Shown: in pieces, positions 1-64,000 of the stretch
Numbering within the stretch: position 1 is the first letter of the stretch
Layout of the letters: each line of letters starts with the position of its first letter
DNA from: an uncultured Pelagibacteraceae bacterium
Lineage (GTDB): Bacteria > Pseudomonadota > Alphaproteobacteria > Pelagibacterales > Pelagibacteraceae
Assembly: GCA_902604795.1 (NCBI GenBank)
Contig: CACKZV010000005.1
Location: forward strand, 16,876-80,875
Direction: 5' to 3'
Length of the DNA: 64,000 bases
Made by a program: the position numbers and the translations under genes
Notes under the pieces: model-generated
What the model saw: only the letters and a program-made list of their open reading frames with translations
Databases searched by the model: none
Told to the model about the DNA's origin: nothing

Positions 1-1369
1 TCCAACCAAAAAATGGCTGATGTCTCATCTCAATTGTTACAAATAAAACCTTATAAATTGCAAAGAAAAAAGGTATCTGTATAAAAATTGGAAGACACCC
101 ACTAATTGGATTAACTTTTTCTCTTTTGTATAATGCCATCATCTCTTGTTGAAGTTTCATTTTATCCTCTTTATGCAACTCTTTTAGTCTCGTCATTTCT
201 GGCTGAAGAACTTTCATTTTAGCCATGGACCTAAATGAGTAATTTGCAAGTGGAAAAAATGCTAATCTTATACAAGCAGTTATCATTATAATTGCTATTC
301 CAAAATTGCCAGCTAGATTAAAGAAATATTGAATTGCAAAGAATAAAGGTTTTACAATGAAGTAAAACCATCCCCAATCAATTGCTAAATCAAATTTATT
401 AATATTTTCACTCTCAGCATATCCATCAATAACGTTTACTTCTTTTGCAGCAATTATTACTCTAATTGAGTTGCTTTTTGTCTCGTTTGCACCAACTTCT
501 GTTGCATTCGTTTCAATAAAATTAGCTCTAAATTTATTTTTGTAATCAAAATCAGATCTAAAACTTTTATCTTTTTCAGGGATAAGACTAGTAAGCCAAT
601 ACTTATCAGTTATACCAAGCCATCCAGATTGTGCATTCTTGGAATATTTTTTTTCTTCAATATCATCATAATCTTCTTCAACTAATTGATCATCAAAAAC
701 TCCAATTAAGCCTTCATGCAAAATATAAAAATTAGTTACATCGGGGGCTACATTTCTTATGATTTGTCCATATGGATAAAAGTTATAAGTTTTATCCGAA
801 CTATTAATTATCGTTTGTTTGATATTAAAAAGATATTGTTTATCTAAACTTATTTCTTTTATGAATTTAATATTTTGACTGTTAGTCCAACTTAATATCA
901 CTGGGGAATTAGGTGTTAGTTTGCTACTTCCTTCTATGCTCCAAAGAGATTTTGAGTTTGGTAAATTAATATTTTTACTAGTTGTTGCCCATCCAGTTTC
1001 TACATAATATCCATTATCAGACTGTTTAGGATTTAGCAGAATTACATTATCATCTCCATTTAAAGTATTTGTATAATTTTTAAAAGTTAAGTCGTCTATT
1101 GATGATCCAATTAATGAAATTGAGCCTTTAATTTTGTCATTTTCAAAAAGAATTCTATCATTTTCTTTTAAAGCATCAGTTCTTGATATTTTAATTGTTT
1201 CCTCATCCTGAACTAATGACGGTGCATCCGTTGAAGAATTTTCACTAACAATATTTTTATCATTTTGAATATCTTTTTGTTCTACTACTACCGGAGCAAA
1301 GAATAAACTATAAAGAATTATTACTGCTGCACTTAAAGATATTGCGGCAATTACATTTTTTGTATCCAT
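1..1369 (-). CDS. yidC: Membrane protein insertase YidC (C-terminus cut by window edge)
   Basis: Not in the ORF track because it runs off the window; translating the minus strand from the ATG at 1369 gives an open frame to base 1 (about 456 residues). The start MDTKNVIAAIS leads into an N-terminal membrane segment, then a large periplasmic domain, then the conserved YidC core (FNLAGNFGIAIIMIT; LQPEMTRLKELHKEDKMKLQ; VNPISGCLPIFIQIPFFFAIYK). YidC inserts and folds inner-membrane proteins alone or with Sec. It is last in the rpmH-rnpA-yidD-yidC run, 3 nt after yidD, the standard bacterial order. The final transmembrane helices lie outside the window. Confidence 0.97.
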   Translation of the reverse strand, partial: MDTKNVIAAISLSAAVIILYSLFFAPVVVEQKDIQNDKNIVSENSSTDAPSLVQDEETIKISRTDALKENDRILFENDKIKGSISLIGSSIDDLTFKNYTNTLNGDDNVILLNPKQSDNGYYVETGWATTSKNINLPNSKSLWSIEGSSKLTPNSPVILSWTNSQNIKFIKEISLDKQYLFNIKQTIINSSDKTYNFYPYGQIIRNVAPDVTNFYILHEGLIGVFDDQLVEEDYDDIEEKKYSKNAQSGWLGITDKYWLTSLIPEKDKSFRSDFDYKNKFRANFIETNATEVGANETKSNSIRVIIAAKEVNVIDGYAESENINKFDLAIDWGWFYFIVKPLFFAIQYFFNLAGNFGIAIIMITACIRLAFFPLANYSFRSMAKMKVLQPEMTRLKELHKEDKMKLQQEMMALYKREKVNPISGCLPIFIQIPFFFAIYKVLFVTIEMRHQPFFGW

Positions 1370-1372
1370 AAA

Positions 1373-1615
1373 TTACTTTTTCTTTTTAACTGGATCAAAT
1401 CCCTCTCCACCACCCAAAATTTTTACCGGATGGCAACTAAGTATTCTTTTAAATCCATTAATACTTCCTTTTAAAATTCCATTCTCTTTTATGTTTTCAA
1501 TAAAATAATCAGAACATGTTGGAAGATATCTACAATTATTACCTAGATATGGAGATATAAGTATTTGATAAAACCTTATAATCTTGATTATTAAAAATTT
1601 AACAAAATTAGTCAT
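1373..1615 (-). CDS. yidD: Membrane protein insertion efficiency factor YidD
   Basis: 80 residues, the usual size for the family. An N-terminal amphipathic or hydrophobic stretch (FVKFLIIKIIRFYQILISP) is followed by the family's cysteine-bearing core (CRYLPTCSDY; LSCHPV; GGGEGFDPV). YidD is a small inner-membrane-associated protein thought to help YidC-dependent insertion. It overlaps the end of rnpA by 4 nt and precedes yidC, so translational coupling is likely. Confidence 0.96.
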   Translation of the reverse strand: MTNFVKFLIIKIIRFYQILISPYLGNNCRYLPTCSDYFIENIKENGILKGSINGFKRILSCHPVKILGGGEGFDPVKKKK

Positions 1616-1953
1616 TTAATTTTTTTAAAGTCTTCTAGTGTTGCGTTTTTTATTGCTTCATAGGAATCTTTGCTAACAGAAATTCTTGCGATCAATAAAT
1701 AACAGTAATTAAGATTAATGTTAATTGATTTCACAGCTTCGTTCATAATATTTCTTAGTCTTCTTTTAATTTTGTTTCTTGTTACTGCATTTCCAATTTT
1801 CTTTTTGGCTACAAAACTAATATTTAATCTATTATTATTTTTATCAGAAAGTTTTTTAAAGAAAATTGTTAAGTATTTATTAGAAATTTTTTTTCCACTC
1901 AGAATAGACTTAAAATCCTCATTTTTAGAAAGGCTAACAATCTTGTTTTTCAT
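1612..1953 (-). CDS. rnpA: Ribonuclease P protein component
   Basis: 113 residues. The conserved RnpA motif is visible as VAKKKIGNAVTRNKIKRRLRNIMNEA (match to the RNR signature, residues about 48-73). It is the basic protein cofactor of RNase P, which with the catalytic RNA matures tRNA 5' ends. The ATG overlaps the rpmH stop by one base (TAATG), so it is co-translated with L34, a classic arrangement. The plus-strand ORF 1718-2038 over it is a shadow. Confidence 0.96.
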   Translation of the reverse strand: MKNKIVSLSKNEDFKSILSGKKISNKYLTIFFKKLSDKNNNRLNISFVAKKKIGNAVTRNKIKRRLRNIMNEAVKSININLNYCYLLIARISVSKDSYEAIKNATLEDFKKIK

Positions 1954-2090
1954 TAAGCGTTTGTTAATTTTTTTCTTCCTTTGGCCCTTCTTCTTTTTAA
2001 TACTTTTCTTCCACCCTTTGTCTTTTTTTTTGCTCTAAAGCCAACAGCCTTTTTTCTTTTTCTATTACTTGGTTGATATGTACGTTTCAT
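1953..2090 (-). CDS. rpmH: 50S ribosomal protein L34
   Basis: 45 residues, too short for the ORF track; read from the minus strand starting at the ATG complementary to 2088-2090. The protein starts [20 protein letters not shown] and ends [11 protein letters not shown], an unmistakable L34. It is a component of the large ribosomal subunit. First gene of the rpmH-rnpA-yidD-yidC operon; the 82-nt gap to the divergent VTT gene should hold its promoter. Confidence 0.97.
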
Positions 2091-2172
2091 TGTTGTTAAA
2101 TAAATGTTAAATTTCGGTAGTTATACAAATATATATATATAAGTACAGTGATTTTTAATAAGTTAAAAATCA

Positions 2173-2892
2173 ATGAATAGAGAAAAAAAAATTAAACTAT
2201 TTTTAGGCTCTGCCTACATTTTGATAGTATTTGTTTTTTTATTGATTTTTTTTAACAACTTTTCCTTTCAGGATTTCTCAAGTTATGAATTAATTAGAGA
2301 AAATAGAGAAGCTTTAGAGAATATTAAAAATAGTAATATTTTTTTATCAAGTATTATTTTTCTAATAGGTACCATAGTCTGGGTTCTTTTATTAGGCTTT
2401 GGATCTCCAGTATTTCTAGTTGGTGGTTTTATTTTTGGAAAGTGGTTAGGAACTTTTTTAATAGTTTTTGGGTTATCTATTGGCGCAACACTTCTTTATA
2501 TGTTTGCAAATTATTTTTTTAAAGATTTGGTTCAGGAAAAATTTTCATCTCGTTTTAGTAATTTTACTGAAAAGTTTAAAAAGAATGAGTTTGTTTTTTT
2601 TCTAATCTATAGATTTATTGGTGGCATTCCTTTTTTTATCTCAAATATTTTACCTACAATATTTAATGTTAAGGTTAGAAATTTCTTTCTGGGATCAATA
2701 ATTGGCATGACTCCACAATTATTTGTTGGAGCATCTCTTGGTGCTGGTTTGAGTAAGATATTGGAGGAAAATTCTGAGGTACCAAGTGTTTTAGAATTAA
2801 TTTTTTCTCCTGATATTTATTTACCAATTCTGGGAATTATAATTTTAGTTATAATTGGGTTTTTGCTAAAAAAAAAATTTTATACAAAATAA
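2173..2892 (+). CDS. TVP38/TMEM64 (VTT-domain) integral membrane protein
   Basis: 239 residues with about five or six hydrophobic segments: N-terminal helix at 9-27, then 57-80, 83-113, 138-162, 170-190 and a C-terminal helix near 213-233. The middle carries the VTT signature (FGSPVFLVGGFIFGKWLG; YRFIGGIPFF; IGMTPQLFVGASLG). Family members (DedA/TVP38 superfamily) are inner-membrane proteins linked to lipid scrambling or envelope homeostasis; the substrate here is unknown. It diverges from rpmH and converges on tRNA-Thr. Confidence 0.85.
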   Translation: MNREKKIKLFLGSAYILIVFVFLLIFFNNFSFQDFSSYELIRENREALENIKNSNIFLSSIIFLIGTIVWVLLLGFGSPVFLVGGFIFGKWLGTFLIVFGLSIGATLLYMFANYFFKDLVQEKFSSRFSNFTEKFKKNEFVFFLIYRFIGGIPFFISNILPTIFNVKVRNFFLGSIIGMTPQLFVGASLGAGLSKILEENSEVPSVLELIFSPDIYLPILGIIILVIIGFLLKKKFYTK

Positions 2893-2895
2893 TAG

Positions 2896-2969
2896 TGGTG
2901 CCCCCATCCAGAATTGAACTGGAAACTCATCCTTACCATGGATGTGTTATACCATTTAACTATAGGGGC
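2896..2969 (-). tRNA. tRNA-Thr (anticodon GGT)
   Basis: On the minus strand GCCCCTA pairs with TGGGGGC to give the acceptor stem. The D arm is GTTA/TAAC. The anticodon stem CATCC/GGATG encloses loop ATGGTAA (anticodon GGT, Thr). The T arm is TCCAG/CTGGA. The CCA end is encoded. It lies 3 nt beyond the stop of the convergent VTT gene. Confidence 0.95.
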
Positions 2970-3063
2970 TATATTTACTTAAATTAGTGTATAAAATTAA
3001 TTTTTTCAAATTATTGCCTTATTTTTTTTTAAAAATGAGTTATATCTATTTAAGGAAAATGTT

Positions 3064-3261
3064 ATGGGAATTCACTACACCTATGGAGCTAATAAAAATG
3101 CAAAGCTCATGGAAAAAAAAGCTAAACGAGAGAAAAAGCTTGCAGAAAAAAGAGCAAAAAAACAGGTGAAAACTGGCCCAGTAAAAATTGAAGAAGACAA
3201 AACGATTCCTCTCGACCAGGTTATAACACTTGATCACCTTACAAATCCTGACAAAAAATAA
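3064..3261 (+). CDS. Small lysine-rich conserved-looking hypothetical protein
   Basis: 65 residues starting MGIHYTYGANKNAKLMEKKAKREKK; very basic and probably coiled in the middle (residues 13-35), with an acidic-to-polar tail ending DHLTNPDKK. An AAGGAA sequence lies just upstream of the ATG. No family recognised. It is followed after 3 nt by another tiny basic ORF and then dcd, so it probably belongs to the dcd-murA transcription unit. An RNA- or ribosome-associated role is only a guess from charge. Confidence 0.6.
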   Translation: MGIHYTYGANKNAKLMEKKAKREKKLAEKRAKKQVKTGPVKIEEDKTIPLDQVITLDHLTNPDKK

Positions 3262-3264
3262 ATA

Positions 3265-3369
3265 ATGAGTTCAAAAAAGAATAATTTTAGTAAACTTGAA
3301 CTTGCCTTAAGAAAAAATTTAAAAAAAAGAAAAGAATTCCAAAAAAAAACAAAGAAAAAAAATAAATAA
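3265..3369 (+). CDS. Tiny lysine-rich hypothetical protein coupled to dcd
   Basis: 34-residue ORF (starts [20 protein letters not shown]), below the ORF-track cutoff. It sits 3 nt after the previous small gene, and its stop overlaps the dcd start codon in a TAATG, which favours real, coupled translation. The protein is nearly all Lys/Arg/Asn/Gln after residue 16. No function can be assigned. Confidence 0.5.
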
Positions 3370-3923
3370 TGTCGGTCCAATCTGATAAGTGGATTATACA
3401 AATGGCCAGAGATAATGATATGATCTCTCCTTTTGTAGACAAACAAGTTAGAGGAGACAAAATATCATTTGGTGTTTCATCATATGGTTATGATGCGAGA
3501 GTTTCTGATGAATTTAAAATTTTTACCAACGTAAATTCTGAAATTGTAGATCCAAAAAATTTTAAATCTTCAAATTTTATTACAAAAAACTCATCTGAAT
3601 GTATAATACCACCCAATTCATTCGTATTAGCGAGAACAGTAGAATATTTTAAGATTCCTAAAAATGTTTTGGTTATATGTTTAGGAAAATCTACATATGC
3701 AAGATGTGGAATAATTGTCAACGTCACACCCCTCGAACCAGGTTGGGAGGGACATGTAACATTAGAATTTTCTAATACAACACCGTTGCCAGCAAAAATT
3801 TACGCCAATGAAGGAGTTGCTCAATTTGTTTTTATTAAGGGCAATGAGGATCCAGCTGTTTCATATGCAGATAGAAATGGTAAATATCAAGGTCAAAAGG
3901 GAGTTACACTTCCAAAAATATAA
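3369..3923 (+). CDS. dcd: dCTP deaminase
   Basis: 184 residues, full length for Dcd. Family motifs are visible: [14 protein letters not shown], the nucleotide-binding [33 protein letters not shown] with the catalytic Glu region, and the C-terminal [13 protein letters not shown] tail. The enzyme deaminates dCTP to dUTP, feeding dTMP synthesis in the cytosol. Its ATG overlaps the upstream tiny ORF stop, and murA follows after 2 nt. Confidence 0.97.
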
Positions 3924-3925
3924 TA

Positions 3926-5188
3926 ATGGACAAATTTATTGTTAAAGGTCCTTGCAAAATAAAGGGCGAAATTTCAATTTCAGGTTCAAAAAACGCTGCC
4001 TTACCAATTTTGGCATCGACAATCTTATTCGAAAAAGAGGTAATAATAAAAAATTTACCTCGTGTTAAAGACATAAATACAATGATAAATCTTTTAAAAT
4101 CTCTTGGCTCTGAAATAAAATTTAATAAAAATAGAAAAATTGTTAAAATAACGAAGAAAAAAAAGCAAAATTTTTTTGCATCATATTCGCTTGTTAGAAC
4201 GATGAGAGCTGGAATATTAGTTTTAGGAGCGCTTGTTGCCAAACATCAAAAGTCTATTACTTCTTTGCCTGGTGGCTGCCTAATAGGGGCAAGACCTGTA
4301 AATTATCATTTGAATGCGCTTAAAAAACTTGGAATGAAATATGATATTAAGAAAGGCTATATCCACGCACATACGAAAGAAAAACTCAAAGGTGCAAAAA
4401 TCAGATTTTCAAAAATTAGTGTTGGAGCAACTGAAAATACAATTATAGCTGCATGTTTAGCAAATGGAATTACCATTCTTAGAAACTGTGCAATTGAACC
4501 AGAAATAATTGATTTAATAAATTTTTTAAAATCAGGTGGTGCAAAAATAAAATTTATAGGCAAACGTACTGTGAAGATAGAAGGTATTAAATCTTTAGAA
4601 AGTACGAGTTATTCAGTGATGTCAGATAGAATAGAAACAGGAACTTTTTGTGTAGCAGCATGTTTAACTGGAGGTAATTTAAAAATAAATAATTTTGATC
4701 CAAAAATTATAAAAACAGAATTATCATTACTAAAAAAAGTTGGAGCAAAAATTAAAGTAGCCAAAAAACAAATTCATATATCTGGTCCAAAAAAAATCAA
4801 AAATTTAAACAATTTAGTTACTAAAGAATATCCTAACTTTCCAACAGATTTACAAGCTCAGTTTATGGTTCTACTTTGTAAGGCTAAAGGTAAAAGTTCA
4901 ATAACTGAGAGTATTTTCGAAAATAGATTTATGCATGTAGCTGAATTAAGAAGATTAGGTGCTGAGATTTTAATTAAAAAAAATAAGGCATTTATTTCAG
5001 GTGATACTAACTTTCAAGCCGCAGAATTAATGTCTAGTGACTTAAGAGCCTCGGTTGCATTAGTTTTAGCTGCAATAGTTGCTACAGGATCGTCCACAAT
5101 TAATAGAATTTATCACCTTGATAGAGGATATGAAAATATAGAGAATAAACTAAGAAAAGTTGGGGTAAACATTCGACGTGTTAATTGA
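3926..5188 (+). CDS. murA: UDP-N-acetylglucosamine 1-carboxyvinyltransferase
   Basis: 420 residues. The N-terminus has the EPT-fold motif ISGSKNAALPILAST. The catalytic loop GGCLIGARPVNYH carries the Cys that forms the adduct with PEP (and is the fosfomycin target). VMSDRIETGTF and DLRASVALVLAA match the MurA signatures. It performs the first committed step of peptidoglycan synthesis. Next to dcd and overlapping the DUF2948 gene by 1 nt. Confidence 0.97.
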   Translation: MDKFIVKGPCKIKGEISISGSKNAALPILASTILFEKEVIIKNLPRVKDINTMINLLKSLGSEIKFNKNRKIVKITKKKKQNFFASYSLVRTMRAGILVLGALVAKHQKSITSLPGGCLIGARPVNYHLNALKKLGMKYDIKKGYIHAHTKEKLKGAKIRFSKISVGATENTIIAACLANGITILRNCAIEPEIIDLINFLKSGGAKIKFIGKRTVKIEGIKSLESTSYSVMSDRIETGTFCVAACLTGGNLKINNFDPKIIKTELSLLKKVGAKIKVAKKQIHISGPKKIKNLNNLVTKEYPNFPTDLQAQFMVLLCKAKGKSSITESIFENRFMHVAELRRLGAEILIKKNKAFISGDTNFQAAELMSSDLRASVALVLAAIVATGSSTINRIYHLDRGYENIENKLRKVGVNIRRVN

Positions 5189-5595
5189 TGGAAAACCAGT
5201 ATTTAAAAAAGATAATTGCACAAACTCCTGAAGATCTTCATATCATTTCAGCTTGCTGCTCTGAGGGTAAAGTTAATATTGACGATGTTAAATATTTAGC
5301 TTCTAACAAGATTTTTCTTATTTCAATAGCAAGATTTAGTAAAGAAGAGGAAAATAAAAATAAATTAATAAACAGTATTATCAAATTTGAATTTATTAAT
5401 TCGTCAAAATCTAAGAATATAGACCAAAATGACACTAATCTAACATTAGAATTATTAACAATTGATATTTTTAAGAAAGGGGAGAATTTTGAAATAACTA
5501 TGTTATTTTCGAAAAATAGAATTATAACTCTTGCCGCTGAAGTAATTGAAGTGACACTAGAGGATCAAAAAATAGTAAATGATAAAAATAATTAA
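5188..5595 (+). CDS. DUF2948 family protein
   Basis: 135 residues from the ATG at 5188. The track start at 5185 is a TTG inside murA; the ATG shares its A with the murA stop (TGATG), so I prefer it. The N-terminus (TPEDLHIISACCSEGKVNIDDVKYL) and position between murA and hisD match DUF2948, an alphaproteobacterial family of unknown function. Acidic and soluble. The 3' end overlaps hisD by 17 nt, implying coupled translation. Confidence 0.8.
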   Translation: MENQYLKKIIAQTPEDLHIISACCSEGKVNIDDVKYLASNKIFLISIARFSKEEENKNKLINSIIKFEFINSSKSKNIDQNDTNLTLELLTIDIFKKGENFEITMLFSKNRIITLAAEVIEVTLEDQKIVNDKNN

Positions 5596-6844
5596 TTGTA
5601 ATAAAAAAAATTACTTAAATAATTTAACACAATTTTTAGATCTTAGAAGATCTGGAAAAATAAATGAAAATAAAAAAATATCTAAAATTTTAAAAGATAT
5701 TAAGAACAATAAAAATAAAAGTCTTTTAAAATATGAGAAAAAATTTAGTAAAAATAGTCAAATTAAGCCAAGTATTAAGCAAATTAATAAAGCAATTAAA
5801 TCTTTAGACCCTAAGATTAAAAGAGCAATAGATTTTGCTTACAAACGGATACTTAAATTTCATTCTTTACAAAAAACTACAGATATCTTTTATAAAGATA
5901 ATCTAAACAATAAAATTGAGTATAAACATTTACCAATTCAATCGGTAGGTATTTATGTCCCAGCAAACCTACCATCAACACTATTGATGAATGCTATACC
6001 AGCAAAAATTGCAGGCGTTAAAAGAATTGTACTAGCAAATCCAAAAAATAATGGAAAATTAAATCCTGCAGTTTTATATGCAGCAAAAAAATTGGGAATT
6101 AATGAAATTTATTCAATGGGAGGCGCACAAGCTATAGGTAGTTTGGCTTATATTCAAAAAGTAAATAAAATTGTTGGACCGGGCAATATCTTTGTTGCTG
6201 GAGCTAAAAGACAGGTTTTTGGAGATGTAGGTATTGAAGGAATGATTGCCGGCCCATCTGAAATAACAATATTAGCAGATAGCAAAACTAATTTAGATGA
6301 AGTTACTACATCTATGATTGGGCAAGCCGAACATGACTCAAATTCTCAATGTATATTGATTACTAAAAATTCTAATTTGATTAACAAATTTAAGAAAGAT
6401 TTAGAATTAAAATTAAAAGATTTACCAAGAAAAAATATTGCATCTAAAAGCATTAAAAATAATGGACTAATTTTAAAAGTATATAATGATAGACAAATTA
6501 TTGATGCAATTAATGAGATAGCTCCTGAACACTTAGAAATAAATGTTAGCAATTATAAAAAGTATAAGAATAAAATTTTTAATGCGGGAAGTATTTGTAT
6601 AGGAAAATATTCTCCTATGGCATTAAGCGACTATGCTGTTGGGACAAATCATGTATTACCAACTAATTCGTCAGCTAAATTTTCGTCAGGCTTAAGTTTA
6701 AGTGAATTTTATAAAAAAATTAGCCTTATAACTCTTTCAAAAAAAGGTGTTGAGAAAATAGGAGAATACGCTACACATCTCGCTGAGTATGAAGAATTAA
6801 AAGGTCATGCTTTGAGTATAAAATCTAGAATAAATAAGGAGTAA
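5579..6844 (+). CDS. hisD: Histidinol dehydrogenase
   Basis: 421 residues. HisD motifs: VGIYVPANLPSTLLMNAIPAKIAG, MGGAQAIGSLAYI, VGPGNIFVAGAKRQVFGDVGIEGMIAGPSE, GQAEHDSNSQC, EHLEI and AVGTNHVLPT. It catalyses the last two steps of histidine synthesis, oxidising histidinol to histidine with NAD. It overlaps DUF2948 and is followed after 6 nt by infA. The N-terminal 60 residues are unusually Lys/Asn-rich, as expected at this base composition. Confidence 0.97.
   Translation: MIKIINCNKKNYLNNLTQFLDLRRSGKINENKKISKILKDIKNNKNKSLLKYEKKFSKNSQIKPSIKQINKAIKSLDPKIKRAIDFAYKRILKFHSLQKTTDIFYKDNLNNKIEYKHLPIQSVGIYVPANLPSTLLMNAIPAKIAGVKRIVLANPKNNGKLNPAVLYAAKKLGINEIYSMGGAQAIGSLAYIQKVNKIVGPGNIFVAGAKRQVFGDVGIEGMIAGPSEITILADSKTNLDEVTTSMIGQAEHDSNSQCILITKNSNLINKFKKDLELKLKDLPRKNIASKSIKNNGLILKVYNDRQIIDAINEIAPEHLEINVSNYKKYKNKIFNAGSICIGKYSPMALSDYAVGTNHVLPTNSSAKFSSGLSLSEFYKKISLITLSKKGVEKIGEYATHLAEYEELKGHALSIKSRINKE
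6836..6841 (+). promoter_or_regulatory. Shine-Dalgarno site of infA
   Basis: AAGGAG ends 9 nt before the TTG at 6851. It overlaps the end of hisD and supports TTG as the infA start, since there is no ATG in frame nearby. Confidence 0.7.
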
Positions 6845-6850
6845 CAAAAT

Positions 6851-7066
6851 TTGTCAAAACAAGATTTATTGGAATTTAAGGGTAAAGTCATCGATTTATT
6901 ACCTAACGCCATGTTCCGAGTAAAGCTTGAAAATAATCATATTGTTACAGCTCACACAGCTGGAAAGCTGAGGAAGAATAGGATTAGAGTTCTTCAGGGT
7001 GATAATGTAACAGTTGAAGTAACACCTTATGATTTGACAAAAGGAAGAATTATTTTTAGATTTTAA
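6851..7066 (+). CDS. infA: Translation initiation factor IF-1 (TTG start)
   Basis: 71 residues. [65 protein letters not shown] is a complete OB-fold IF-1. It binds the 30S A site and modulates initiation with IF-2 and IF-3. The start codon is TTG, backed by an AAGGAG 9 nt upstream. tRNA-Phe begins 5 nt after the stop, so mRNA and tRNA probably share a transcript. Confidence 0.96.
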
Positions 7067-7071
7067 ATAAT

Positions 7072-7147
7072 GGCTTCGTAGCTCAGTTGGTAGAGCAGAG
7101 CCCTGAAAAGGCTTGTGTCGCTGGTTCGAGTCCCGCCGAAGCCACCA
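7072..7147 (+). tRNA. tRNA-Phe (anticodon GAA)
   Basis: Acceptor GGCTTCG pairs with CGAAGCC; D arm GCTC/GAGC; anticodon stem GAGCC/GGCTT with loop CTGAAAA (anticodon GAA); encoded CCA. The T stem (GCTGG/CCCGC) contains one apparent T-C mismatch, which is unusual. It lies 5 nt after infA. Confidence 0.95.
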
Positions 7148-7166
7148 CAAACTGTTAAAAGTGCGC

Positions 7167-7196
7167 TTGATTAAAGCTTGCATTCAAATTTAAAAT
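7167..7196 (+). promoter_or_regulatory. Probable sigma-70 promoter of the cold-shock gene
   Basis: TTGATT, an 18-nt spacer, then TAAAAT, predicting a start near 7203 and a leader of about 60 nt. The leader can form a small hairpin TAGCT-(7 nt)-AGCTA at 7213-7229. Structured leaders are typical of csp genes. Position read by eye only. Confidence 0.45.
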
Positions 7197-7264
7197 CTAA
7201 TAACTATCCCGCTAGCTGAAGTTTAGCTAAGTTTAATACAATAAAGAAAGAGTAAACAAAAAGT

Positions 7265-7477
7265 ATGAGTACATTAAAAGGAAAAGTAAAGTGGTTCAAC
7301 GGTAAGAAGGGCTACGGTTTTATAGAAAGAGAAGACGGAGAAAAAGATTGTTTCGTTCATGCAAGCGCAGTTCGTGAAGCAGGACTTCGTTTTTTGAATG
7401 AGAACGACGCTGTAGAATTTGAAATTCAGGACGGAGATAAAGGTCCAAGCGCAGTGAATTTAAAGAAAACTTCTTAA
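7265..7477 (+). CDS. Cold-shock protein, CspA family
   Basis: 70 residues: [20 protein letters not shown] contains RNP1 (KGYGFI), and CFVHASAV is RNP2, giving a single cold-shock OB fold that binds single-stranded RNA/DNA as an RNA chaperone. It has its own predicted promoter and leader between two tRNA genes. Codon choice is less AT-biased than its neighbours, consistent with high expression. Which csp paralogue it is cannot be told. Confidence 0.95.
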
Positions 7478-7497
7478 AATTTATTTCATTTAAAATT

Positions 7498-7543
7498 TTG
7501 TATAGGAATAAAAGTAGGAAACCCTATGAATATTCCTATACAA
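7498..7543 (+). repeat. Perfect 13-bp inverted repeat downstream of csp
   Basis: TTGTATAGGAATA at 7498-7510 is the exact reverse complement of TATTCCTATACAA at 7531-7543. The 20-nt loop holds a second nested pairing (GTAGG/CCTAT). It begins 20 nt after the csp stop. No T tract follows, so it is not a standard intrinsic terminator; a processing or stabilising 3' stem or a small RNA are alternatives. The rest of 7478-7707 is AT-rich with no gene seen. Confidence 0.7.
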
Positions 7544-7707
7544 TACATACTTGCATTTTAATTTTAAAATGCTATTTAACTCTCATGTTTAAAAATAGTT
7601 ACATCTTTGTATCTTACAAAAGACATCATTTTCATGCTGGCTTGCAGCTAGCTATCTAACTATTTATAAATTTAAATTTAACTCTAATTAGTATAAAACA
7701 ACAATAA

Positions 7708-7782
7708 GCCCTGGTGGTGAAATGGTTATCACGTCAGTTTGTGGAACTGAAATTTTTGGTTCGATCCCAAGCCAGGGTACCA
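7708..7782 (+). tRNA. tRNA-His (anticodon GTG), alphaproteobacterial type without G-1
   Basis: Acceptor GCCCTGG pairs with CCAGGGT (G1-U72 wobble), discriminator A73, encoded CCA. D arm GTGA/TCAC; anticodon stem TCAGT/ACTGA with loop TTGTGGA (GTG). The base before G1 is A and no extra G-1 opposes the discriminator. U72/A73 without G-1 is the derived alphaproteobacterial tRNA-His type. A TATAAA at 7692-7697 could be its -10 box, but no convincing -35 is seen. hisS starts 4 nt after the CCA. Confidence 0.95.
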
Positions 7783-7786
7783 AAAA

Positions 7787-9181
7787 ATGAAGAAAGAAAA
7801 TAAATTAATACCCGGGTTACCCTCAGGGTTTGAAGATCGTTGGGACAAGAAACTTCTTCTCAAAAAAAAGCTGTTATCAGCAATTGAGAATGTTTTTATT
7901 AAGTTTGGTGCTGAGCCCCTAGAAACCCCATCGTTTGAGATCAGTGAAAATATTGGATCATTTTTGGCAGAGGATGAAACCAACCCTATGTCTGATGTAT
8001 TTTCATTTAAAGATGGAGATAAAAACATTACTCTTCGATACGATCTATCAAGTCCCCTAGCAAGATTTGTTGCTCAAAATAATCAAGAGTTACCCTCAGT
8101 TTATAAGAGATACGCTATTCAAAATGTTTTCCGTAATGAAAAGGCTGGAAATGGAAGATATAGAGAATTTTTGCAAGCAGATTTTGATATTGTTGGAAAT
8201 GTTAATTCCTCACAGGCCAATGCAGAGCTTTGTAACTTAATTTCATCAGCATTAGTAGAATGTGGACTAAAGAAAGATCAATTTACAATCAATGTAAGTA
8301 ATAGAAAAATAGTTCAAGGATTATTAGATAATTTGAAAATATCTGAAGAAAAGCAGCTAAAAGTTATTAGAGCAATTGACAAACTTGATAAGCCTGGTTT
8401 TGGATTAAAAGGTGTAGAAGATCTCTTAAGAAAAGAAAGAAAAGACACTAGTGGAGCCATAACAAAAGGTGCAGATTTAAATGATGAGCAGGTTGATCAA
8501 ATATTAAAATATTTAAAAACAAAGGATTTAAAAGAATTAAAACAAAGCTTAAAAAATCCATTGTCACAAGAAGGAATAAAAGAGTTGGAGGAATTTTTTG
8601 TGGTTCTTGGGTATGGATCAAGTCTAGATCAAGTAAAAACCAATTTCACAATTGTGAGAGGTTTAGCTTATTATTCTGATTTTATTGTAGAAACAAATTT
8701 AAATTTTAAAGTTACAAATAACAAAGGTAAAGAAGTAGATATAGGTAGTATTTGCTCAGGAGGAGCTTACGCAAAACTTATATCAAGATTTAAAGGTGTA
8801 GATATTCCAGGGACAGGAATAAGTTTTGGCGTAGACAGACTTTTATTTGCATTAATGCAATTAGATCAAATTGAATTAGATGAGCAAAAACCAGTTTTGG
8901 TATGTGTAATGGACCAAAAATATTTAAAAAATTACTACGAAATTTTAGATCTCTTAAGACAAAACAATATTAACGCTGAAATATTTTTAGATTCTAAAAA
9001 AAATCTCGGTAAACAGCTTACTTTTGCAAACAAACGCCAATTGCCAGTTGCCATTATCTGTGGAGAAAATGAGTTTAAAGATAATACAGTGACAATCAAA
9101 AATTTAAAAGGTGTTAAGGGAGAGAATAATAAAACTTTTTCAAAGAAAGATTTAATTAATGAAGTCAAAAAACTTGTCTGA
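7787..9181 (+). CDS. hisS: Histidyl-tRNA synthetase (divergent alphaproteobacterial type)
   Basis: 464 residues, class II synthetase. Motif 2 region reads LRYDLSSPLARFVAQN and VFRNEKAGNGRYREFLQADFDIVG, which match the alphaproteobacterial HisRS, unlike the usual LRPEGT form. Motif 3 is GTGISFGVDRLLFAL; residues about 370-464 form the anticodon-binding domain. It charges tRNA-His with histidine. It begins 4 nt after tRNA-His, so processing of the tRNA would leave an almost leaderless mRNA. It overlaps hisZ by 23 nt. Confidence 0.97.
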   Translation: MKKENKLIPGLPSGFEDRWDKKLLLKKKLLSAIENVFIKFGAEPLETPSFEISENIGSFLAEDETNPMSDVFSFKDGDKNITLRYDLSSPLARFVAQNNQELPSVYKRYAIQNVFRNEKAGNGRYREFLQADFDIVGNVNSSQANAELCNLISSALVECGLKKDQFTINVSNRKIVQGLLDNLKISEEKQLKVIRAIDKLDKPGFGLKGVEDLLRKERKDTSGAITKGADLNDEQVDQILKYLKTKDLKELKQSLKNPLSQEGIKELEEFFVVLGYGSSLDQVKTNFTIVRGLAYYSDFIVETNLNFKVTNNKGKEVDIGSICSGGAYAKLISRFKGVDIPGTGISFGVDRLLFALMQLDQIELDEQKPVLVCVMDQKYLKNYYEILDLLRQNNINAEIFLDSKKNLGKQLTFANKRQLPVAIICGENEFKDNTVTIKNLKGVKGENNKTFSKKDLINEVKKLV

Positions 9182-10208
9182 AAATATTCTTAAATCTTTA
9201 AAATCGAGTGGATTTGATTACATCGATTTAGATACAGTCATACCTACTAATTTAATTCTTGAGAGATCTGGCGAGTCATTTAGAAGTTTAATTTTTTCAT
9301 TTGCTGATCAGAATGGAAAAGAAATTTGTTTAAGACCAGATTTAACTGTTGCGTCCTGTATTAAATATCTTAATCAAAAAAATAAGAAATCTTCAAAAGT
9401 TTTTTACAGCGGACAAGCATTCAGAAAAGTTCAAAAAAAAACTGATAAGATTATAAGAGACCAAATAGGTTTTGAGATTTTAGGATCAAAAGATGAGAAA
9501 AGAGATGATAAAAAAATCATAGATACGAGTATTAAAGTTATAAATAAATTTAGATACAAAACTGGAACTATTACAATTGGGAATGTTGAAATTTTTCACT
9601 TATTAATAAATAAATTAGATATTCCAAAAAGATGGAGGCTTAGATTACAAAGACATTTTTGGAGAGAAAATTATTTTAATGAATTGTTGAAGCGTTTAGA
9701 GACTAACTCAGATGTAGATGAAACAGTAGTTGAATTGGATAAAAAAAGATATTTAAAAATGTTTAAACAAAATCAAGATAGAAATATTGCAGGTAGAACT
9801 TTAAACGAAATTTTATTAAGATTTGATAATAAAATTAAAGATCCTAGAAGGCAAATAAAAGGACAAAATGTCGTAAAAATTATTAGAGATTATTTAAAAA
9901 TTAGTTGTCCTATGAGCAAAGCAGCAGCTACTCTAAATACTTTTTTTAAACAAAATAAAATCAATCTTAGTGTTGGAAAGAATTATTTTCCAATAACAAA
10001 AAATAAAGTTTCAAAGTTAAATGTAAATTTTTCATCTTCATTCGGCAGACATTTGGAATATTACACAGGTATGGTTTTTAAAATTCAAACAAAAGTAAAA
10101 TCAAGAAAAATTGAAGTAAATGGAGGCCGTTATGACAATCTTATTAGTGATTTAGGATCTAAAATAAAGGTGCCAGCTGTAGGAGGTGCAATAAATTTAA
10201 ATGATTAA
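9159..10208 (+). CDS. hisZ: ATP phosphoribosyltransferase regulatory subunit
   Basis: 349 residues. A HisRS-like paralogue with LRPDLTVASCIKYLNQ, FYSGQAFRKVQ, DQIGFEILG and a C-terminal GRHLEYYTGMVF...NGGRYDNLISDLG. It lacks the anticodon-binding domain and serves as the regulatory partner of the short HisG, giving histidine feedback control. Located between hisS and hisG and overlapping both (23 and 8 nt), consistent with a stoichiometric HisG-HisZ complex. Confidence 0.94.
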   Translation: MKSKNLSENILKSLKSSGFDYIDLDTVIPTNLILERSGESFRSLIFSFADQNGKEICLRPDLTVASCIKYLNQKNKKSSKVFYSGQAFRKVQKKTDKIIRDQIGFEILGSKDEKRDDKKIIDTSIKVINKFRYKTGTITIGNVEIFHLLINKLDIPKRWRLRLQRHFWRENYFNELLKRLETNSDVDETVVELDKKRYLKMFKQNQDRNIAGRTLNEILLRFDNKIKDPRRQIKGQNVVKIIRDYLKISCPMSKAAATLNTFFKQNKINLSVGKNYFPITKNKVSKLNVNFSSSFGRHLEYYTGMVFKIQTKVKSRKIEVNGGRYDNLISDLGSKIKVPAVGGAINLND

Positions 10209-10878
10209 AATTGGTATTCCCAGCAAAGGTAGACTTAGAAAAGATACTTTAAGTATTTTTAAAAATAAAAATCTTAAAATCTTATCAGAAAGAGGAGAAA
10301 GAGACCTTTTTGGATATATAAAAGGAAATAAAAAAATTAAAATAGTATATCTGCATGCAAGAGAAATTATAGAAAGATTAGGGGATGAATCTTTGGATAT
10401 AGGTTTTTCAGGCTATGATTTATTAAAAGAGTCTGAATTAAATGTTCAAAAAAAAATAATTATTAATAAAAAACTAGATTATGGAAATGCAACTTTAGTT
10501 GTAGCTGTTCCTGACGAATGGATAGATGTCCAAACACTTGCTGATTTAGAAGAAATATCTTTTGATTTTAAAGATAATAAGAAAAGTAGATTAAGAGTTG
10601 CAACAAAATATCCAAATTTGACCAAAGAATTTTTATTTTCAAAAGGAGTAACTCAATTTAAATTAGTGCCTTCTCTTGGAGCAACTGAGGTATATCCGTT
10701 TACTGGTTCATCTGAGATTTTAACCGATATAACCAGTACAGGAGAGACTTTAAAAGCTAACAATTTAAGAATTTTAAAGGATGGAAATATTCTTAAAAGT
10801 ACAGCAATCTTGATGTCGAATAAAAAATCAAGTAACCAAATTGGTTTAAAGAAAATTTTAAATTTACTTAGTTCTTAG
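10201..10878 (+). CDS. hisG: ATP phosphoribosyltransferase, short form
   Basis: 225 residues, the short HisG that lacks the C-terminal regulatory domain and needs HisZ. KIGIPSKGRLRKDTL at the N-terminus, LDIGFSGYDLL, and the PRPP-binding loop GATEVYPFTGSSEILTDITSTGETL are diagnostic. First enzyme of histidine synthesis. Overlaps hisZ by 8 nt; apparent end of the tRNA-His-hisS-hisZ-hisG unit. Confidence 0.96.
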   Translation: MIKIGIPSKGRLRKDTLSIFKNKNLKILSERGERDLFGYIKGNKKIKIVYLHAREIIERLGDESLDIGFSGYDLLKESELNVQKKIIINKKLDYGNATLVVAVPDEWIDVQTLADLEEISFDFKDNKKSRLRVATKYPNLTKEFLFSKGVTQFKLVPSLGATEVYPFTGSSEILTDITSTGETLKANNLRILKDGNILKSTAILMSNKKSSNQIGLKKILNLLSS

Positions 10879-10922
10879 CTTTTCTAATTGAATTTTAAAA
10901 TTTCACGTATATCCTACGAATC

Positions 10923-12023
10923 ATGAATACTATAATTCTTGTTTTACTTTCACTCTCACTTATTAGTTCAGTATTAATTATATATTTGAATTTTAAATCA
11001 AAGAATGAATCTCATAATGAGAAGGAAAATCAGGAGATTCAAATGCTAAATCAAGAAATTATAAATTTAAAAGAGTCTTTAAATACAACAATAAATAGCA
11101 CTATGAACTCAATGGCTACTTCTTTTAATAATCTTTCATCAGGTGTAACAAAAGATATGACGAATGCTTTAACTCAAGTAGATCAAAAAGTAGCTTCCTT
11201 TAATGCCCAAGTTGAAAATTTGAATGAAAGTCAGAAGGGCATTAATCAAATATTGGCAGGTGTTAAAAAGTATGGAACCTTAGCTGAGTTTAGTTTGGGC
11301 TCCCTGATCAAGGACTTGTTGCCAGCATCTCAATATTCATCAAATGTAAAAATGAAAGAAGATACGGGTGAAAATGTTGAATTTGCAATTAAACTTCAAG
11401 ATGGGATTTTGGTTCCAGTTGATAGCCACTTTCCAGTTGAAAGATTTAAGGCCATCCAAGATGCTCATCAGGAAGATGACAAAAAAGCTATGGCTGATGC
11501 AAGAACTAAACTTGCTAGAGCATTTAAAGAAAAGGCTAAAAGCGTGAACGAAAAATATATCGTCCCACCAAAAACGACAGATTTTGCGATTGTTTATGCG
11601 CCAACTGAAAGTTTATTTTTAGAATTAGCTAATTATCAAGATCCATCTACAAAAGAATTATTAACTCAAGAATTAATGAAGAAATATAAAGTAACTATCA
11701 TGGGCCCCAATAATTTATCTGGTTATTTACAATCACTCCATATGGGATTTCAGAGCTTACGAATTAAAAAGCATGCATCTGAAATATATGATCATTTAAA
11801 AAAAATAAGCACCAGATTTAATATGCATTTTAACAACGTTTTAGTTTTAAGAAAAAAATTAGAAGAAGCAATGTCGGTAGTTGATAGTTTTGGTAAAGAT
11901 GCTAGAGCAATAAACAGAAGTATCGACTCAATAAAAAATCCTAATGATGACGATGATCCCGATCCAAGTTCTCCATCTCCAATTTCTGGTTATGGTCAGG
12001 ATGAAAAACGAAAAGTTTCTTAA
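10923..12023 (+). CDS. rmuC: RmuC-family DNA recombination protein
   Basis: 366 residues: N-terminal membrane anchor (residues 3-23), a coiled-coil (30-110), then the RmuC core with DGILVPVDSHFPVERF, a restriction-endonuclease-like fold, and IMGPNNLSGYLQSLHMGFQSLRI. The tail is Asp/Pro-rich. RmuC limits inversions at short inverted repeats, possibly as a nuclease. Preceded by a 44-nt gap from hisG and followed by two further nuclease genes. Confidence 0.93.
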   Translation: MNTIILVLLSLSLISSVLIIYLNFKSKNESHNEKENQEIQMLNQEIINLKESLNTTINSTMNSMATSFNNLSSGVTKDMTNALTQVDQKVASFNAQVENLNESQKGINQILAGVKKYGTLAEFSLGSLIKDLLPASQYSSNVKMKEDTGENVEFAIKLQDGILVPVDSHFPVERFKAIQDAHQEDDKKAMADARTKLARAFKEKAKSVNEKYIVPPKTTDFAIVYAPTESLFLELANYQDPSTKELLTQELMKKYKVTIMGPNNLSGYLQSLHMGFQSLRIKKHASEIYDHLKKISTRFNMHFNNVLVLRKKLEEAMSVVDSFGKDARAINRSIDSIKNPNDDDDPDPSSPSPISGYGQDEKRKVS

Positions 12024-12034
12024 AGCCTAAATGA

Positions 12035-12721
12035 ATGAAATGGAGTAATAAATTTATTTATACAAAATCTACAAGGTCAATTGAGGATGGATATAGAAAA
12101 TACTCCTTAGGTGAGGAAAAACTACCAAGTGTTACTACAATCTTAAGTGCTACTAAATCCGAAGAGGAAAAGGCGGCCATCAAAAATTGGCAAGAAAGGG
12201 TAGGTTATAAGGAAGCAAATAGAATTAAAACTGAAGCATCTTCAAGAGGAACGTCAATGCACTCTTATATTGAAGATTACTTAAGAGGCAGGATTAATGA
12301 AAGCTTTTTTGAAAGTAATGAACAATACAAAAATATGGCCAAAGAAATAATTGAAAAAGGTGTAAATAATAAATTAGATGAAATTTATGGAATGGAAGAA
12401 ACTATTTATTATCCAGAGCAATATGCAGGAACTGCAGATTTAATTGGAATTTATCAGGGAAAAGATGTCATAATAGATTTTAAGCAGAGCAATAAACCTA
12501 AAAAAACAGATTATATTCAAGATTATTTCTTACAACTTGGAGCATATACTTTGGCTCATGATGTAGTACATGGGACAAAAATGAAAGCAGGCATAATTTT
12601 ACTTTGTACAAAAGATATTCTATTTCAAGAATTTAAAATTGAAGGTGCAGAATTAGAGATGTACCAAAATTTATTTATGGGAAGAGTTAAAAAATTTTAC
12701 GAGATGAATAATATAACTTGA
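12035..12721 (+). CDS. PD-(D/E)XK nuclease, RecB/MGME1-like
   Basis: 228 residues. Catalytic elements of the PD-(D/E)XK fold are visible: Glu in YGMEETIYYPEQYAG, Asp in GTADLIGIYQGKD, and DFKQS (the (D/E)XK), followed by QLGAYTLAH, the typical QxxxY helix. RGTSMHSYIEDYL near the N-terminus also matches RecB-family and phage-like exonucleases. Probably acts on DNA ends; the specific role is unknown. 11 nt after rmuC and followed closely by an exonuclease I homologue, suggesting a DNA-processing unit. Confidence 0.82.
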   Translation: MKWSNKFIYTKSTRSIEDGYRKYSLGEEKLPSVTTILSATKSEEEKAAIKNWQERVGYKEANRIKTEASSRGTSMHSYIEDYLRGRINESFFESNEQYKNMAKEIIEKGVNNKLDEIYGMEETIYYPEQYAGTADLIGIYQGKDVIIDFKQSNKPKKTDYIQDYFLQLGAYTLAHDVVHGTKMKAGIILLCTKDILFQEFKIEGAELEMYQNLFMGRVKKFYEMNNIT

Positions 12722-12849
12722 CTTTAATCGACCAATACATAGAACAGAGGAAACTAACTAGAAGCTACTTGTTTAGATGCAAAGGTTTAGTATTAAAAAA
12801 CTTTCCAAAAACCCATCAAAACGTAGCTAATTTGAGGTTAACAATATGA
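12718..12849 (+). CDS. Possible 43-residue small protein (TTG start)
   Basis: The 124-nt gap between the two nuclease genes is fully open in one frame: TTG at 12718 overlaps the upstream TGA (TTGA), and the TGA at 12847 overlaps the ATG of the next gene. The product would be MTLIDQYIEQRKLTRSYLFR...NLRLTI, basic, with no recognised family. Support is only the open frame and tight overlaps; there is no clear Shine-Dalgarno sequence. Confidence 0.3.
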   Translation: MTLIDQYIEQRKLTRSYLFRCKGLVLKNFPKTHQNVANLRLTI

Positions 12850-14279
12850 ATTTAGCAATTTGGGACATAGAATCATCGAGTGCTAGCACTGACTTTGGTA
12901 GCATTATAGAGATTGGAGGAATACTATTTGACGAGAATTTTAAAGAAAAAGATAGATTTAATCTTAGATGTAGACTTCACGAAACTGAGATTTTTCAAGC
13001 TGCAGCATTAATTGTTAATAAGACATCAATTAAACAACTTACTCAAACAAATCTAAGCCATTACCAAATGTTAGGTCAGGTCGAAAAAATTTTTAAGAAA
13101 TGGAGCCCTGCTATTTTTTTGGGATGGAGTAGCTTAAATTTTGATGAAGAAATGATAAGAAAAGAGTTCTTTAAAAGTATTAGGTATCCTTATTTGACAA
13201 ATTCCGCTCCCAATACAAGACATGATGGAATAAATATTGCAAGAGCTGCATATGCAGTAGATCCAACAGTTTTAGAAACCGAAATTAATGAAAAAAATAA
13301 CCCAGTTTTTAAATTAGCATCGTTAGCTCAAATGCAGGGTATAGATGCAAGTGATGCTCACTCTGCACTAGCTGATGCAGAACTTACTGCAAAAGTTTTG
13401 AAAATTGTAAAAGAAAAGCAAGAACATACTTGGGAATCTTTCTTAAGTACTGCAAATAAATCTAATACTGAAACAATTATAAAAAAAGGAGAAATTGTAA
13501 CTTTAAATGAGTATTATTATGGAAAGTCCAGACTTCATTTAGTCGTACCGTTACATGCTAAACATTGTATGCATCCTATTTATCAAGGATGGTACTATAC
13601 AATAGATCTTAGAACAGAAATTCAACCATTGATAAATAAATCTATAAATGAATTAAAAACTGAGATGAAAAAAACCCCAAAGTTTTTGAGAACTGTTAGA
13701 TCAAACAAAGCACCAATAATTATTGATGCAAAATATGGCTTGAATGTTGAACCATATAATAAATTAGATAAAAACGTTATTAAAAAAAGAGCTGAATATG
13801 TTCAAAATAATGAACAGTTTTCACAAAATATTTTAACCGCTCTTCGTGAGGTCGCAGAAGAAAAAGAGCAATCAAAATCGCAAGAAGAAATATATGCAGA
13901 AGAGAGTATTTATACAAAATTTACATCGAATAAGGATACTGCTCTGTTCCCAAGTTGGCATGAGGCACCATGGAAAGAGAAATTAAATTTATTAGATAAG
14001 TTTGAAGATGAAAGATTAGTCAGTTTTGGTAAAAAAATTATATTTCAAGAAGCTCCAGAGATACTTCCAAATTCTATGTACAAGTCTATTAGAAGAGATA
14101 TAGCTAAAAGAATACTAAGCGAAAGAAAAGAGAAATGGTGGACAATACCTACTTTATACAATGAAATTGATACTTTAAGAGAAAAATACACTAATGAAAA
14201 TGATAACGAAAAATTAGCACTGTTAGATGAATTTAATACTTATGCAATGTCTATTCAAAAAAAGTACGAGAATGTTTAA
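12846..14279 (+). CDS. sbcB: Exodeoxyribonuclease I-like 3'-5' exonuclease
   Basis: 477 residues, close to E. coli ExoI (475). The DEDDh exonuclease domain is at 1-195: WDIESS (motif I), IFLGWSSLNFDEEMIRKEFF (motif II) and SDAHSALADAELTAKVL (motif III with His and Asp). The rest aligns in layout with the ExoI SH3-like and helical regions (YYYGKSRLHLVVPL; KWWTIPTLYNEIDTLRE). Degrades single-stranded DNA 3'-5' in recombination and repair. Symbol by homology and length, not certain. Confidence 0.83.
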   Translation: MNLAIWDIESSSASTDFGSIIEIGGILFDENFKEKDRFNLRCRLHETEIFQAAALIVNKTSIKQLTQTNLSHYQMLGQVEKIFKKWSPAIFLGWSSLNFDEEMIRKEFFKSIRYPYLTNSAPNTRHDGINIARAAYAVDPTVLETEINEKNNPVFKLASLAQMQGIDASDAHSALADAELTAKVLKIVKEKQEHTWESFLSTANKSNTETIIKKGEIVTLNEYYYGKSRLHLVVPLHAKHCMHPIYQGWYYTIDLRTEIQPLINKSINELKTEMKKTPKFLRTVRSNKAPIIIDAKYGLNVEPYNKLDKNVIKKRAEYVQNNEQFSQNILTALREVAEEKEQSKSQEEIYAEESIYTKFTSNKDTALFPSWHEAPWKEKLNLLDKFEDERLVSFGKKIIFQEAPEILPNSMYKSIRRDIAKRILSERKEKWWTIPTLYNEIDTLREKYTNENDNEKLALLDEFNTYAMSIQKKYENV

Positions 14280-14311
14280 TGTATAAAATTCAATTTAACC
14301 ATTTTTAACTA

Positions 14312-14339
14312 TTGAATAAATAAAATTAATTTATATAAA
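14312..14339 (+). promoter_or_regulatory. Probable trxA promoter giving a leaderless mRNA
   Basis: TTGAAT, 16 nt, TATAAA ending 6 nt before the trxA ATG. The predicted start falls at or next to the A of the ATG, so the message would be leaderless. No ribosome-binding site is visible between this box and the ATG. Confidence 0.45.
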
Positions 14340-14345
14340 ACTTAT

Positions 14346-14663
14346 ATGGCGACAGTAAAATCTACCGATGAGAGTTTTGATCAATTAGTTAAAGATAATA
14401 AGATATTAATTTGTGATTTTTGGGCAGAATGGTGCGGTCCATGCCACATGGTGGCTCCCAGCTTGGAAGAAATATCAAATGAGATGTCCGACCAATTATC
14501 TGTAGCAAAACATAACATTGATGAAGAGCCAAATACGCCAACTAAATATGGTGTTCGAGGAATCCCCACGATGATTTTGATGAAAGATGGAAATCATGTT
14601 TCAACTAAGGTTGGAGCGGTTCCAAAAAGTGAAATTGTTTCTTGGATAAAAGAAAATATCTAA
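14346..14663 (+). CDS. trxA: Thioredoxin
   Basis: 105 residues, the standard thioredoxin size. ILICDFWAEWCGPCHMVAPSLEEIS contains the WCGPC redox site; GVRGIPTMILMKDG carries the cis-Pro. It reduces cytosolic disulfides, including those of ribonucleotide reductase. It converges on folC with a 4-nt overlap of the stops, the alphaproteobacterial folC/trxA neighbourhood. Confidence 0.97.
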   Translation: MATVKSTDESFDQLVKDNKILICDFWAEWCGPCHMVAPSLEEISNEMSDQLSVAKHNIDEEPNTPTKYGVRGIPTMILMKDGNHVSTKVGAVPKSEIVSWIKENI

Positions 14664-15925
14664 TTTAATCTTAAAATTTCTCCAGCAAGATATAGCGAAC
14701 CTAAGCATAGTATAATAGTATTTTCATTTTTTGATAAGGATTTTATACTTTCTTCAATACCATCAGAAAGTTTCAAATTTAATTTTAAATTATTTAGCTT
14801 TTTTCTAAAATCTTCCTTTGAAATTGCACCATCTTGATTAGGAATATCAATTAAAGTAATTGAATTTACAATATTTTCAAAAGCTTTTATAAATTCTGTA
14901 TGTTCTTTATCTTTCATCATACCCACGATTAGATTTACTTCTTCATTTTGATTTTTAATCCAATTAGCGATAGAAAAACTTGCACTAATGTTGTGACCAC
15001 CATCAACTATAAGTTTATTATTTCCAACAATCTCTTTTAATTTTCCCGATTTTATCTCCTCAAGTCTTGCTTTTAATGAAATATTTTTGATACCCTTTGC
15101 AATATGTTCATCTTTAATATTAAAAATCTTTCTTGATGCAGCAATTGAGGTACTAACATTATAAAGCTGATGATCTCCAAGAATACTTGGTTCAGGTAAT
15201 ACTAATTCTCCCAACTGATCTTGATATTGAATAAATCCATTCTCGGACTTTGCAATATTAAAATCTTTCCCAAAAAAATATTTATTTGATGTATTTTTTT
15301 CCAATGAACTTTCTATTTTATCTCTTATTTCATTATTTACTTGTTTATTAATAAATATATTTGAGTTTAAAAGCTTAACTGTCTTTTCATATATTACCCC
15401 TTCAATTGATTTATTTTCAAGCCATTGAAAGTGGTCATTATGAATTACACCAATTAGAGTCATTAAATTTTCCTTAAATACATTTGTACTATCAAATTGA
15501 TGAAATAATCCTGCTTCTATAATATTAATATTATCTTTAAAATTTTCAGCATATTTTAAAAAAGCACAAGTTAATATTTCAAATAATGTTGCATTGTCAT
15601 CTCCTAAAGTCTTTTCAACATCAGTCAGCAATTCTATTAAATCTTCTTCATTGATTTCTTTATCATCAACGACGTATCTTTCTGTGTAAGAGAGAAGGTG
15701 GGGCGAAGTGTAAAGATTAGTCTTGTATCCAGCTTCGTTAAGTATTGACTTAAAGCTAGAGCACATACTTGCTTTAGCATTAGTTCCAACAACTGTGATT
15801 ACATTTTTTAACTTATCTTGTGGATTACCAAGCTTTTTTAAAAGATTAAAAGTTCTTCCTAAAGATAAATCAAGTTTTTTTTTATGATGCTTCTCTAGTT
15901 TGGATATTAGTTTCTGAAGTTTCAT
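14660..15925 (-). CDS. folC: Dihydrofolate synthase / folylpolyglutamate synthase
   Basis: 421 residues of the Mur-ligase superfamily. P-loop-like VITVVGTNAKASMCSSFKSIL (note GTNAKAS where many have GTNGKGS), YTSPHLLSYTER, ILGDHQLYNVSTSIAA and IVDGGHNISASFSIANW are FolC signatures. It ligates glutamate to dihydropteroate and folates. Overlaps accD by 44 nt; downstream in a trpF-trpB-trpA-accD-folC run. Confidence 0.94.
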   Translation of the reverse strand: MKLQKLISKLEKHHKKKLDLSLGRTFNLLKKLGNPQDKLKNVITVVGTNAKASMCSSFKSILNEAGYKTNLYTSPHLLSYTERYVVDDKEINEEDLIELLTDVEKTLGDDNATLFEILTCAFLKYAENFKDNINIIEAGLFHQFDSTNVFKENLMTLIGVIHNDHFQWLENKSIEGVIYEKTVKLLNSNIFINKQVNNEIRDKIESSLEKNTSNKYFFGKDFNIAKSENGFIQYQDQLGELVLPEPSILGDHQLYNVSTSIAASRKIFNIKDEHIAKGIKNISLKARLEEIKSGKLKEIVGNNKLIVDGGHNISASFSIANWIKNQNEEVNLIVGMMKDKEHTEFIKAFENIVNSITLIDIPNQDGAISKEDFRKKLNNLKLNLKLSDGIEESIKSLSKNENTIILCLGSLYLAGEILRLN

Positions 15926-16817
15926 TTAAACTTTCTGAATTTACTTCAGAATTCTTCTTTAGCAATATTTTTAATATTCCAATTATTTTTTCATTTATTT
16001 CTTTTCTGTTAAATACTCCATCACACATACCTTTTTCAACCAAAACCTTGCTTGATTGAAAACCTTCTGGTAAATCTTCACGTGTCTGATTTTTTACTAT
16101 ATGTTGACCCGCAAAACCAACCATAGATGGTTCTGCAAAACAAATATCTGCTATAGATGGAGCGGCAAAACTTGCAGTTATACCTCCATAACATTTATTT
16201 GTGTAAATATTTATAAACGGTAATTTTGTAGAATCTTTAAATGTATTTGCTGCTAAAACAGTTTTTACCATAAAATGTAATGCTATGTTTGATTCTTGCA
16301 TAGCCTGACCTCCACCTTCGCTCCAAGCTACAACAGGCGTAAGATCATCGATGGCTTTCTGAAAACAATACACTATTGCTTCACCAGCTGACGCATTTAT
16401 AGAGCCACCATTAAAACGACTATCAATTGCGAATGAGGTAACTTTAATTCCATCCTTTACACCTTGAGCAACCATTACAGCACAATGATGTCCTGTAATC
16501 TTTCTTCCTCGTTCAAGCTTTTCCTTATAACCAGGAAAATTTAATGGATTCTCCGCGAGTTCTGGTGTTTTAATTATCTCGTAATTATTTTTTCCAAAAA
16601 AATGATCAAACCTTTCTCTTGGTGTAAATGGATAATGTTTATTACAATTAGGACAGGTGTTGAGCTGTTCTTTATTAAATATTGTTGATTTTAATTGGGG
16701 TCCAGTCCCACAGCATGATATCCATTTTGAATTAGCCTGCTCTTGCCTAGAAGGTCTTTTTTTAAGCACCTTCTTGATTTTCTCACCAAAATTTATAGCT
16801 TTTGTTAACCAATTCAT
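15882..16817 (-). CDS. accD: Acetyl-CoA carboxylase carboxyltransferase subunit beta
   Basis: 311 residues. The crotonase-like carboxyltransferase core is seen as GVKDGIKVTSFAIDSRFNGGSINASAGEAI, NIYTNKCYGGITASFA, FAEPSMVGFAGQ and LPEGFQSSKVLVEKGMCDGVF. It pairs with AccA to transfer CO2 from biotin to acetyl-CoA. The N-terminal zinc ribbon is atypical: first knuckle SKWISCCGTG has adjacent Cys instead of CxxC, second is CPNC. Overlaps trpA by 4 nt and folC by 44 nt. Confidence 0.93.
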   Translation of the reverse strand: MNWLTKAINFGEKIKKVLKKRPSRQEQANSKWISCCGTGPQLKSTIFNKEQLNTCPNCNKHYPFTPRERFDHFFGKNNYEIIKTPELAENPLNFPGYKEKLERGRKITGHHCAVMVAQGVKDGIKVTSFAIDSRFNGGSINASAGEAIVYCFQKAIDDLTPVVAWSEGGGQAMQESNIALHFMVKTVLAANTFKDSTKLPFINIYTNKCYGGITASFAAPSIADICFAEPSMVGFAGQHIVKNQTREDLPEGFQSSKVLVEKGMCDGVFNRKEINEKIIGILKILLKKNSEVNSESLNETSETNIQTREAS

Positions 16818-17614
16818 GATATTTTTTTTCTAAGTTTACTAACCATCTTACTTACATTTATGACAGGATTTTGTCTATTGCTTAAACTTCTAGTAATTTC
16901 TTTACAAATTTGACTACCAACAACAAGTCCATCTGTATTTTTAAACTTTGATATAGTTTTTTCAGTAATACCAAAACCAATAACACAATTTTTTTTAGGA
17001 CTTATTTTTTTAATTTTATTGTAATTAGATAATATTTTTTTTGGTGAAACTTTTAGTTTTCCTCCTGTAGTAGACAGCATGCTTATATAGTAAATCATAT
17101 CATGAGAGTCTTTTGTAATACTTTTTAGTCTTTTATTCGATGTTGTAGGAGATATTAATTGAATAAAATAAATTGAATTTTTTTTACATTTCTTTGAAAA
17201 AATTTTGTTTTCTGGCCATGGTAAATCAACTACTATTAAACCATTAACACCTGATTTTTTACATTTTTTTAAAAAATTATTTTCACCATATTGGAAAATC
17301 ATATTGTAGTAACCCATCAATATTACTGGTTTTGAATTTTTACTTTTTTTAAAATCTCTTACAATTTTAAAAATATCATTCATCTTAATACCATTTTTAA
17401 TTGCTCTATAAGCACTAGTTTGAATTTGGCCTCCATCTGCTACTGGAGTGTTATGAGGTACACCAACTTCTAAAATATCAGCATAATTTGAAATTGCTTT
17501 TAAGACTTCTAAAGATTGTCTCTTTGAGCTATCACCAGCTACAGTATAAGTAAGTAAAGCTGGTCTTTTATCTTCTTTTGCTTTTTTAAATGCAAGGCTA
17601 ATTGGATTTAACAT
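16814..17614 (-). CDS. trpA: Tryptophan synthase alpha chain
   Basis: 266 residues from ATG 17614 (MLNPISLAFKKAKEDKRPALLTY). The track adds 18 residues that lie inside trpB; the inner ATG has a GGGAAAG-like site and gives normal family length. Motifs: YTVAGDSS, DILEVGVPHNTPVADGGQIQ (catalytic Glu), GLIVVDLPWPE (catalytic Asp), STTGG, VIGFGIT. It cleaves indole-3-glycerol phosphate. Overlaps trpB by 17 nt and accD by 4 nt. Confidence 0.95.
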   Translation of the reverse strand: MLNPISLAFKKAKEDKRPALLTYTVAGDSSKRQSLEVLKAISNYADILEVGVPHNTPVADGGQIQTSAYRAIKNGIKMNDIFKIVRDFKKSKNSKPVILMGYYNMIFQYGENNFLKKCKKSGVNGLIVVDLPWPENKIFSKKCKKNSIYFIQLISPTTSNKRLKSITKDSHDMIYYISMLSTTGGKLKVSPKKILSNYNKIKKISPKKNCVIGFGITEKTISKFKNTDGLVVGSQICKEITRSLSNRQNPVINVSKMVSKLRKKIS

Positions 17615-18842
17615 ATTTCTTTCCCAATTTTTTTTCCAAAATTCCTCTGTCTTTATATGCATCTCCACAACTATTAATAATTACTATTGTGTTTTTGCTC
17701 AATTTTTTTGCTTCTTTAATCGCCACTGAGAATGCATGACTCGGTTCGAGTGATGGTCTTAAATTTTCATATTTTGTAACTATTTGGTAAGCCTTTAATG
17801 CTTCCTCATCACTAGCTGCTGTATATCTTGCCCGCTTGGCATCTTTTAAAAAGCAATGTAGCGGTGAAATCCCAGGATAATCAAGACCCGCAGATATTGA
17901 TTCAGTTTCTTCAATCTGACCATCCCTATTCTGATTTACATATTGTGCTGCACCGTGAAGTATACCGATTTTTGAACCATAAGTTAAAGGAGCTGCATGT
18001 TTTTTACTTTTGGCTGGTCCTCCTGCCTCAACCCCAATAAACTCAACTTGTTTTTTATCATAATCCATAAATTCATTCCAAAAACCAAAACTTGAGGAAC
18101 CTCCTCCTACACAATTATATAGTTTAAGTTTTTTAGGAACTTCACCAAATTCATTTATTAATTGAACTTTAAGCTCTCTAGATATTTGACTAGTACTCCA
18201 TCCACATATTCTAACAAAAATTGCAGGTCCTACTGTACTACCAACACACATTGCTGTTGTATCACAATTAGCAACCCAATATCTCATACATTCAGAGACA
18301 GCATCTACTAGTGTTTGACTTCCTGAATATACAGGAATTACATCTGCACCATTTTTTTTCATTGCTTTAACATTTGGTTGTTGTCTTTTTATATCTTTTG
18401 CACCCATAAAAATTTTACATTCCAGACCAAATTTTTTAGCCGCCATACTCAGCATCTTTCCAGCATAGCCAGCGCCTGTGTCACCAATAATGACTTTTTT
18501 TCCAGACCTTTTGGCTAATAAACAATGTACAGTTGCATTATATATTTTATGAGCTCCTCCATTAGCATCAGAAACAACCTTAGACCAAATCTGCGCTCCA
18601 CCAACATGTTTTGTTAAATTGTTTAATTTAATAAATCTTGTAGGTGTTCCAATCCAATTTTTGAAATAAAAGTCTCTTTCTTTTATAAAGTTTTTGTCAT
18701 TCTTTAATTTATTAAATTGTATTTCTAGGTCTTCTATCGGTTTTTTAAGAGTTTCAGGCACAAAATTTCCTCCAAATTTTCCACCCCAAAAACCAAGTCT
18801 ATCTCCTTGATCTATAACTGGAATTCCTTTTTTAAGTTTCAT
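17598..18842 (-). CDS. trpB: Tryptophan synthase beta chain
   Basis: 414 residues from ATG 18842 (MKLKKGIPVIDQGDRLGFWGGKFGG); the track start at 18854 is a TTG four codons earlier inside trpF. Motifs: GGAQIWSKVVSDANGGAHKIYNA (canonical is GRPTPL...REDLNHTGAHKIN, so the PLP Lys region GAHKIYNA is present), IIGDTGAGYAG, CVGGGSSSFG and a C-terminal INSCGDAYKD. It condenses indole with serine. The N-terminal substrate region looks divergent, typical TrpB otherwise. Confidence 0.93.
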   Translation of the reverse strand: MKLKKGIPVIDQGDRLGFWGGKFGGNFVPETLKKPIEDLEIQFNKLKNDKNFIKERDFYFKNWIGTPTRFIKLNNLTKHVGGAQIWSKVVSDANGGAHKIYNATVHCLLAKRSGKKVIIGDTGAGYAGKMLSMAAKKFGLECKIFMGAKDIKRQQPNVKAMKKNGADVIPVYSGSQTLVDAVSECMRYWVANCDTTAMCVGSTVGPAIFVRICGWSTSQISRELKVQLINEFGEVPKKLKLYNCVGGGSSSFGFWNEFMDYDKKQVEFIGVEAGGPAKSKKHAAPLTYGSKIGILHGAAQYVNQNRDGQIEETESISAGLDYPGISPLHCFLKDAKRARYTAASDEEALKAYQIVTKYENLRPSLEPSHAFSVAIKEAKKLSKNTIVIINSCGDAYKDRGILEKKLGKKYVKSN

Positions 18843-19455
18843 TTTTAGTTGCAAAATTTAATAATTTATTAATTTTTTTTAAATCTTTTTTACCTTCCTC
18901 ATTTTCTAGTGCACCACTTAGATCAAAAAAGATGTCTTTATTTTTAAATTTAGCAATATCCTCTATTTTTATATTTCCAGCAATCATTTTATTTACTGAA
19001 TTAGGTACTGAATTTAATAACTCATGATCAAATCCAACTGATTTTTCGTAACCCTTTCCATCAAATAAAATTATATCTGCAATTCCTAAATAACTTATAT
19101 ATTTATTTACATCTATTTGATTTTTAATTGTAAGCGCTGTAATAATTTTAACTTTAAATTTATCTTTTATTTTTTTTGTTCTTTTAGGATCTACATCATA
19201 TAGTTGAAAAAAATCGAAGTTTAGATCGTTCATTTGTGCCAAGATTTTATCAGTTGGATCAACAAGAACAGAAACAAAATTAGTTTTTTTTTTTTTAATA
19301 TTTATTAAATTTTTTAATTTATTAAAATCAACAAATCTTTTACTTTTTTTATAGTTGCAGATAAAACCAATAAATTTTGGTGGATGTCGATGATTTAAGA
19401 TATATCTTAACGTATCAAGATCAGAGATCCCACAAATTTTAATTCCCTTTACCAT
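18832..19455 (-). CDS. trpF: Phosphoribosylanthranilate isomerase
   Basis: 207 residues from ATG 19455, which shares its A with the pyrF stop (TGATG); the track start at 19458 is the overlapping TTG. KICGISDLDTLRYIL (catalytic Cys), FVSVLVDPTD, FFQLYDVD, IILFDGKGYEKSVGFDHELL (catalytic Asp) and FFDLSGALENEEGKKD are TrpF motifs. Third step of tryptophan synthesis. Overlaps trpB by 11 nt. Confidence 0.92.
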   Translation of the reverse strand: MVKGIKICGISDLDTLRYILNHRHPPKFIGFICNYKKSKRFVDFNKLKNLINIKKKKTNFVSVLVDPTDKILAQMNDLNFDFFQLYDVDPKRTKKIKDKFKVKIITALTIKNQIDVNKYISYLGIADIILFDGKGYEKSVGFDHELLNSVPNSVNKMIAGNIKIEDIAKFKNKDIFFDLSGALENEEGKKDLKKINKLLNFATKNET

Positions 19456-20126
19456 CAATCTAAATGATTGATTAATTTTTTTAGATTATTTGAAATATTT
19501 CCTTTTGTTATTGGTCTTCCAATCACTAACCAATCACTTCCATTTTTGTATGCTTGTTTAGGAGTTAAAACTCTTTTTTGGTCATTTTTTTTACTATTAA
19601 TTCTTATCCCAGGGGTAATAATTTCTTTTTTAAATACTTTTTTTACAATATTTACTTCTTTAGCACTACAAACTATAGCGTCTAATTTTGCTTTTCTAGC
19701 TAACTGAGCTTGATGTAGTACTATTCTTTTTAATTTCTTATTATATCCAATTTCTTTTAAAGATTTATTATCTAAAGAAGTTAGTACTGTCACACCAATT
19801 AATTTTGTTTTTCCTGAAACTTTTTTTGCTGCCCTCAATGCTTCTAAGCCAGAATTTATATGAATTGTTATATAATTAAAATTTAAATCTTTAACAGCCC
19901 TGATGGCAGATGCACAAGTATTTGGAATATCTGAAAATTTATAATCCCCAAATGTAATTTTATTTTTTAATTTTGAAATATAATTTCTGCCATCTTTCGA
20001 ATTTAGAAATTCTAATCCAAATTTATAACCAATTTTTAGTTTTGAGTTTTTTGTCTGTTGAATTATTTTTTTTATTTTAATAATATCTCTACTATCACAT
20101 GCAATAAATAATTTATTTTTTTTCAT
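19455..20126 (-). CDS. pyrF: Orotidine 5'-phosphate decarboxylase
   Basis: 223 residues. FIACDSRD at the N-terminus, the catalytic FGDYKFSDIPNTCASA (Lys-Asp chain), IGVTVLTSLD, VCSAKE, ITPGIRI and DWLVIGRPIT are all PyrF signatures. Last step of UMP synthesis. It overlaps ihfB by 14 nt and sits between ihfB and trpF, a common alphaproteobacterial order. Confidence 0.95.
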   Translation of the reverse strand: MKKNKLFIACDSRDIIKIKKIIQQTKNSKLKIGYKFGLEFLNSKDGRNYISKLKNKITFGDYKFSDIPNTCASAIRAVKDLNFNYITIHINSGLEALRAAKKVSGKTKLIGVTVLTSLDNKSLKEIGYNKKLKRIVLHQAQLARKAKLDAIVCSAKEVNIVKKVFKKEIITPGIRINSKKNDQKRVLTPKQAYKNGSDWLVIGRPITKGNISNNLKKLINHLD

Positions 20127-20403
20127 TAATTTTTTTAGACCACTCTTTAGAAATTTTTAGTAATATTGCTTTTTTTTCTGGTGTATTTACTTTTTCGTTG
20201 GTTTTCGGGTTCCTTGAGACTCTCGCTTTCTGTAATCTGGGTTCAATTGTAAATATATCTCTTAACTCTACTCTGTCACCTCTTTTTAAAGCTTCCTGCA
20301 TTTCATGAAGTGTTATATCAAATAATTTTAACAAATCTTTCTTTAAAAAATTTGGGTAATTTTTGCCTAACTCTTTAATTAAGTCTGATTTTACAAAAGA
20401 CAA
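20113..20403 (-). CDS. ihfB: Integration host factor subunit beta / HU-family protein
   Basis: 96 residues. KSDLIKELGKNYPNFLKKDLLKLFDITLHEMQEALKRGDRVELRDIFTIEPR is the HU/IHF fold; RVSRNPKTNEKVNTPEKKAILLK is the DNA-binding arm with RNPKT. The placement immediately after rpsA is the classical ihfB position, favouring IHF-beta over HU. It bends DNA as a nucleoid protein. Confidence 0.9.
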   Translation of the reverse strand: MSFVKSDLIKELGKNYPNFLKKDLLKLFDITLHEMQEALKRGDRVELRDIFTIEPRLQKARVSRNPKTNEKVNTPEKKAILLKISKEWSKKINEKK

Positions 20404-20406
20404 TTT

Positions 20407-22149
20407 TTATTCAGATTCCTTTTTGTTCTTTTTGCCATCAAGCTGTTCAGAAAGAGAGGAGAAGGGTAGATTTTTTCCACTTAAAGGACTGGAGTGTTCT
20501 TTTATTGCTTTGGCATTCATAATTTCCTCAAGTAATTTAATACTTAAAGATATTTTTCTTTTTTCAAAATTTAAATCAGCTATTGCTGCATCAATTCTTT
20601 CACCTCCCACAAAACGTGATGGTCTTGCATCTGATGCACTCATTGCAATTTGAGATTTTTTTATTAAAGTTTCGATTTCACTACCTTCCGGTTTAACAAT
20701 CAATCCTTTGTTATCAGATGATATTACTTTTACTGTGATAGCATCATTAATTTTTTTATCTTTAAACCAGTCAAATGGGTCTTTTTGCAGTTGTTTTAAC
20801 CCTACTCTTACTTTTTGTTCTAATTTTTTTATCTCTAAAACCTGAACTTTTAATTTGTCTCCCTTTTTATATTTTCTTAGTTCTTCTTCAGGATTTCCAT
20901 TAAATGAAAGATCATTAGAATGTAAAAAACCATCAATATCAAAATTATCCAATTTTAAATAAATGGCGTATTCATTTATATTGTTAATCACTCCCTCAAT
21001 CTCTGACCCAATTGGAAAACTATTCTCTAGTTTGGTATACGGATTTTCCTGAGTTAGTCTGTGGGATATTGCTACTCTTCTTTTGTCCTTATCAATTTCT
21101 GTTATTATGCAATCTATCTGATCACCCACATTAAAAATCTTTTTTGGAGATATATTTTTTTTGGTCCAGCTAATTTCACTACTATGAAGAAGCGTACTAA
21201 GTCCTGCCTCGAGCTCACAAAAACAACCATAATCAGTAATTTTAACAACTTTTACTTTATATTTATTTCCTATTTGATAATTAGAGATATGTTCAAAAGG
21301 ATCTGGTGATAATTGTTTTATTGAACATCCTACTTGTAATTTTTCCATATCTATCGAAATGACTTTTAAATCATGCTTTTCTCCAATATTAAATATTTCA
21401 TCCGGATGATTAACTCTGCTATAGCTTATTTCTTGTAAATGACAAAGTGTATCTATTGTTCCCTCTGGTGTTGTTACCTCAAAAAAACAACCAAATGAGG
21501 AATATCCTTTTACTACTGCATCTTTTATAATATCACCGACTTTAAATTCACTAATAATTTTTGCTTTATCCTCTTTTTTATTAGATGAAACCACTTGCCT
21601 TCTAGATACAACACTATTCCCTCTTATCATATCAAGTTTAATTAGAGCAAATTTTTGTTCTACACCTATTAAATGGTCAACATTTTTTATTGGTTTATCT
21701 GAGATCTGTGAGCCTGGGCAAAACATAAGTGATCCAGTCTCTATATGTTCAACAATTACACCACCTTTAGTTTTTTGGGTAATCTTTCCATTTATCAATT
21801 CATTATTCTCATAACATTTTACTAATTTATTCCATCCTTTTATCTTTTGTGCTTTTTGAGCAGAGACAACAACATCACCATTTTTATCTTCTATTTTTTC
21901 AAGTAATACTGAGATTACTGTACCCTCTTTAATTTCTTCATCTATGTTAATTAACTTCATCTCATTAACATCAATTACTGGTTCACTTTTCAAGCCAGGA
22001 ATAAACAAAAAAATATATTTATTTGTAATTTTTGTAACCTTGCCCTCGATTATTTTTCCTTCTTCGATCTTATTTTTTGATAATTGGCTATTTAGTAATT
22101 TCTCAAACTGTTGACTTGCAGGAGATGTAAGATCTTTATAAATTTCCAT
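20407..22149 (-). CDS. rpsA: 30S ribosomal protein S1
   Basis: 580 residues with consecutive S1 OB-fold repeats, e.g. GKVTKITNKYIFLFIPGLKSE, GDIIKDAVVKGYSSFGCFFEV, YKVKVVKITDYGCFCELEAGLSTLLHSSEIS and IEGVINNINEYAIYLKL. It binds mRNA on the 30S subunit and helps initiation, important where Shine-Dalgarno sequences are weak, as in this window. Lies between cmk and ihfB (cmk-rpsA-ihfB order). Confidence 0.97.
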   Translation of the reverse strand: MEIYKDLTSPASQQFEKLLNSQLSKNKIEEGKIIEGKVTKITNKYIFLFIPGLKSEPVIDVNEMKLINIDEEIKEGTVISVLLEKIEDKNGDVVVSAQKAQKIKGWNKLVKCYENNELINGKITQKTKGGVIVEHIETGSLMFCPGSQISDKPIKNVDHLIGVEQKFALIKLDMIRGNSVVSRRQVVSSNKKEDKAKIISEFKVGDIIKDAVVKGYSSFGCFFEVTTPEGTIDTLCHLQEISYSRVNHPDEIFNIGEKHDLKVISIDMEKLQVGCSIKQLSPDPFEHISNYQIGNKYKVKVVKITDYGCFCELEAGLSTLLHSSEISWTKKNISPKKIFNVGDQIDCIITEIDKDKRRVAISHRLTQENPYTKLENSFPIGSEIEGVINNINEYAIYLKLDNFDIDGFLHSNDLSFNGNPEEELRKYKKGDKLKVQVLEIKKLEQKVRVGLKQLQKDPFDWFKDKKINDAITVKVISSDNKGLIVKPEGSEIETLIKKSQIAMSASDARPSRFVGGERIDAAIADLNFEKRKISLSIKLLEEIMNAKAIKEHSSPLSGKNLPFSSLSEQLDGKKNKKESE

Positions 22150-22802
22150 TAATAATTTAATTTTTTGTCCATTATAGTTCTAATCTTTTTAAAGCAGGCT
22201 TTCTTACTTAATTTAGAAGTATTAATCAAGATAGAATCTTTTGTTTTTTTAAGTGGACCATATTTTCTACTTCTGTCTGATTTATCCCTATTTTTAAGGC
22301 TTTTAAATACTTCTCTGTAGGGTATTTTTTTATTCAATTTTTTATACTCTTCATAACGTCTTTTTGCTCTAATTTTTAAGCTTGCAGTAATATAAAATTT
22401 AAACATTGCATCTTTTACTTGTACAGTAATTATATCTCTTCCATCTAACACTGATCCTCTATAATGTTTTGGAGGATTATAAGCACATTTTTGTTGAAAT
22501 TTATGGACAATATCCCTTATATGTTTGTCTTTAGCAATTATTGAAGCTGATATTGCTACCTCATCGGATAATAATAAATTGTTTTCTAAATATGCTAATT
22601 TAATTTTTGATACCTTATTCTTAACCAAGGTATAATTGAAATTTTCATTTTCTAATTTTAATTTCCCAATGTATCTGTAAATTTTTCCCGTATCTAAATA
22701 AAATAAATTATATTTTTTAGATATTAATTTGGCCTGAGTTCCAGCACCAGCAGCAGCTGGCGAGTCTATTGCTACTGTAATTATATTCTTTCTTTTTCTC
22801 AA
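22149..22802 (-). CDS. cmk: Cytidylate kinase with altered P-loop (TTG start)
   Basis: 217 residues; the TTG start overlaps the aroA stop (TTGA). Cmk features: FYLDTGKIYRYIG, ISASIIAKDKHIRD, SVLDGRDIITVQV, and FKSLKNRDKSDRSRKYGPLKKTKDSILINTS. It phosphorylates CMP/dCMP. The P-loop reads DSPAAAGAGT where the family norm is DGPAGSGKGT, so the Walker A lysine is replaced by alanine. Position between aroA and rpsA supports the assignment despite this. Confidence 0.9.
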   Translation of the reverse strand: MRKRKNIITVAIDSPAAAGAGTQAKLISKKYNLFYLDTGKIYRYIGKLKLENENFNYTLVKNKVSKIKLAYLENNLLLSDEVAISASIIAKDKHIRDIVHKFQQKCAYNPPKHYRGSVLDGRDIITVQVKDAMFKFYITASLKIRAKRRYEEYKKLNKKIPYREVFKSLKNRDKSDRSRKYGPLKKTKDSILINTSKLSKKACFKKIRTIMDKKLNY

Positions 22803-24124
22803 ATTATTTTTGCTCCTAATTTATCTAGGATTTTTAAGAATTCTGGAAAAGAAGTATTAATAGAATCTTTGTCATTAATCTTCCATTTCCCCCCAAGTGT
22901 TAATGCTGCAATACAGGAAAGAAAAAATATTCTATGATCTTTTAAAAAATTTTTCATCTCAAAACTTTTTGTAAGAGACAAATTTGGTTTTCCATGGATA
23001 TTTATATTATTTTTAAATCTATCAACTTTAATACCAATTAATTTTAAAAATTTTACCGCTAAATCTAATCTTTTTGACTCTTTTTTATTCATTTCACCTA
23101 AGTCCCTAAATTTTGATATTCCTTTTGCTTTTGCAGCAACTAAAAAAATAATCAAAAATTCGTCAATGGCTGAACTATTTAATTTAGAAGAGCAATTAAT
23201 TGAATTTAATTTTTTTTTACTTGTAATATAAATATCAGCAACTTCCTCGCCATTATAAATTTTTTTATTTTTAAGTTTTATATTTGCGCCCATTTTATTT
23301 AAAATAACAATTATCCCTGTTCTACTTTTATTTACATTTACTTTTTCAATTATCATTTTAGACTTTACTGATAAGAGTGTAAGAACTATAAAAAAGGAAG
23401 CAGAACTTATATCACCGGGAATATTATAATCAAAACTCTTAAATTGACTTAATCCTTTAATTAAAATTTTTTCATATCCTGACTTTTTAATAACTTTAAT
23501 TGGATATTTTAAAAATTTTAACATCAATTCAGTATGATTCCTTGAGCTTTTTGAATTAATTTCAGTAACACCAGGGGTATTTAAAGCACTAAATATAATA
23601 CACGTTTTTACCTGTGCACTTCCTATAGTTTCTTTATATTTTATAGGTCTCAAAAAATTAGTGCCAAGAATTTTTATTGGTAAAGTATTTTTCTTACTTT
23701 CAACTTCAGCCCCAAAAAGTTTTAAAGGTTTAATAACTCTAGAAAAATCTCTTTTCGATAAACTTTTATCTCCAATTAATTTAACTTTAGATTTAGATTT
23801 TACTAATAATCCAAGTATTAACCTTGCCAATGTTCCTGAATTACCCGCATTTAAGACTAGTTTTTTTTTTATATTGAAACCATTAACACCGAAACCTTCA
23901 ATAATATATATATTTTCTTTTTTTCTATAATTAATACCAAGTTTTTTTATGGTTTTTAAGGTATTTAAAACATCCTCTGACTCAAGTAAATTAGAAATTT
24001 TTGAGGAACCAACAGCTTGTGAAGCGAGAAGCACAGCTCTTATAGAAATACTTTTATCTGCACTTACACTAATTTTTTCGTTAAAACTCGATATCCTCTG
24101 TCTTATAAAAATATGGTTTGACAT
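22799..24124 (-). CDS. aroA: 3-phosphoshikimate 1-carboxyvinyltransferase
   Basis: 441 residues. SADKSISIRAVLLASQAVG (substrate Lys-Ser), LNAGNSGTLARLILGLL (the GN[AS]GT motif), GSAQVKTCIIFSAL, SRNHTELML and PGDISSASFFIVL are EPSP synthase signatures. Sixth shikimate step, joining PEP to shikimate 3-phosphate. Overlaps cmk by 4 nt. The normal alphaproteobacterial order aroA-cmk-rpsA-ihfB is intact. Confidence 0.96.
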   Translation of the reverse strand: MSNHIFIRQRISSFNEKISVSADKSISIRAVLLASQAVGSSKISNLLESEDVLNTLKTIKKLGINYRKKENIYIIEGFGVNGFNIKKKLVLNAGNSGTLARLILGLLVKSKSKVKLIGDKSLSKRDFSRVIKPLKLFGAEVESKKNTLPIKILGTNFLRPIKYKETIGSAQVKTCIIFSALNTPGVTEINSKSSRNHTELMLKFLKYPIKVIKKSGYEKILIKGLSQFKSFDYNIPGDISSASFFIVLTLLSVKSKMIIEKVNVNKSRTGIIVILNKMGANIKLKNKKIYNGEEVADIYITSKKKLNSINCSSKLNSSAIDEFLIIFLVAAKAKGISKFRDLGEMNKKESKRLDLAVKFLKLIGIKVDRFKNNINIHGKPNLSLTKSFEMKNFLKDHRIFFLSCIAALTLGGKWKINDKDSINTSFPEFLKILDKLGAKII

Positions 24125-24131
24125 AGATGAA

Positions 24132-24908
24132 CTAATTTATTTTAAATTCATCACCAAAGTATGCTGATCTAGCACTTGAGTCTTTTATTATTTCATTAGG
24201 ACTTCCTGATGCAATTATCTTTCCACTAGACAATACTATGGCTCTATCTACACAACTTAACAAATCCCTTGCTTGATGATCGCAAACAACAACAGTTATT
24301 TTCTCTAGTGCTTGCAAATTTACAATAATTTCTTGTAGCATTTTAATTGTTAGAATATCTAGAGCAGCAAATGGTTCATCTAGAAGAAGAATATTAGGAT
24401 CATTTATTAAAGCCATTGCAATCACTAATTTTTTTTTTTGTCCACCTGACAAATGCTTTCCTTTAATTTTTAGTAAAGGATCAAATTCAAATTGTGAAAT
24501 TATTTTTTCTATTTTATTTTTTCTTAAATCTTTCTCTTTAATATGAATTTCACCTACAAGATTCAAATTCTCTAATAAATTTAAATCTTGTATAAAACCA
24601 CCATGTTGAGGAACGTATCCAAGTTTAAATTTTGTAGCTCTTTCGTATATAGGTATATTTGTACAGTCTTGCCCATTAATAAAAACTTTACCAAAACTAG
24701 GATCTATTAAACCTGTAATAATATGAAAAATTGTTGATTTACCAACACCATTTGGTCCAAGCATTCCTAAAACTTCTTGTTTGTTAATTTCAAGATTTAA
24801 ATTATTTAAAATTTGTCTTTTGTTATAAAACATAGATATTTTTTCCAACTTTAGTAAAGTATTATCTTCTTTAAAATTTTTTATTCTAAATTTTTTAATT
24901 AATGCCAT
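24132..24908 (-). CDS. lptB: LPS export ABC transporter ATP-binding protein LptB
   Basis: 258 residues. Walker A GPNGVGKSTI, LptB-like IFINGQDCTNIPIYERATKFKLGYVPQHGGFIQDL (Q-loop), signature LSGGQKKKL, Walker B ILLLDEPFAALD and the switch His in VVVCDHQ. LptB powers lipopolysaccharide extraction from the inner membrane with LptF/LptG. It overlaps the LptC-like gene by 1 nt. Confidence 0.92.
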   Translation of the reverse strand: MALIKKFRIKNFKEDNTLLKLEKISMFYNKRQILNNLNLEINKQEVLGMLGPNGVGKSTIFHIITGLIDPSFGKVFINGQDCTNIPIYERATKFKLGYVPQHGGFIQDLNLLENLNLVGEIHIKEKDLRKNKIEKIISQFEFDPLLKIKGKHLSGGQKKKLVIAMALINDPNILLLDEPFAALDILTIKMLQEIIVNLQALEKITVVVCDHQARDLLSCVDRAIVLSSGKIIASGSPNEIIKDSSARSAYFGDEFKIN

Positions 24909-25720
24909 TAGTTTGAAATAACCTGAATATCCTTTGTTAGACTTTCTGGGTTTATATTTATATTTTTTGTTTTTAAATCGAATTCAACTAGACCTGCTTT
25001 CATTATTGATTTAGGATCAGTAATTTTTACGTCATTATAAGCTATAGCTTTACTTGTTTCCATATTAATATCAAAATTTAAACAAGTAATTTGTTTTTCT
25101 TGATAGTTTATTACTACGTTATCATAAAATTTAGAATTTGAATTTACTGAATTAAATTGAGCGTAATCAGATACTATGTAAATAGTGTCTCTATTATCAG
25201 ACGTAATTTCACCTCTAACATTAACTAAATCTAAAATATCCTTATTATCAATATTTGATTTCCCAGAGTTAGCTAATAAGTAAAAGTTGTTTCCCTTTTC
25301 ATCAATTGATCTATATTCAACATCTTTTACAAGATTTTTTGTTTCACTTGAGGAAACACTATTATTTTGATTATCCTCTTTAACCTCTTCTTTTTTAGTA
25401 TTTTCCTTTTTAACATCCTTTTTTTTAGTGTTGTCCTTTATAACTTCTACTTTTTTACTATTTTTTTCAATTTGATTTTCAATAGATTTGCTCTCTGCCT
25501 TTTTACTAGTTTCATTTTTTAATAATAATTCATTATTTTCTAATTCTAATTCTGAGATTTTTGTTTCAAGCTCCCTAATTTGATTTTGGTTAGCTATTTC
25601 TAAAGAGTTTATTTCTTCCACCATATTTTGATTTATATTAAAATATTTGTAATAAACGGCGGAAATAATGAAAATTATCAGTACAAATATAAAAATTTGA
25701 ATTAAAGACTTAATAGACAT
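24908..25720 (-). CDS. lptC: LptC-like LPS export periplasmic protein with charged insert
   Basis: 270 residues: one N-terminal membrane helix (8-25), a coiled-coil (30-75), a long Lys/Glu/Asn-rich linker (75-130), then a beta-rich LptC/LptA-like domain (EYRSIDEKGNNFYLLANSG; VNVRGEITSDNRDTIYIVSDYA; YNDVKITDPKSIMKAGLVEFDLKTKNI). LptC carries LPS from LptBFG to LptA. There is no separate lptA between it and lptB, where alphaproteobacteria normally have one. Family call rests on context plus the beta-repeat pattern. Confidence 0.75.
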   Translation of the reverse strand: MSIKSLIQIFIFVLIIFIISAVYYKYFNINQNMVEEINSLEIANQNQIRELETKISELELENNELLLKNETSKKAESKSIENQIEKNSKKVEVIKDNTKKKDVKKENTKKEEVKEDNQNNSVSSSETKNLVKDVEYRSIDEKGNNFYLLANSGKSNIDNKDILDLVNVRGEITSDNRDTIYIVSDYAQFNSVNSNSKFYDNVVINYQEKQITCLNFDINMETSKAIAYNDVKITDPKSIMKAGLVEFDLKTKNININPESLTKDIQVISN

Positions 25721-26701
25721 CTAAGTTATGTTTGCATTTAATATATTATGAATATGTAAAAATCCGATTGTCTTATCTTTTTTTTTGTTTTGATGAACAC
25801 ATAGACTAGTAATTTTATTAGTGTTCATAATAGAAAGCGCTTGTGCTGCAAGCATATTTTTATCTACACTTATTGGTCTTTTTTTAATAACTTCCTTAAT
25901 TTTTAAATTTTGAAAATTATATTTTAAATTTGAAAGTCTTTTAATATCGCCGTCTGTAAGAAAACCTTTTGTGATACCCCTTTTATCCTTTATAACTAAT
26001 GCTCCTAAACCCTTTCTCTCAATATTTTTTAGCGCAGTTTTCATACTAATATTTTCATTTACAAATGGTATGTTTCTGCCACTATGCATTAAATCCTCAA
26101 CAGTTTTTAATTTGATAGATAATGAACCACTTGGATGATATTTCTTAAAATCTAACTTGCCAAATTTTTTATATCTCATGCATGCTATTGCTATTGCATC
26201 ACCCAATGCAATTTGAATGGTTGTGGATGAAGTTGGGACAAAGCTTCCAGGGCCTGCTTCTTTGACTAAAGGCAATAAAAATTTTACATTTGCATTTTTA
26301 TACAAAAGAGAGTCTTTCTTCGATGTAATACCTATGAGTTTTATATTTTTATTTCTAGAGGCATACTGAATTATATTTTTTAACTCATCACTTTCACCAC
26401 TCAAACTTATCAATATTAAAACATCATTTGATGTTATTTGTCCCATATCTCCATGACTTGCGTTTGATGCGTCTAAAAAGAAAGAGGGGGTTCCTGTTGA
26501 GGAAAAAGTTGCAGACCATTTCTTTCCAATTATTCCACTTTTACCAACACCCGAAACTATTATCTTACCATTTTTACAACTTAAAATAGTTTTAGTTATT
26601 AACTCAAAGGACTTTCCGATGCTAGTTTGAAGTTTTCTAAGCGCGTCTGTTTCAATTTTAATTACTTCTTTTGCAATTTTTATTAAATTTTTACTTCTCA
26701 T
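25721..26701 (-). CDS. kdsD: Arabinose-5-phosphate isomerase (KdsD/KpsF family)
   Basis: 326 residues. SIS domain at 30-180 (IIVSGVGKSGIIGKKWSATFSSTGTPSFFLDASNASHGDMG; LISLSGESDELKNII) followed by two CBS domains (VEDLMHSGRNIPFV...GLGALVIKDKRGITKGFLTDGDIKR; ISVDKNMLAAQALSIMN). It converts ribulose 5-phosphate to arabinose 5-phosphate, the entry to KDO synthesis. Directly upstream of lptC, linking KDO and LPS export; kdsB lies 6 kb away. Confidence 0.93.
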   Translation of the reverse strand: MRSKNLIKIAKEVIKIETDALRKLQTSIGKSFELITKTILSCKNGKIIVSGVGKSGIIGKKWSATFSSTGTPSFFLDASNASHGDMGQITSNDVLILISLSGESDELKNIIQYASRNKNIKLIGITSKKDSLLYKNANVKFLLPLVKEAGPGSFVPTSSTTIQIALGDAIAIACMRYKKFGKLDFKKYHPSGSLSIKLKTVEDLMHSGRNIPFVNENISMKTALKNIERKGLGALVIKDKRGITKGFLTDGDIKRLSNLKYNFQNLKIKEVIKKRPISVDKNMLAAQALSIMNTNKITSLCVHQNKKKDKTIGFLHIHNILNANIT

Positions 26702-27313
26702 TCAGTGAGACCATATATCTTCTTTGAATGAGGCAAAATCTAATTCGACTCTTGTGTTAATAAATTTTATAGTGCTTTCGTAAAGGTCAATTCTTTTTTC
26801 CCTTTCTAATATATTTTTTAAAGCTTGATAAATTTTATGCAAATAAACCACATCTTGCGCACAATATTTCAGTTGTTTTTCAGATAATTCACCACCAAAA
26901 TCAGATGATTGTAATTGTTTATTTACATCAATTCCAATAAACTCTTTGACTAAATCTTTAAGTCCATGTTTATCAGTATAGCTTCTCGCAATTTTACTCA
27001 TGATTTTTGTACAATTAACATTTTTAATATCTACTCCTAAATATTTTTTTATGAATAAAAGATCAGCTCTTGCAAAGTGAAATAATTTATTAATTTTTTC
27101 GTCACTTAAAATATTTTTAAGATTAGGAGCGTCATAATTATCTTTATTAAGTTGAATTATATGAGCATCATTTTTACCTGAAGATATTTGAAGTAAGCAT
27201 AGTCTATCTCTTTCAATATTTAGCCCTGTAAATTCACAATCTACTGCTATCTTGTCACTGAACTTTATTTCATCTGGTAAATCTTGTTTATGTAATTTAA
27301 TATCTAAATTCAT
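26702..27313 (-). CDS. rnd: Ribonuclease D-like 3'-5' exonuclease
   Basis: 203 residues: only the DEDDy exonuclease domain, without the HRDC domains of E. coli RNase D. Motifs: IAVDCEFTGLNIERDRLCLLQIS (motif I), KLFHFARADLLFIKKYL (motif II) and LKYCAQDVVYLHKIYQAL (motif III, Tyr). Likely trims tRNA or other RNA 3' ends. Ends one base from kdsD and is first in the minus-strand run, 18 nt from a divergent gene. Confidence 0.87.
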   Translation of the reverse strand: MNLDIKLHKQDLPDEIKFSDKIAVDCEFTGLNIERDRLCLLQISSGKNDAHIIQLNKDNYDAPNLKNILSDEKINKLFHFARADLLFIKKYLGVDIKNVNCTKIMSKIARSYTDKHGLKDLVKEFIGIDVNKQLQSSDFGGELSEKQLKYCAQDVVYLHKIYQALKNILEREKRIDLYESTIKFINTRVELDFASFKEDIWSH

Positions 27314-27331
27314 TATTAAATATATATATAT

Positions 27332-28291
27332 ATGAAAAATCAGGATTCAATTTTAATATTTGGTTCATCTGGTCAAATAGGAAAATCTTTAATAAGAAAA
27401 TTTACAAAAAATAACTATAGAGTAATTGCTGTAACTAGAAGTATACACCGTAAAGGCTATCAAATCAAAACACAATCAAATTATGGATATTTAGAGTTAG
27501 AAGAAATTAATTCTTTTAATGAAGAAGCCATCTCAAGATTAATGAAAAAATCTTCAATTTGTATTAATCTTATAGGAATTTTGTTTGAAAAAAAACAAAA
27601 TCAATTTGAATACATACATTCTTATTTGCCATCTTTATTATCAAGATTAGCCTCAAAATATTCGCTTAAACAATTCATTCATTTATCTGCACTAGGTATA
27701 GAGTCTGCTGTAGATAGTAATTATGCTATAAGTAAACTGGATGGAGAAGAAAAAATACGTAAAAATTTTTCTAAATCTATTATTTTAAAACCTTCTATCG
27801 TATATTCAGTGGATGATAATTTTACAACAAATTTTATGCGTCTTTTAAATATATTTCCAATAATGCCACTTTATTATGGAGGCAAAACTAAATTCACTCC
27901 TATCCATGTATCTGATATGACAAATATAATTTTTGGTATTGTTCAAAAAAAAATTACTGGAGAAACAATTGAATGTATAGGTCCTGAAGTTTTTACATTT
28001 AAAGAAATAATATTAAAAATTTTAAAATCAATCAATAAAAAAAGACTGTTATTTCCTTTACCTTTACCTTTAGCAAAACTTAATGCTAGATTATTTCAAT
28101 TAATGCCAAAACCATTATTGACTATGGATCAACTAAAACTACTTAAATACGACAATGTTATTTCTAAAAGTTATAAAACCAATTTTGATATAAAAATTAA
28201 TGCAAATAAAAAATTTGAAAACGAAATAAATCAGTATAGTTTTAATTGGACTAGCGGAGGACAATTTTCAAAAAAAAGAATGATAAAGTAA
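27332..28291 (+). CDS. NAD(P)-binding NDUFA9-like epimerase/dehydratase family protein
   Basis: 319 residues of the atypical extended SDR family. Dinucleotide motif ILIFGSSGQIGKSLI at 8-22; CINLIGILFEKKQNQFEYIH, FIHLSALGIE, SNYAISKLDGEE and FTPIHVSDM match NDUFA9 (complex I accessory) and similar alphaproteobacterial proteins. It likely binds NADP(H); catalytic activity is unknown. Divergent from rnd, followed by a SHOCT gene after 4 nt. Confidence 0.83.
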   Translation: MKNQDSILIFGSSGQIGKSLIRKFTKNNYRVIAVTRSIHRKGYQIKTQSNYGYLELEEINSFNEEAISRLMKKSSICINLIGILFEKKQNQFEYIHSYLPSLLSRLASKYSLKQFIHLSALGIESAVDSNYAISKLDGEEKIRKNFSKSIILKPSIVYSVDDNFTTNFMRLLNIFPIMPLYYGGKTKFTPIHVSDMTNIIFGIVQKKITGETIECIGPEVFTFKEIILKILKSINKKRLLFPLPLPLAKLNARLFQLMPKPLLTMDQLKLLKYDNVISKSYKTNFDIKINANKKFENEINQYSFNWTSGGQFSKKRMIK

Positions 28292-28295
28292 AATT

Positions 28296-28550
28296 ATGTT
28301 AAGTAATATTATTTATATAATTGTATTTTTAATTTTAGTATTTGTCTTATCAATTGCTGTAAAAGCAATTACAAGAGGCGTTGAGGCAAAACAGGTAATT
28401 AAAGACGAAAAAGAGGCAACTACTTCTACAGATAATCAAACACAGAATTTAGAAATAATAAAACAGATTAAAGAGCTAAAGGAATTATACGATAATGGAG
28501 TAATTAATGAAAATGAATTTGAAAAAGCTAAGGATAAAATTCTAAAATAA
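28296..28550 (+). CDS. Membrane-anchored SHOCT-domain protein
   Basis: 84 residues: an N-terminal transmembrane helix (about 4-25), a short Thr/Gln linker, and a C-terminal SHOCT motif (IKQIKELKELYDNGVINENEFEKAKDKILK). SHOCT is a short oligomerisation domain of unknown specific role. Probably in an operon with the NDUFA9-like gene; converges on gcrA with a 1-nt gap. Confidence 0.8.
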   Translation: MLSNIIYIIVFLILVFVLSIAVKAITRGVEAKQVIKDEKEATTSTDNQTQNLEIIKQIKELKELYDNGVINENEFEKAKDKILK

Positions 28551-28551
28551 C

Positions 28552-29043
28552 CTAAGCAGATTTTACTTTCTTTTCTATAAACTTTGGTATTTCTTCCTCT
28601 TTATCTTCTGTGTCATCTCTTTTTCCCTTTGGTTGAAAAACAATCATAAGGTGCAAAGGGCAGTAAGAAAATTTCTCTACAGTTTTTCTTCCACAAAATG
28701 ATGATTCTTTATCATCTGGATGACCTTCCATGTACTTGCAAGTGTTTTCAGTTAAATCTTCTAATTGAAGATTTTTTGCTTCTTCAAAGTTTTTATCTAA
28801 AAGTAATGATCTAAATCTATGTTTTCTACTACCCTTTTTTAAATTAATATTTGATTTTGCAGGCAAGCTGTTATTTGAAACCGATGATCGAGTTTTAATT
28901 TTTGCAGATAGATTTAATCTATGAGCTTTTCCAATTACCGCGTTCCTGCTTACCCCACCAATTATTACTGCTATTTGGCTAGCTGTTTGTCCTTTGCCCC
29001 AAAGATCTTTGAGTTTATTGACTTTTTCATCTGTCCAGCTCAT
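28552..29043 (-). CDS. gcrA: GcrA-family cell-cycle regulator
   Basis: 163 residues. The N-terminal HTH SWTDEKVNKLKDLWGKGQTASQIAVIIGGVSRNAVIGKAHRLNL is the GcrA signature, and the C-terminus has the cysteine/His-bearing CKYMEGHPDDKESSFCGRKTVEKFSYCPLH segment. GcrA binds sigma-70 and activates promoters, in Caulobacter those with m6A GAnTC sites. The family is restricted to alphaproteobacteria. Transcribed from the 126-nt region shared with the ABC-2 permease. Confidence 0.93.
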   Translation of the reverse strand: MSWTDEKVNKLKDLWGKGQTASQIAVIIGGVSRNAVIGKAHRLNLSAKIKTRSSVSNNSLPAKSNINLKKGSRKHRFRSLLLDKNFEEAKNLQLEDLTENTCKYMEGHPDDKESSFCGRKTVEKFSYCPLHLMIVFQPKGKRDDTEDKEEEIPKFIEKKVKSA

Positions 29044-29169
29044 ATAACTATATTTAGTATATTAAAAATTTTTTACAACATTATCTTGAAATCATAATTA
29101 CTTAAGCTTAACAAGCATTTTCTTCTGTTTTTTAACAATTTCCTTAAAAAATGTTTATTAATAATACTT

Positions 29170-29982
29170 ATGGTTGAATTACAGAAAAAATATCAAATTG
29201 GCAGAAGAAGATTTGGAATAGTTAATTGGGTTGGTACTTATTCTTTATTTAAAAAAGAGGTCTTAAGATTTCTAACTGTTTCGGGACAAACTTTACTTGG
29301 CCCAATACTTACTAGTATATTGTTTTTAACCGTTATTACATTAGCCATAGGAGATCAAAGAGCTGATGTAATGGGTGTCCCATACATAAAATTTTTAGCA
29401 AGCGGCCTAATAATGATGCAGGTAATCCAACAAAGTTTTGCTCATTCTAGCTCTTCTTTAATGATGGGAAAAATGATGGGAACAATTACTGATGTAGTCC
29501 ATAGTCCTTTATCTGCATCAGAAGTAGTTTTTGCAATTACACTCGCTTCTACAGCAAGGGGTTTGCTAATTGCATCAGCTTCAACATTAATATTTACTTT
29601 TTTTATAGATTTATCAATACAAAATTATTTTTTGTGGTTTCTTTATTTATTTTTGGGTGGATTAGTAATGGGATCTCTTGGAATAATAATTGGTTTATAT
29701 GCAGATAAATTTGATCAAATGAGCACTGTAACAAATTTTATAATAGTACCCATGAGTTTTTTGAGTGGCACTTTTTATAGTATTGATAAATTACCTAATA
29801 TTTTAAAAATTCTTAGTAATTATAATCCTTTTTTTCATATGATAGATGGATTTAGATATTCATTTATTGGTGAATTAGATGGATCTATATCATTTGGTAT
29901 AGCTTTACTGATTTTTTTAAGTTTATTAATTATTTATTTAGCATACTTTTTGGTACACAAAGGTTATAAAATAAAATCATAG
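29170..29982 (+). CDS. ABC-2 type transporter permease
   Basis: 270 residues with about six transmembrane helices (roughly 40-61, 70-92, 115-145, 150-175, 182-205, 240-263). The family pattern GLIMMQVIQQSFAHSSSSLMMGKM, IVHSPLSASEVV-type loop (TDVVHSPLSASEVVFA) and FLSGTFYSIDKLPNILKILSNYNPFFHMIDGFRYSF matches the ABC-2 permeases used for polysaccharide, lipid or drug export. No ATPase gene is adjacent, so substrate is unknown. argD begins 7 nt downstream. Confidence 0.87.
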   Translation: MVELQKKYQIGRRRFGIVNWVGTYSLFKKEVLRFLTVSGQTLLGPILTSILFLTVITLAIGDQRADVMGVPYIKFLASGLIMMQVIQQSFAHSSSSLMMGKMMGTITDVVHSPLSASEVVFAITLASTARGLLIASASTLIFTFFIDLSIQNYFLWFLYLFLGGLVMGSLGIIIGLYADKFDQMSTVTNFIIVPMSFLSGTFYSIDKLPNILKILSNYNPFFHMIDGFRYSFIGELDGSISFGIALLIFLSLLIIYLAYFLVHKGYKIKS

Positions 29983-29989
29983 TATAAAA

Positions 29990-31162
29990 ATGAGTTCCTT
30001 AGCTAAAAATTATAAAAGAAGAAATATATCTTTCATAAAGGGTAAAGGATCTTTTTTGTATACAAAGAAGGGAGAAAAGTTTTTGGATTTTGTACAAGGA
30101 ATTGCTGTTAATTCATTAGGTCATTCTAATCCAAATTTAGTAAAAGCAATAAACAAACAATCAAAAAAGCTTTGGCATGTTTCTAATTCTTTTATCATTC
30201 CAGAAGGAGAAGAATTGGCAAAGAAATTAACAAAAAAAACTTTTGCTGATGCCGTCATTTTTCAAAATAGTGGGGCAGAAGCTACAGAGGCTGCTATAAA
30301 AGTTGCTAGAAGATATTTTTATTCAATAGGTCAACCAAGAAAAAATAGAATTTTATGCATAAAAAACTCTTTTCATGGAAGAACTATTGCAGCAATAAAC
30401 GCAAGTGGCTCAAAAAAAATGATAGAGGGTTTTGGCCCAAAAGTAGGAGGATTTGACCATTTTAAATTTGGAAATCATAATGAGCTTCAAAAAAAAATTA
30501 CAAGCAAAACTGCAGCTATAATGATAGAACCAATTATGGGCGAGGGTGGTATCAAAGTAATACCTACCTGGTGTCTCAAAAAACTTAGACAAATTTGTAA
30601 TAAAAAAAAGATTCTTCTTATTTTGGATGAAGTTCAGTGTGGCATTGGGAGATCAGGTAAGTTTTTTTCATATGAGTATGCAAACATAAAGCCAGATATA
30701 GTTCCAATTGCAAAAGGAATTGGAGGTGGGTTCCCGATAGGTGCAGTTTTAATGATAAAAAAAGTTTCTAAGGCTATGGTTCCAGGTACACATGGATCTA
30801 CTTTTGGCGGGAATCCTTTAGCAATGTCTGTTGGGAACGCTGTAATGGATGAAATTTTTAAAAAAGGCTTTCTTTCAAAAGTTAAAAGTAATTCAAAATA
30901 TTTTATTTCAGAATTAAATAAAATTAAAAATAAATTTCCAAACATTATTAAAGAAATAAGAGGAATAGGATTAATTTTAGGAATTCAGTTACATCATGAT
31001 CAGACTAAATTTATACAAAGTTTAATGAAAAACAAATTACTAACAATTAGAGCAGCTGAAAATGTTATAAGAATTTTGCCTCCATTAAATGTTAATAAAA
31101 ATGAAATAAATATAGCTTTAAAAATTATCAATAAAGTTTGCGAGGGATATAAAAAACAATGA
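29990..31162 (+). CDS. argD: Acetylornithine aminotransferase
   Basis: 390 residues, class III aminotransferase. GKGSFLYTKKGEKFLDFVQGIAVNSLGH, FQNSGAEATEAAIKVARRY, SFHGRTIAAINASGS, LILDEVQCGIGRSGKFFSYEY, and the PLP lysine in PIAKGIGGGFPIGA are diagnostic. Converts N-acetylglutamate semialdehyde to N-acetylornithine. Overlaps argF by 4 nt (ATGA), the usual alphaproteobacterial argD-argF pair. Confidence 0.95.
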   Translation: MSSLAKNYKRRNISFIKGKGSFLYTKKGEKFLDFVQGIAVNSLGHSNPNLVKAINKQSKKLWHVSNSFIIPEGEELAKKLTKKTFADAVIFQNSGAEATEAAIKVARRYFYSIGQPRKNRILCIKNSFHGRTIAAINASGSKKMIEGFGPKVGGFDHFKFGNHNELQKKITSKTAAIMIEPIMGEGGIKVIPTWCLKKLRQICNKKKILLILDEVQCGIGRSGKFFSYEYANIKPDIVPIAKGIGGGFPIGAVLMIKKVSKAMVPGTHGSTFGGNPLAMSVGNAVMDEIFKKGFLSKVKSNSKYFISELNKIKNKFPNIIKEIRGIGLILGIQLHHDQTKFIQSLMKNKLLTIRAAENVIRILPPLNVNKNEINIALKIINKVCEGYKKQ

Positions 31163-32091
31163 AAAACTTTCTTCATATTAGAGATATTCCCCTTAAAGAT
31201 TTAAAAAAAATTATTTCTGATGCAAAAAAAAGAAAATCAAAAAGAAAAAAATTAAATACCCTTGATCCAGACAAAGACTCACCTTTAAAGGGTAAAATTC
31301 TTTTACAGATGTTTGAAAAATCTAGCCTTAGAACTAGATTAAGTTTTTATTTAGCTATTAAACAATTAGGTGGAGGATCTTTAACGTTAAGACCAGAGGA
31401 GTTACACTTAGGTATTGGTAGTGAAAGTATAGCAGATACATCTAAGATTTTATCAACTTATGGTAATGCTTTTATGTTGAGAACAGATTCGGATAAAAAA
31501 TTAAATCAATTCAAAAAATATTCAAGTATACCAATAATTAATGGATTAAGTCCATCCTCACATCCCACTCAGGTTTTGTCAGATATTTTTACTATTCAAG
31601 AAATTAAAAAGAAAAGTATTTCAAAATTAAAACTATGTTGGATAGGAGATGCTAACAACAACATGATGAATAGTTTAATAGAGGCTAGTATAAAATTTTC
31701 TATCTCTTTAAATATTGCATGCCCTAAAAGCTATGAGCCAAATAAAAAGCTTATTTCTTTGATAAAAAAACAAAAAGGAAATATAAAAATTTTCAATAAA
31801 AAAGAAATAGCCATTAAAAATTCTGATGTTGTAATGACAGACAAAATCATTTCTTTAAACGATAAAGTGAATAAGAAAAAGAAACTTAAATCATTTAAAG
31901 ATTTTAAAGTGGATACAAAAACTATGAATTTAGCCAAGAAAGATGCAATATTTCTTCATTGTCTACCGAGAGGAAGCGAAGTTACAGAAGAAGTATTTCT
32001 TGGGAAACAATCTAAAGTATGGCAACAAGCTCTAAATAGAGTTTATGTTCAAAAAAGTATTTTATTATATTGTTTTGGCAAACTAAGGTAG
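31159..32091 (+). CDS. argF: Ornithine carbamoyltransferase
   Basis: 310 residues. The carbamoyl-phosphate loop reads FEKSSLRTRLSFYLAI (S-L-R-T-R where STRTR is usual), LRPEELHLGIGSESIADTSKIL, NGLSPSSHPTQVLSDIFTI, WIGDANNNMMNSLIEA and HCLPRGSEVTEEVF. It makes citrulline from ornithine. Coupled to argD; its end overlaps the convergent cytochrome gene by 9 nt. Aspartate transcarbamoylase is excluded by the HCLPR and ornithine-loop pattern. Confidence 0.94.
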   Translation: MKNFLHIRDIPLKDLKKIISDAKKRKSKRKKLNTLDPDKDSPLKGKILLQMFEKSSLRTRLSFYLAIKQLGGGSLTLRPEELHLGIGSESIADTSKILSTYGNAFMLRTDSDKKLNQFKKYSSIPIINGLSPSSHPTQVLSDIFTIQEIKKKSISKLKLCWIGDANNNMMNSLIEASIKFSISLNIACPKSYEPNKKLISLIKKQKGNIKIFNKKEIAIKNSDVVMTDKIISLNDKVNKKKKLKSFKDFKVDTKTMNLAKKDAIFLHCLPRGSEVTEEVFLGKQSKVWQQALNRVYVQKSILLYCFGKLR

Positions 32092-32613
32092 TTGTAAAGG
32101 ACTATCAGCATTAGCATTCATATATAAAATTACTGAAGCTCTATCTTTCTCTTTTTTTAATCCCGCAAAAGCCATTTTGGTACCCTTTATATATGAAGCA
32201 GGTTTAATTAAAAAACTATTCATCTCTTGGAATGTCCAATCTTTTCCAAACGCTATCAAGGCTTTTGAATATTTATAATCTTCGAGAGCACCCATATTTC
32301 TGCCTAGTACATTATAAAGAGCTGGGCCAATATTGTTTCTACCGCCTTTTTTAATTGAATGACATGCGCTACATTTCTTAAATACTTTCTTTCCATGATC
32401 AACGCTTCCCATGGCTAATAGAGCAGAAATATCAACTGTTTCAACAGCTGTGGAAGCTTTCGTGCCATCTGTTTCAGCAAATTCAACTTTATAAGCTGAT
32501 TGACTCGGCTTCTCTACGTAATAGATAATGTCAGAAATTTTAGTTATTCCAAATATAACAACAAAAATAACAACTACCGCTGCTATAATTTTATTAATTT
32601 CAAATGAGTCCAT
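32083..32613 (-). CDS. Membrane-anchored class I cytochrome c (CycM/c552-like)
   Basis: 176 residues: N-terminal membrane anchor at 9-30, then a mono-haem domain with KKCSACHSIKKGGRNNIGPALYNVLGR (CxxCH) and the distal Met ligand in IKGTKMAFAGLKKEKDRASVILYM. Such proteins carry electrons from the bc1 complex to terminal oxidases in alphaproteobacteria. Divergent from kdsB across 96 nt. Confidence 0.92.
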   Translation of the reverse strand: MDSFEINKIIAAVVVIFVVIFGITKISDIIYYVEKPSQSAYKVEFAETDGTKASTAVETVDISALLAMGSVDHGKKVFKKCSACHSIKKGGRNNIGPALYNVLGRNMGALEDYKYSKALIAFGKDWTFQEMNSFLIKPASYIKGTKMAFAGLKKEKDRASVILYMNANADSPLQLP

Positions 32614-32679
32614 GATTTTTAATTATTAACCTCGTATAACATGTTAAACAAAAAAAAAACTAAATTTAAATTTAATTAT

Positions 32680-32696
32680 TGCGTCTGAAAGACGCA
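32680..32696. promoter_or_regulatory. 7-bp dyad inside the kdsB promoter spacer
   Basis: TGCGTCT-GAA-AGACGCA is a perfect inverted repeat. It lies between a TTTAAT-like -35 (32671-32676) and a CATAAT -10 (32695-32700) upstream of kdsB, predicting a start about 3 nt before the ATG. A dyad in this place could be an operator. With only a 3-nt loop it could also fold, but it would not be in the kdsB mRNA if that start is right. Confidence 0.4.
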
Positions 32697-32709
32697 TAAT
32701 ACTTAGTTT

Positions 32710-33447
32710 ATGAGCAATACAGTAATTTTAATTCCATCAAGATTAGCTGCAACAAGGTTACCAAATAAACCTTTATTAAAAATCAATAATATTTCAATTA
32801 TCAATCATGTTTACAAAATAGCGAAATCATCTCTTATTGGAGAAAGTTATGTTGCAACAGGTGATGAAGAAATATTTGATGAGGTGACTAAGCATGGTGG
32901 AAAATGTATTTTAACCAAAAAAGATCATAAAACTGGAACTGACAGGATTTTCGAGGCCTATCAAGAGTTAAAAGATGATAATATTGAATATGTAATAAAT
33001 CTTCAAGGAGATGAACCAATGCTTAATATTGAGGATGTAAATAATCTCCTCAAAAAAACAATTGAAAAAAAAACTAAGATTTCAACATTAGCCTGTCAAA
33101 TTGAAGACGAAAAATTTTTCTTAAACAAGAATGTTGTAAAAGTAACTACAAAAGAAGAACTTCATCAAAACAATTTATCAATAGCAACATCATTCACAAG
33201 AGAAATTAAAAATATTCAAAAAAATATTTATCACCATATTGGAATATATATTTATAATGTTTCATATTTAGAAAGGTTTGTTCAATTAGAACAAACTCAG
33301 AATGAAAAATCGGAAAATCTAGAACAATTAAGACTTTTGGATAACAATATTGAAATAGACGTAGGATTAGCAAAAACTAAACCAATTGGTGTAGATACAA
33401 CTGAAGATTATCTAGAAATAAAAAAAATTATGGAATATAAAAATTAA
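32710..33447 (+). CDS. kdsB: 3-deoxy-manno-octulosonate cytidylyltransferase
   Basis: 245 residues. IPSRLAATRLPNKPL (nucleotide loop), VATGDEEIFDEV, LTKKDHKTGTDRIFEA, YVINLQGDEPML (metal Asp), YHHIGIYIYNV and GVDTTEDYLEIKKIM match KdsB. Activates KDO as CMP-KDO for lipid A-core assembly. pheA follows after 3 nt. Confidence 0.96.
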   Translation: MSNTVILIPSRLAATRLPNKPLLKINNISIINHVYKIAKSSLIGESYVATGDEEIFDEVTKHGGKCILTKKDHKTGTDRIFEAYQELKDDNIEYVINLQGDEPMLNIEDVNNLLKKTIEKKTKISTLACQIEDEKFFLNKNVVKVTTKEELHQNNLSIATSFTREIKNIQKNIYHHIGIYIYNVSYLERFVQLEQTQNEKSENLEQLRLLDNNIEIDVGLAKTKPIGVDTTEDYLEIKKIMEYKN

Positions 33448-33450
33448 ATT

Positions 33451-34278
33451 ATGAAAATTGCTTACCAAGGTGTTGCAGGAAGTTACAGCGAGAGTTGTGC
33501 TAAAAAAATGTATCCAGAGAGTGAAACAATTCCCTGTAAAACATTTGATGAATGCTTTGAAAGGTCTAGTGAAGATAATTCAATAAAATCTTTAATTCCA
33601 GAGTCGAACAAAACAACTGGAAATATTGGTGTTGAGTATTTAATCTTTAAATACAGACTAAATATTTATGCAGAGCATTTTTTTCCAATTAATCATAATC
33701 TATTAGGATTGAAAGATTCAAAAATAGAAGACATAAAAGATGTTTACTCACACGCTCAAGCATTAAGCCAATCTTCAAGATTTATTAAGAAAAAAAAATT
33801 CATTGAAAATGTTAGAGCAGATACAGCTGGTTCAGCAAAATTTGTTTCAGAAACTAAAGATAAATCTAAAGGCGCTATAGCTTCTAGTCTAAGTGCAGAA
33901 ATATATGGTCTTAAAATTCTTCAAGAAAAAGTACAAGATGATAAAGATAACGTGACTAGATTTTTATTACTTGGTAAAGATATTTTTCAGCCAGATTTTT
34001 CTAATGATAATCATATAACGTCAATATTATTTAAGTTGAAAAGTAAACCTGCTGCTCTTTACTCTGCACTGTCAGGATTTGCGATAAATGGAGTTAATAT
34101 GAGCAAACTACAAAGTTTTCCCGAAAAGAACTCATTTTCCTCATATTTTTTTCTATGTGATATTGATGGACACATAGAATCTCCTAAAATCAAAAACTCA
34201 CTTGAGGAATTGGGTCTGCATTGTCAAGATATGCACGTTCTAGGTGTTTATAAATCTGATAAATTTAGACAAAAATAA
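33451..34278 (+). CDS. pheA: Prephenate dehydratase
   Basis: 275 residues, a stand-alone dehydratase (no chorismate mutase). KIAYQGVAGSYSESCAKKMYP at the N-terminus, LIPESNKTTGNIG, DTAGSAKFVSE, DNVTRFLLLGKD (catalytic Thr-Arg-Phe), followed by an ACT domain at about 190-270 with ALYSALSGFAINGVNMSKLQSFPEK for phenylalanine feedback. Makes phenylpyruvate. Adjacent to kdsB as in many alphaproteobacteria. Confidence 0.95.
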   Translation: MKIAYQGVAGSYSESCAKKMYPESETIPCKTFDECFERSSEDNSIKSLIPESNKTTGNIGVEYLIFKYRLNIYAEHFFPINHNLLGLKDSKIEDIKDVYSHAQALSQSSRFIKKKKFIENVRADTAGSAKFVSETKDKSKGAIASSLSAEIYGLKILQEKVQDDKDNVTRFLLLGKDIFQPDFSNDNHITSILFKLKSKPAALYSALSGFAINGVNMSKLQSFPEKNSFSSYFFLCDIDGHIESPKIKNSLEELGLHCQDMHVLGVYKSDKFRQK

Positions 34279-34291
34279 ATTTATAACTTTC

Positions 34292-34321
34292 TTGTAGAAT
34301 AGAAATTTTTATTGATATAAT
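34292..34321 (+). promoter_or_regulatory. Promoter of 4.5S RNA
   Basis: TTGTAG, 18-nt spacer, perfect TATAAT (34316-34321), predicting a start at about G34328, exactly where the 4.5S RNA 5' strand (GGAGGCCAG) begins. dnaX has no other visible promoter, so the transcript probably continues into it. Confidence 0.65.
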
Positions 34322-34327
34322 AAAGTT

Positions 34328-34416
34328 GGAGGCCAGTCAGGTGGTGTTACCACAAATCCCCTAGGATCGAAAGATAGCAAGGGTAGTGAGTATTTTCCAG
34401 GTTGGTTGGTCTCCTT
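34328..34416 (+). ncRNA. ffs: 4.5S signal recognition particle RNA (small bacterial SRP RNA)
   Basis: About 89 nt. The ends GGAGGCCAGTCA and TGGTTGGTCTCC pair (with wobbles) as a long helix. The apex holds the SRP domain IV pattern: AGGATC-GAAA-GATAGCA, i.e. the AGG...AGCA asymmetric/symmetric loops that bind Ffh, under a GAAA tetraloop. It scaffolds co-translational membrane targeting. It lies just upstream of dnaX, a known alphaproteobacterial location. Exact ends are inferred from pairing and the promoter. Confidence 0.9.
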
Positions 34417-34420
34417 AAAA

Positions 34421-36052
34421 ATGACAGAAAATTCAAAAGTACTAGCATTAAAATATAGACCTCAAGTATTTGAGGATTTAATTGGTCAAGAGATTATTGC
34501 TGAAACAATTAAAAATTCAATAATTTCAGATAAGTCGCCTAATGCATTTTTGTTTACAGGTATTAGGGGAGTAGGAAAAACAACCTTCGCCAGAATAGTT
34601 GCAAAGTCATTAAATTGTGAGCATGGAATTGAAAACATGTGTAAGAAAAAATGTAGTAACTGTGATGCAATAACAAACTCAAATCATATTGATGTTTTGG
34701 AAATAGATGCTGCAAGTAAGACCGGCGTTGATGATGTTAGAGAGCTTATTGAATTTTCAAGATATGGACCAACAACTGCTAAATATAAAATATTTATTAT
34801 TGATGAAGTTCATATGTTAAGCAAACAAGCATTTAACGCGCTTTTAAAAACATTAGAGGAACCACCAAAATATTTAAAATTTATTTTTGCAACAACCGAA
34901 ATCAAAAAGATACCTATAACAGTAATTTCAAGATGTCAGCGTTTTGATCTCTCTAGAGTGAAATCTGAAGAGCTTTATAATTATATAAAAATGATTAAAG
35001 ATAAAGAAGGCGGTAAAGTTTCTGATGAAGCTTTAAAATTAATTGTTAAAATTTCAGAAGGATCTGTTAGAGATGCTTTATCTTTGTTAGATCGTGGACT
35101 TGTAGCTAATCAAAATGATGAGGAATTAAATCTAGAAAAAGCACAAAGTATTTATGGATACTTTGATAAAAGTTCATTGATAGAATTAATTAAAAATCTG
35201 TTTAGTGGTGATGAAAAAAAAGTTTTTGAGTTGTATAGAAAGATTTATGATTCTGGTGTAGATCCAAAAATTTTTTTGAATGATTTCCTAGAGGTCTTAT
35301 ATTATCTAAAAAATATTAATTTTATAAAATTAGATGGAAATAATTTTTCTTTAAATGACCAAGATTTTAGTAATCTTTCCACAATATCTGAAAATTTAGA
35401 CTCAAAGGACATAATTCTTTTTTGGCAATTTACACTTGATACAATCGAGGAAATTAATATTGTTTCAAATCCAAATTTATCAGTTGAAATGTTCCTTTTC
35501 AGATTAATGAGAATAAAAGGTTTAAAGGAGAAAGATGTTGAGGAAACCTTTACTGGAAAAAAACCAGATACTTTAATTAAAGAACCTGAAAAAAAAATTT
35601 CAAATAAAACAATAGATCAAATCAAAAATGTTTCACAACAAGAAAAAATTGAACCAAATTTAAAAAAAAATGAAGTAATTAATGAACTTAAAATTGGTTC
35701 ATTTGAAAGTTTGATAAATTTATGTGCTGAAAGAAAAGAAGCTAAGATTAAATATGAGCTTGAAACTAATACAAATTTAGTTTCATTCTCTGAGGGTTTA
35801 ATAGAAATATCTTTTAATGAAAACTTAGACAAAGATTTTATTAAAAATCTATCTAACAAACTTTACGAATGGACATCTAAGAGATGGATTATCTCTCTTT
35901 CAAAAAACCAAGGACAAATTTCAAAAAAAGAAAAAAATAAAATTGATGAGAAAAAAAAATTTGATGATGTTAAAAAGTCTGAAGCCTATAAAAAAGTGAT
36001 CGAAGCATTTCCTGATGCAGAATTAATAAATGTTGAGTTGAAGGAGGATTAG
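34421..36052 (+). CDS. dnaX: DNA polymerase III subunit tau/gamma
   Basis: 543 residues from ATG 34421 (MTENSKVLALKYRPQVFEDLIGQ). The track start at 34406 is a TTG inside the 4.5S RNA and is rejected. Walker A FTGIRGVGKTTFARI, zinc module CEHGIENMCKKKCSNC, Walker B IFIIDEVHML, sensor FATTEIKKIPITVISRCQRFD and GSVRDALSLLDRG are present. It loads the beta clamp. Two A9 tracts at codons about 390 and 414 could give a gamma-like truncation by slippage. Confidence 0.96.
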   Translation: MTENSKVLALKYRPQVFEDLIGQEIIAETIKNSIISDKSPNAFLFTGIRGVGKTTFARIVAKSLNCEHGIENMCKKKCSNCDAITNSNHIDVLEIDAASKTGVDDVRELIEFSRYGPTTAKYKIFIIDEVHMLSKQAFNALLKTLEEPPKYLKFIFATTEIKKIPITVISRCQRFDLSRVKSEELYNYIKMIKDKEGGKVSDEALKLIVKISEGSVRDALSLLDRGLVANQNDEELNLEKAQSIYGYFDKSSLIELIKNLFSGDEKKVFELYRKIYDSGVDPKIFLNDFLEVLYYLKNINFIKLDGNNFSLNDQDFSNLSTISENLDSKDIILFWQFTLDTIEEINIVSNPNLSVEMFLFRLMRIKGLKEKDVEETFTGKKPDTLIKEPEKKISNKTIDQIKNVSQQEKIEPNLKKNEVINELKIGSFESLINLCAERKEAKIKYELETNTNLVSFSEGLIEISFNENLDKDFIKNLSNKLYEWTSKRWIISLSKNQGQISKKEKNKIDEKKKFDDVKKSEAYKKVIEAFPDAELINVELKED

Positions 36053-36053
36053 A

Positions 36054-36371
36054 ATGACTGATTTTTCAAAATTAATGGAAAAAGCTAAAGAAATTGAAAG
36101 TAAAATGAGAGAAAGCCAAGAAAATATTAAAAAAATTGAGGTTGAAGGTGTCTCAGGAGCAAATGATGTAAAGGTTACTTTAAATGGAGAGGGCACTATG
36201 ATTTCAATTAAACTTAGTGAAAATGTTTTGAAAGAGGAAAAAGTAATATTAGAAGATCTTATTACTGCTGCTCATAATAACGCAAAATCACAACTTAAAT
36301 CAAAAACTGCAGAGGAAATTTCTAAGGCTTCAGGAAATTTTGGAATACCTGGATTTAAGTGGCCTTTATAA
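36054..36371 (+). CDS. YbaB/EbfC nucleoid-associated protein
   Basis: 105 residues. MTDFSKLMEKAKEIESKMRESQENIKKIEVEGVSGANDVKVTLNGEGTMISIKL is the YbaB pattern, ending GNFGIPGFKWPL. A dimeric DNA-binding protein, typically encoded dnaX-ybaB-recR as here. A strong AAGGAGG (36041-36047) within the last dnaX codons sets the start, one base after the dnaX stop. Confidence 0.95.
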   Translation: MTDFSKLMEKAKEIESKMRESQENIKKIEVEGVSGANDVKVTLNGEGTMISIKLSENVLKEEKVILEDLITAAHNNAKSQLKSKTAEEISKASGNFGIPGFKWPL

Positions 36372-36376
36372 TTTAA

Positions 36377-36988
36377 ATGCAAAACATTCCTGAAATAGAA
36401 AATTTAATCAAACTAATATCTAAGTTACCAGGGCTAGGACCTAAGTCTGCAAAAAGAATAATATTAAAAATGATTAATAACCGACAAGAATTACTAAAGC
36501 CTTTGGCTCAAAATTTGAGTGAAGTTTTTAAAAATATTGTTAGATGTAAAATTTGTGGAACATTGAAGCCTAATACAATTGAGTGTAGTTATAATAATTG
36601 CGAAATAGTAGAAAAAAAATATAATAAAATTTGTGTTGTAGAAAATATTTCAGATCAGTGGGCAATAGAAAGTTCTTCAATTTTTCAAGGTTACTTCCAT
36701 ATTTTGGGGGGGACTCTATCAAACAATAATAATAGTAATAGAGAGGACTTGCTTATTAACTCTCTTATAGAAAGAATAAATAAAGATGATATCGAAGAAG
36801 TCATTTTAGCAACTAGCGCAACTGTAGAAGGTCAAACTACAGCATTTTATATCCAAGATAGTCTAAAAAAAACTGACGTCAAAGTTTCAAAACTTGCTCA
36901 AGGTTTACCAGTAGGTGGAGAAATCGAAAATTTAGATGATGGTACTCTTATATCTGCATTTAAAAATAGAAAAAAGATAGAGGCTTAA
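36377..36988 (+). CDS. recR: Recombination protein RecR
   Basis: 203 residues. Helix-hairpin-helix LISKLPGLGPKSAKRIILKM, zinc finger CKICGTLKPNTIECSYNNC (spacing slightly longer than usual), Toprim domain ICVVENISDQWAIESSSIFQGYFHILGG, then VSKLAQGLPVGGEIENLDDGTLISAFKNR. Works with RecO/RecF in gap repair. Third gene of dnaX-ybaB-recR; directly abuts convergent glcB. Confidence 0.95.
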   Translation: MQNIPEIENLIKLISKLPGLGPKSAKRIILKMINNRQELLKPLAQNLSEVFKNIVRCKICGTLKPNTIECSYNNCEIVEKKYNKICVVENISDQWAIESSSIFQGYFHILGGTLSNNNNSNREDLLINSLIERINKDDIEEVILATSATVEGQTTAFYIQDSLKKTDVKVSKLAQGLPVGGEIENLDDGTLISAFKNRKKIEA

Positions 36989-39139
36989 TTAACTTTTTTT
37001 AATTAATCTATTTAAGTGCAAGAGAGGTTCTGTATAGCCAGAAGGCTGTGATTTTCCATGAAAGATTAGTTCACATGCTGCTTTAAAAGCAATAGATTTG
37101 TCATACTCTGGAGACATACTTTCGTAGCTAGAGTCGTCTTTATTCTGTTTATCAACAACTTTTGCCATTTTTTTTAAAATTTCAAGAACCTGTCTATTCG
37201 AACACAAGCCATGATGAAGCCAATTGGCAATATGTTGAGATGAAATTCTTAAGGTTGCTCTATCTTCCATTAATCCAATATCATTTATATCAGGAACTTT
37301 GGAACAACCTATGCCTTGATCAATCCATCTGACAACATAACCTAAAATAGTTTGAGCAGAGTTTGAAATTTCAGTATTAATTTCATCTACAGACCAATTA
37401 GGACGATCTGCTATTGGAATAGCAAGAAGATCAGATAACTTTGATGGCTCTCTTTTTAATATTGCTTTTTGCTTTTCAAAAACATTTACTTCATGATAGT
37501 GCATAACATGCAATGCAGCGGCAGTAGGGGAAGGAACCCAAGCACAGTTTGCGCCAGCATTCACATGTCCAATTTTTTGTTCCATCATTTCTTTCATTTT
37601 GTCTGGCATGGCCCACATTCCTTTACCTATTTGAGCAACTCCTGAAAACCCACATTTTAAGCCTATATCTACGTTATTGTCCTCATAGGTTTTAATCCAT
37701 TTAGACTCTTTCATATCTCCTTTTTTGATCATTGGTCCAGCTTCCATTGAGGTGTGCATCTCATCACCAGTTCTATCTAAAAATCCAGTGTTTATAAAAA
37801 ATACTCTATCTTTAAGTGTTCTAATACATTCTTTAAGGTTTGCAGATGTTCTTCTTTCTTCATCCATAATTCCACACTTAATTGTATTTTTTTCTAACTT
37901 TAAAACTTCTTCAACTTTTGTAAAAATTAAATTAGTAAATTCTGTTTCCTCTGGACCATGCATTTTTGGTTTAACTATATAAATTGAACCTTCTCTAGAA
38001 TTACCTTTTCTTTTTAAATCATGAATACAAGCTGCTGAGGTTATGAAAGCATCCATTATTCCCTCAGGAACCTCTGATCCATCATTTAAAATAATTGCAG
38101 GGTTTGTCATTAAGTGTCCAACATTTCTCACAAGCAAAAGACTTCTTCCGTGAAGTTTTAACTTTTGACCATTCAATGAAGTGTAACTCCTATCTGGATT
38201 AAGTTTTCTTTCTAATTCTTTACCATTTTTCTCAAATATTGATTTTAAATTTCCTTTCATCAATCCTAGCCAATTTCTATAACAAGTTACTTTATCTTCA
38301 GCATCTACTGCGGCTACACTATCTTCATGGTCACAAATTGTTGATACAGCAGACTCAACTATAATATCGCTTATACCAGCAGTATCTCTTGCAGCACTAA
38401 ATGCTCTAGGATTAATAATTATTTCAAGATGAAGATTATTATTTTTTAAAATTATAGCATTTGGTTTGGCCGCATCTCCTCTATGACCAATAAACTTCTC
38501 CAAATCTGATAAATTATATTCTTTGTTTTCCTTATAGATTGAGAGTTTTTTATTATGTACTGCTAAACCTGTAATATCTTTCCAGTCAAGATCATTTATT
38601 GGAAAATATTTGTTCAAAAAGTTTCTAGTGTATTTAATTACTTCTTGTCCTCTTAAAGGATCATATTTTTCACTTCCACTTTCTTCTGACTCTATTATAT
38701 TTGATCCATAAAGACTGTCATATAAGCTTACCCATCTTGCATTTGCAGCATTCAGGCTATATCTAGAGTTCATTATTGGAACAACTAATTGTGGTCCTGC
38801 TATATTAGATATTTCTTCATCTAAATTTTTAGTTTCTATTTTAAAATCTTTACCTTCTTTTTTTAAATAACCTATTTCTTCTAAAAAAATTTTATATTTA
38901 TTATAGTCAATCCCGTGGTCTCTATTTTTTTTATGCCACAGATCTATTTCTTGTTGTAATGTTTCTCTGATTTCAAGTAATTTTTTATTTTTAGGCGCTA
39001 ATTCATGCACCACTTTGTCAAAACCTTCCCAGAACTCGTCAGGACCAACATTAGTATCCAGTAAAAGCTCATTTTTGACAAAATCAGCTAGTTCTTTTGC
39101 TACAGATAAGTTGTGGATTTTGATGTATTGCTCTCTCAT
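36989..39139 (-). CDS. glcB: Malate synthase G
   Basis: 716 residues, the length typical of isoform G. Motifs include GRSLLLVRNVGHLMTNPAI, KCGIMDEERRTSANLKECIR (catalytic Arg), INTGFLDRTGDEMHTSMEAGPM, GKGMWAMPDKM, NAGANCAWVPSPTAAALHVMHYHEV. Condenses glyoxylate with acetyl-CoA. The upstream region shared with accA is only 96 nt, and the predicted promoter leaves about 8 nt of leader, so no riboswitch fits. Confidence 0.97.
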   Translation of the reverse strand: MREQYIKIHNLSVAKELADFVKNELLLDTNVGPDEFWEGFDKVVHELAPKNKKLLEIRETLQQEIDLWHKKNRDHGIDYNKYKIFLEEIGYLKKEGKDFKIETKNLDEEISNIAGPQLVVPIMNSRYSLNAANARWVSLYDSLYGSNIIESEESGSEKYDPLRGQEVIKYTRNFLNKYFPINDLDWKDITGLAVHNKKLSIYKENKEYNLSDLEKFIGHRGDAAKPNAIILKNNNLHLEIIINPRAFSAARDTAGISDIIVESAVSTICDHEDSVAAVDAEDKVTCYRNWLGLMKGNLKSIFEKNGKELERKLNPDRSYTSLNGQKLKLHGRSLLLVRNVGHLMTNPAIILNDGSEVPEGIMDAFITSAACIHDLKRKGNSREGSIYIVKPKMHGPEETEFTNLIFTKVEEVLKLEKNTIKCGIMDEERRTSANLKECIRTLKDRVFFINTGFLDRTGDEMHTSMEAGPMIKKGDMKESKWIKTYEDNNVDIGLKCGFSGVAQIGKGMWAMPDKMKEMMEQKIGHVNAGANCAWVPSPTAAALHVMHYHEVNVFEKQKAILKREPSKLSDLLAIPIADRPNWSVDEINTEISNSAQTILGYVVRWIDQGIGCSKVPDINDIGLMEDRATLRISSQHIANWLHHGLCSNRQVLEILKKMAKVVDKQNKDDSSYESMSPEYDKSIAFKAACELIFHGKSQPSGYTEPLLHLNRLIKKS

Positions 39140-39153
39140 AAATTGAAAATCTT

Positions 39154-39182
39154 ATAATAAATTATCATTTTTGCGCAATCAA
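39154..39182 (-). promoter_or_regulatory. Probable glcB promoter
   Basis: On the minus strand TTGATT, 17 nt, TATTAT, predicting transcription from about 39147, some 8 nt before the glcB ATG. The spacer contains the palindrome TTGCGCAA (39171-39178). Visual call only. Confidence 0.45.
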
Positions 39183-39193
39183 AATTACTTATT

Positions 39194-39224
39194 TTAACAA
39201 TTTATCGCCTTTTTTGTTTATAAT
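39194..39224 (+). promoter_or_regulatory. Probable accA promoter
   Basis: TTAACA, 19-nt spacer, TATAAT (39219-39224). The predicted start is about 5 nt before the accA ATG, i.e. a nearly leaderless mRNA. It lies about 12-70 nt from, and divergent to, the glcB promoter. Confidence 0.4.
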
Positions 39225-39235
39225 ACTTACTCTAT

Positions 39236-40342
39236 ATGAAAAATTACCTAAATTTTGAGACTGATATCAAAAATCTTGAAGAGGAATTAGATAAACTAAA
39301 AGACCCCTATAATCAGGAAGGTTTATCTGAAGTTGACACTTCAAGAATAAGCAAAGTTGAAGAAGAAATAAATGAAAAGTTAGAGAAAATTTATTCTAAC
39401 TTAGATCCATGGCAAACAGCATTAGTTGCTCGTCATGAAGATAGACCTAAAGCAAAATTTTTTGTTGAAAATCTTTTTGATGATTTTATTCAACTTTCTG
39501 GAGATAGATATTATGGTGAGGACAAAGCTGTTATAGCTGGTTTTGCAAAATTCGATGGTAAATCTGTTTTAGTAATCGGTCAAGAAAAGGGATCAGATCT
39601 TAATAAAAGAATAGATCATAATTTTGGAATGATGAGACCAGAGGGTTACAGAAAGACAATTAGACTTATGGAGTTAGCTAACAAGTTTAAAATTCCAATT
39701 ATTTCAATTGTAGATACTCCAGGAGCATATCCAGGAGTTGGTGCAGAGGAAAGAGGTCAAGCTGAAGCAATAGCAAAATCTATTGAATGCTCTATGAAGT
39801 TAACAGTCCCTACAATTGCGATAATAATTGGAGAGGGCGGATCTGGAGGAGCAATAGCTTTAGCATCATCTAATAAAGTAATTATGCTTCAAAACGCAAT
39901 ATACTCTGTTATTTCCCCGGAAGGATGTGCCACCATTTTATGGAGAGATCCAAAAAAAACTTTAGAAGCTTCAACTGCAATGAAAATGTCATCTAGTGAT
40001 CTTTTAAAATTAAATATAATTGATGAAATAATTCCAGAACCAGTTGGAGGTGCTCATCGAGATAAAGATCTAATATTGGATAATGTAAGAGACTCATTAA
40101 AGAAAAATTTAAATTTTTTTGAAACAATGGATAAAGATGAAATTCTTATTCATAGAAAAAATAAATTTTTGTCAATTGGAAGAAATAAAGGATTTACAAC
40201 ACAATCAGAAGATGGAAATGATCTATCTATGAAGGCAAATGTATTTGAAAGTATTAATCAAAACTTTAAGAAGAATTCTAAAATTTATTATGGTGTATTT
40301 GCTGCTGTTTTATTGATATTATTTTTAAGCATTCTTTTATAA
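39236..40342 (+). CDS. accA: Acetyl-CoA carboxylase carboxyltransferase subunit alpha with C-terminal membrane tail
   Basis: 368 residues against about 320 for the family. The core is normal: FETDIKNLEEELDKL, FDDFIQLSGDRYYGEDKAVIAGFAKF, GMMRPEGYRKTIRLMELA, TPGAYPGVGAEERGQAEAIA, GEGGSGGAIALA, SVISPEGCATILWRD. It pairs with AccD. The last about 50 residues are extra and end in a hydrophobic helix (about 350-368, IYYGVFAAVLLILFLSILL), suggesting tail-anchoring. Overlaps convergent secA by 6 nt. Confidence 0.95.
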   Translation: MKNYLNFETDIKNLEEELDKLKDPYNQEGLSEVDTSRISKVEEEINEKLEKIYSNLDPWQTALVARHEDRPKAKFFVENLFDDFIQLSGDRYYGEDKAVIAGFAKFDGKSVLVIGQEKGSDLNKRIDHNFGMMRPEGYRKTIRLMELANKFKIPIISIVDTPGAYPGVGAEERGQAEAIAKSIECSMKLTVPTIAIIIGEGGSGGAIALASSNKVIMLQNAIYSVISPEGCATILWRDPKKTLEASTAMKMSSSDLLKLNIIDEIIPEPVGGAHRDKDLILDNVRDSLKKNLNFFETMDKDEILIHRKNKFLSIGRNKGFTTQSEDGNDLSMKANVFESINQNFKKNSKIYYGVFAAVLLILFLSILL

Positions 40343-42883
40343 AGCACCACAACAATGCTTGAACTTTTTCCCTGTTGCCTCACATCTTTCATTTCTAGAA
40401 ATTTTTCCTTCTTTATTTGTTACAAGTAAACATTTTGGATTATTATTTGTATTTATGCTTTTTTCATTTTGAACATCATTTTGATCATCATTTTTTTCAA
40501 TAAGTTTTAAATTAAATAAAATTGTAATCAAATCATACTTAAGTTTACTTAATAAATTTTCAAAAAGTGTAAATGCCTCTTTCTTATATTCAACTAAAGG
40601 ATCTCTTTGTCCATAAGATCTTAAACCAATCACTTGTCTTAATTGTTCTAAATATTGAATATGTAATTTCCAATTTTGATCAATTAGTTGTAAAAAAATT
40701 CTTTTTTCTATTTCGTTATATTGCTCTTCATTTAACATTTTTATTTTCTCTTCTCTTGAACTATTAAATTTATTTTTTATTTTTTCTTCAAAAGCCTTAT
40801 TTTCGAGATTAACTAATTCATTAATTTCACTTTCTTCAAATGATTTTCCAAATAAAGATTTTAATTGCATATGGATTTCATTTGATCCAGCATTGGCTAA
40901 CTTCTTTGTTTTCTTAAGTTTCAAATCATCAATAATTTCATCTAAAAAATTTTCAGAATATTGCTTAGAGTCTTTATTTTCTATAACTTCATTTCTTTGC
41001 GAAAATATTACTTGCCTTTGATCATTTAAAACATTATCAAATTTCAAAAGAGTTTTTCTAATATCAAAATTTCTTGCCTCAACTTTTTGTTGTGCTCTTT
41101 CTAATGCTTTATTTATCCAAGGATGGTCTATACTTTCTCCATCTTTAAGTCCAAGTTTTTCAAGTATATTATTCATTGACTCAGACCCAAAAATTCTCAT
41201 CAAATCATCCTCTAAACTTACATAGAATATAGAACTACCTTCATCACCTTGTCTACCTGATCTCCCTCTTGCTTGATTATCTACTCTCCTACTTTCCATC
41301 CTTTCTGTACCAATGACAAACAATCCTCCCAATTTTTTTATCTCAGCTTTATCACTTTCATCCTGACCTCCCAATTTGATATCAACCCCTCTACCTGAAA
41401 TACTTGTAGTAATAATTATTGAGTTTTTTTTCCCTGCATCTGCAATAATTTCAGCTTCCCTCTGGTGATTTTTTGCATTTAAAACTGTGTGTTTAATATT
41501 TTTTTTATCTAATAGGTTTGAGAAGTGTTCAGACTTATTTATACTTGAAGTGAAAACTAATAATGGCTGACCTTTTGCGTTGCATTCAACAATCTTATTA
41601 ATTATTGCCTCGTCTTTTTCATTACTAGTTCTAAATATTTGATCATTCGAGTCTTTTCTTATCATCTTCTTGTTGGTAGGGATTGATAATACTGGTAGAT
41701 TATAGATTTCAAAAAATTCCTCTGACTCTGTTAAGGCTGTACCGGTGCATCCAGCTATTTTTTTGTAGAGTTTAAAAAAATTTTGGTAAGTAATTGATGC
41801 TAAAGTTTGATTTTCAGCATTAATTGTTAAATTTTCTTTTGCCTCTAGACTTTGATGAAGGCCATCACCAAACCTCCTTCCTGGTAATTGTCTACCAGTT
41901 TGTTCATCAATAATTATTATTTGCCCATCTTTTACAATGTAATCTCTTCCACTCTGAAAAAGGTGTATTGCACGCAATGATTGATTAACTAAATGAACAA
42001 TATGAAGGTTTTCTGGATCATAAAAATTTTTATTTTTAAGTATTCCAGCATTTGAAAATATACTCTCAACATTATCCACACCATTATTAGTTAATAAAAT
42101 ATTCCTATCTTTTTCATCTATTTCAAAATCTTCTTTTTTTAAATTTTTAACAAGTTTATCAACAGCTATATATTGATTAGTTTTATCTTCCGTTGCTCCT
42201 GAAATTATTAGAGGTGTCCTAGCCTCATCAATTAAACAAGAGTCAATTTCATCAACAATCGCATAATTATGCTCTCTTTGAACCATAGTCTCTTTAGAAA
42301 ATTTCATATTATCTCTTAAATAATCAAAACCCAATTCACTATTAGTAGAATAAGTTATATCTTTTGAATAATTTTCTTTCCTTTCTAAATCATCTTGCCC
42401 AGTATTAATATATCCACAAGTTAAACCTAAAAACTCATAAATCTTTCCCATATTCTCGCTATCTCTTTTAGCCAAATAATCATTAACAGTTACTATATGG
42501 ACACCTTTTTTTTCTAGAGCATTAAGGAAAGCCGCAAGGGCTATGGTTAATGTTTTACCTTCTCCAGTTTTCATTTCTGCAATTTTATTCTCATGGATTA
42601 CAACACCGCCAATTAGCTGAACATCAAAGTGTCTTTCATTTCTAATTCTTTTAGAGGCTTCCCTAACCATTGAGAAAGCTTCAGGCAAAAGGTCATTTAA
42701 ACTTTTACCATTTTTAATTTCTTCTATCAGTTTCTCAGTTTTTTTTGGAAACATTTCGTCAGATAAATTTTCTAAATCTTTTTCTAAAAGATTAACTTTA
42801 TTGACAATTTGTTTAATTCGGTCTAGTTCCTTTTCATTACCGCTTTTAATAAGCTTTGAAAATATATTAAGTGGGTTAAACAT
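40337..42883 (-). CDS. secA: Preprotein translocase ATPase SecA
   Basis: 848 residues. Walker A MKTGEGKTLTIALA, VTVNDYLAKRD, the DEAD-type YAIVDEIDSCLIDEARTPLIISG, ITTSISGRGVDIKLGG, QARGRSGRQGDEGSS. Drives protein export through SecYEG. The C-terminal SEC-C motif reads RNERCEATGKKFKHCCG: the second Cys of the usual CxC pair is absent, so zinc binding may be altered. Divergent from argJ across 58 nt. Confidence 0.97.
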   Translation of the reverse strand: MFNPLNIFSKLIKSGNEKELDRIKQIVNKVNLLEKDLENLSDEMFPKKTEKLIEEIKNGKSLNDLLPEAFSMVREASKRIRNERHFDVQLIGGVVIHENKIAEMKTGEGKTLTIALAAFLNALEKKGVHIVTVNDYLAKRDSENMGKIYEFLGLTCGYINTGQDDLERKENYSKDITYSTNSELGFDYLRDNMKFSKETMVQREHNYAIVDEIDSCLIDEARTPLIISGATEDKTNQYIAVDKLVKNLKKEDFEIDEKDRNILLTNNGVDNVESIFSNAGILKNKNFYDPENLHIVHLVNQSLRAIHLFQSGRDYIVKDGQIIIIDEQTGRQLPGRRFGDGLHQSLEAKENLTINAENQTLASITYQNFFKLYKKIAGCTGTALTESEEFFEIYNLPVLSIPTNKKMIRKDSNDQIFRTSNEKDEAIINKIVECNAKGQPLLVFTSSINKSEHFSNLLDKKNIKHTVLNAKNHQREAEIIADAGKKNSIIITTSISGRGVDIKLGGQDESDKAEIKKLGGLFVIGTERMESRRVDNQARGRSGRQGDEGSSIFYVSLEDDLMRIFGSESMNNILEKLGLKDGESIDHPWINKALERAQQKVEARNFDIRKTLLKFDNVLNDQRQVIFSQRNEVIENKDSKQYSENFLDEIIDDLKLKKTKKLANAGSNEIHMQLKSLFGKSFEESEINELVNLENKAFEEKIKNKFNSSREEKIKMLNEEQYNEIEKRIFLQLIDQNWKLHIQYLEQLRQVIGLRSYGQRDPLVEYKKEAFTLFENLLSKLKYDLITILFNLKLIEKNDDQNDVQNEKSINTNNNPKCLLVTNKEGKISRNERCEATGKKFKHCCGAL

Positions 42884-42941
42884 TTTGATATAAAATTAAA
42901 TATTAGAAATATATAGTAATTAATTAATTATTTTAAATATA

Positions 42942-44243
42942 ATGAAATTTAACATAAACAATTTTATAAAAACTGGCAGTCAAAGCTCTAAAATTGTTGA
43001 TTTTCAGGATTTAGATCATATTGATGGAGTTTCAATTTCTGCAGTCAGCGCTGGCTTATACAAATTTAAGAGAGATGAATTAGTTTTATTTTATTTTAGA
43101 GATGGCGCAAATTATGCCTCTGTATATACCCAATCAAAGTTAATATCAGAAAATTTAAAATGGAATAAAAAAATAAAAGCAAAAAAAATATTTGCATTAT
43201 TAGTTAACACTAGAAATGCCAATGCATTAACAGGTCAAGAAGGCTATGACGCATTGAAGAAAATTTCTTTAGATTTATCCTCAAAACTAACTGAGGTACA
43301 GAAAAGAGATGAAAATACTCCAAAAAAAATTTCTTCAAAAGAAATACTTTTTGGTTGTACAGGTACTATAGGAGAAAAATTTCCATTAGAAAAAATTAAA
43401 AATTCGTTACTAGAGTTAGTTGAGAAAATAAAATATACACAAAATAAATTAATCTGGATGAAAGCTGCAATGGGTATAATCACAACAGACTTAAAACCCA
43501 AATTGTCAATGGCCGAAACAAAAATTGGTTCATCAACAATTAAAATTTATGGAATTGCAAAAGGTTCTGGTATGATTTATCCAAATATGGCAACTACATT
43601 GGGTTATATATTTACTGATGCAACTTTATCTTCATCAGTTTTAAATGATGTCTTAAAAAACAATATAAAGACAACATTCAATGCTATTTCATGTGATGGG
43701 GACACAAGTACCAATGATATGGTTTCTATATTTTCAACCTGCAAAGTTAACCATTCAGAAATTAAAAAATTTAATGATAGTAGGCTTAAAAACTTTAACA
43801 AGGCAGTTCACGACGTTTTGTTAAATTTAGCTAAGCAAGTTGTTTCTGATGGAGAAGGAGCTTCTAAATTTATCTCTATTAATTGTATTAATTGCAGAAC
43901 TGAAAAAGATGCAAAAAATATATCTTTTAAAATAGCAAACTCATTGTTAGTTAAGACAGCGATTGCAGGAACAGATCCGAACTGGGGAAGAGTGGCTATG
44001 GCAATTGGAAATAGTGACGCCAAAATTAATGAACAAAAATTGTCTATTTCGTTCGGACCATATAAAATTTATCACAAAGGATCTTTATACAAATCCTACG
44101 ATGAAGAAAAAGTAATGGAATACATGAAAGGCAAATCAATTGAAATTGAAGTTGATATTGGTCAGGGAATTAAAAAATTTAAATCGTACACTATGGATTT
44201 AACAAAAAAATATATAGAAATTAATGCTGATTATAGGACTTAG
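42942..44243 (+). CDS. argJ: Bifunctional glutamate N-acetyltransferase / amino-acid acetyltransferase
   Basis: 433 residues. The autocleavage region IYPNMATTLGYIFTDA contains the A-T-T nucleophile; NTRNANALTGQEGYD, IAKGSGMI, AGTDPNWGRVAMAIGNS and the C-terminal NADYRT are ArgJ hallmarks. Transfers acetyl from acetylornithine to glutamate, closing the acetyl cycle with argD and argF in this window. Whether it is mono- or bifunctional cannot be told. Confidence 0.95.
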   Translation: MKFNINNFIKTGSQSSKIVDFQDLDHIDGVSISAVSAGLYKFKRDELVLFYFRDGANYASVYTQSKLISENLKWNKKIKAKKIFALLVNTRNANALTGQEGYDALKKISLDLSSKLTEVQKRDENTPKKISSKEILFGCTGTIGEKFPLEKIKNSLLELVEKIKYTQNKLIWMKAAMGIITTDLKPKLSMAETKIGSSTIKIYGIAKGSGMIYPNMATTLGYIFTDATLSSSVLNDVLKNNIKTTFNAISCDGDTSTNDMVSIFSTCKVNHSEIKKFNDSRLKNFNKAVHDVLLNLAKQVVSDGEGASKFISINCINCRTEKDAKNISFKIANSLLVKTAIAGTDPNWGRVAMAIGNSDAKINEQKLSISFGPYKIYHKGSLYKSYDEEKVMEYMKGKSIEIEVDIGQGIKKFKSYTMDLTKKYIEINADYRT

Positions 44244-44283
44244 CTATATTGAAATTTTATAGGATAATATTTACATAACAATT

Positions 44284-44709
44284 ATGATTAAATATTTACT
44301 ATATTGTAAAGATTGTGAGCAAGAATTTGAAAGTTGGTTTAGCGCTTCTGATGAATACGATAGATTACTAAAACTAAAACTTTTAAATTGTCAATCCTGC
44401 GAGTCAATAAATGTTGAAAAGTCATTGATGTCCCCAAATTTATTAAACACCAAGAAAAAAGAAAATTTCAAAGAAATAAAAAAATATAAAGAAGTTCGTA
44501 AAAAACTTTCCGATTACAAAAAATTTGTAAAAGCAAATTTTGAGTATGTGGGAGAAAATTTTACCTATAAAGCAAGATCAATTCATTACGACAAAAAGAA
44601 ACCAAAAAAAGGTATTTATGGTAGTGCTTCACTCAAAGATGTTAAGGAATTAAGAGAAGAAGGAATAGAAACTGATATTATACCTTGGATTGATGACAAT
44701 AAAAATTAA
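44284..44709 (+). CDS. DUF1178 family protein
   Basis: 141 residues. MIKYLLYCKDCEQEFESWFSASDEYDRL has a CxxC zinc-ribbon half, completed by LLNCQSCES; the rest is Lys-rich and ends GIETDIIPWIDDNKN. DUF1178 is a proteobacterial family of unknown function that often ends in this way. 40 nt after argJ, converging with ubiG (4-nt overlap). Confidence 0.82.
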   Translation: MIKYLLYCKDCEQEFESWFSASDEYDRLLKLKLLNCQSCESINVEKSLMSPNLLNTKKKENFKEIKKYKEVRKKLSDYKKFVKANFEYVGENFTYKARSIHYDKKKPKKGIYGSASLKDVKELREEGIETDIIPWIDDNKN

Positions 44710-45434
44710 ACTTTTTTGAATTCTGAAATATAATTTACAGATTTGTCAGATGTAACAGACCATTTATTTAAGATAGGATTAAATGTCATTCCATCAATTT
44801 TTTTTAGTTTTAATGAATTTTTTTTACAAATATCTGTCAAATGTTCTGGTTTAACAAATTTCTCCCAATCATGAGTACCTATTGGAAGCCATTTTAAAAC
44901 ATATTCGGCTCCCACAATCGCGAATAAATATGATTTAAGTGTTTTGTTTAAGGTAGCAATGAACATCACACCTGATTTCTTTAAAAACTTCGAACTTTCT
45001 TTAATGAAAAAATCAATATCCTCAACATGTTCAACAATCTCCATATTCAAAATAATATCAAATCTTTTCTTAATTTTTAAATTTTCTGGAGAGGAATTAT
45101 AATATTTAATTTTAAGTTTACTTTTTTTTAAATGATACTTAGCTACTTTTATATTTTTGGAAGAAGCATCTATACCAACAACATTTGCTCCAAGTTTAGC
45201 CATAGGTTCTGAGAGTAATCCACCACCGCATCCAATATCTAAAATGCTCAAGCCTTTAAAAGGTTCATGTGCAATTTTAATTTTAAACTCAGATAAAATT
45301 GTATCTCTTATGTATTTTATTCTTATCGGGTTAAATTTATGTAATGGCTTAAATTTTCCATTAGGATCCCACCATTCCTCAGCTATTTTTGAAAATTTTT
45401 CTATTTCTTTTTTATTTATTGTGTTATTTTTCAT
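44706..45434 (-). CDS. ubiG: Ubiquinone biosynthesis O-methyltransferase
   Basis: 242 residues. FSKIAEEWWDPNGKFKPLHKFNPIRIKYIRD is the UbiG N-terminal signature, followed by the SAM motif ILDIGCGGGLLSEPMAKLGANVVGIDAS, and GTHDWEKFVKPEHL. It performs the two O-methylations of ubiquinone synthesis. Divergent from lysC across 69 nt, the ubiG/lysC neighbourhood common in alphaproteobacteria. Confidence 0.95.
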   Translation of the reverse strand: MKNNTINKKEIEKFSKIAEEWWDPNGKFKPLHKFNPIRIKYIRDTILSEFKIKIAHEPFKGLSILDIGCGGGLLSEPMAKLGANVVGIDASSKNIKVAKYHLKKSKLKIKYYNSSPENLKIKKRFDIILNMEIVEHVEDIDFFIKESSKFLKKSGVMFIATLNKTLKSYLFAIVGAEYVLKWLPIGTHDWEKFVKPEHLTDICKKNSLKLKKIDGMTFNPILNKWSVTSDKSVNYISEFKKV

Positions 45435-45503
45435 TGTTTATTGACATTACAATCAAGATGTATTTTATCAATATATTTTAATTTATATTAAAAAAAATTA
45501 TCA

Positions 45504-46715
45504 ATGAAAATAATTGTATTAAAATTTGGAGGTACATCAGTTGGTACAACTGATAGGATTAAAAGGGTTGCAAAGATTATTGCTAGTTATAAAAAAAAAT
45601 ACAATGTAATTGTACTGTCTTCTGCAATGAGTGGTGTGACAAATAAGTTAATCAATTTATCCAAAAAAATTAGCAAAAATTTTTCAGACTCAGAGTACGA
45701 TGTTTTAGTTTCGTCAGGAGAACAAGTCTCCTGTGCATTAATTTCAGGAGAATTAATTAATAGAGGTTATAATTCAAGATCTTGGATGTCATGGCAAATC
45801 CCAATAAACACAGAGGGAAAGCATAAATATTCAAGAATTAATAAAATTAACAAAAGTCAAATTGCAAGTTATTTAAAAAAAGGAGGAATTCCTATAATCA
45901 CAGGATTTCAAGGTATTAACAATAGAAATAGAATAACAACTATTGGTAGAGGTGGGACAGATGCAAGTGCAATTATGTTTGCAAAGTTTTTCAATGCAGA
46001 GAAATGTATAATATACACAGATGTTGACGGTGTTTATTCTACAGATCCAAAAAAACTTAAGAAAGCTAAAAAAATAAAAGTTATATCTTATGAAGAAATG
46101 CTAGAAATGTCTTCTTTAGGAGCAAAAGTTATGCAACCTCATTCTATTCAAGATGCAAGATTGAATAGGGTAGATATAGAAGTGAGATCTTCCTTTACAA
46201 ATAATGAAGGTACTCTAATAACAAAAAAAAAAAACATAATAAATAATAAGATTATTACTGGTATTTCAAATACAACTAATGATGCCAAAGTCACGCTTTT
46301 GGGCGTTAGAGATAAACCTGGGATTGCTGCATCAATTTTTAAACCTCTATCTGAAAATTCTATAAATGTAGATATGGTAGTACAAAATATTTCTGCCAAT
46401 GGGAAAGAAACTGACTTAACTTTTACAATAAAATCTGATGATTTAAGTAAAACAAAAAAAATTATTTTACAAAATAGAAACATAAATTTTAGAGATTTAA
46501 TATTTGATAAGAATGTTTCAAAAGTCTCAATAATAGGTGTTGGAATGGTCACCACTCCTGGAGTTACTTATAGAATGTTCCAGTCACTTGCTAATCAAAA
46601 AATAAATATTCAAGTAATATCTACATCGGAAATAAAAATTTCTGTGCTAATAGATAAAAAGAATTTACAAAAAGCTATATCTTCTCTGCACAAAGAATTT
46701 AAATTAAGTAAATAA
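45504..46715 (+). CDS. lysC: Aspartate kinase
   Basis: 403 residues. VLKFGGTSVGTTDRIKRVA at the N-terminus, ITGFQGIN, IGRGGTDASAIMFAKFFNAEKCIIYTDVDGVYSTDP, and two ACT domains from about 265 on (VTLLGVRDKPGIAASIFKPL; VSIIGVGMVTTPGVTYRMF) for amino-acid feedback. First step toward Lys/Thr/Met. Monofunctional class, not a ThrA fusion. ispG starts 3 nt after it. Confidence 0.96.
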   Translation: MKIIVLKFGGTSVGTTDRIKRVAKIIASYKKKYNVIVLSSAMSGVTNKLINLSKKISKNFSDSEYDVLVSSGEQVSCALISGELINRGYNSRSWMSWQIPINTEGKHKYSRINKINKSQIASYLKKGGIPIITGFQGINNRNRITTIGRGGTDASAIMFAKFFNAEKCIIYTDVDGVYSTDPKKLKKAKKIKVISYEEMLEMSSLGAKVMQPHSIQDARLNRVDIEVRSSFTNNEGTLITKKKNIINNKIITGISNTTNDAKVTLLGVRDKPGIAASIFKPLSENSINVDMVVQNISANGKETDLTFTIKSDDLSKTKKIILQNRNINFRDLIFDKNVSKVSIIGVGMVTTPGVTYRMFQSLANQKINIQVISTSEIKISVLIDKKNLQKAISSLHKEFKLSK

Positions 46716-46718
46716 TTC

Positions 46719-47819
46719 ATGAATATTAGACCATTTAGAGAAATAAAAAGACGAAAAACAAAAGTGATTAATGTTGGCAATGTAAAAGTTGGAGGAGATA
46801 ATCCAATTTCTGTTCAATCAATGACTAATACTTTAACTAAAGATGTTAAAGAAACTGTAAATCAAATTGAAAAAATTGAAGAGGCGGGGGCTGATATTGT
46901 AAGAGTATCATGCCCAGATGAAGACTCTACGAAAGCTCTCAAATATATTATAAAAAATACATCTATCCCAATAGTTGCTGATATACATTTTCACTACAAA
47001 AGAGCAATAGAGGCGGCTGAGAGTGGAGCTGCTTGTCTTAGAATAAACCCTGGAAATATTGGAGACAAAAAAAAAATTAAAGAGGTAATTTCTGCAGCAA
47101 AAAATAATAATTGTTCAATTAGAATTGGTGTTAACGCAGGATCACTAGAAAAAGATCTATTGGAAAAGTATAAAGAACCTTGTCCTGAAGCTCTAGTGGA
47201 GAGCGCAATTAGAAATATTAGTATTGTTGAAGACTTTGATTTTAATGAATTTAAAGTTAGTGTTAAATCCTCTGATGTATTTTTATCTATTGAAGCTTAT
47301 AGACAACTTTCCAAGGTAACTGATTATCCAATACATTTAGGTATTACAGAGGCAGGTTCTTTTTTGCCTGGTAGTATAAAATCTTCTATTGGTTTTGGTG
47401 CACTTCTTTTGAGTGGTATTGGAGACACTATAAGAGTTTCTTTATCTGATGATCCTGTAGAGGAAGTAAAAGTTGGAAATGAAATACTTAAATCACTTAA
47501 TTTACGAAATAGAGGGGTAAAAATTATTTCTTGTCCATCTTGTGCTAGACAAGCTTTTAATGTAATTGAAACTGTTAAAGAGTTAGAAGATAGACTGTCC
47601 CACATAAAAACTCCCATTTCTCTATCTATAATTGGATGCGTAGTTAATGGACCGGGAGAGGCAGCACAAACTGATATAGGTATTACTGGAGGAGGAAAAG
47701 GTAATAACATGCTTTATTTAAAGGGAATTGAAAGTAAAAAAATATCAAGCGATGAGATGATTTCTAAAGTTGTAAGATTGGTTGAAGAAAAAGCTGAAGA
47801 AATTGAAAAAGCCAAATAA
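46719..47819 (+). CDS. ispG: 4-hydroxy-3-methylbut-2-en-1-yl diphosphate synthase
   Basis: 366 residues. [64 protein letters not shown] and [12 protein letters not shown] (4Fe-4S cysteines) are the IspG signatures. Penultimate step of the MEP isoprenoid route. The stop overlaps the prfA ATG (TAATG). Confidence 0.97.
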
Positions 47820-48889
47820 TGGTACCTTTATCAAAAGTTCAAGATTTAATAGTAAAACACTCTAAATTGGAAAAGGAGTTATCTTCACAGGAAATTGATA
47901 AAAAATCTTTTGCAGAGAAGTCAAAAGAATACTCTGAATTAAGTGACATTATTAAAGAAGCAGTTTCCTACTTTAATTTTCAGAAAAACAAAGATGAATT
48001 GGAAAATTTAATTAATGATAGTGATACAGACAAAGAGATGAAGGATTTAGCTATTACTGAATTAAATGAGCTTGAAAAAAATAATGAAAATGATGAAAAA
48101 AAAATAAAATTATATTTGTTACCTAAAGACGAGGCAGATACAAAAAATGCAATAATAGAAATAAGGGCTGGAACAGGTGGTCTGGAAGCAAGTTTATTTG
48201 CATCAGATTTATTTAAAATGTACGAAAAGGTAAGTCACAAAAAAAAATGGCTTTTGGAGGTTATATCTATTTCTAAAAGTGATGCTGGTGGGTTAAAAGA
48301 AGTTATTGCATCAATAAAAGGTAAAAATATTTATTCTTCATTAAAATATGAGAGTGGTGTCCATAGAGTACAAAGAGTTCCTGATACTGAAACTCAAGGA
48401 AGAGTTCATACATCTGCTGCTACCGTTGCAGTAATGCCTGAAGCTGAGGAAGTAGATGTAAAAATAGAAGATAAGGATTTAAGAATTGATGTGTTTAGAA
48501 GTAGTGGTCCAGGTGGCCAAAGTGTAAATACAACAGACTCTGCAGTTAGGATTACTCATATACCAACAGGAATTGTTGTAAGTCAGCAAGATGAAAAATC
48601 ACAAATAAGAAACAAAGAAAAAGGTTTAAAAATTCTTCGATCAAGAATTTATGAACTAGAAAGACAAATAAGAGATGAAGAAAGGTCAAAAGATAGAAAA
48701 AGTAAAATTGGAACTGGGGACAGATCTGAAAGAATTAGAACATATAATTTTCCACAAGGAAGAGTGACAGATCATAGAATAAATCTTACTTTGCATAAAT
48801 TAGCTGAATTTATGGAAGGTGAAATATTTGATGAAATGATTGAGAATTTAGTAATTCAAGCCCAAGAAAATGAACTTAGCAATATCTAA
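47819..48889 (+). CDS. prfA: Peptide chain release factor 1
   Basis: 356 residues. GGQ loop in [55 protein letters not shown] contains the RF1 region with the codon-recognising tripeptide area; the C-terminus has [22 protein letters not shown]. Terminates at UAA/UAG. Next to prmC, which methylates its GGQ glutamine: they are 2 nt apart. Confidence 0.97.
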
Positions 48890-48891
48890 AT

Positions 48892-49737
48892 ATGAATTAT
48901 AGTCAAATTTTAAAAAAAGGTGAGAATTTTTTAAAAAAAAGTAAAATTAAAAATCCTAATCTTGACACCGAATTAATTTTATCAAAAGTAATTAACAAAA
49001 AAAGAGAGGAAATATTATTAAACACAAATAAAAAATTGAAAATAAAAGATATAATTAAATTTAAATATTATTTATTGAGAAGATATCAAAAAGAACCGAT
49101 AGCATATATTCTAGGCTACAAATATTTTTGGAAATTTAAGTTTTTAACTAACAAATCAGTTTTAATTCCTAGACCAGATACTGAATTAATTATAGAAGAA
49201 ACTTTAAAGTATCTTCCAGTTAATAAGTCAAAAAAAATATTAGATATTGGAACTGGATCGGGATGTATCGTAATTACCTTATTAAAAGAGCGACCAAACT
49301 GTAGAGGTACAGCCATAGATATATCTCTAAAAGCACTAAATGTTGCAAAAACTAATGCAAAATTGCATCAAATAGAAAATAAAATTAATTTTATTAATAT
49401 CGATATTGACAAATATAAATCTAATAACTATGATTTAATCGTATCTAATCCTCCATACATAAACAGTATTGAATTAAATAGATTAGATGATGATATAAAA
49501 TTTCATGAACCAATGTTAGCATTATCAGGAGGTTCAGATGGATTTAGAAATTTAAAAAAAGTAATTATAAAAAGTAAAAAATTGTTAAAAATAAATGGAA
49601 AACTTATTCTTGAGATCGGTTATAAACAAAAAAATGAATGTTTAAAAATGTTAAATGAAAATGGCTTTTATATTAATAAAATATCTAAAGACTTATCTGG
49701 AAAAGACAGATGTATAGCAAGTACTAAAATAAAATAA
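48892..49737 (+). CDS. prmC: Release factor glutamine methyltransferase
   Basis: 281 residues. PIAYILGYKYFWKFKF, VLIPRPDTELIIEE, SAM motif ILDIGTGSGCIVITLL and the catalytic NPPY in IVSNPPYIN, then LALSGGSDGFRNL. Methylates the Gln of the GGQ loop of RF1/RF2. The stop overlaps the next ATG (TAATG). Confidence 0.96.
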   Translation: MNYSQILKKGENFLKKSKIKNPNLDTELILSKVINKKREEILLNTNKKLKIKDIIKFKYYLLRRYQKEPIAYILGYKYFWKFKFLTNKSVLIPRPDTELIIEETLKYLPVNKSKKILDIGTGSGCIVITLLKERPNCRGTAIDISLKALNVAKTNAKLHQIENKINFINIDIDKYKSNNYDLIVSNPPYINSIELNRLDDDIKFHEPMLALSGGSDGFRNLKKVIIKSKKLLKINGKLILEIGYKQKNECLKMLNENGFYINKISKDLSGKDRCIASTKIK

Positions 49738-50117
49738 TGAATAATTTTAAAAATAATAACAGAAGAGGTCGTTTTAAACCAAATGGAGATAGAGGTTTTA
49801 GAAGAAACGGAAATGGACACAAGTCTAATGGTGATTTTGGAAATGGATCTTCTTTTAAAAGAAGACACCCGGGAAAAAATAATCAAAATGCCTCAAAACT
49901 GGTCGAGAAGTATAATGATCTTGCCAGAGAAGCCCTTTCAAATGGCGATAAAATTTTGTCTGAAAACTACTTGCAGCATTCAGAACACTTTTCAAGAATT
50001 CTTATTTCCCAAGAAAATTTAAGAAATGATAACGAAAATGCATCAGATGCTAATATTAACAATGAATTAAAAAATGAGGCTGAAAAAAAAGAAGCAGAAG
50101 AAACAACAACAAAATAA
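49737..50117 (+). CDS. DUF4167 family protein
   Basis: 126 residues. The N-terminal 55 residues are Asn/Gly/Arg-rich (RGRFKPNGDRGFRRNGNG) and disordered; residues 55-95 carry KLVEKYNDLAREALSNGDKILSENYLQHSEHFSRIL, the DUF4167 core; the tail is acidic. RGG-like content suggests RNA binding, but function is unknown. The prfA-prmC-DUF4167 order is alphaproteobacterial. The +1 frame ORF 49783-50022 is a shadow. Confidence 0.85.
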   Translation: MNNFKNNNRRGRFKPNGDRGFRRNGNGHKSNGDFGNGSSFKRRHPGKNNQNASKLVEKYNDLAREALSNGDKILSENYLQHSEHFSRILISQENLRNDNENASDANINNELKNEAEKKEAEETTTK

Positions 50118-50118
50118 A

Positions 50119-51414
50119 TTACATTTTCGATATTAAATCAGATTTCAGAACATCAATTTTAATTTTATTTACTTCAAATACTTTACGTTGATCACCCTTT
50201 AATATTTTTCCTGATGGTAACTTGAGTTTTTGCGAATTTATTTTTCTCCCATTTTCAATCACTTCATAATGTAAATGAGGTCCAGTTGAAAGACCCGTTG
50301 ATCCAACATAGCCAATTACTTGACCCTGTTTAACTCTTGCTCCTTTTTTAATACCTCTTCCAAATTTTGACATGTGTGCATACACAGTTTGATAAACTCT
50401 ATTATGTTTTATTTTAACACAATTACCTCCACCTCCACACCATTGAGCTCTTACTACTAGACCATCTCCTGAAGCAAGAATGGGAGTTCCTGTTGGAGCA
50501 GCAAAATCTGTGCCAGTATGCATTTTTGTAAAACCTAAAATTGGATGTTTCCTTTTTCCGAATGAAGATGATAATCTTGCACCATTAATAGGAGTTTTCA
50601 TTAAAGTCTTTCTCATACTTTTTCCATTTTCATCAAAGTAATCAATTTTATTTTTTTCATATTCATACCTATAAAGTTTAAGATCTTCATTTTGTAAAGT
50701 TAGGTTAGCAAAAATTATATTTCCTGTTTCAATTATTTCGTTTTTGTCATTTAAGAATTCTTCATAGATAATTTGAAAACTATCATTTTCCCAAATGTCT
50801 CTTTGAAAATCAACTTGAAAACCATATAGTCTTGCAAATTCAATAATTATATTAGGCTTTATATTTAAATTTAGAGCAGATTGATATAAACTGTTTGTAA
50901 TTTTACTTTCCTTATAAGAAATTATTTTCTTCAAGTTTTTTTCTAATAACTCAGATTTAAAGCTTTGATTTTCAAAGTTTCTAACAAAATAAATCTCACT
51001 TTTTTTACTGATTTCAATTAAAAATTCTACGATTTTAGGTTTCTCTTTGTTATCTATTTTAAAATAAATTTTTTGATCAGGTCTTAATATTTTAATTTTA
51101 TTATTTTTTTTAACAGTTTCGAGAAATATTTTTTTTTCACTCTTTGGTATTTCAATATTATTGATTATGACTTCATAATTATCCCCTTCTTTTACAAAAT
51201 ACTGATATTCTGTAAATCTATTGTCTAAACTAGATGTTATTTTTTTGAATGTTTTTTTAAGATAAATGTTGTTGAGAGTTTTTTTTATGTACTCATACTG
51301 TGATTTCTTTTTAATCTCATTAATGTAAGTGACAAATATTGCAATTGTAACTAATAAAATTAACCAAATTAAATGTGTTTGTGATTTAATTTTTTTTTTT
51401 AATTTTAATAGCAC
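50119..51414 (-). CDS. M23 family (LytM-type) envelope metallopeptidase
   Basis: 431 residues: N-terminal membrane helix (about 13-31), a long periplasmic region, and a C-terminal M23 domain with HTGTDFAAPTGTPILASGDGLVVRA (HxxxD), GCVKIKH-type loop, VYAHMSKFGRGIKKGARVKQGQVIGYVGSTGLSTGPHLHYEV (HLH zinc ligand). Likely a peptidoglycan DD-endopeptidase. Convergent with DUF4167 (1-nt gap); its upstream region leads into the rRNA leader. Confidence 0.92.
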   Translation of the reverse strand: MLLKLKKKIKSQTHLIWLILLVTIAIFVTYINEIKKKSQYEYIKKTLNNIYLKKTFKKITSSLDNRFTEYQYFVKEGDNYEVIINNIEIPKSEKKIFLETVKKNNKIKILRPDQKIYFKIDNKEKPKIVEFLIEISKKSEIYFVRNFENQSFKSELLEKNLKKIISYKESKITNSLYQSALNLNIKPNIIIEFARLYGFQVDFQRDIWENDSFQIIYEEFLNDKNEIIETGNIIFANLTLQNEDLKLYRYEYEKNKIDYFDENGKSMRKTLMKTPINGARLSSSFGKRKHPILGFTKMHTGTDFAAPTGTPILASGDGLVVRAQWCGGGGNCVKIKHNRVYQTVYAHMSKFGRGIKKGARVKQGQVIGYVGSTGLSTGPHLHYEVIENGRKINSQKLKLPSGKILKGDQRKVFEVNKIKIDVLKSDLISKM

Positions 51415-51483
51415 AATACTTCCGATAGATTAAAAATGTTGAAATATATGACTTTTTATCACATTTTTTGTTTATCTAAAAAC

Positions 51484-51511
51484 TTGATTTATAAATTATT
51501 TCCAATATAAG
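51484..51511 (+). promoter_or_regulatory. Candidate rRNA operon promoter
   Basis: TTGATT, 16 nt, TATAAG; predicted start near 51518, about 180 nt before 16S. It lies in the 281-nt gap 51415-51695 between the M23 gene and 16S, which otherwise holds hairpins and the 5' arm of the 16S processing stem and no gene. Confidence 0.45.
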
Positions 51512-51551
51512 CGTCACACTCAGCATATAAAAATGTTGTTTATTGGGCTTT

Positions 51552-51568
51552 ATAGCTCAATTAGCTAT
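51552..51568 (+). other. rRNA leader hairpin 1
   Basis: ATAGCT-(5 nt)-AGCTAT, a perfect 6-bp stem about 35 nt after the predicted rrn start. It lies in a stretch that looks superficially like the 5' half of a tRNA. No T tract follows, so it is not a terminator. Confidence 0.45.
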
Positions 51569-51589
51569 TTAAATTGTATAGATTTTAAG

Positions 51590-51610
51590 AAGAGAAGTGT
51601 GGACGGTTAA
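51590..51610 (+). other. 16S processing stem, 5' arm
   Basis: AAGAGAAGTGTGGACGGT pairs with ACCGTCCTCATTTCTCTT at 53226-53243 with one mismatch and one wobble; T51608-A51610 extend it with 53223-53225. This is the expected RNase III stem that brings the 16S ends together. Confidence 0.8.
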
Positions 51611-51638
51611 GGTTACCAAAATTTGTCGTACACACTTC
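51594..51638 (+). other. Alternative local hairpin using the 16S processing arm
   Basis: GAAGTGTG (51594-51601) is the exact reverse complement of CACACTTC (51631-51638), and GAC (51602-51604) pairs with GTC (51625-51627) after a 3-nt bulge. The 5' strand is the same sequence used by the long-range 16S stem, so the two structures exclude each other. Confidence 0.6.
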
Positions 51639-51643
51639 AACAT

Positions 51644-51673
51644 TATACAAATATTATTCTTAGTATTTGTATA
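51644..51673 (+). other. rRNA leader hairpin immediately before 16S
   Basis: TATACAAATA at 51644-51653 and TATTTGTATA at 51664-51673 are perfect 10-bp complements with a 10-nt loop, ending about 22 nt before the 16S 5' end. Probably part of leader folding or processing. Confidence 0.6.
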
Positions 51674-51695
51674 GAAGCTAGTGTGCGCCGTTTTT

Positions 51696-53172
<1,477 letters not shown>

Positions 53173-53222
53173 AAGGATGATTAAGGATTTTTTCTTAATC
53201 TAAATAATATAACAGGTTAATG

Positions 53223-53243
53223 TTGACCGTCCTCATTTCTCTT
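53223..53243 (+). other. 16S processing stem, 3' arm
   Basis: TTGACCGTCCTCATTTCTCTT complements 51590-51610 across the whole 16S gene. It lies 50 nt after the 16S 3' end and 32 nt before tRNA-Ile. Confidence 0.8.
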
Positions 53244-53274
53244 TTTAAAATAGTGTTTCTCCTTTTGCAGAAAA

Positions 53275-53351
53275 GGGCCGGTAGCTCAGTTGGTTAGAGC
53301 ACACCCTTGATAAGGGTGGGGTCGAAAGTTCGAGTCTTTCTCGGCCCACCA
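53275..53351 (+). tRNA. tRNA-Ile (anticodon GAT)
   Basis: GGGCCGG...CTCGGCCC-ACCA with anticodon stem CACCC/GGGTG and loop TTGATAA (GAT). Encoded CCA. Standard first spacer tRNA of the rRNA operon. Confidence 0.97.
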
Positions 53352-53358
53352 TTTTTCT

Positions 53359-53434
53359 GGGGGATTAGCTCAGCTGGGAGAGCGCCTGATTTGCATTCAG
53401 GAGGTCAGCGGTTCGATCCCGCTATCCTCCACCA
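53359..53434 (+). tRNA. tRNA-Ala (anticodon TGC)
   Basis: GGGGGAT...ATCCTCC-ACCA, anticodon stem CTGAT/ATTCAG region with loop TTTGCAT (TGC). Encoded CCA. Lies 7 nt after tRNA-Ile in the 16S-23S spacer. Confidence 0.97.
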
Positions 53435-53493
53435 AGAAATACTTAGTTATTTTATTCGTAAATATTTAAAAATTATTATCAATATCTATATCC

Positions 53494-53579
53494 GATTGTT
53501 CGAAGATCTGAACAATCAATTAATATTCGAAAAGATGAATATTAAAAAAATTTGATTCAACACAGAATTTTTTTCTGTG
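53494..53579 (+). other. Three tandem hairpins in the tRNA-Ala to 23S spacer
   Basis: GATTGTTC/GAACAATC (53494-53517) and TAATATTC/GAATATTA (53521-53544) are perfect 8-bp stems with 8-nt loops of similar sequence (GAAGATCT, GAAAAGAT). CACAG/CTGTG (53561-53579) is a third, weaker stem whose 3' half overlaps the 23S processing arm. Probably processing structures. Confidence 0.6.
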
Positions 53580-53582
53580 CAT

Positions 53583-53591
<9 letters not shown>
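53571..53591 (+). other. 23S processing stem, 5' arm
   Basis: GTGCATAAATCAAGC (53577-53591) is a perfect complement of GCTTGATTTATGCAC (56328-56342); after one mismatch the preceding T/C tract also pairs with the following GAAAA. Confidence 0.8.
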
Positions 53592-56327
<2,736 letters not shown>

Positions 56328-56337
<10 letters not shown>

Positions 56338-56350
56338 TGCACTGAAAAAA
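56328..56350 (+). other. 23S processing stem, 3' arm
   Basis: GCTTGATTTATGCAC plus the following GAAAAA closes the 23S stem with 53571-53591. It ends about 25 nt before the start codon of the APS-kinase-like gene, with no terminator between. Confidence 0.8.
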
Positions 56351-56374
56351 ATTTTAAAACATATCTTATTGATA

Positions 56375-56833
56375 ATGACAAAGAAAATAAATGGTCTATG
56401 GTTATTTGGTTTATCTGGTTCAGGTAAAACTTTTATTTCAAAAAAAATTTATCAGAAAAAAAAAAGATCAGTAATTATTGACGGTGATGTGGTTAGAAAA
56501 AAAATAAGTTTTGATTTAGGCTATACTATAAAAGACAGAGTTATATCAACTAAGAGACTGTTAGGAATATCTGAAATACTAATTTCACAAAATATTTTTC
56601 CAATAGTTTCCTCTTCTTATTTAGGTGTTGAAGTCTCAAAGTTATTAAGAAAAAAAAAATTTATTATTATAAAAGTGATAAGAAATAAAAAATTTCTGAA
56701 AAAAAAGGTCTTTAATTTAAGAAAAAATGTTGTAGGAAAAGACATTATTCTTCCAAAAATAAATTGTATTGATCTGGTAAATGATAAATATATTAATGAT
56801 AAGATAAAAAAAATAATTGAGTTGTTAAAATAA
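56375..56833 (+). CDS. APS-kinase-like protein; candidate cytidine diphosphoramidate kinase (Cj1415-like)
   Basis: 152 residues from ATG 56375 (MTKKINGLWLFGLSGSGKT). The track start at 56330 is a TTG inside 23S rRNA and is rejected. Walker A GLSGSGKT, then IIDGDVVRKKISFDLGYTIKDRV as in CysC, but the usual DPKGLY segment is replaced by FNLRKNVVGKDI. In C. jejuni the CysC-like Cj1415 adds a 3'-phosphate to CDP-amidate. The three partner genes lie next to it on the other strand, which favours that role over APS phosphorylation. Plausibly transcribed by read-through from rrn. Confidence 0.75.
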   Translation: MTKKINGLWLFGLSGSGKTFISKKIYQKKKRSVIIDGDVVRKKISFDLGYTIKDRVISTKRLLGISEILISQNIFPIVSSSYLGVEVSKLLRKKKFIIIKVIRNKKFLKKKVFNLRKNVVGKDIILPKINCIDLVNDKYINDKIKKIIELLK

Positions 56834-56873
56834 ATTTAACAGCGAAACTTCTTTTGCAAGTAAAATAATATAA

Positions 56874-57596
56874 TTATAATCTTTTTAAATCATTTTTTGT
56901 ATATTTATAATCTGAGACGGTATCAATCTCGTACCAATAATTTTTATACTTTTCCACTTTAATAGAAATTATTTTATTTCTAACACAAAGATTAATAAAT
57001 GATGTCATATCTATTTTATTATTTTTAATTTTTTTAAAATATCTGAAACATTTAAAATATGAATTTTTACTAAGTTTAATAATTCCCATAAATTGATATT
57101 TGGGGTATTTATTTATATTTATCTTATTACCAATCTCCAATAATTTGCCTTGTTTTACTATCAAATTTTCAGCATCTAAGAGAACTTTTTTTAAAGGCAT
57201 TCTATTTGTCCAATTTTTAAACCAATTTACATTAACAGGCAGAATATTTCTTTTCTGTTTTAATAGTTTAAAAATATTATCTTTAAAAATTATATCTCCA
57301 TATACAATTACTACATCTTGATTTATTTTCTTAGCAGCCAAAAAAAGGCTGTACACCATATTAGTAGTTGAATATTCTTTATTTATAATATCTTTAAACC
57401 CTATTTTTTTTGTAAAATTTTTTAAAAGATTTTCTTTGTAGCCGGTTATGATTATTTTGTTTTTGAAATTATCATAAAATTTTTTGTTATAAAGTAAAAG
57501 TGGTTTAGAATTTATTTTGACTAGACATTTAGGCCTTGATCTGAATTGTTTTGGAAGCCTAGAACCTTTACCAGCTGCTAATACTATTAGTTGCAT
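56874..57596 (-). CDS. Nucleotidyltransferase; candidate CTP:phosphoglutamine cytidylyltransferase (Cj1416-like)
   Basis: 240 residues. MQLIVLAAGKGSRLPKQFRSRPKCLVKI is the sugar-nucleotidyltransferase N-terminus (LAAGxGSRL), with VVIVYGDIIFKDN (metal Asp) and a C-terminal YWYEIDTVSDYKYTKNDL. In C. jejuni Cj1416 couples CTP to phosphoglutamine, giving a CDP-linked glutamine. The call depends on gene company; alone it could be another NTP transferase. It overlaps the amidotransferase gene by 29 nt, strong evidence for an operon. Confidence 0.75.
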   Translation of the reverse strand: MQLIVLAAGKGSRLPKQFRSRPKCLVKINSKPLLLYNKKFYDNFKNKIIITGYKENLLKNFTKKIGFKDIINKEYSTTNMVYSLFLAAKKINQDVVIVYGDIIFKDNIFKLLKQKRNILPVNVNWFKNWTNRMPLKKVLLDAENLIVKQGKLLEIGNKININKYPKYQFMGIIKLSKNSYFKCFRYFKKIKNNKIDMTSFINLCVRNKIISIKVEKYKNYWYEIDTVSDYKYTKNDLKRL

Positions 57597-58173
57597 AAAA
57601 TTTTTTTATAATTTTTTTGTCAAAAATTTTGAACTTAACATATCTTTCTGGATGCCACATAATTCCTAAAATTTTCTTTTCTTTAACATGAAAACCTTCA
57701 ACATAATTATCTCCTGAAATAGCAAAAATATTAACAGACTTTATGTTTTTAATTTTTATGACATCGTCATGATAAGAATTTACACTTCTATAAAATTTTC
57801 TTTTGTTTATATTGAATAAAACATTATGATTTCCTATTTTTCCTACACCTTCTTTGATTTTGAAACCAAATTTCTTAGAAATAAACTGGGCTCCGTGACA
57901 AATACCAATCATTGCAATTTTTTTTGTCAATGCGTAATTATAAATTTTATTATTTATTTTCTCTCTAATTCTATCTTTTTTCTTTAAATTGATTGAATTA
58001 TTTCCACCTGCAAATATCAACAAATCATATTTATCCTCGATTTCATTATTATAAATACTAATTAATGGTTTATAAAAAATTTGCTTTAAAAACTTAATTA
58101 ATTTTAAATCAGTACAATATTCAAATTGATTTTTATAAGTTTCTCTGACAGATGGTATTATCAAAATTTTCAT
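57568..58173 (-). CDS. Class I glutamine amidotransferase-like hydrolase (Cj1417-like)
   Basis: 201 residues from ATG 58173, which shares its A with the upstream TGA; the track's 58176 is the overlapping TTG. The nucleophile elbow MIGICHGAQFISKKFG carries Cys, and ILGIMWHPERY gives the His-Glu pair, so the triad is intact. No synthetase partner domain is present. Cj1417 uses this fold to release glutamate from gamma-glutamyl-CDP-amidate, leaving cytidine diphosphoramidate. Lies between the kinase and nucleotidyltransferase genes, as in C. jejuni. Confidence 0.78.
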   Translation of the reverse strand: MKILIIPSVRETYKNQFEYCTDLKLIKFLKQIFYKPLISIYNNEIEDKYDLLIFAGGNNSINLKKKDRIREKINNKIYNYALTKKIAMIGICHGAQFISKKFGFKIKEGVGKIGNHNVLFNINKRKFYRSVNSYHDDVIKIKNIKSVNIFAISGDNYVEGFHVKEKKILGIMWHPERYVKFKIFDKKIIKKFYATNSISSW

Positions 58174-60473
58174 CAATATATTTTTTTATTTAAACAATCT
58201 ATTGTAAGATTTTTTTTTGTTAATATTTCACTAAATTTTTTATCACCGACCCCTATACAAGATGGTAAAGATAATTCAGCTGCTCTAATACTCATATGAG
58301 AATTTTGACCTCCAAATTTTGTAACTAACCCCTTTATCTTTCTAGAAAAAATAAAGTCATACCCAGGATCTGCACTTTCAATCATTACAATTTTATTATC
58401 AATTTTTTCAATATCACTCATATTTTGAATTTTAATGAATTCTGCATTTATCTTTTTTTGAGTTATATAATTGCCATTTTTAGTATTTTTTTGTGACAAG
58501 TATAAGTCTGATACTGAACAAATTGTTTCAGGTAAATGTATAGAAGAATTAATTTTGTAAATCTTTTTGTTTCTTTTTATCTCATATTTAATATTCTTAG
58601 TTAAACTAGATGCTTCTAAATCGTAATGGTAATTAAGAATTGTATTAATATTAAGATAGGATAATTCGTCTCTAGATATTTTATGCTTATCTCCAAATTC
58701 AATTAGATTTTCAAATATTAAATTTATACTTTTTGTAAAAAAAAATTTTGCATATTCTCTATTAAATATTGATTTTCTAATAAATTTATCTAACTCAATT
58801 GAATTAATTTTTAAATTATTCTTTTTTAAAAATTTATCAATTTTTTTTAATTTTTCTTTCGAAAGTTTAAATTTCTTCTTTTTTAAGATTCTTTTTTTTT
58901 TAGCAAAGTATTTATTGTAGCCCTCATTATAATTTAGAGATGTAATATCATAAGTATTAGGTCTAAGATGACCATAAATGGCACAAAATTTTTTTTTGCT
59001 TAATTTTACAAAATCATCATTTACATTTGAGGCGATATTTTTAATTGAATTAAGATAATTATTTTTGTCTTCTATAGAAATAATCTTAGTCTCAACAAGT
59101 GAATTCAAAATATCAATGGCTATAAAACCACATCTTGCTAAACCAGCAAAAGGCAATGTTCCAAATCTTTTACAATCTTCAACTAGATAATATATTTTAT
59201 TTAAAGGATAAAATTTAGATTTATTTAACATTTCATGCCTTTTTTTTAAAGTTTCGATTTTTTTAAGATCACTAAATGAGGATTTGTATGCAATATGATT
59301 AATTTTAATTAATGAATTTTTAATTTTTTTAATTTCACTTTTACTGAATGTTTTTATAAGTTCTTTTTGAAGCCTAGAGGATGTTGTTGCTGTAAAACAT
59401 GTAAACAAAATTTCAAATTCAACTTTGTCATGCAAGTGGGTATTTTTTTTAAATTTTTTTATATAAAAATTTACTAACTTTTTTGATATTTTTGGATCTA
59501 ATTCATTTGGTACCCATGAATTGAAATCTACTCTTACATCTATATATGGAGTTCCATAAAAAGTTGTCATTAAGTGATGAGATTCTAAATTTTGGAAACC
59601 ATAATCGTGTCGGTTCTTTGACCATATGTGATCAGTAATTAACTCTTTATAAAGAGATAATGCTAAAGGTCTTGGCTTAATTCCAATAATTTCAGCTGGG
59701 TTCCAATCTGGCATAACTCCAAAACAATTTGTATCGCCATAAAGATCATAATTTTTTTCTTGAAGTTTAATAATTTTTTTTTCTAAATTTGTTAATAAAT
59801 TAAAATATTTTTTGGCTGAATAAATCTTCTTATTTTTAGGTAAAACTATTTTGCGAACTTGTAATATGAATACTTTATTATTTTTATTAATTGCAAACTC
59901 TATATCTAATAAGTTTGAATTAAATAATTTTTTTAACTTTTTTACCTCTTTTAATAGTTTCTGAATTCTTACATCTTTTATTTTTTTAATTTTTTTTTCA
60001 AATATAGTAATTGTATAGGAATTATTTGCACCAGAGGTAACTGTATCAGTCCTATTACCTTCATCATAATTTACATTTATGATCGGTAAATAGTTGTGTA
60101 AATCTACGGTTGTACACACACCCGAAATAGATATATCTTCAACCATATCTTGAACTATTATCTCGTTTTTATCTTTGTTTTTATTTTTATATCCATCAAT
60201 AATATTATTAATCATATTTTTAATTAATGACTTATTCTTTGGATTTAGGTTTAAAAAGCTAAGATATTTACCCGCGAGTGATTTTTTTGATGTATCCTCA
60301 TTTATTGCTGAAGATCTTATTGCAATTTTATTTTTAAAATTATCTGATATTCGATTTATAACTTCACTTGGTCTATCTTTTATTTGTTTTTGAGTAATTA
60401 ATATTAAATTAGGAATATTAAAATTTTTAGCCTTTAGATTTAAAAGTGTTCTGCCTTTAGTGCTAAATTTCAT
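58173..60473 (-). CDS. PEP-synthase-like kinase; candidate L-glutamine kinase (Cj1418-like)
   Basis: 766 residues, close to the length I recall for Cj1418. N-terminal ATP-grasp: KIAIRSSAINEDTSKKSLAGKYLSF and a distal LLDIEFAINKNNKVFILQVRKI. Then a long central region. The C-terminal phosphohistidine domain reads GLVTKFGGQNSHMSIRAAELSLPSCIGVG with His at about 726. A PEP-binding TIM barrel is absent, arguing against PEP synthase or PPDK. Cj1418 phosphorylates the amide nitrogen of glutamine. First gene of the three-gene minus-strand operon. Confidence 0.8.
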   Translation of the reverse strand: MKFSTKGRTLLNLKAKNFNIPNLILITQKQIKDRPSEVINRISDNFKNKIAIRSSAINEDTSKKSLAGKYLSFLNLNPKNKSLIKNMINNIIDGYKNKNKDKNEIIVQDMVEDISISGVCTTVDLHNYLPIINVNYDEGNRTDTVTSGANNSYTITIFEKKIKKIKDVRIQKLLKEVKKLKKLFNSNLLDIEFAINKNNKVFILQVRKIVLPKNKKIYSAKKYFNLLTNLEKKIIKLQEKNYDLYGDTNCFGVMPDWNPAEIIGIKPRPLALSLYKELITDHIWSKNRHDYGFQNLESHHLMTTFYGTPYIDVRVDFNSWVPNELDPKISKKLVNFYIKKFKKNTHLHDKVEFEILFTCFTATTSSRLQKELIKTFSKSEIKKIKNSLIKINHIAYKSSFSDLKKIETLKKRHEMLNKSKFYPLNKIYYLVEDCKRFGTLPFAGLARCGFIAIDILNSLVETKIISIEDKNNYLNSIKNIASNVNDDFVKLSKKKFCAIYGHLRPNTYDITSLNYNEGYNKYFAKKKRILKKKKFKLSKEKLKKIDKFLKKNNLKINSIELDKFIRKSIFNREYAKFFFTKSINLIFENLIEFGDKHKISRDELSYLNINTILNYHYDLEASSLTKNIKYEIKRNKKIYKINSSIHLPETICSVSDLYLSQKNTKNGNYITQKKINAEFIKIQNMSDIEKIDNKIVMIESADPGYDFIFSRKIKGLVTKFGGQNSHMSIRAAELSLPSCIGVGDKKFSEILTKKNLTIDCLNKKIY

Positions 60474-60698
60474 ATAATTTAACTAATTAATTATTGTTAA
60501 TTATTATAAGTATTAAATTTTTTTTTACCATTTATTAAAAATACTTACCAAATATTTTTTTATATTAATCTTATAGACACAAACTCAATTTGAAATCTAA
60601 TTCTATATAGTTTAATTGTATTTAGTTTTTTTATTCATGAAATGAGCAGTAAATTAAATATTTATATATATCACAAAATATTATAAATATTTGCTATA
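60474..60698. other. Divergent AT-rich intergenic region
   Basis: 225 nt of very AT-rich sequence between the glutamine-kinase-like gene and the Wzz-like gene. It should contain both promoters; many TATA-like stretches prevent a confident choice. No ORF, RNA gene or strong repeat seen. Confidence 0.5.
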
Positions 60699-61604
60699 GT
60701 GGAAAAAGATAATTTAAATACCAATAATGAGATTTATTTAACCGATTTATTCAAGAAACTTTGGAAAGATAAACTCATTATTTTTGCCATAACTCTTATT
60801 AGTCTTTTAATTGGAATTGGTTACAGCCTCAAAAACAAACCTAAATTAATGTTTGAAGCCAAAGTAGTTGTAAAAAATCCACCTGGTGAACTTTTTTCAT
60901 ATTATAATTACACAACTTTAGACTCACAAAGTCCAACAATAGATTTTAGTTTGTATGATAGTTTTTTACATAAAATATTTGTTGAGCAATTTTATCAAAA
61001 TCTTGGTTCATTGGATAATTTACAAAATTTTGTTGATCAAAACCTTGAAATTGGTGAATTCAAAAACTTTTTAAATGTGGGTGAAGTCTCAGCAAAAGAA
61101 TATTTTAAGAAAAGATTTATACAACCAGAAAAAAAATATAAAAGAAGAGAATATAATTATTTTCTAATTTATCCTGAGGAATTGGATGGTGCAAAATTTA
61201 TTAATGACTATATATTTTTTATTAGAGATCTAAACGTAGATGTTTTTCGAAATCAATTAAATTCAAAAATCCAAAATAAAATAAAACTTTACAAACAAAA
61301 TCTTGATATAGCAAAGGAAATTGGAATAAATGATCCTATATTAGGCAATAAAGATGTAACTGTTTTTGTATCGAAAGAATTATACTTTCAAGGCACAAAA
61401 GTTCTAAATAAAAAAATTAAATATCTAGAAGAATTAGTTGCGAGTCTTAATAATGAAAATTTTCAGTATAATCCGTTATTAGACAAAGCAACTGTTTCAA
61501 TAAAGGATCCAATTAGTAAATTTAAATATCCACTAATTGGATTAATCTTTGGAATTTTCTTATCATTCTCAATTATTTTATTAAGGGACTCAAAAAAAAA
61601 TTAA
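60699..61604 (+). CDS. Wzz-type polysaccharide chain-length determinant protein (GTG start)
   Basis: 301 residues from GTG 60699; no better ATG is near. Topology is typical of Wzz: EIYLTDLFKKLWKDKLIIFAITLISLLIGIGYSLKNKPK (first helix about 28-46), a periplasmic coiled-coil body, then a second helix near 277-295 preceded by the Pro-rich IKDPISKFKYPLIGLIFG. Controls O-antigen or capsule chain length at the inner membrane. Supports a surface-polysaccharide locus. Confidence 0.83.
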   Translation: MEKDNLNTNNEIYLTDLFKKLWKDKLIIFAITLISLLIGIGYSLKNKPKLMFEAKVVVKNPPGELFSYYNYTTLDSQSPTIDFSLYDSFLHKIFVEQFYQNLGSLDNLQNFVDQNLEIGEFKNFLNVGEVSAKEYFKKRFIQPEKKYKRREYNYFLIYPEELDGAKFINDYIFFIRDLNVDVFRNQLNSKIQNKIKLYKQNLDIAKEIGINDPILGNKDVTVFVSKELYFQGTKVLNKKIKYLEELVASLNNENFQYNPLLDKATVSIKDPISKFKYPLIGLIFGIFLSFSIILLRDSKKN

Positions 61605-61624
61605 TATTAAAATTAATATAATAT

Positions 61625-61801
61625 TTATAAAAACTTATTTATTTTTTTCTTAATTGATAATTTATCCATATTAATTTTTTTTAGTAAATCATTATAGTGC
61701 CCATAAGACCTTATGAAAGATTTTGGTATATTAATATTTTCAAATTTCATAATATTATTTTTATGCGCAATATAGTGATTAAGTTGATATTGAAGAATTA
61801 A
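61625..61801 (-). pseudogene. Possible C-terminal remnant of a lost gene
   Basis: In the 235-nt gap a minus-strand frame stays open for 58 codons (LILQYQLNHYIAHKNNIMKF... to a TAA at 61625); only the last 41 codons follow an ATG (61750). The segment HYIAHKNNIMKFENINIPKSF vaguely resembles the C-terminal end of sulfotransferase-like or glycan-modifying proteins. Too short for a call; a short real gene is the alternative. Confidence 0.25.
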
Positions 61802-61839
61802 TTATTTCAATATGGAATAGTAGGCCTACAGTTAGATAC

Positions 61840-63573
61840 TTAGTTGTTCGTATTAGCAATTAATTTATCCAAAAAAGGGAACATTTCTGATAAAGGCTGA
61901 GGTTCAAATAAACCATTCTCCTTTTTAATATACCCTTGTTTAAATAGTGGAGGTTGTTTTTCATCTACAATTAATTCACAAACTATTGGTCTTTTTTTTT
62001 TAATAATTTTTTCTATTTGAGAGTTTAGATTATTTGATTTAGTTATTTTTATATAATTTAAACCAAAAGATTTTGAAATTTTTTTAAAATCAGGCATGGT
62101 TAGTCCCCAATCTGGATGTGTTCCATAATATTTTTTTTTTAAAAATTCAGATTGAGTATGTCTAATAGCTAAGTAACCATTATTGTTTACAAGAATAATG
62201 ATTAAATTAATATTTTTTTGTGAAATTGTTTGTAAGTCTTGAATGTTCATTAAAAAACTACCATCACCAATAATACAAATATAATTTTTAAATTTTTTGC
62301 TTGCAGAAGATCCAATAGATTCTGCTAGCCCTGTTCCCATAGACGAAATTGCTGATGAGCATATAAGCCGGTCACTTTTATGTAAGAAAGAACTTTGAAA
62401 ACCACTAAATAACGCAGTTCCTCCACCATCAATAATAAGACATTTATTTTTAATTTTCTTAGTAATATTGCGAATAAAAATATCTGAGTTAGGTTTTTTA
62501 GATTTTTTTGGATCATACCAATTTTGGATTTTAAGATGATCAGTCAGCCATTTTTTTGACTCCTTATTAATTTTAAGAAAAAAGTCTAAGAATATATTTA
62601 GATCTTCATGAATTTTTAAATCAAATTTTAGATTTAAATTATTCATCTGATCATTATCAATATTTACGATAACTTTTTTTGAGTTTTTAGCATAGCTATC
62701 ATACAAAGTAGTTGTATGAGGTATTGATAGGTGTGTTCCCAAACAGATTATTAGATCAGACTCAAAAACAGCTTTATTTGCTCCACGCTGTCCGCTCATA
62801 CCTATTATGCCAAGATTTTTCTTATCAGAAGTTCCATATAAATCTGCAGCATTCCAGGTTGATACATAATTTAGTTTATGTTTATTAATTACTTTTAATA
62901 ATTTTTTCTTGATAGATGTTGAACTTCTAGTCCCATAACCTAAGATTAAAAGAGGTTTTTTTGAATTTTCATATAAGTTTAAAAATTTTTTTAAGTAATT
63001 TTTTTTTTTGTATTTCAATTTTTTTTTAGGTTGCTGTGTAGAATCATATTTTATAACAGACCATTGGATCTCTAAGGGAATGTCTAGCCAAACAGGGCCG
63101 TGTCTTCCTGTTGTAGCTATTCTAATGGCTTTATTCAATTCCTTAATAAAGTCCTCTTTTTTTTTAATAAATACAGCATATTTAGTTAATGGCTTTACAA
63201 CATCGCAAATATTTACTTCTTGAGTTCCAACTTGCCGAACTTTCTTTCCATAGCTTGTATGATTTGATCTTGCTTGCCCACTTATAAATATTGTTGGAAC
63301 AGAGTCCTGCCAAGCTGCTAATAGCCCAGTTATCACGTTTGTACATGCAGGGCCGGTGGTAACTACAGCACAACCAATGTTATTTTCTATTTTTGCATCA
63401 GCAACAGCAGCAAGACCTGCACTTTGTTCATGATTTGTGTAAGTTACTTTGAATTTAGATTTTTCTAAAGAATCAAAAATATGAACTACAGCACCACCCT
63501 GCAAACCAAAAACGTTTTTAACATTATTTTTTTTTAAAATTTTAGCAAGACAGTCAGTTAATTTTAAATTCAT
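61840..63573 (-). CDS. Thiamine-diphosphate-dependent acetolactate-synthase-like enzyme
   Basis: 577 residues with all three ThDP-enzyme domains: PYR domain (VFGLQGGAVVHIFDSL; catalytic Glu in YTNHEQSAGLAAVADA; VVTTGPACTNVITGLLAAW), central domain, and PP domain with IIGDGSFLMNIQDLQTI...VNNNGYLAI, the GDG-NN cofactor motif. Housekeeping acetolactate synthase is possible, but the polysaccharide locus and the coupled SDR suggest a role in a modified or branched sugar, as known for YerE-type enzymes. Overlaps the SDR gene by 4 nt. Confidence 0.8.
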   Translation of the reverse strand: MNLKLTDCLAKILKKNNVKNVFGLQGGAVVHIFDSLEKSKFKVTYTNHEQSAGLAAVADAKIENNIGCAVVTTGPACTNVITGLLAAWQDSVPTIFISGQARSNHTSYGKKVRQVGTQEVNICDVVKPLTKYAVFIKKKEDFIKELNKAIRIATTGRHGPVWLDIPLEIQWSVIKYDSTQQPKKKLKYKKKNYLKKFLNLYENSKKPLLILGYGTRSSTSIKKKLLKVINKHKLNYVSTWNAADLYGTSDKKNLGIIGMSGQRGANKAVFESDLIICLGTHLSIPHTTTLYDSYAKNSKKVIVNIDNDQMNNLNLKFDLKIHEDLNIFLDFFLKINKESKKWLTDHLKIQNWYDPKKSKKPNSDIFIRNITKKIKNKCLIIDGGGTALFSGFQSSFLHKSDRLICSSAISSMGTGLAESIGSSASKKFKNYICIIGDGSFLMNIQDLQTISQKNINLIIILVNNNGYLAIRHTQSEFLKKKYYGTHPDWGLTMPDFKKISKSFGLNYIKITKSNNLNSQIEKIIKKKRPIVCELIVDEKQPPLFKQGYIKKENGLFEPQPLSEMFPFLDKLIANTNN

Positions 63574-64000
63574 AAGTTTTTATACCTTCTTAATTTATAT
63601 TTTTCAGGATCTAAAATAAGCTCTTTTCTTAAATTTTTAGAACCCCATTTGTCATGTACTACAGAAAAATTTCTTCCTCCAACAATATTTTTTCCCTCAT
63701 TTACACCCCATTTTATGCACTGAAATATTTGTTCAAAAGAAGTGCCAGAGTCTTTAGATTTTAAAATTTTTTTTACTTTAAAATAATTTTTTCCAGCTGC
63801 AATTTTGCCAGCCCTAATAGTTTCTAAATGGGTTTTTGTCTTAGTAAAACCAGGCCCTATGATAAAAATGTTTAAATTTTTATTTTCATCATCAAGCAAT
63901 TCACACATCTTAATTAATCCAATTTTTGAGACACAATATGCAGAATAGTTTGTAAATGGACTATTTGTTCCTCCACCAGCTAGATAAACTACATTAGACT
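63570..64000 (-). CDS. Short-chain dehydrogenase/reductase (N-terminus beyond window)
   Basis: The track starts at 63908, but the frame is open to the window edge and encodes NVVYLAGGGTNSPFTNYSAYCVSK before that Met, i.e. the SDR catalytic YxxxK (YCVSK) with the preceding substrate loop. So the Met at 63908 is internal and the real start lies beyond 64000. C-terminal part includes NIFIIGPGFTKTKTH. Probably an NAD(P)-dependent sugar oxidoreductase working with the adjacent ThDP enzyme. Confidence 0.8.
   Translation of the reverse strand, partial: SNVVYLAGGGTNSPFTNYSAYCVSKIGLIKMCELLDDENKNLNIFIIGPGFTKTKTHLETIRAGKIAAGKNYFKVKKILKSKDSGTSFEQIFQCIKWGVNEGKNIVGGRNFSVVHDKWGSKNLRKELILDPEKYKLRRYKNL

Follow-up and report, generated by a model that had tools for sequence, protein, structure and literature searches.

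A Caulobacter-type tRNA-His and histidyl-tRNA synthetase gene pair, probably replaced as one cassette between Pelagibacter lineages

The window analysed here, a stretch of 64,000 nucleotides from an uncultured Pelagibacteraceae bacterium, carries a tRNA-His(GUG) gene immediately upstream of hisS, together with the neighbouring genes listed in Table 1. The tRNA scores 59.7 bits with the Rfam tRNA model (whole-genome scan), and its acceptor stem pairs 5' GCCCUGG with 3' CCAGGGU, i.e., it contains G1-U72; the discriminator is A73, and position -1 (7707) is A, so that G-1 is not encoded. These features of the tRNA (no G-1, G1-U72, and A73) and the 4-nt distance to hisS had been described in the initial annotation, and both the sequence and ARAGORN bear them out. 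The span proposed for the tRNA, 7708-7789, does contain the gene but overshoots its end at 7782, taking in the hisS start codon (7787-7789). This start is unambiguous because no other in-frame ATG, GTG, or TTG lies between the last upstream in-frame stop, located within the tRNA, and the ATG. The encoded protein matches the equivalog TIGR00442 with 334.9 bits (cut-off 286.75). According to the tRNA sets compiled from Rfam tRNA hits and ARAGORN, this is the sole tRNA-His detected in the window genome (G000; assembly approx. 80% complete), and hisS is likewise the only full-length copy in the assembly. The closed genomes of two relatives, G017 and G035, contain one tRNA-His each, directly before hisS. 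That the 75-nt tRNA body arose from a different tRNA in this genome was considered and rejected; the best-scoring non-His match, tRNA-Thr(GGT), has 52 identities over approx. 75 positions, and no clear donor emerges.

Table 1. Features of the tRNA-His-hisS locus and its surroundings (window positions)
Feature	Position	Strand	Basis
hisD, upstream flank, recipient lineage	5579..6844	+	TIGR00069, identity pattern
infA	6851-7066		
tRNA-Phe(GAA), upstream neighbour	7072..7147	+	ARAGORN
csp	7265-7477		
5' edge of exchanged block	7692..7708	+	alignment of 14 genomes
tRNA-His(GUG), 75 nt including encoded CCA	7708..7782	+	ARAGORN (GTG anticodon), sequence reading
Spacer AAAA, 4 nt, tRNA CCA to hisS ATG	7783..7786	+	sequence; length conserved (3-6 nt) in family
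hisS, histidyl-tRNA synthetase (HisRS), 464 aa	7787..9181	+	TIGR00442 above cut-off
HisRS motif 2 loop FRNEKAGNGRYREF	8129..8170	+	alignment with E. coli HisRS
3' edge of exchanged block, hisS/hisZ overlap	9159..9185	+	DNA scan, alignment
hisZ, ATP phosphoribosyltransferase regulatory subunit, flank outside exchanged block here	9159..10208	+	profile match, identity pattern
hisG, flank	10201..10878	+	TIGR00070

The motif 2 loop of the window HisRS, FRNEKAGNGRYREF, aligns with FRHERPQKGRYRQF of the E. coli enzyme, and Gly121 (codon 8147-8149) occupies the position at which E. coli carries Gln. The corresponding residue is Asp in the HisRS of G043. The loop is a catalytic signature, and its form differs strongly within the family: it reads WRNEKPGPGRFREF in most genera, FRQEKADSARFRSF in G043, and YRREKPGNGRFKSF in G105; in G447, it carries an insert of two residues. 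In a quick tree that includes E. coli HisRS, the window protein falls within the Caulobacter-type alphaproteobacterial branch, and the E. coli protein is very distant. The proposal that a divergent synthetase, with a motif 2 matching the tRNA type, is encoded here thus holds, given both the Gly for Gln and the grouping away from the standard bacterial form.

On the side of the tRNA, A73 is present in every tRNA-His of the family that was read, with the sole exception of G447 (G73), and U72 together with A73 is constant across nearly all tRNA-His types of the family. The base at -1 is unconstrained, being T in 41, A in 15, G in 1, and C in 1 of the species sample, and A in 37, G in 36, and T in 7 members of the near group. 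With G at this position in 36 of 80 near relatives, the mature tRNA-His might be thought to have G-1 after all, either because RNase P cuts one base upstream or because G is added. However, the window has A at this position, which shows no constraint over the species, position 73 is A instead of C, and the window HisRS is without the Gln of the E. coli motif 2; moreover, Thg1, the G-1-adding enzyme, was found in none of 61 genomes, which argues against post-transcriptional addition. A mature tRNA carrying G-1 is thus very improbable.

It has been reported that some alphaproteobacteria have no G-1 and that their His identity set comprises A73, U72, and the anticodon (PMC9976931, a review of the Caulobacter set, in which Ardell and Andersson 2006 and Yuan et al. 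2011 are cited as sources for the G-1-less pair). Seven of eight SAR11 strains share the Caulobacter-type trait, including the motif 2 Gly (PMC3937112); in the same paper, Amrine et al. (2014) treat the SAR11 tRNA-His/HisRS trait as a phylogenetic marker, i.e., a rare synapomorphy, and cite the idea of Wang et al. that tRNA-His and HisRS were anciently co-transferred into a SAR11 ancestor. As far as its sequence can show, the window pair is confirmed as a Caulobacter-type (RRCH) tRNA-His/HisRS, in line with the initial annotation; this type of identity set was already known, having been assigned to most SAR11 strains. The window and Caulobacter pairs have in common the lack of an encoded G-1, U72, A73, the motif 2 Gly for Gln, and the HisRS branch. 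They differ in that the two genes are non-adjacent in the relatives examined outside the family, and the papers drawn on here report neither exchange of the pair within a genus nor a remodelled tRNA body.

How widely the adjacency is kept, a question raised by the initial annotation, was surveyed in a family sample of 14 genera, each species being represented by a single genome. The distance from the tRNA-His CCA to the hisS ATG is 3-6 nt in 60 of the 62 species loci (4 nt in 35 and 5 nt in 23), and exactly 4 nt in all 80 near-group genomes, both named single-cell and other. This spacing, which is not due to chance, is kept despite a drop of HisRS identity to approx. 42% across the family; the exceptions are G105 and G109, in which the tRNA lies 28-29 nt from hisS. 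In f154, the sister family within the order, none of 10 loci has the two genes adjacent; in eight of them, tRNA-His lies 1.4-2.2 kb upstream of hisS, often directly behind tRNA-Phe. No tRNA-His was found in the hisS flanks examined at 32 other alphaproteobacterial loci. Since the adjacency is absent from the sister family and other alphaproteobacteria, tight coupling appears to be a trait of the window's family, as sampled.

The 4-nt gap has no space for a promoter or ribosome site outside the tRNA, and hisS is therefore most simply read from a transcript starting at or before the tRNA. A consensus scan of positions 7400-7950 detected neither a sigma-70 promoter nor a terminator; a possible -10 element, TATAAA, was read by eye in the leader AATTAGTATAAAACAA. 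Co-transcription of tRNA-His and hisS, with near-leaderless translation of the latter, thus seems likely: the transcript would be cut at the tRNA ends, yielding free tRNA and a hisS mRNA virtually devoid of a leader. A Shine-Dalgarno sequence within the acceptor stem (AGGG, 7774-7777), although well spaced in the window, was rejected as a conserved device, as the corresponding stretch lacks a purine run in other genera.

The phylogenetic position of the pair is at odds with that of its surroundings. In the rpoB tree, the window genome and G127 group with G043, G069, G123, G101, and G109 (support 100/99), and the same backbone placement of the window genome is obtained from seven flanking genes, from the upstream genes alone, and from SerRS. 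HisRS trees place the window genome and G127 with G088, G035, G017, G134, and others. AU tests reject the backbone clade for HisRS (p 4e-46) and the HisRS clade for the flanking genes (p 2e-5). Identity of the window genome to this donor clade (ranges leaving out G014) is 77-88% for hisS vs. 45-53% for x136 and 53-58% for hisD, and, downstream, 64-69% for hisZ, 61-78% for hisG, and 57-74% for murA. To its rpoB sisters (G043, G069, G123, and G101), hisS is 49-58% identical, compared with 66-70% for x136, 72-73% for hisD, and 86-87% for the downstream ORF x228. The named single-cell genomes exhibit the same contrast (hisS 86-89% vs. hisD approx. 55%). At the DNA level, identity switches at approx. 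7700 and 9180, the second switch being a drop at the hisS/hisZ overlap, a stretch in which the lineages do not differ; in the alignment of 14 genomes, the leader up to approx. 7700 belongs to the recipient lineage and the sequence from the tRNA onward to the donor clade. In the lineage to which the window belongs (G000, G127, and closely related single-cell genomes), tRNA-His and hisS alone thus come from another Pelagibacter clade. The expectation that the linked pair could be transferred together therefore holds, this block being phylogenetically foreign to its own flanks.

Such incongruence could also be an artefact of a chimeric assembly, of paralogues that escaped notice, or of convergent evolution in an AT-rich, fast-evolving protein, and the window genome is indeed an incomplete assembly of 29 contigs. 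However, the same mosaic is found in G127, which is 97% complete, and recurs in numerous independent single-cell genomes from the species group to which the window belongs; the latter rule out a chimeric assembly. Each genome has only one full-length hisS, the block edges are sharp at the DNA level, and 77-88% identity over 464 aa is too high for convergence, which leaves an artefact scarcely credible. Furthermore, G451 and G457 also carry the window-type HisRS and tRNA, and the exchange therefore happened at least twice; their backbone is that of the G083/G425 lineage by upstream genes, they group with G425 by rpoB, and SerRS places G457 with both G083 and G425. Phage was considered as a carrier and rejected, as viral contigs contain no relative of the window HisRS and no match to the tRNA pattern. 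The tRNA-Phe body in G451 and G457 (L336, L338) is unlike that of other genomes (GGGTCTCTGGTGTAGCTGG...), and hence tRNA-Phe may be exchanged too. Separately, G105 (L213), G109 (L214), G449 (L329), and G431 (L330) combine a divergent hisS with strongly divergent hisZ and hisG, which looks like the exchange of a longer his block. Another local replacement is seen behind hisG, in the rmuC-like gene (window 10923-12023; L240, L244, L251-L255): its identity is 98-99% to some of the near relatives but only 23% to others.

Within the genus, hisS is unusually exchanged. HisRS identity correlates with that of rpoB with a rho of 0.42 and reaches a minimum of 40%, vs. a rho of 0.81 and a minimum of 65.8% for the SerRS control. 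Closely related genomes can differ strongly in HisRS: identity between G109 and G069 is 98% for SerRS, 97% for RpoB, and 97% for HisD but 48% for HisRS, that between G449 and G088 is 96% for SerRS and 97% for RpoB but 60% for HisRS, and that between G447 and G134 is 98% for SerRS but 51% for HisRS. The types of tRNA and HisRS are concordant in 43 of 45 genomes; in the two exceptions, G431 and G449, a window-like tRNA body accompanies another HisRS type. HisRS type changes approx. six times on the backbone tree, and the tRNA type moves with it in four of five independent pairs and the opposite way in none, although four informative pairs cannot reach p 0.05. Variants of the tRNA elbow change approx. 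seven times on the HisRS tree, moving independently of hisS. The pair is thus not strictly inseparable, as both these shifts and the mismatched G431 and G449 demonstrate.

Taken together, the anatomy of the locus, the family-wide spacing, the foreign origin of the block, the congruent change of tRNA and HisRS type, and the absence of Thg1 from the genomes searched make it likely that tRNA-His and hisS form a co-transcribed Caulobacter-type cassette that is replaced as one by recombination between Pelagibacter lineages. The cassette, with the tRNA as its 5' end and hisS four bases on, would hold both halves of the His identity set; its HisRS would recognise U72, A73, and the anticodon, and G-1 would be unnecessary. 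Because the two genes abut, homologous recombination would swap both in one go. The window lineage would have lost its ancestral pair and obtained that of another Pelagibacter clade, with the junctions at the 5' end of the tRNA and at the hisS/hisZ overlap.

That tRNA-His and hisS moved together does not mean that they had to. Co-transfer may not be functionally required, since U72 and A73 are common to nearly all types; the resident tRNA might be charged by a HisRS arriving from elsewhere, and the joint transfer may amount to hitch-hiking. Selection or chance would then act on just one of the two genes, either hisS or the tRNA, the neighbour being replaced only since it lies four bases away, and the short gap would reflect genome streamlining. 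SAR11 genomes are very compact, which suits this explanation, as do the identical U72, A73, and GUG of nearly all tRNA-His types, which may make them interchangeable, the elbow changes on the HisRS tree, the mismatched pairs in G431 and G449, and a block size that varies to include hisZ and hisG in four genomes. On the other hand, the gap is steady at 4-5 nt across the family whereas the distance from tRNA-Phe to tRNA-His varies widely, and tRNA and HisRS types agree in nearly all genomes, so that hitch-hiking has a little less than an even chance. It is rather unlikely, though conceivable, that the blocks are allelic, co-evolved charging modules whose diversity is maintained by selection, e.g., against toxins, phage factors, or inhibitors that target the tRNA or HisRS; genomes that are nearly clonal would then differ in module, and some modules would carry the A18/G55 elbow described below or, as in G447, G73, with a matching altered motif 2. 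An agent attacking tRNA-His or HisRS as the driver of exchange is a guess.

Replacement of the pair as one cassette bears on the old question of how a tRNA-synthetase recognition rule can change without a lethal intermediate. A compact block in which a single recombination event replaces both partners would be a ready test system, with many natural variants in a group that ranks among the most abundant bacteria on Earth; there, an essential step in reading the genetic code would be exchanged between species like a cassette. Replacement of an essential synthetase by a homologue through horizontal transfer is known in general for aminoacyl-tRNA synthetases; here, however, the cognate tRNA gene rides in the same 1.5-kb block. 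The trait and the group are identical to those of the SAR11 marker of Amrine et al. (PMC3937112), but a fixed synapomorphy there is repeatedly exchanged inside one genus here, and HisRS type therefore fails to track the SAR11 species tree. This is a warning for the use of His identity as a rare fixed marker in SAR11 placement. What is new here is thus the family-wide spacing, the exchange of the pair as a block, the unusual exchange of hisS, and the remodelling of the tRNA body.

With regard to the latter, the tRNA-His body is 77 nt in most of the family, 75 nt in the window type, and 74 nt in G063, G017, G003, G456, L295, and G431. The 74-nt form, with the D-loop AAUAGUA (AAUAGCA in G017 and L295) and the T-loop AGCGUAA, is missed by ARAGORN but was accepted by the Rfam model in G017. 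G18 and U55 are near-universal in tRNAs. Among 122 distinct parsed sequences, which are phylogenetically non-independent, the combination G18/U55 occurs in 101 and A18/G55 in 21, and no mixed G18/G55 or A18/U55 form was found; ten further tRNA rows, mostly Ser with another D-loop layout and not cleanly assignable, lie outside these counts. Four tRNA classes (His, Phe, Thr, and Val) include the A18/G55 form, and several origins are therefore likely. Its carriers include tRNA-Val GAC of the window genome (G000:C3:34269-34340; L409), tRNA-Phe in G017 and G035, tRNA-Thr in L333 and L336, and tRNA-His in L009, L012, L016, and L031. The G18-Psi55 contact is described as conserved in two reviews (PMC7912444, PMC7609411), and the A18/G55 swap goes unmentioned in the portions of these reviews drawn on here. 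A further deviation is seen in G447, in which no second tRNA-His appeared among the Rfam tRNA hits and ARAGORN predictions: its tRNA-His (L331, G447:C2:145500-157500) has G1-U72 but G73 and the T-loop AGAGUUA, and the hisS behind it (L331, 5100-6485) encodes the very divergent HisRS with the two-residue insert in motif 2.
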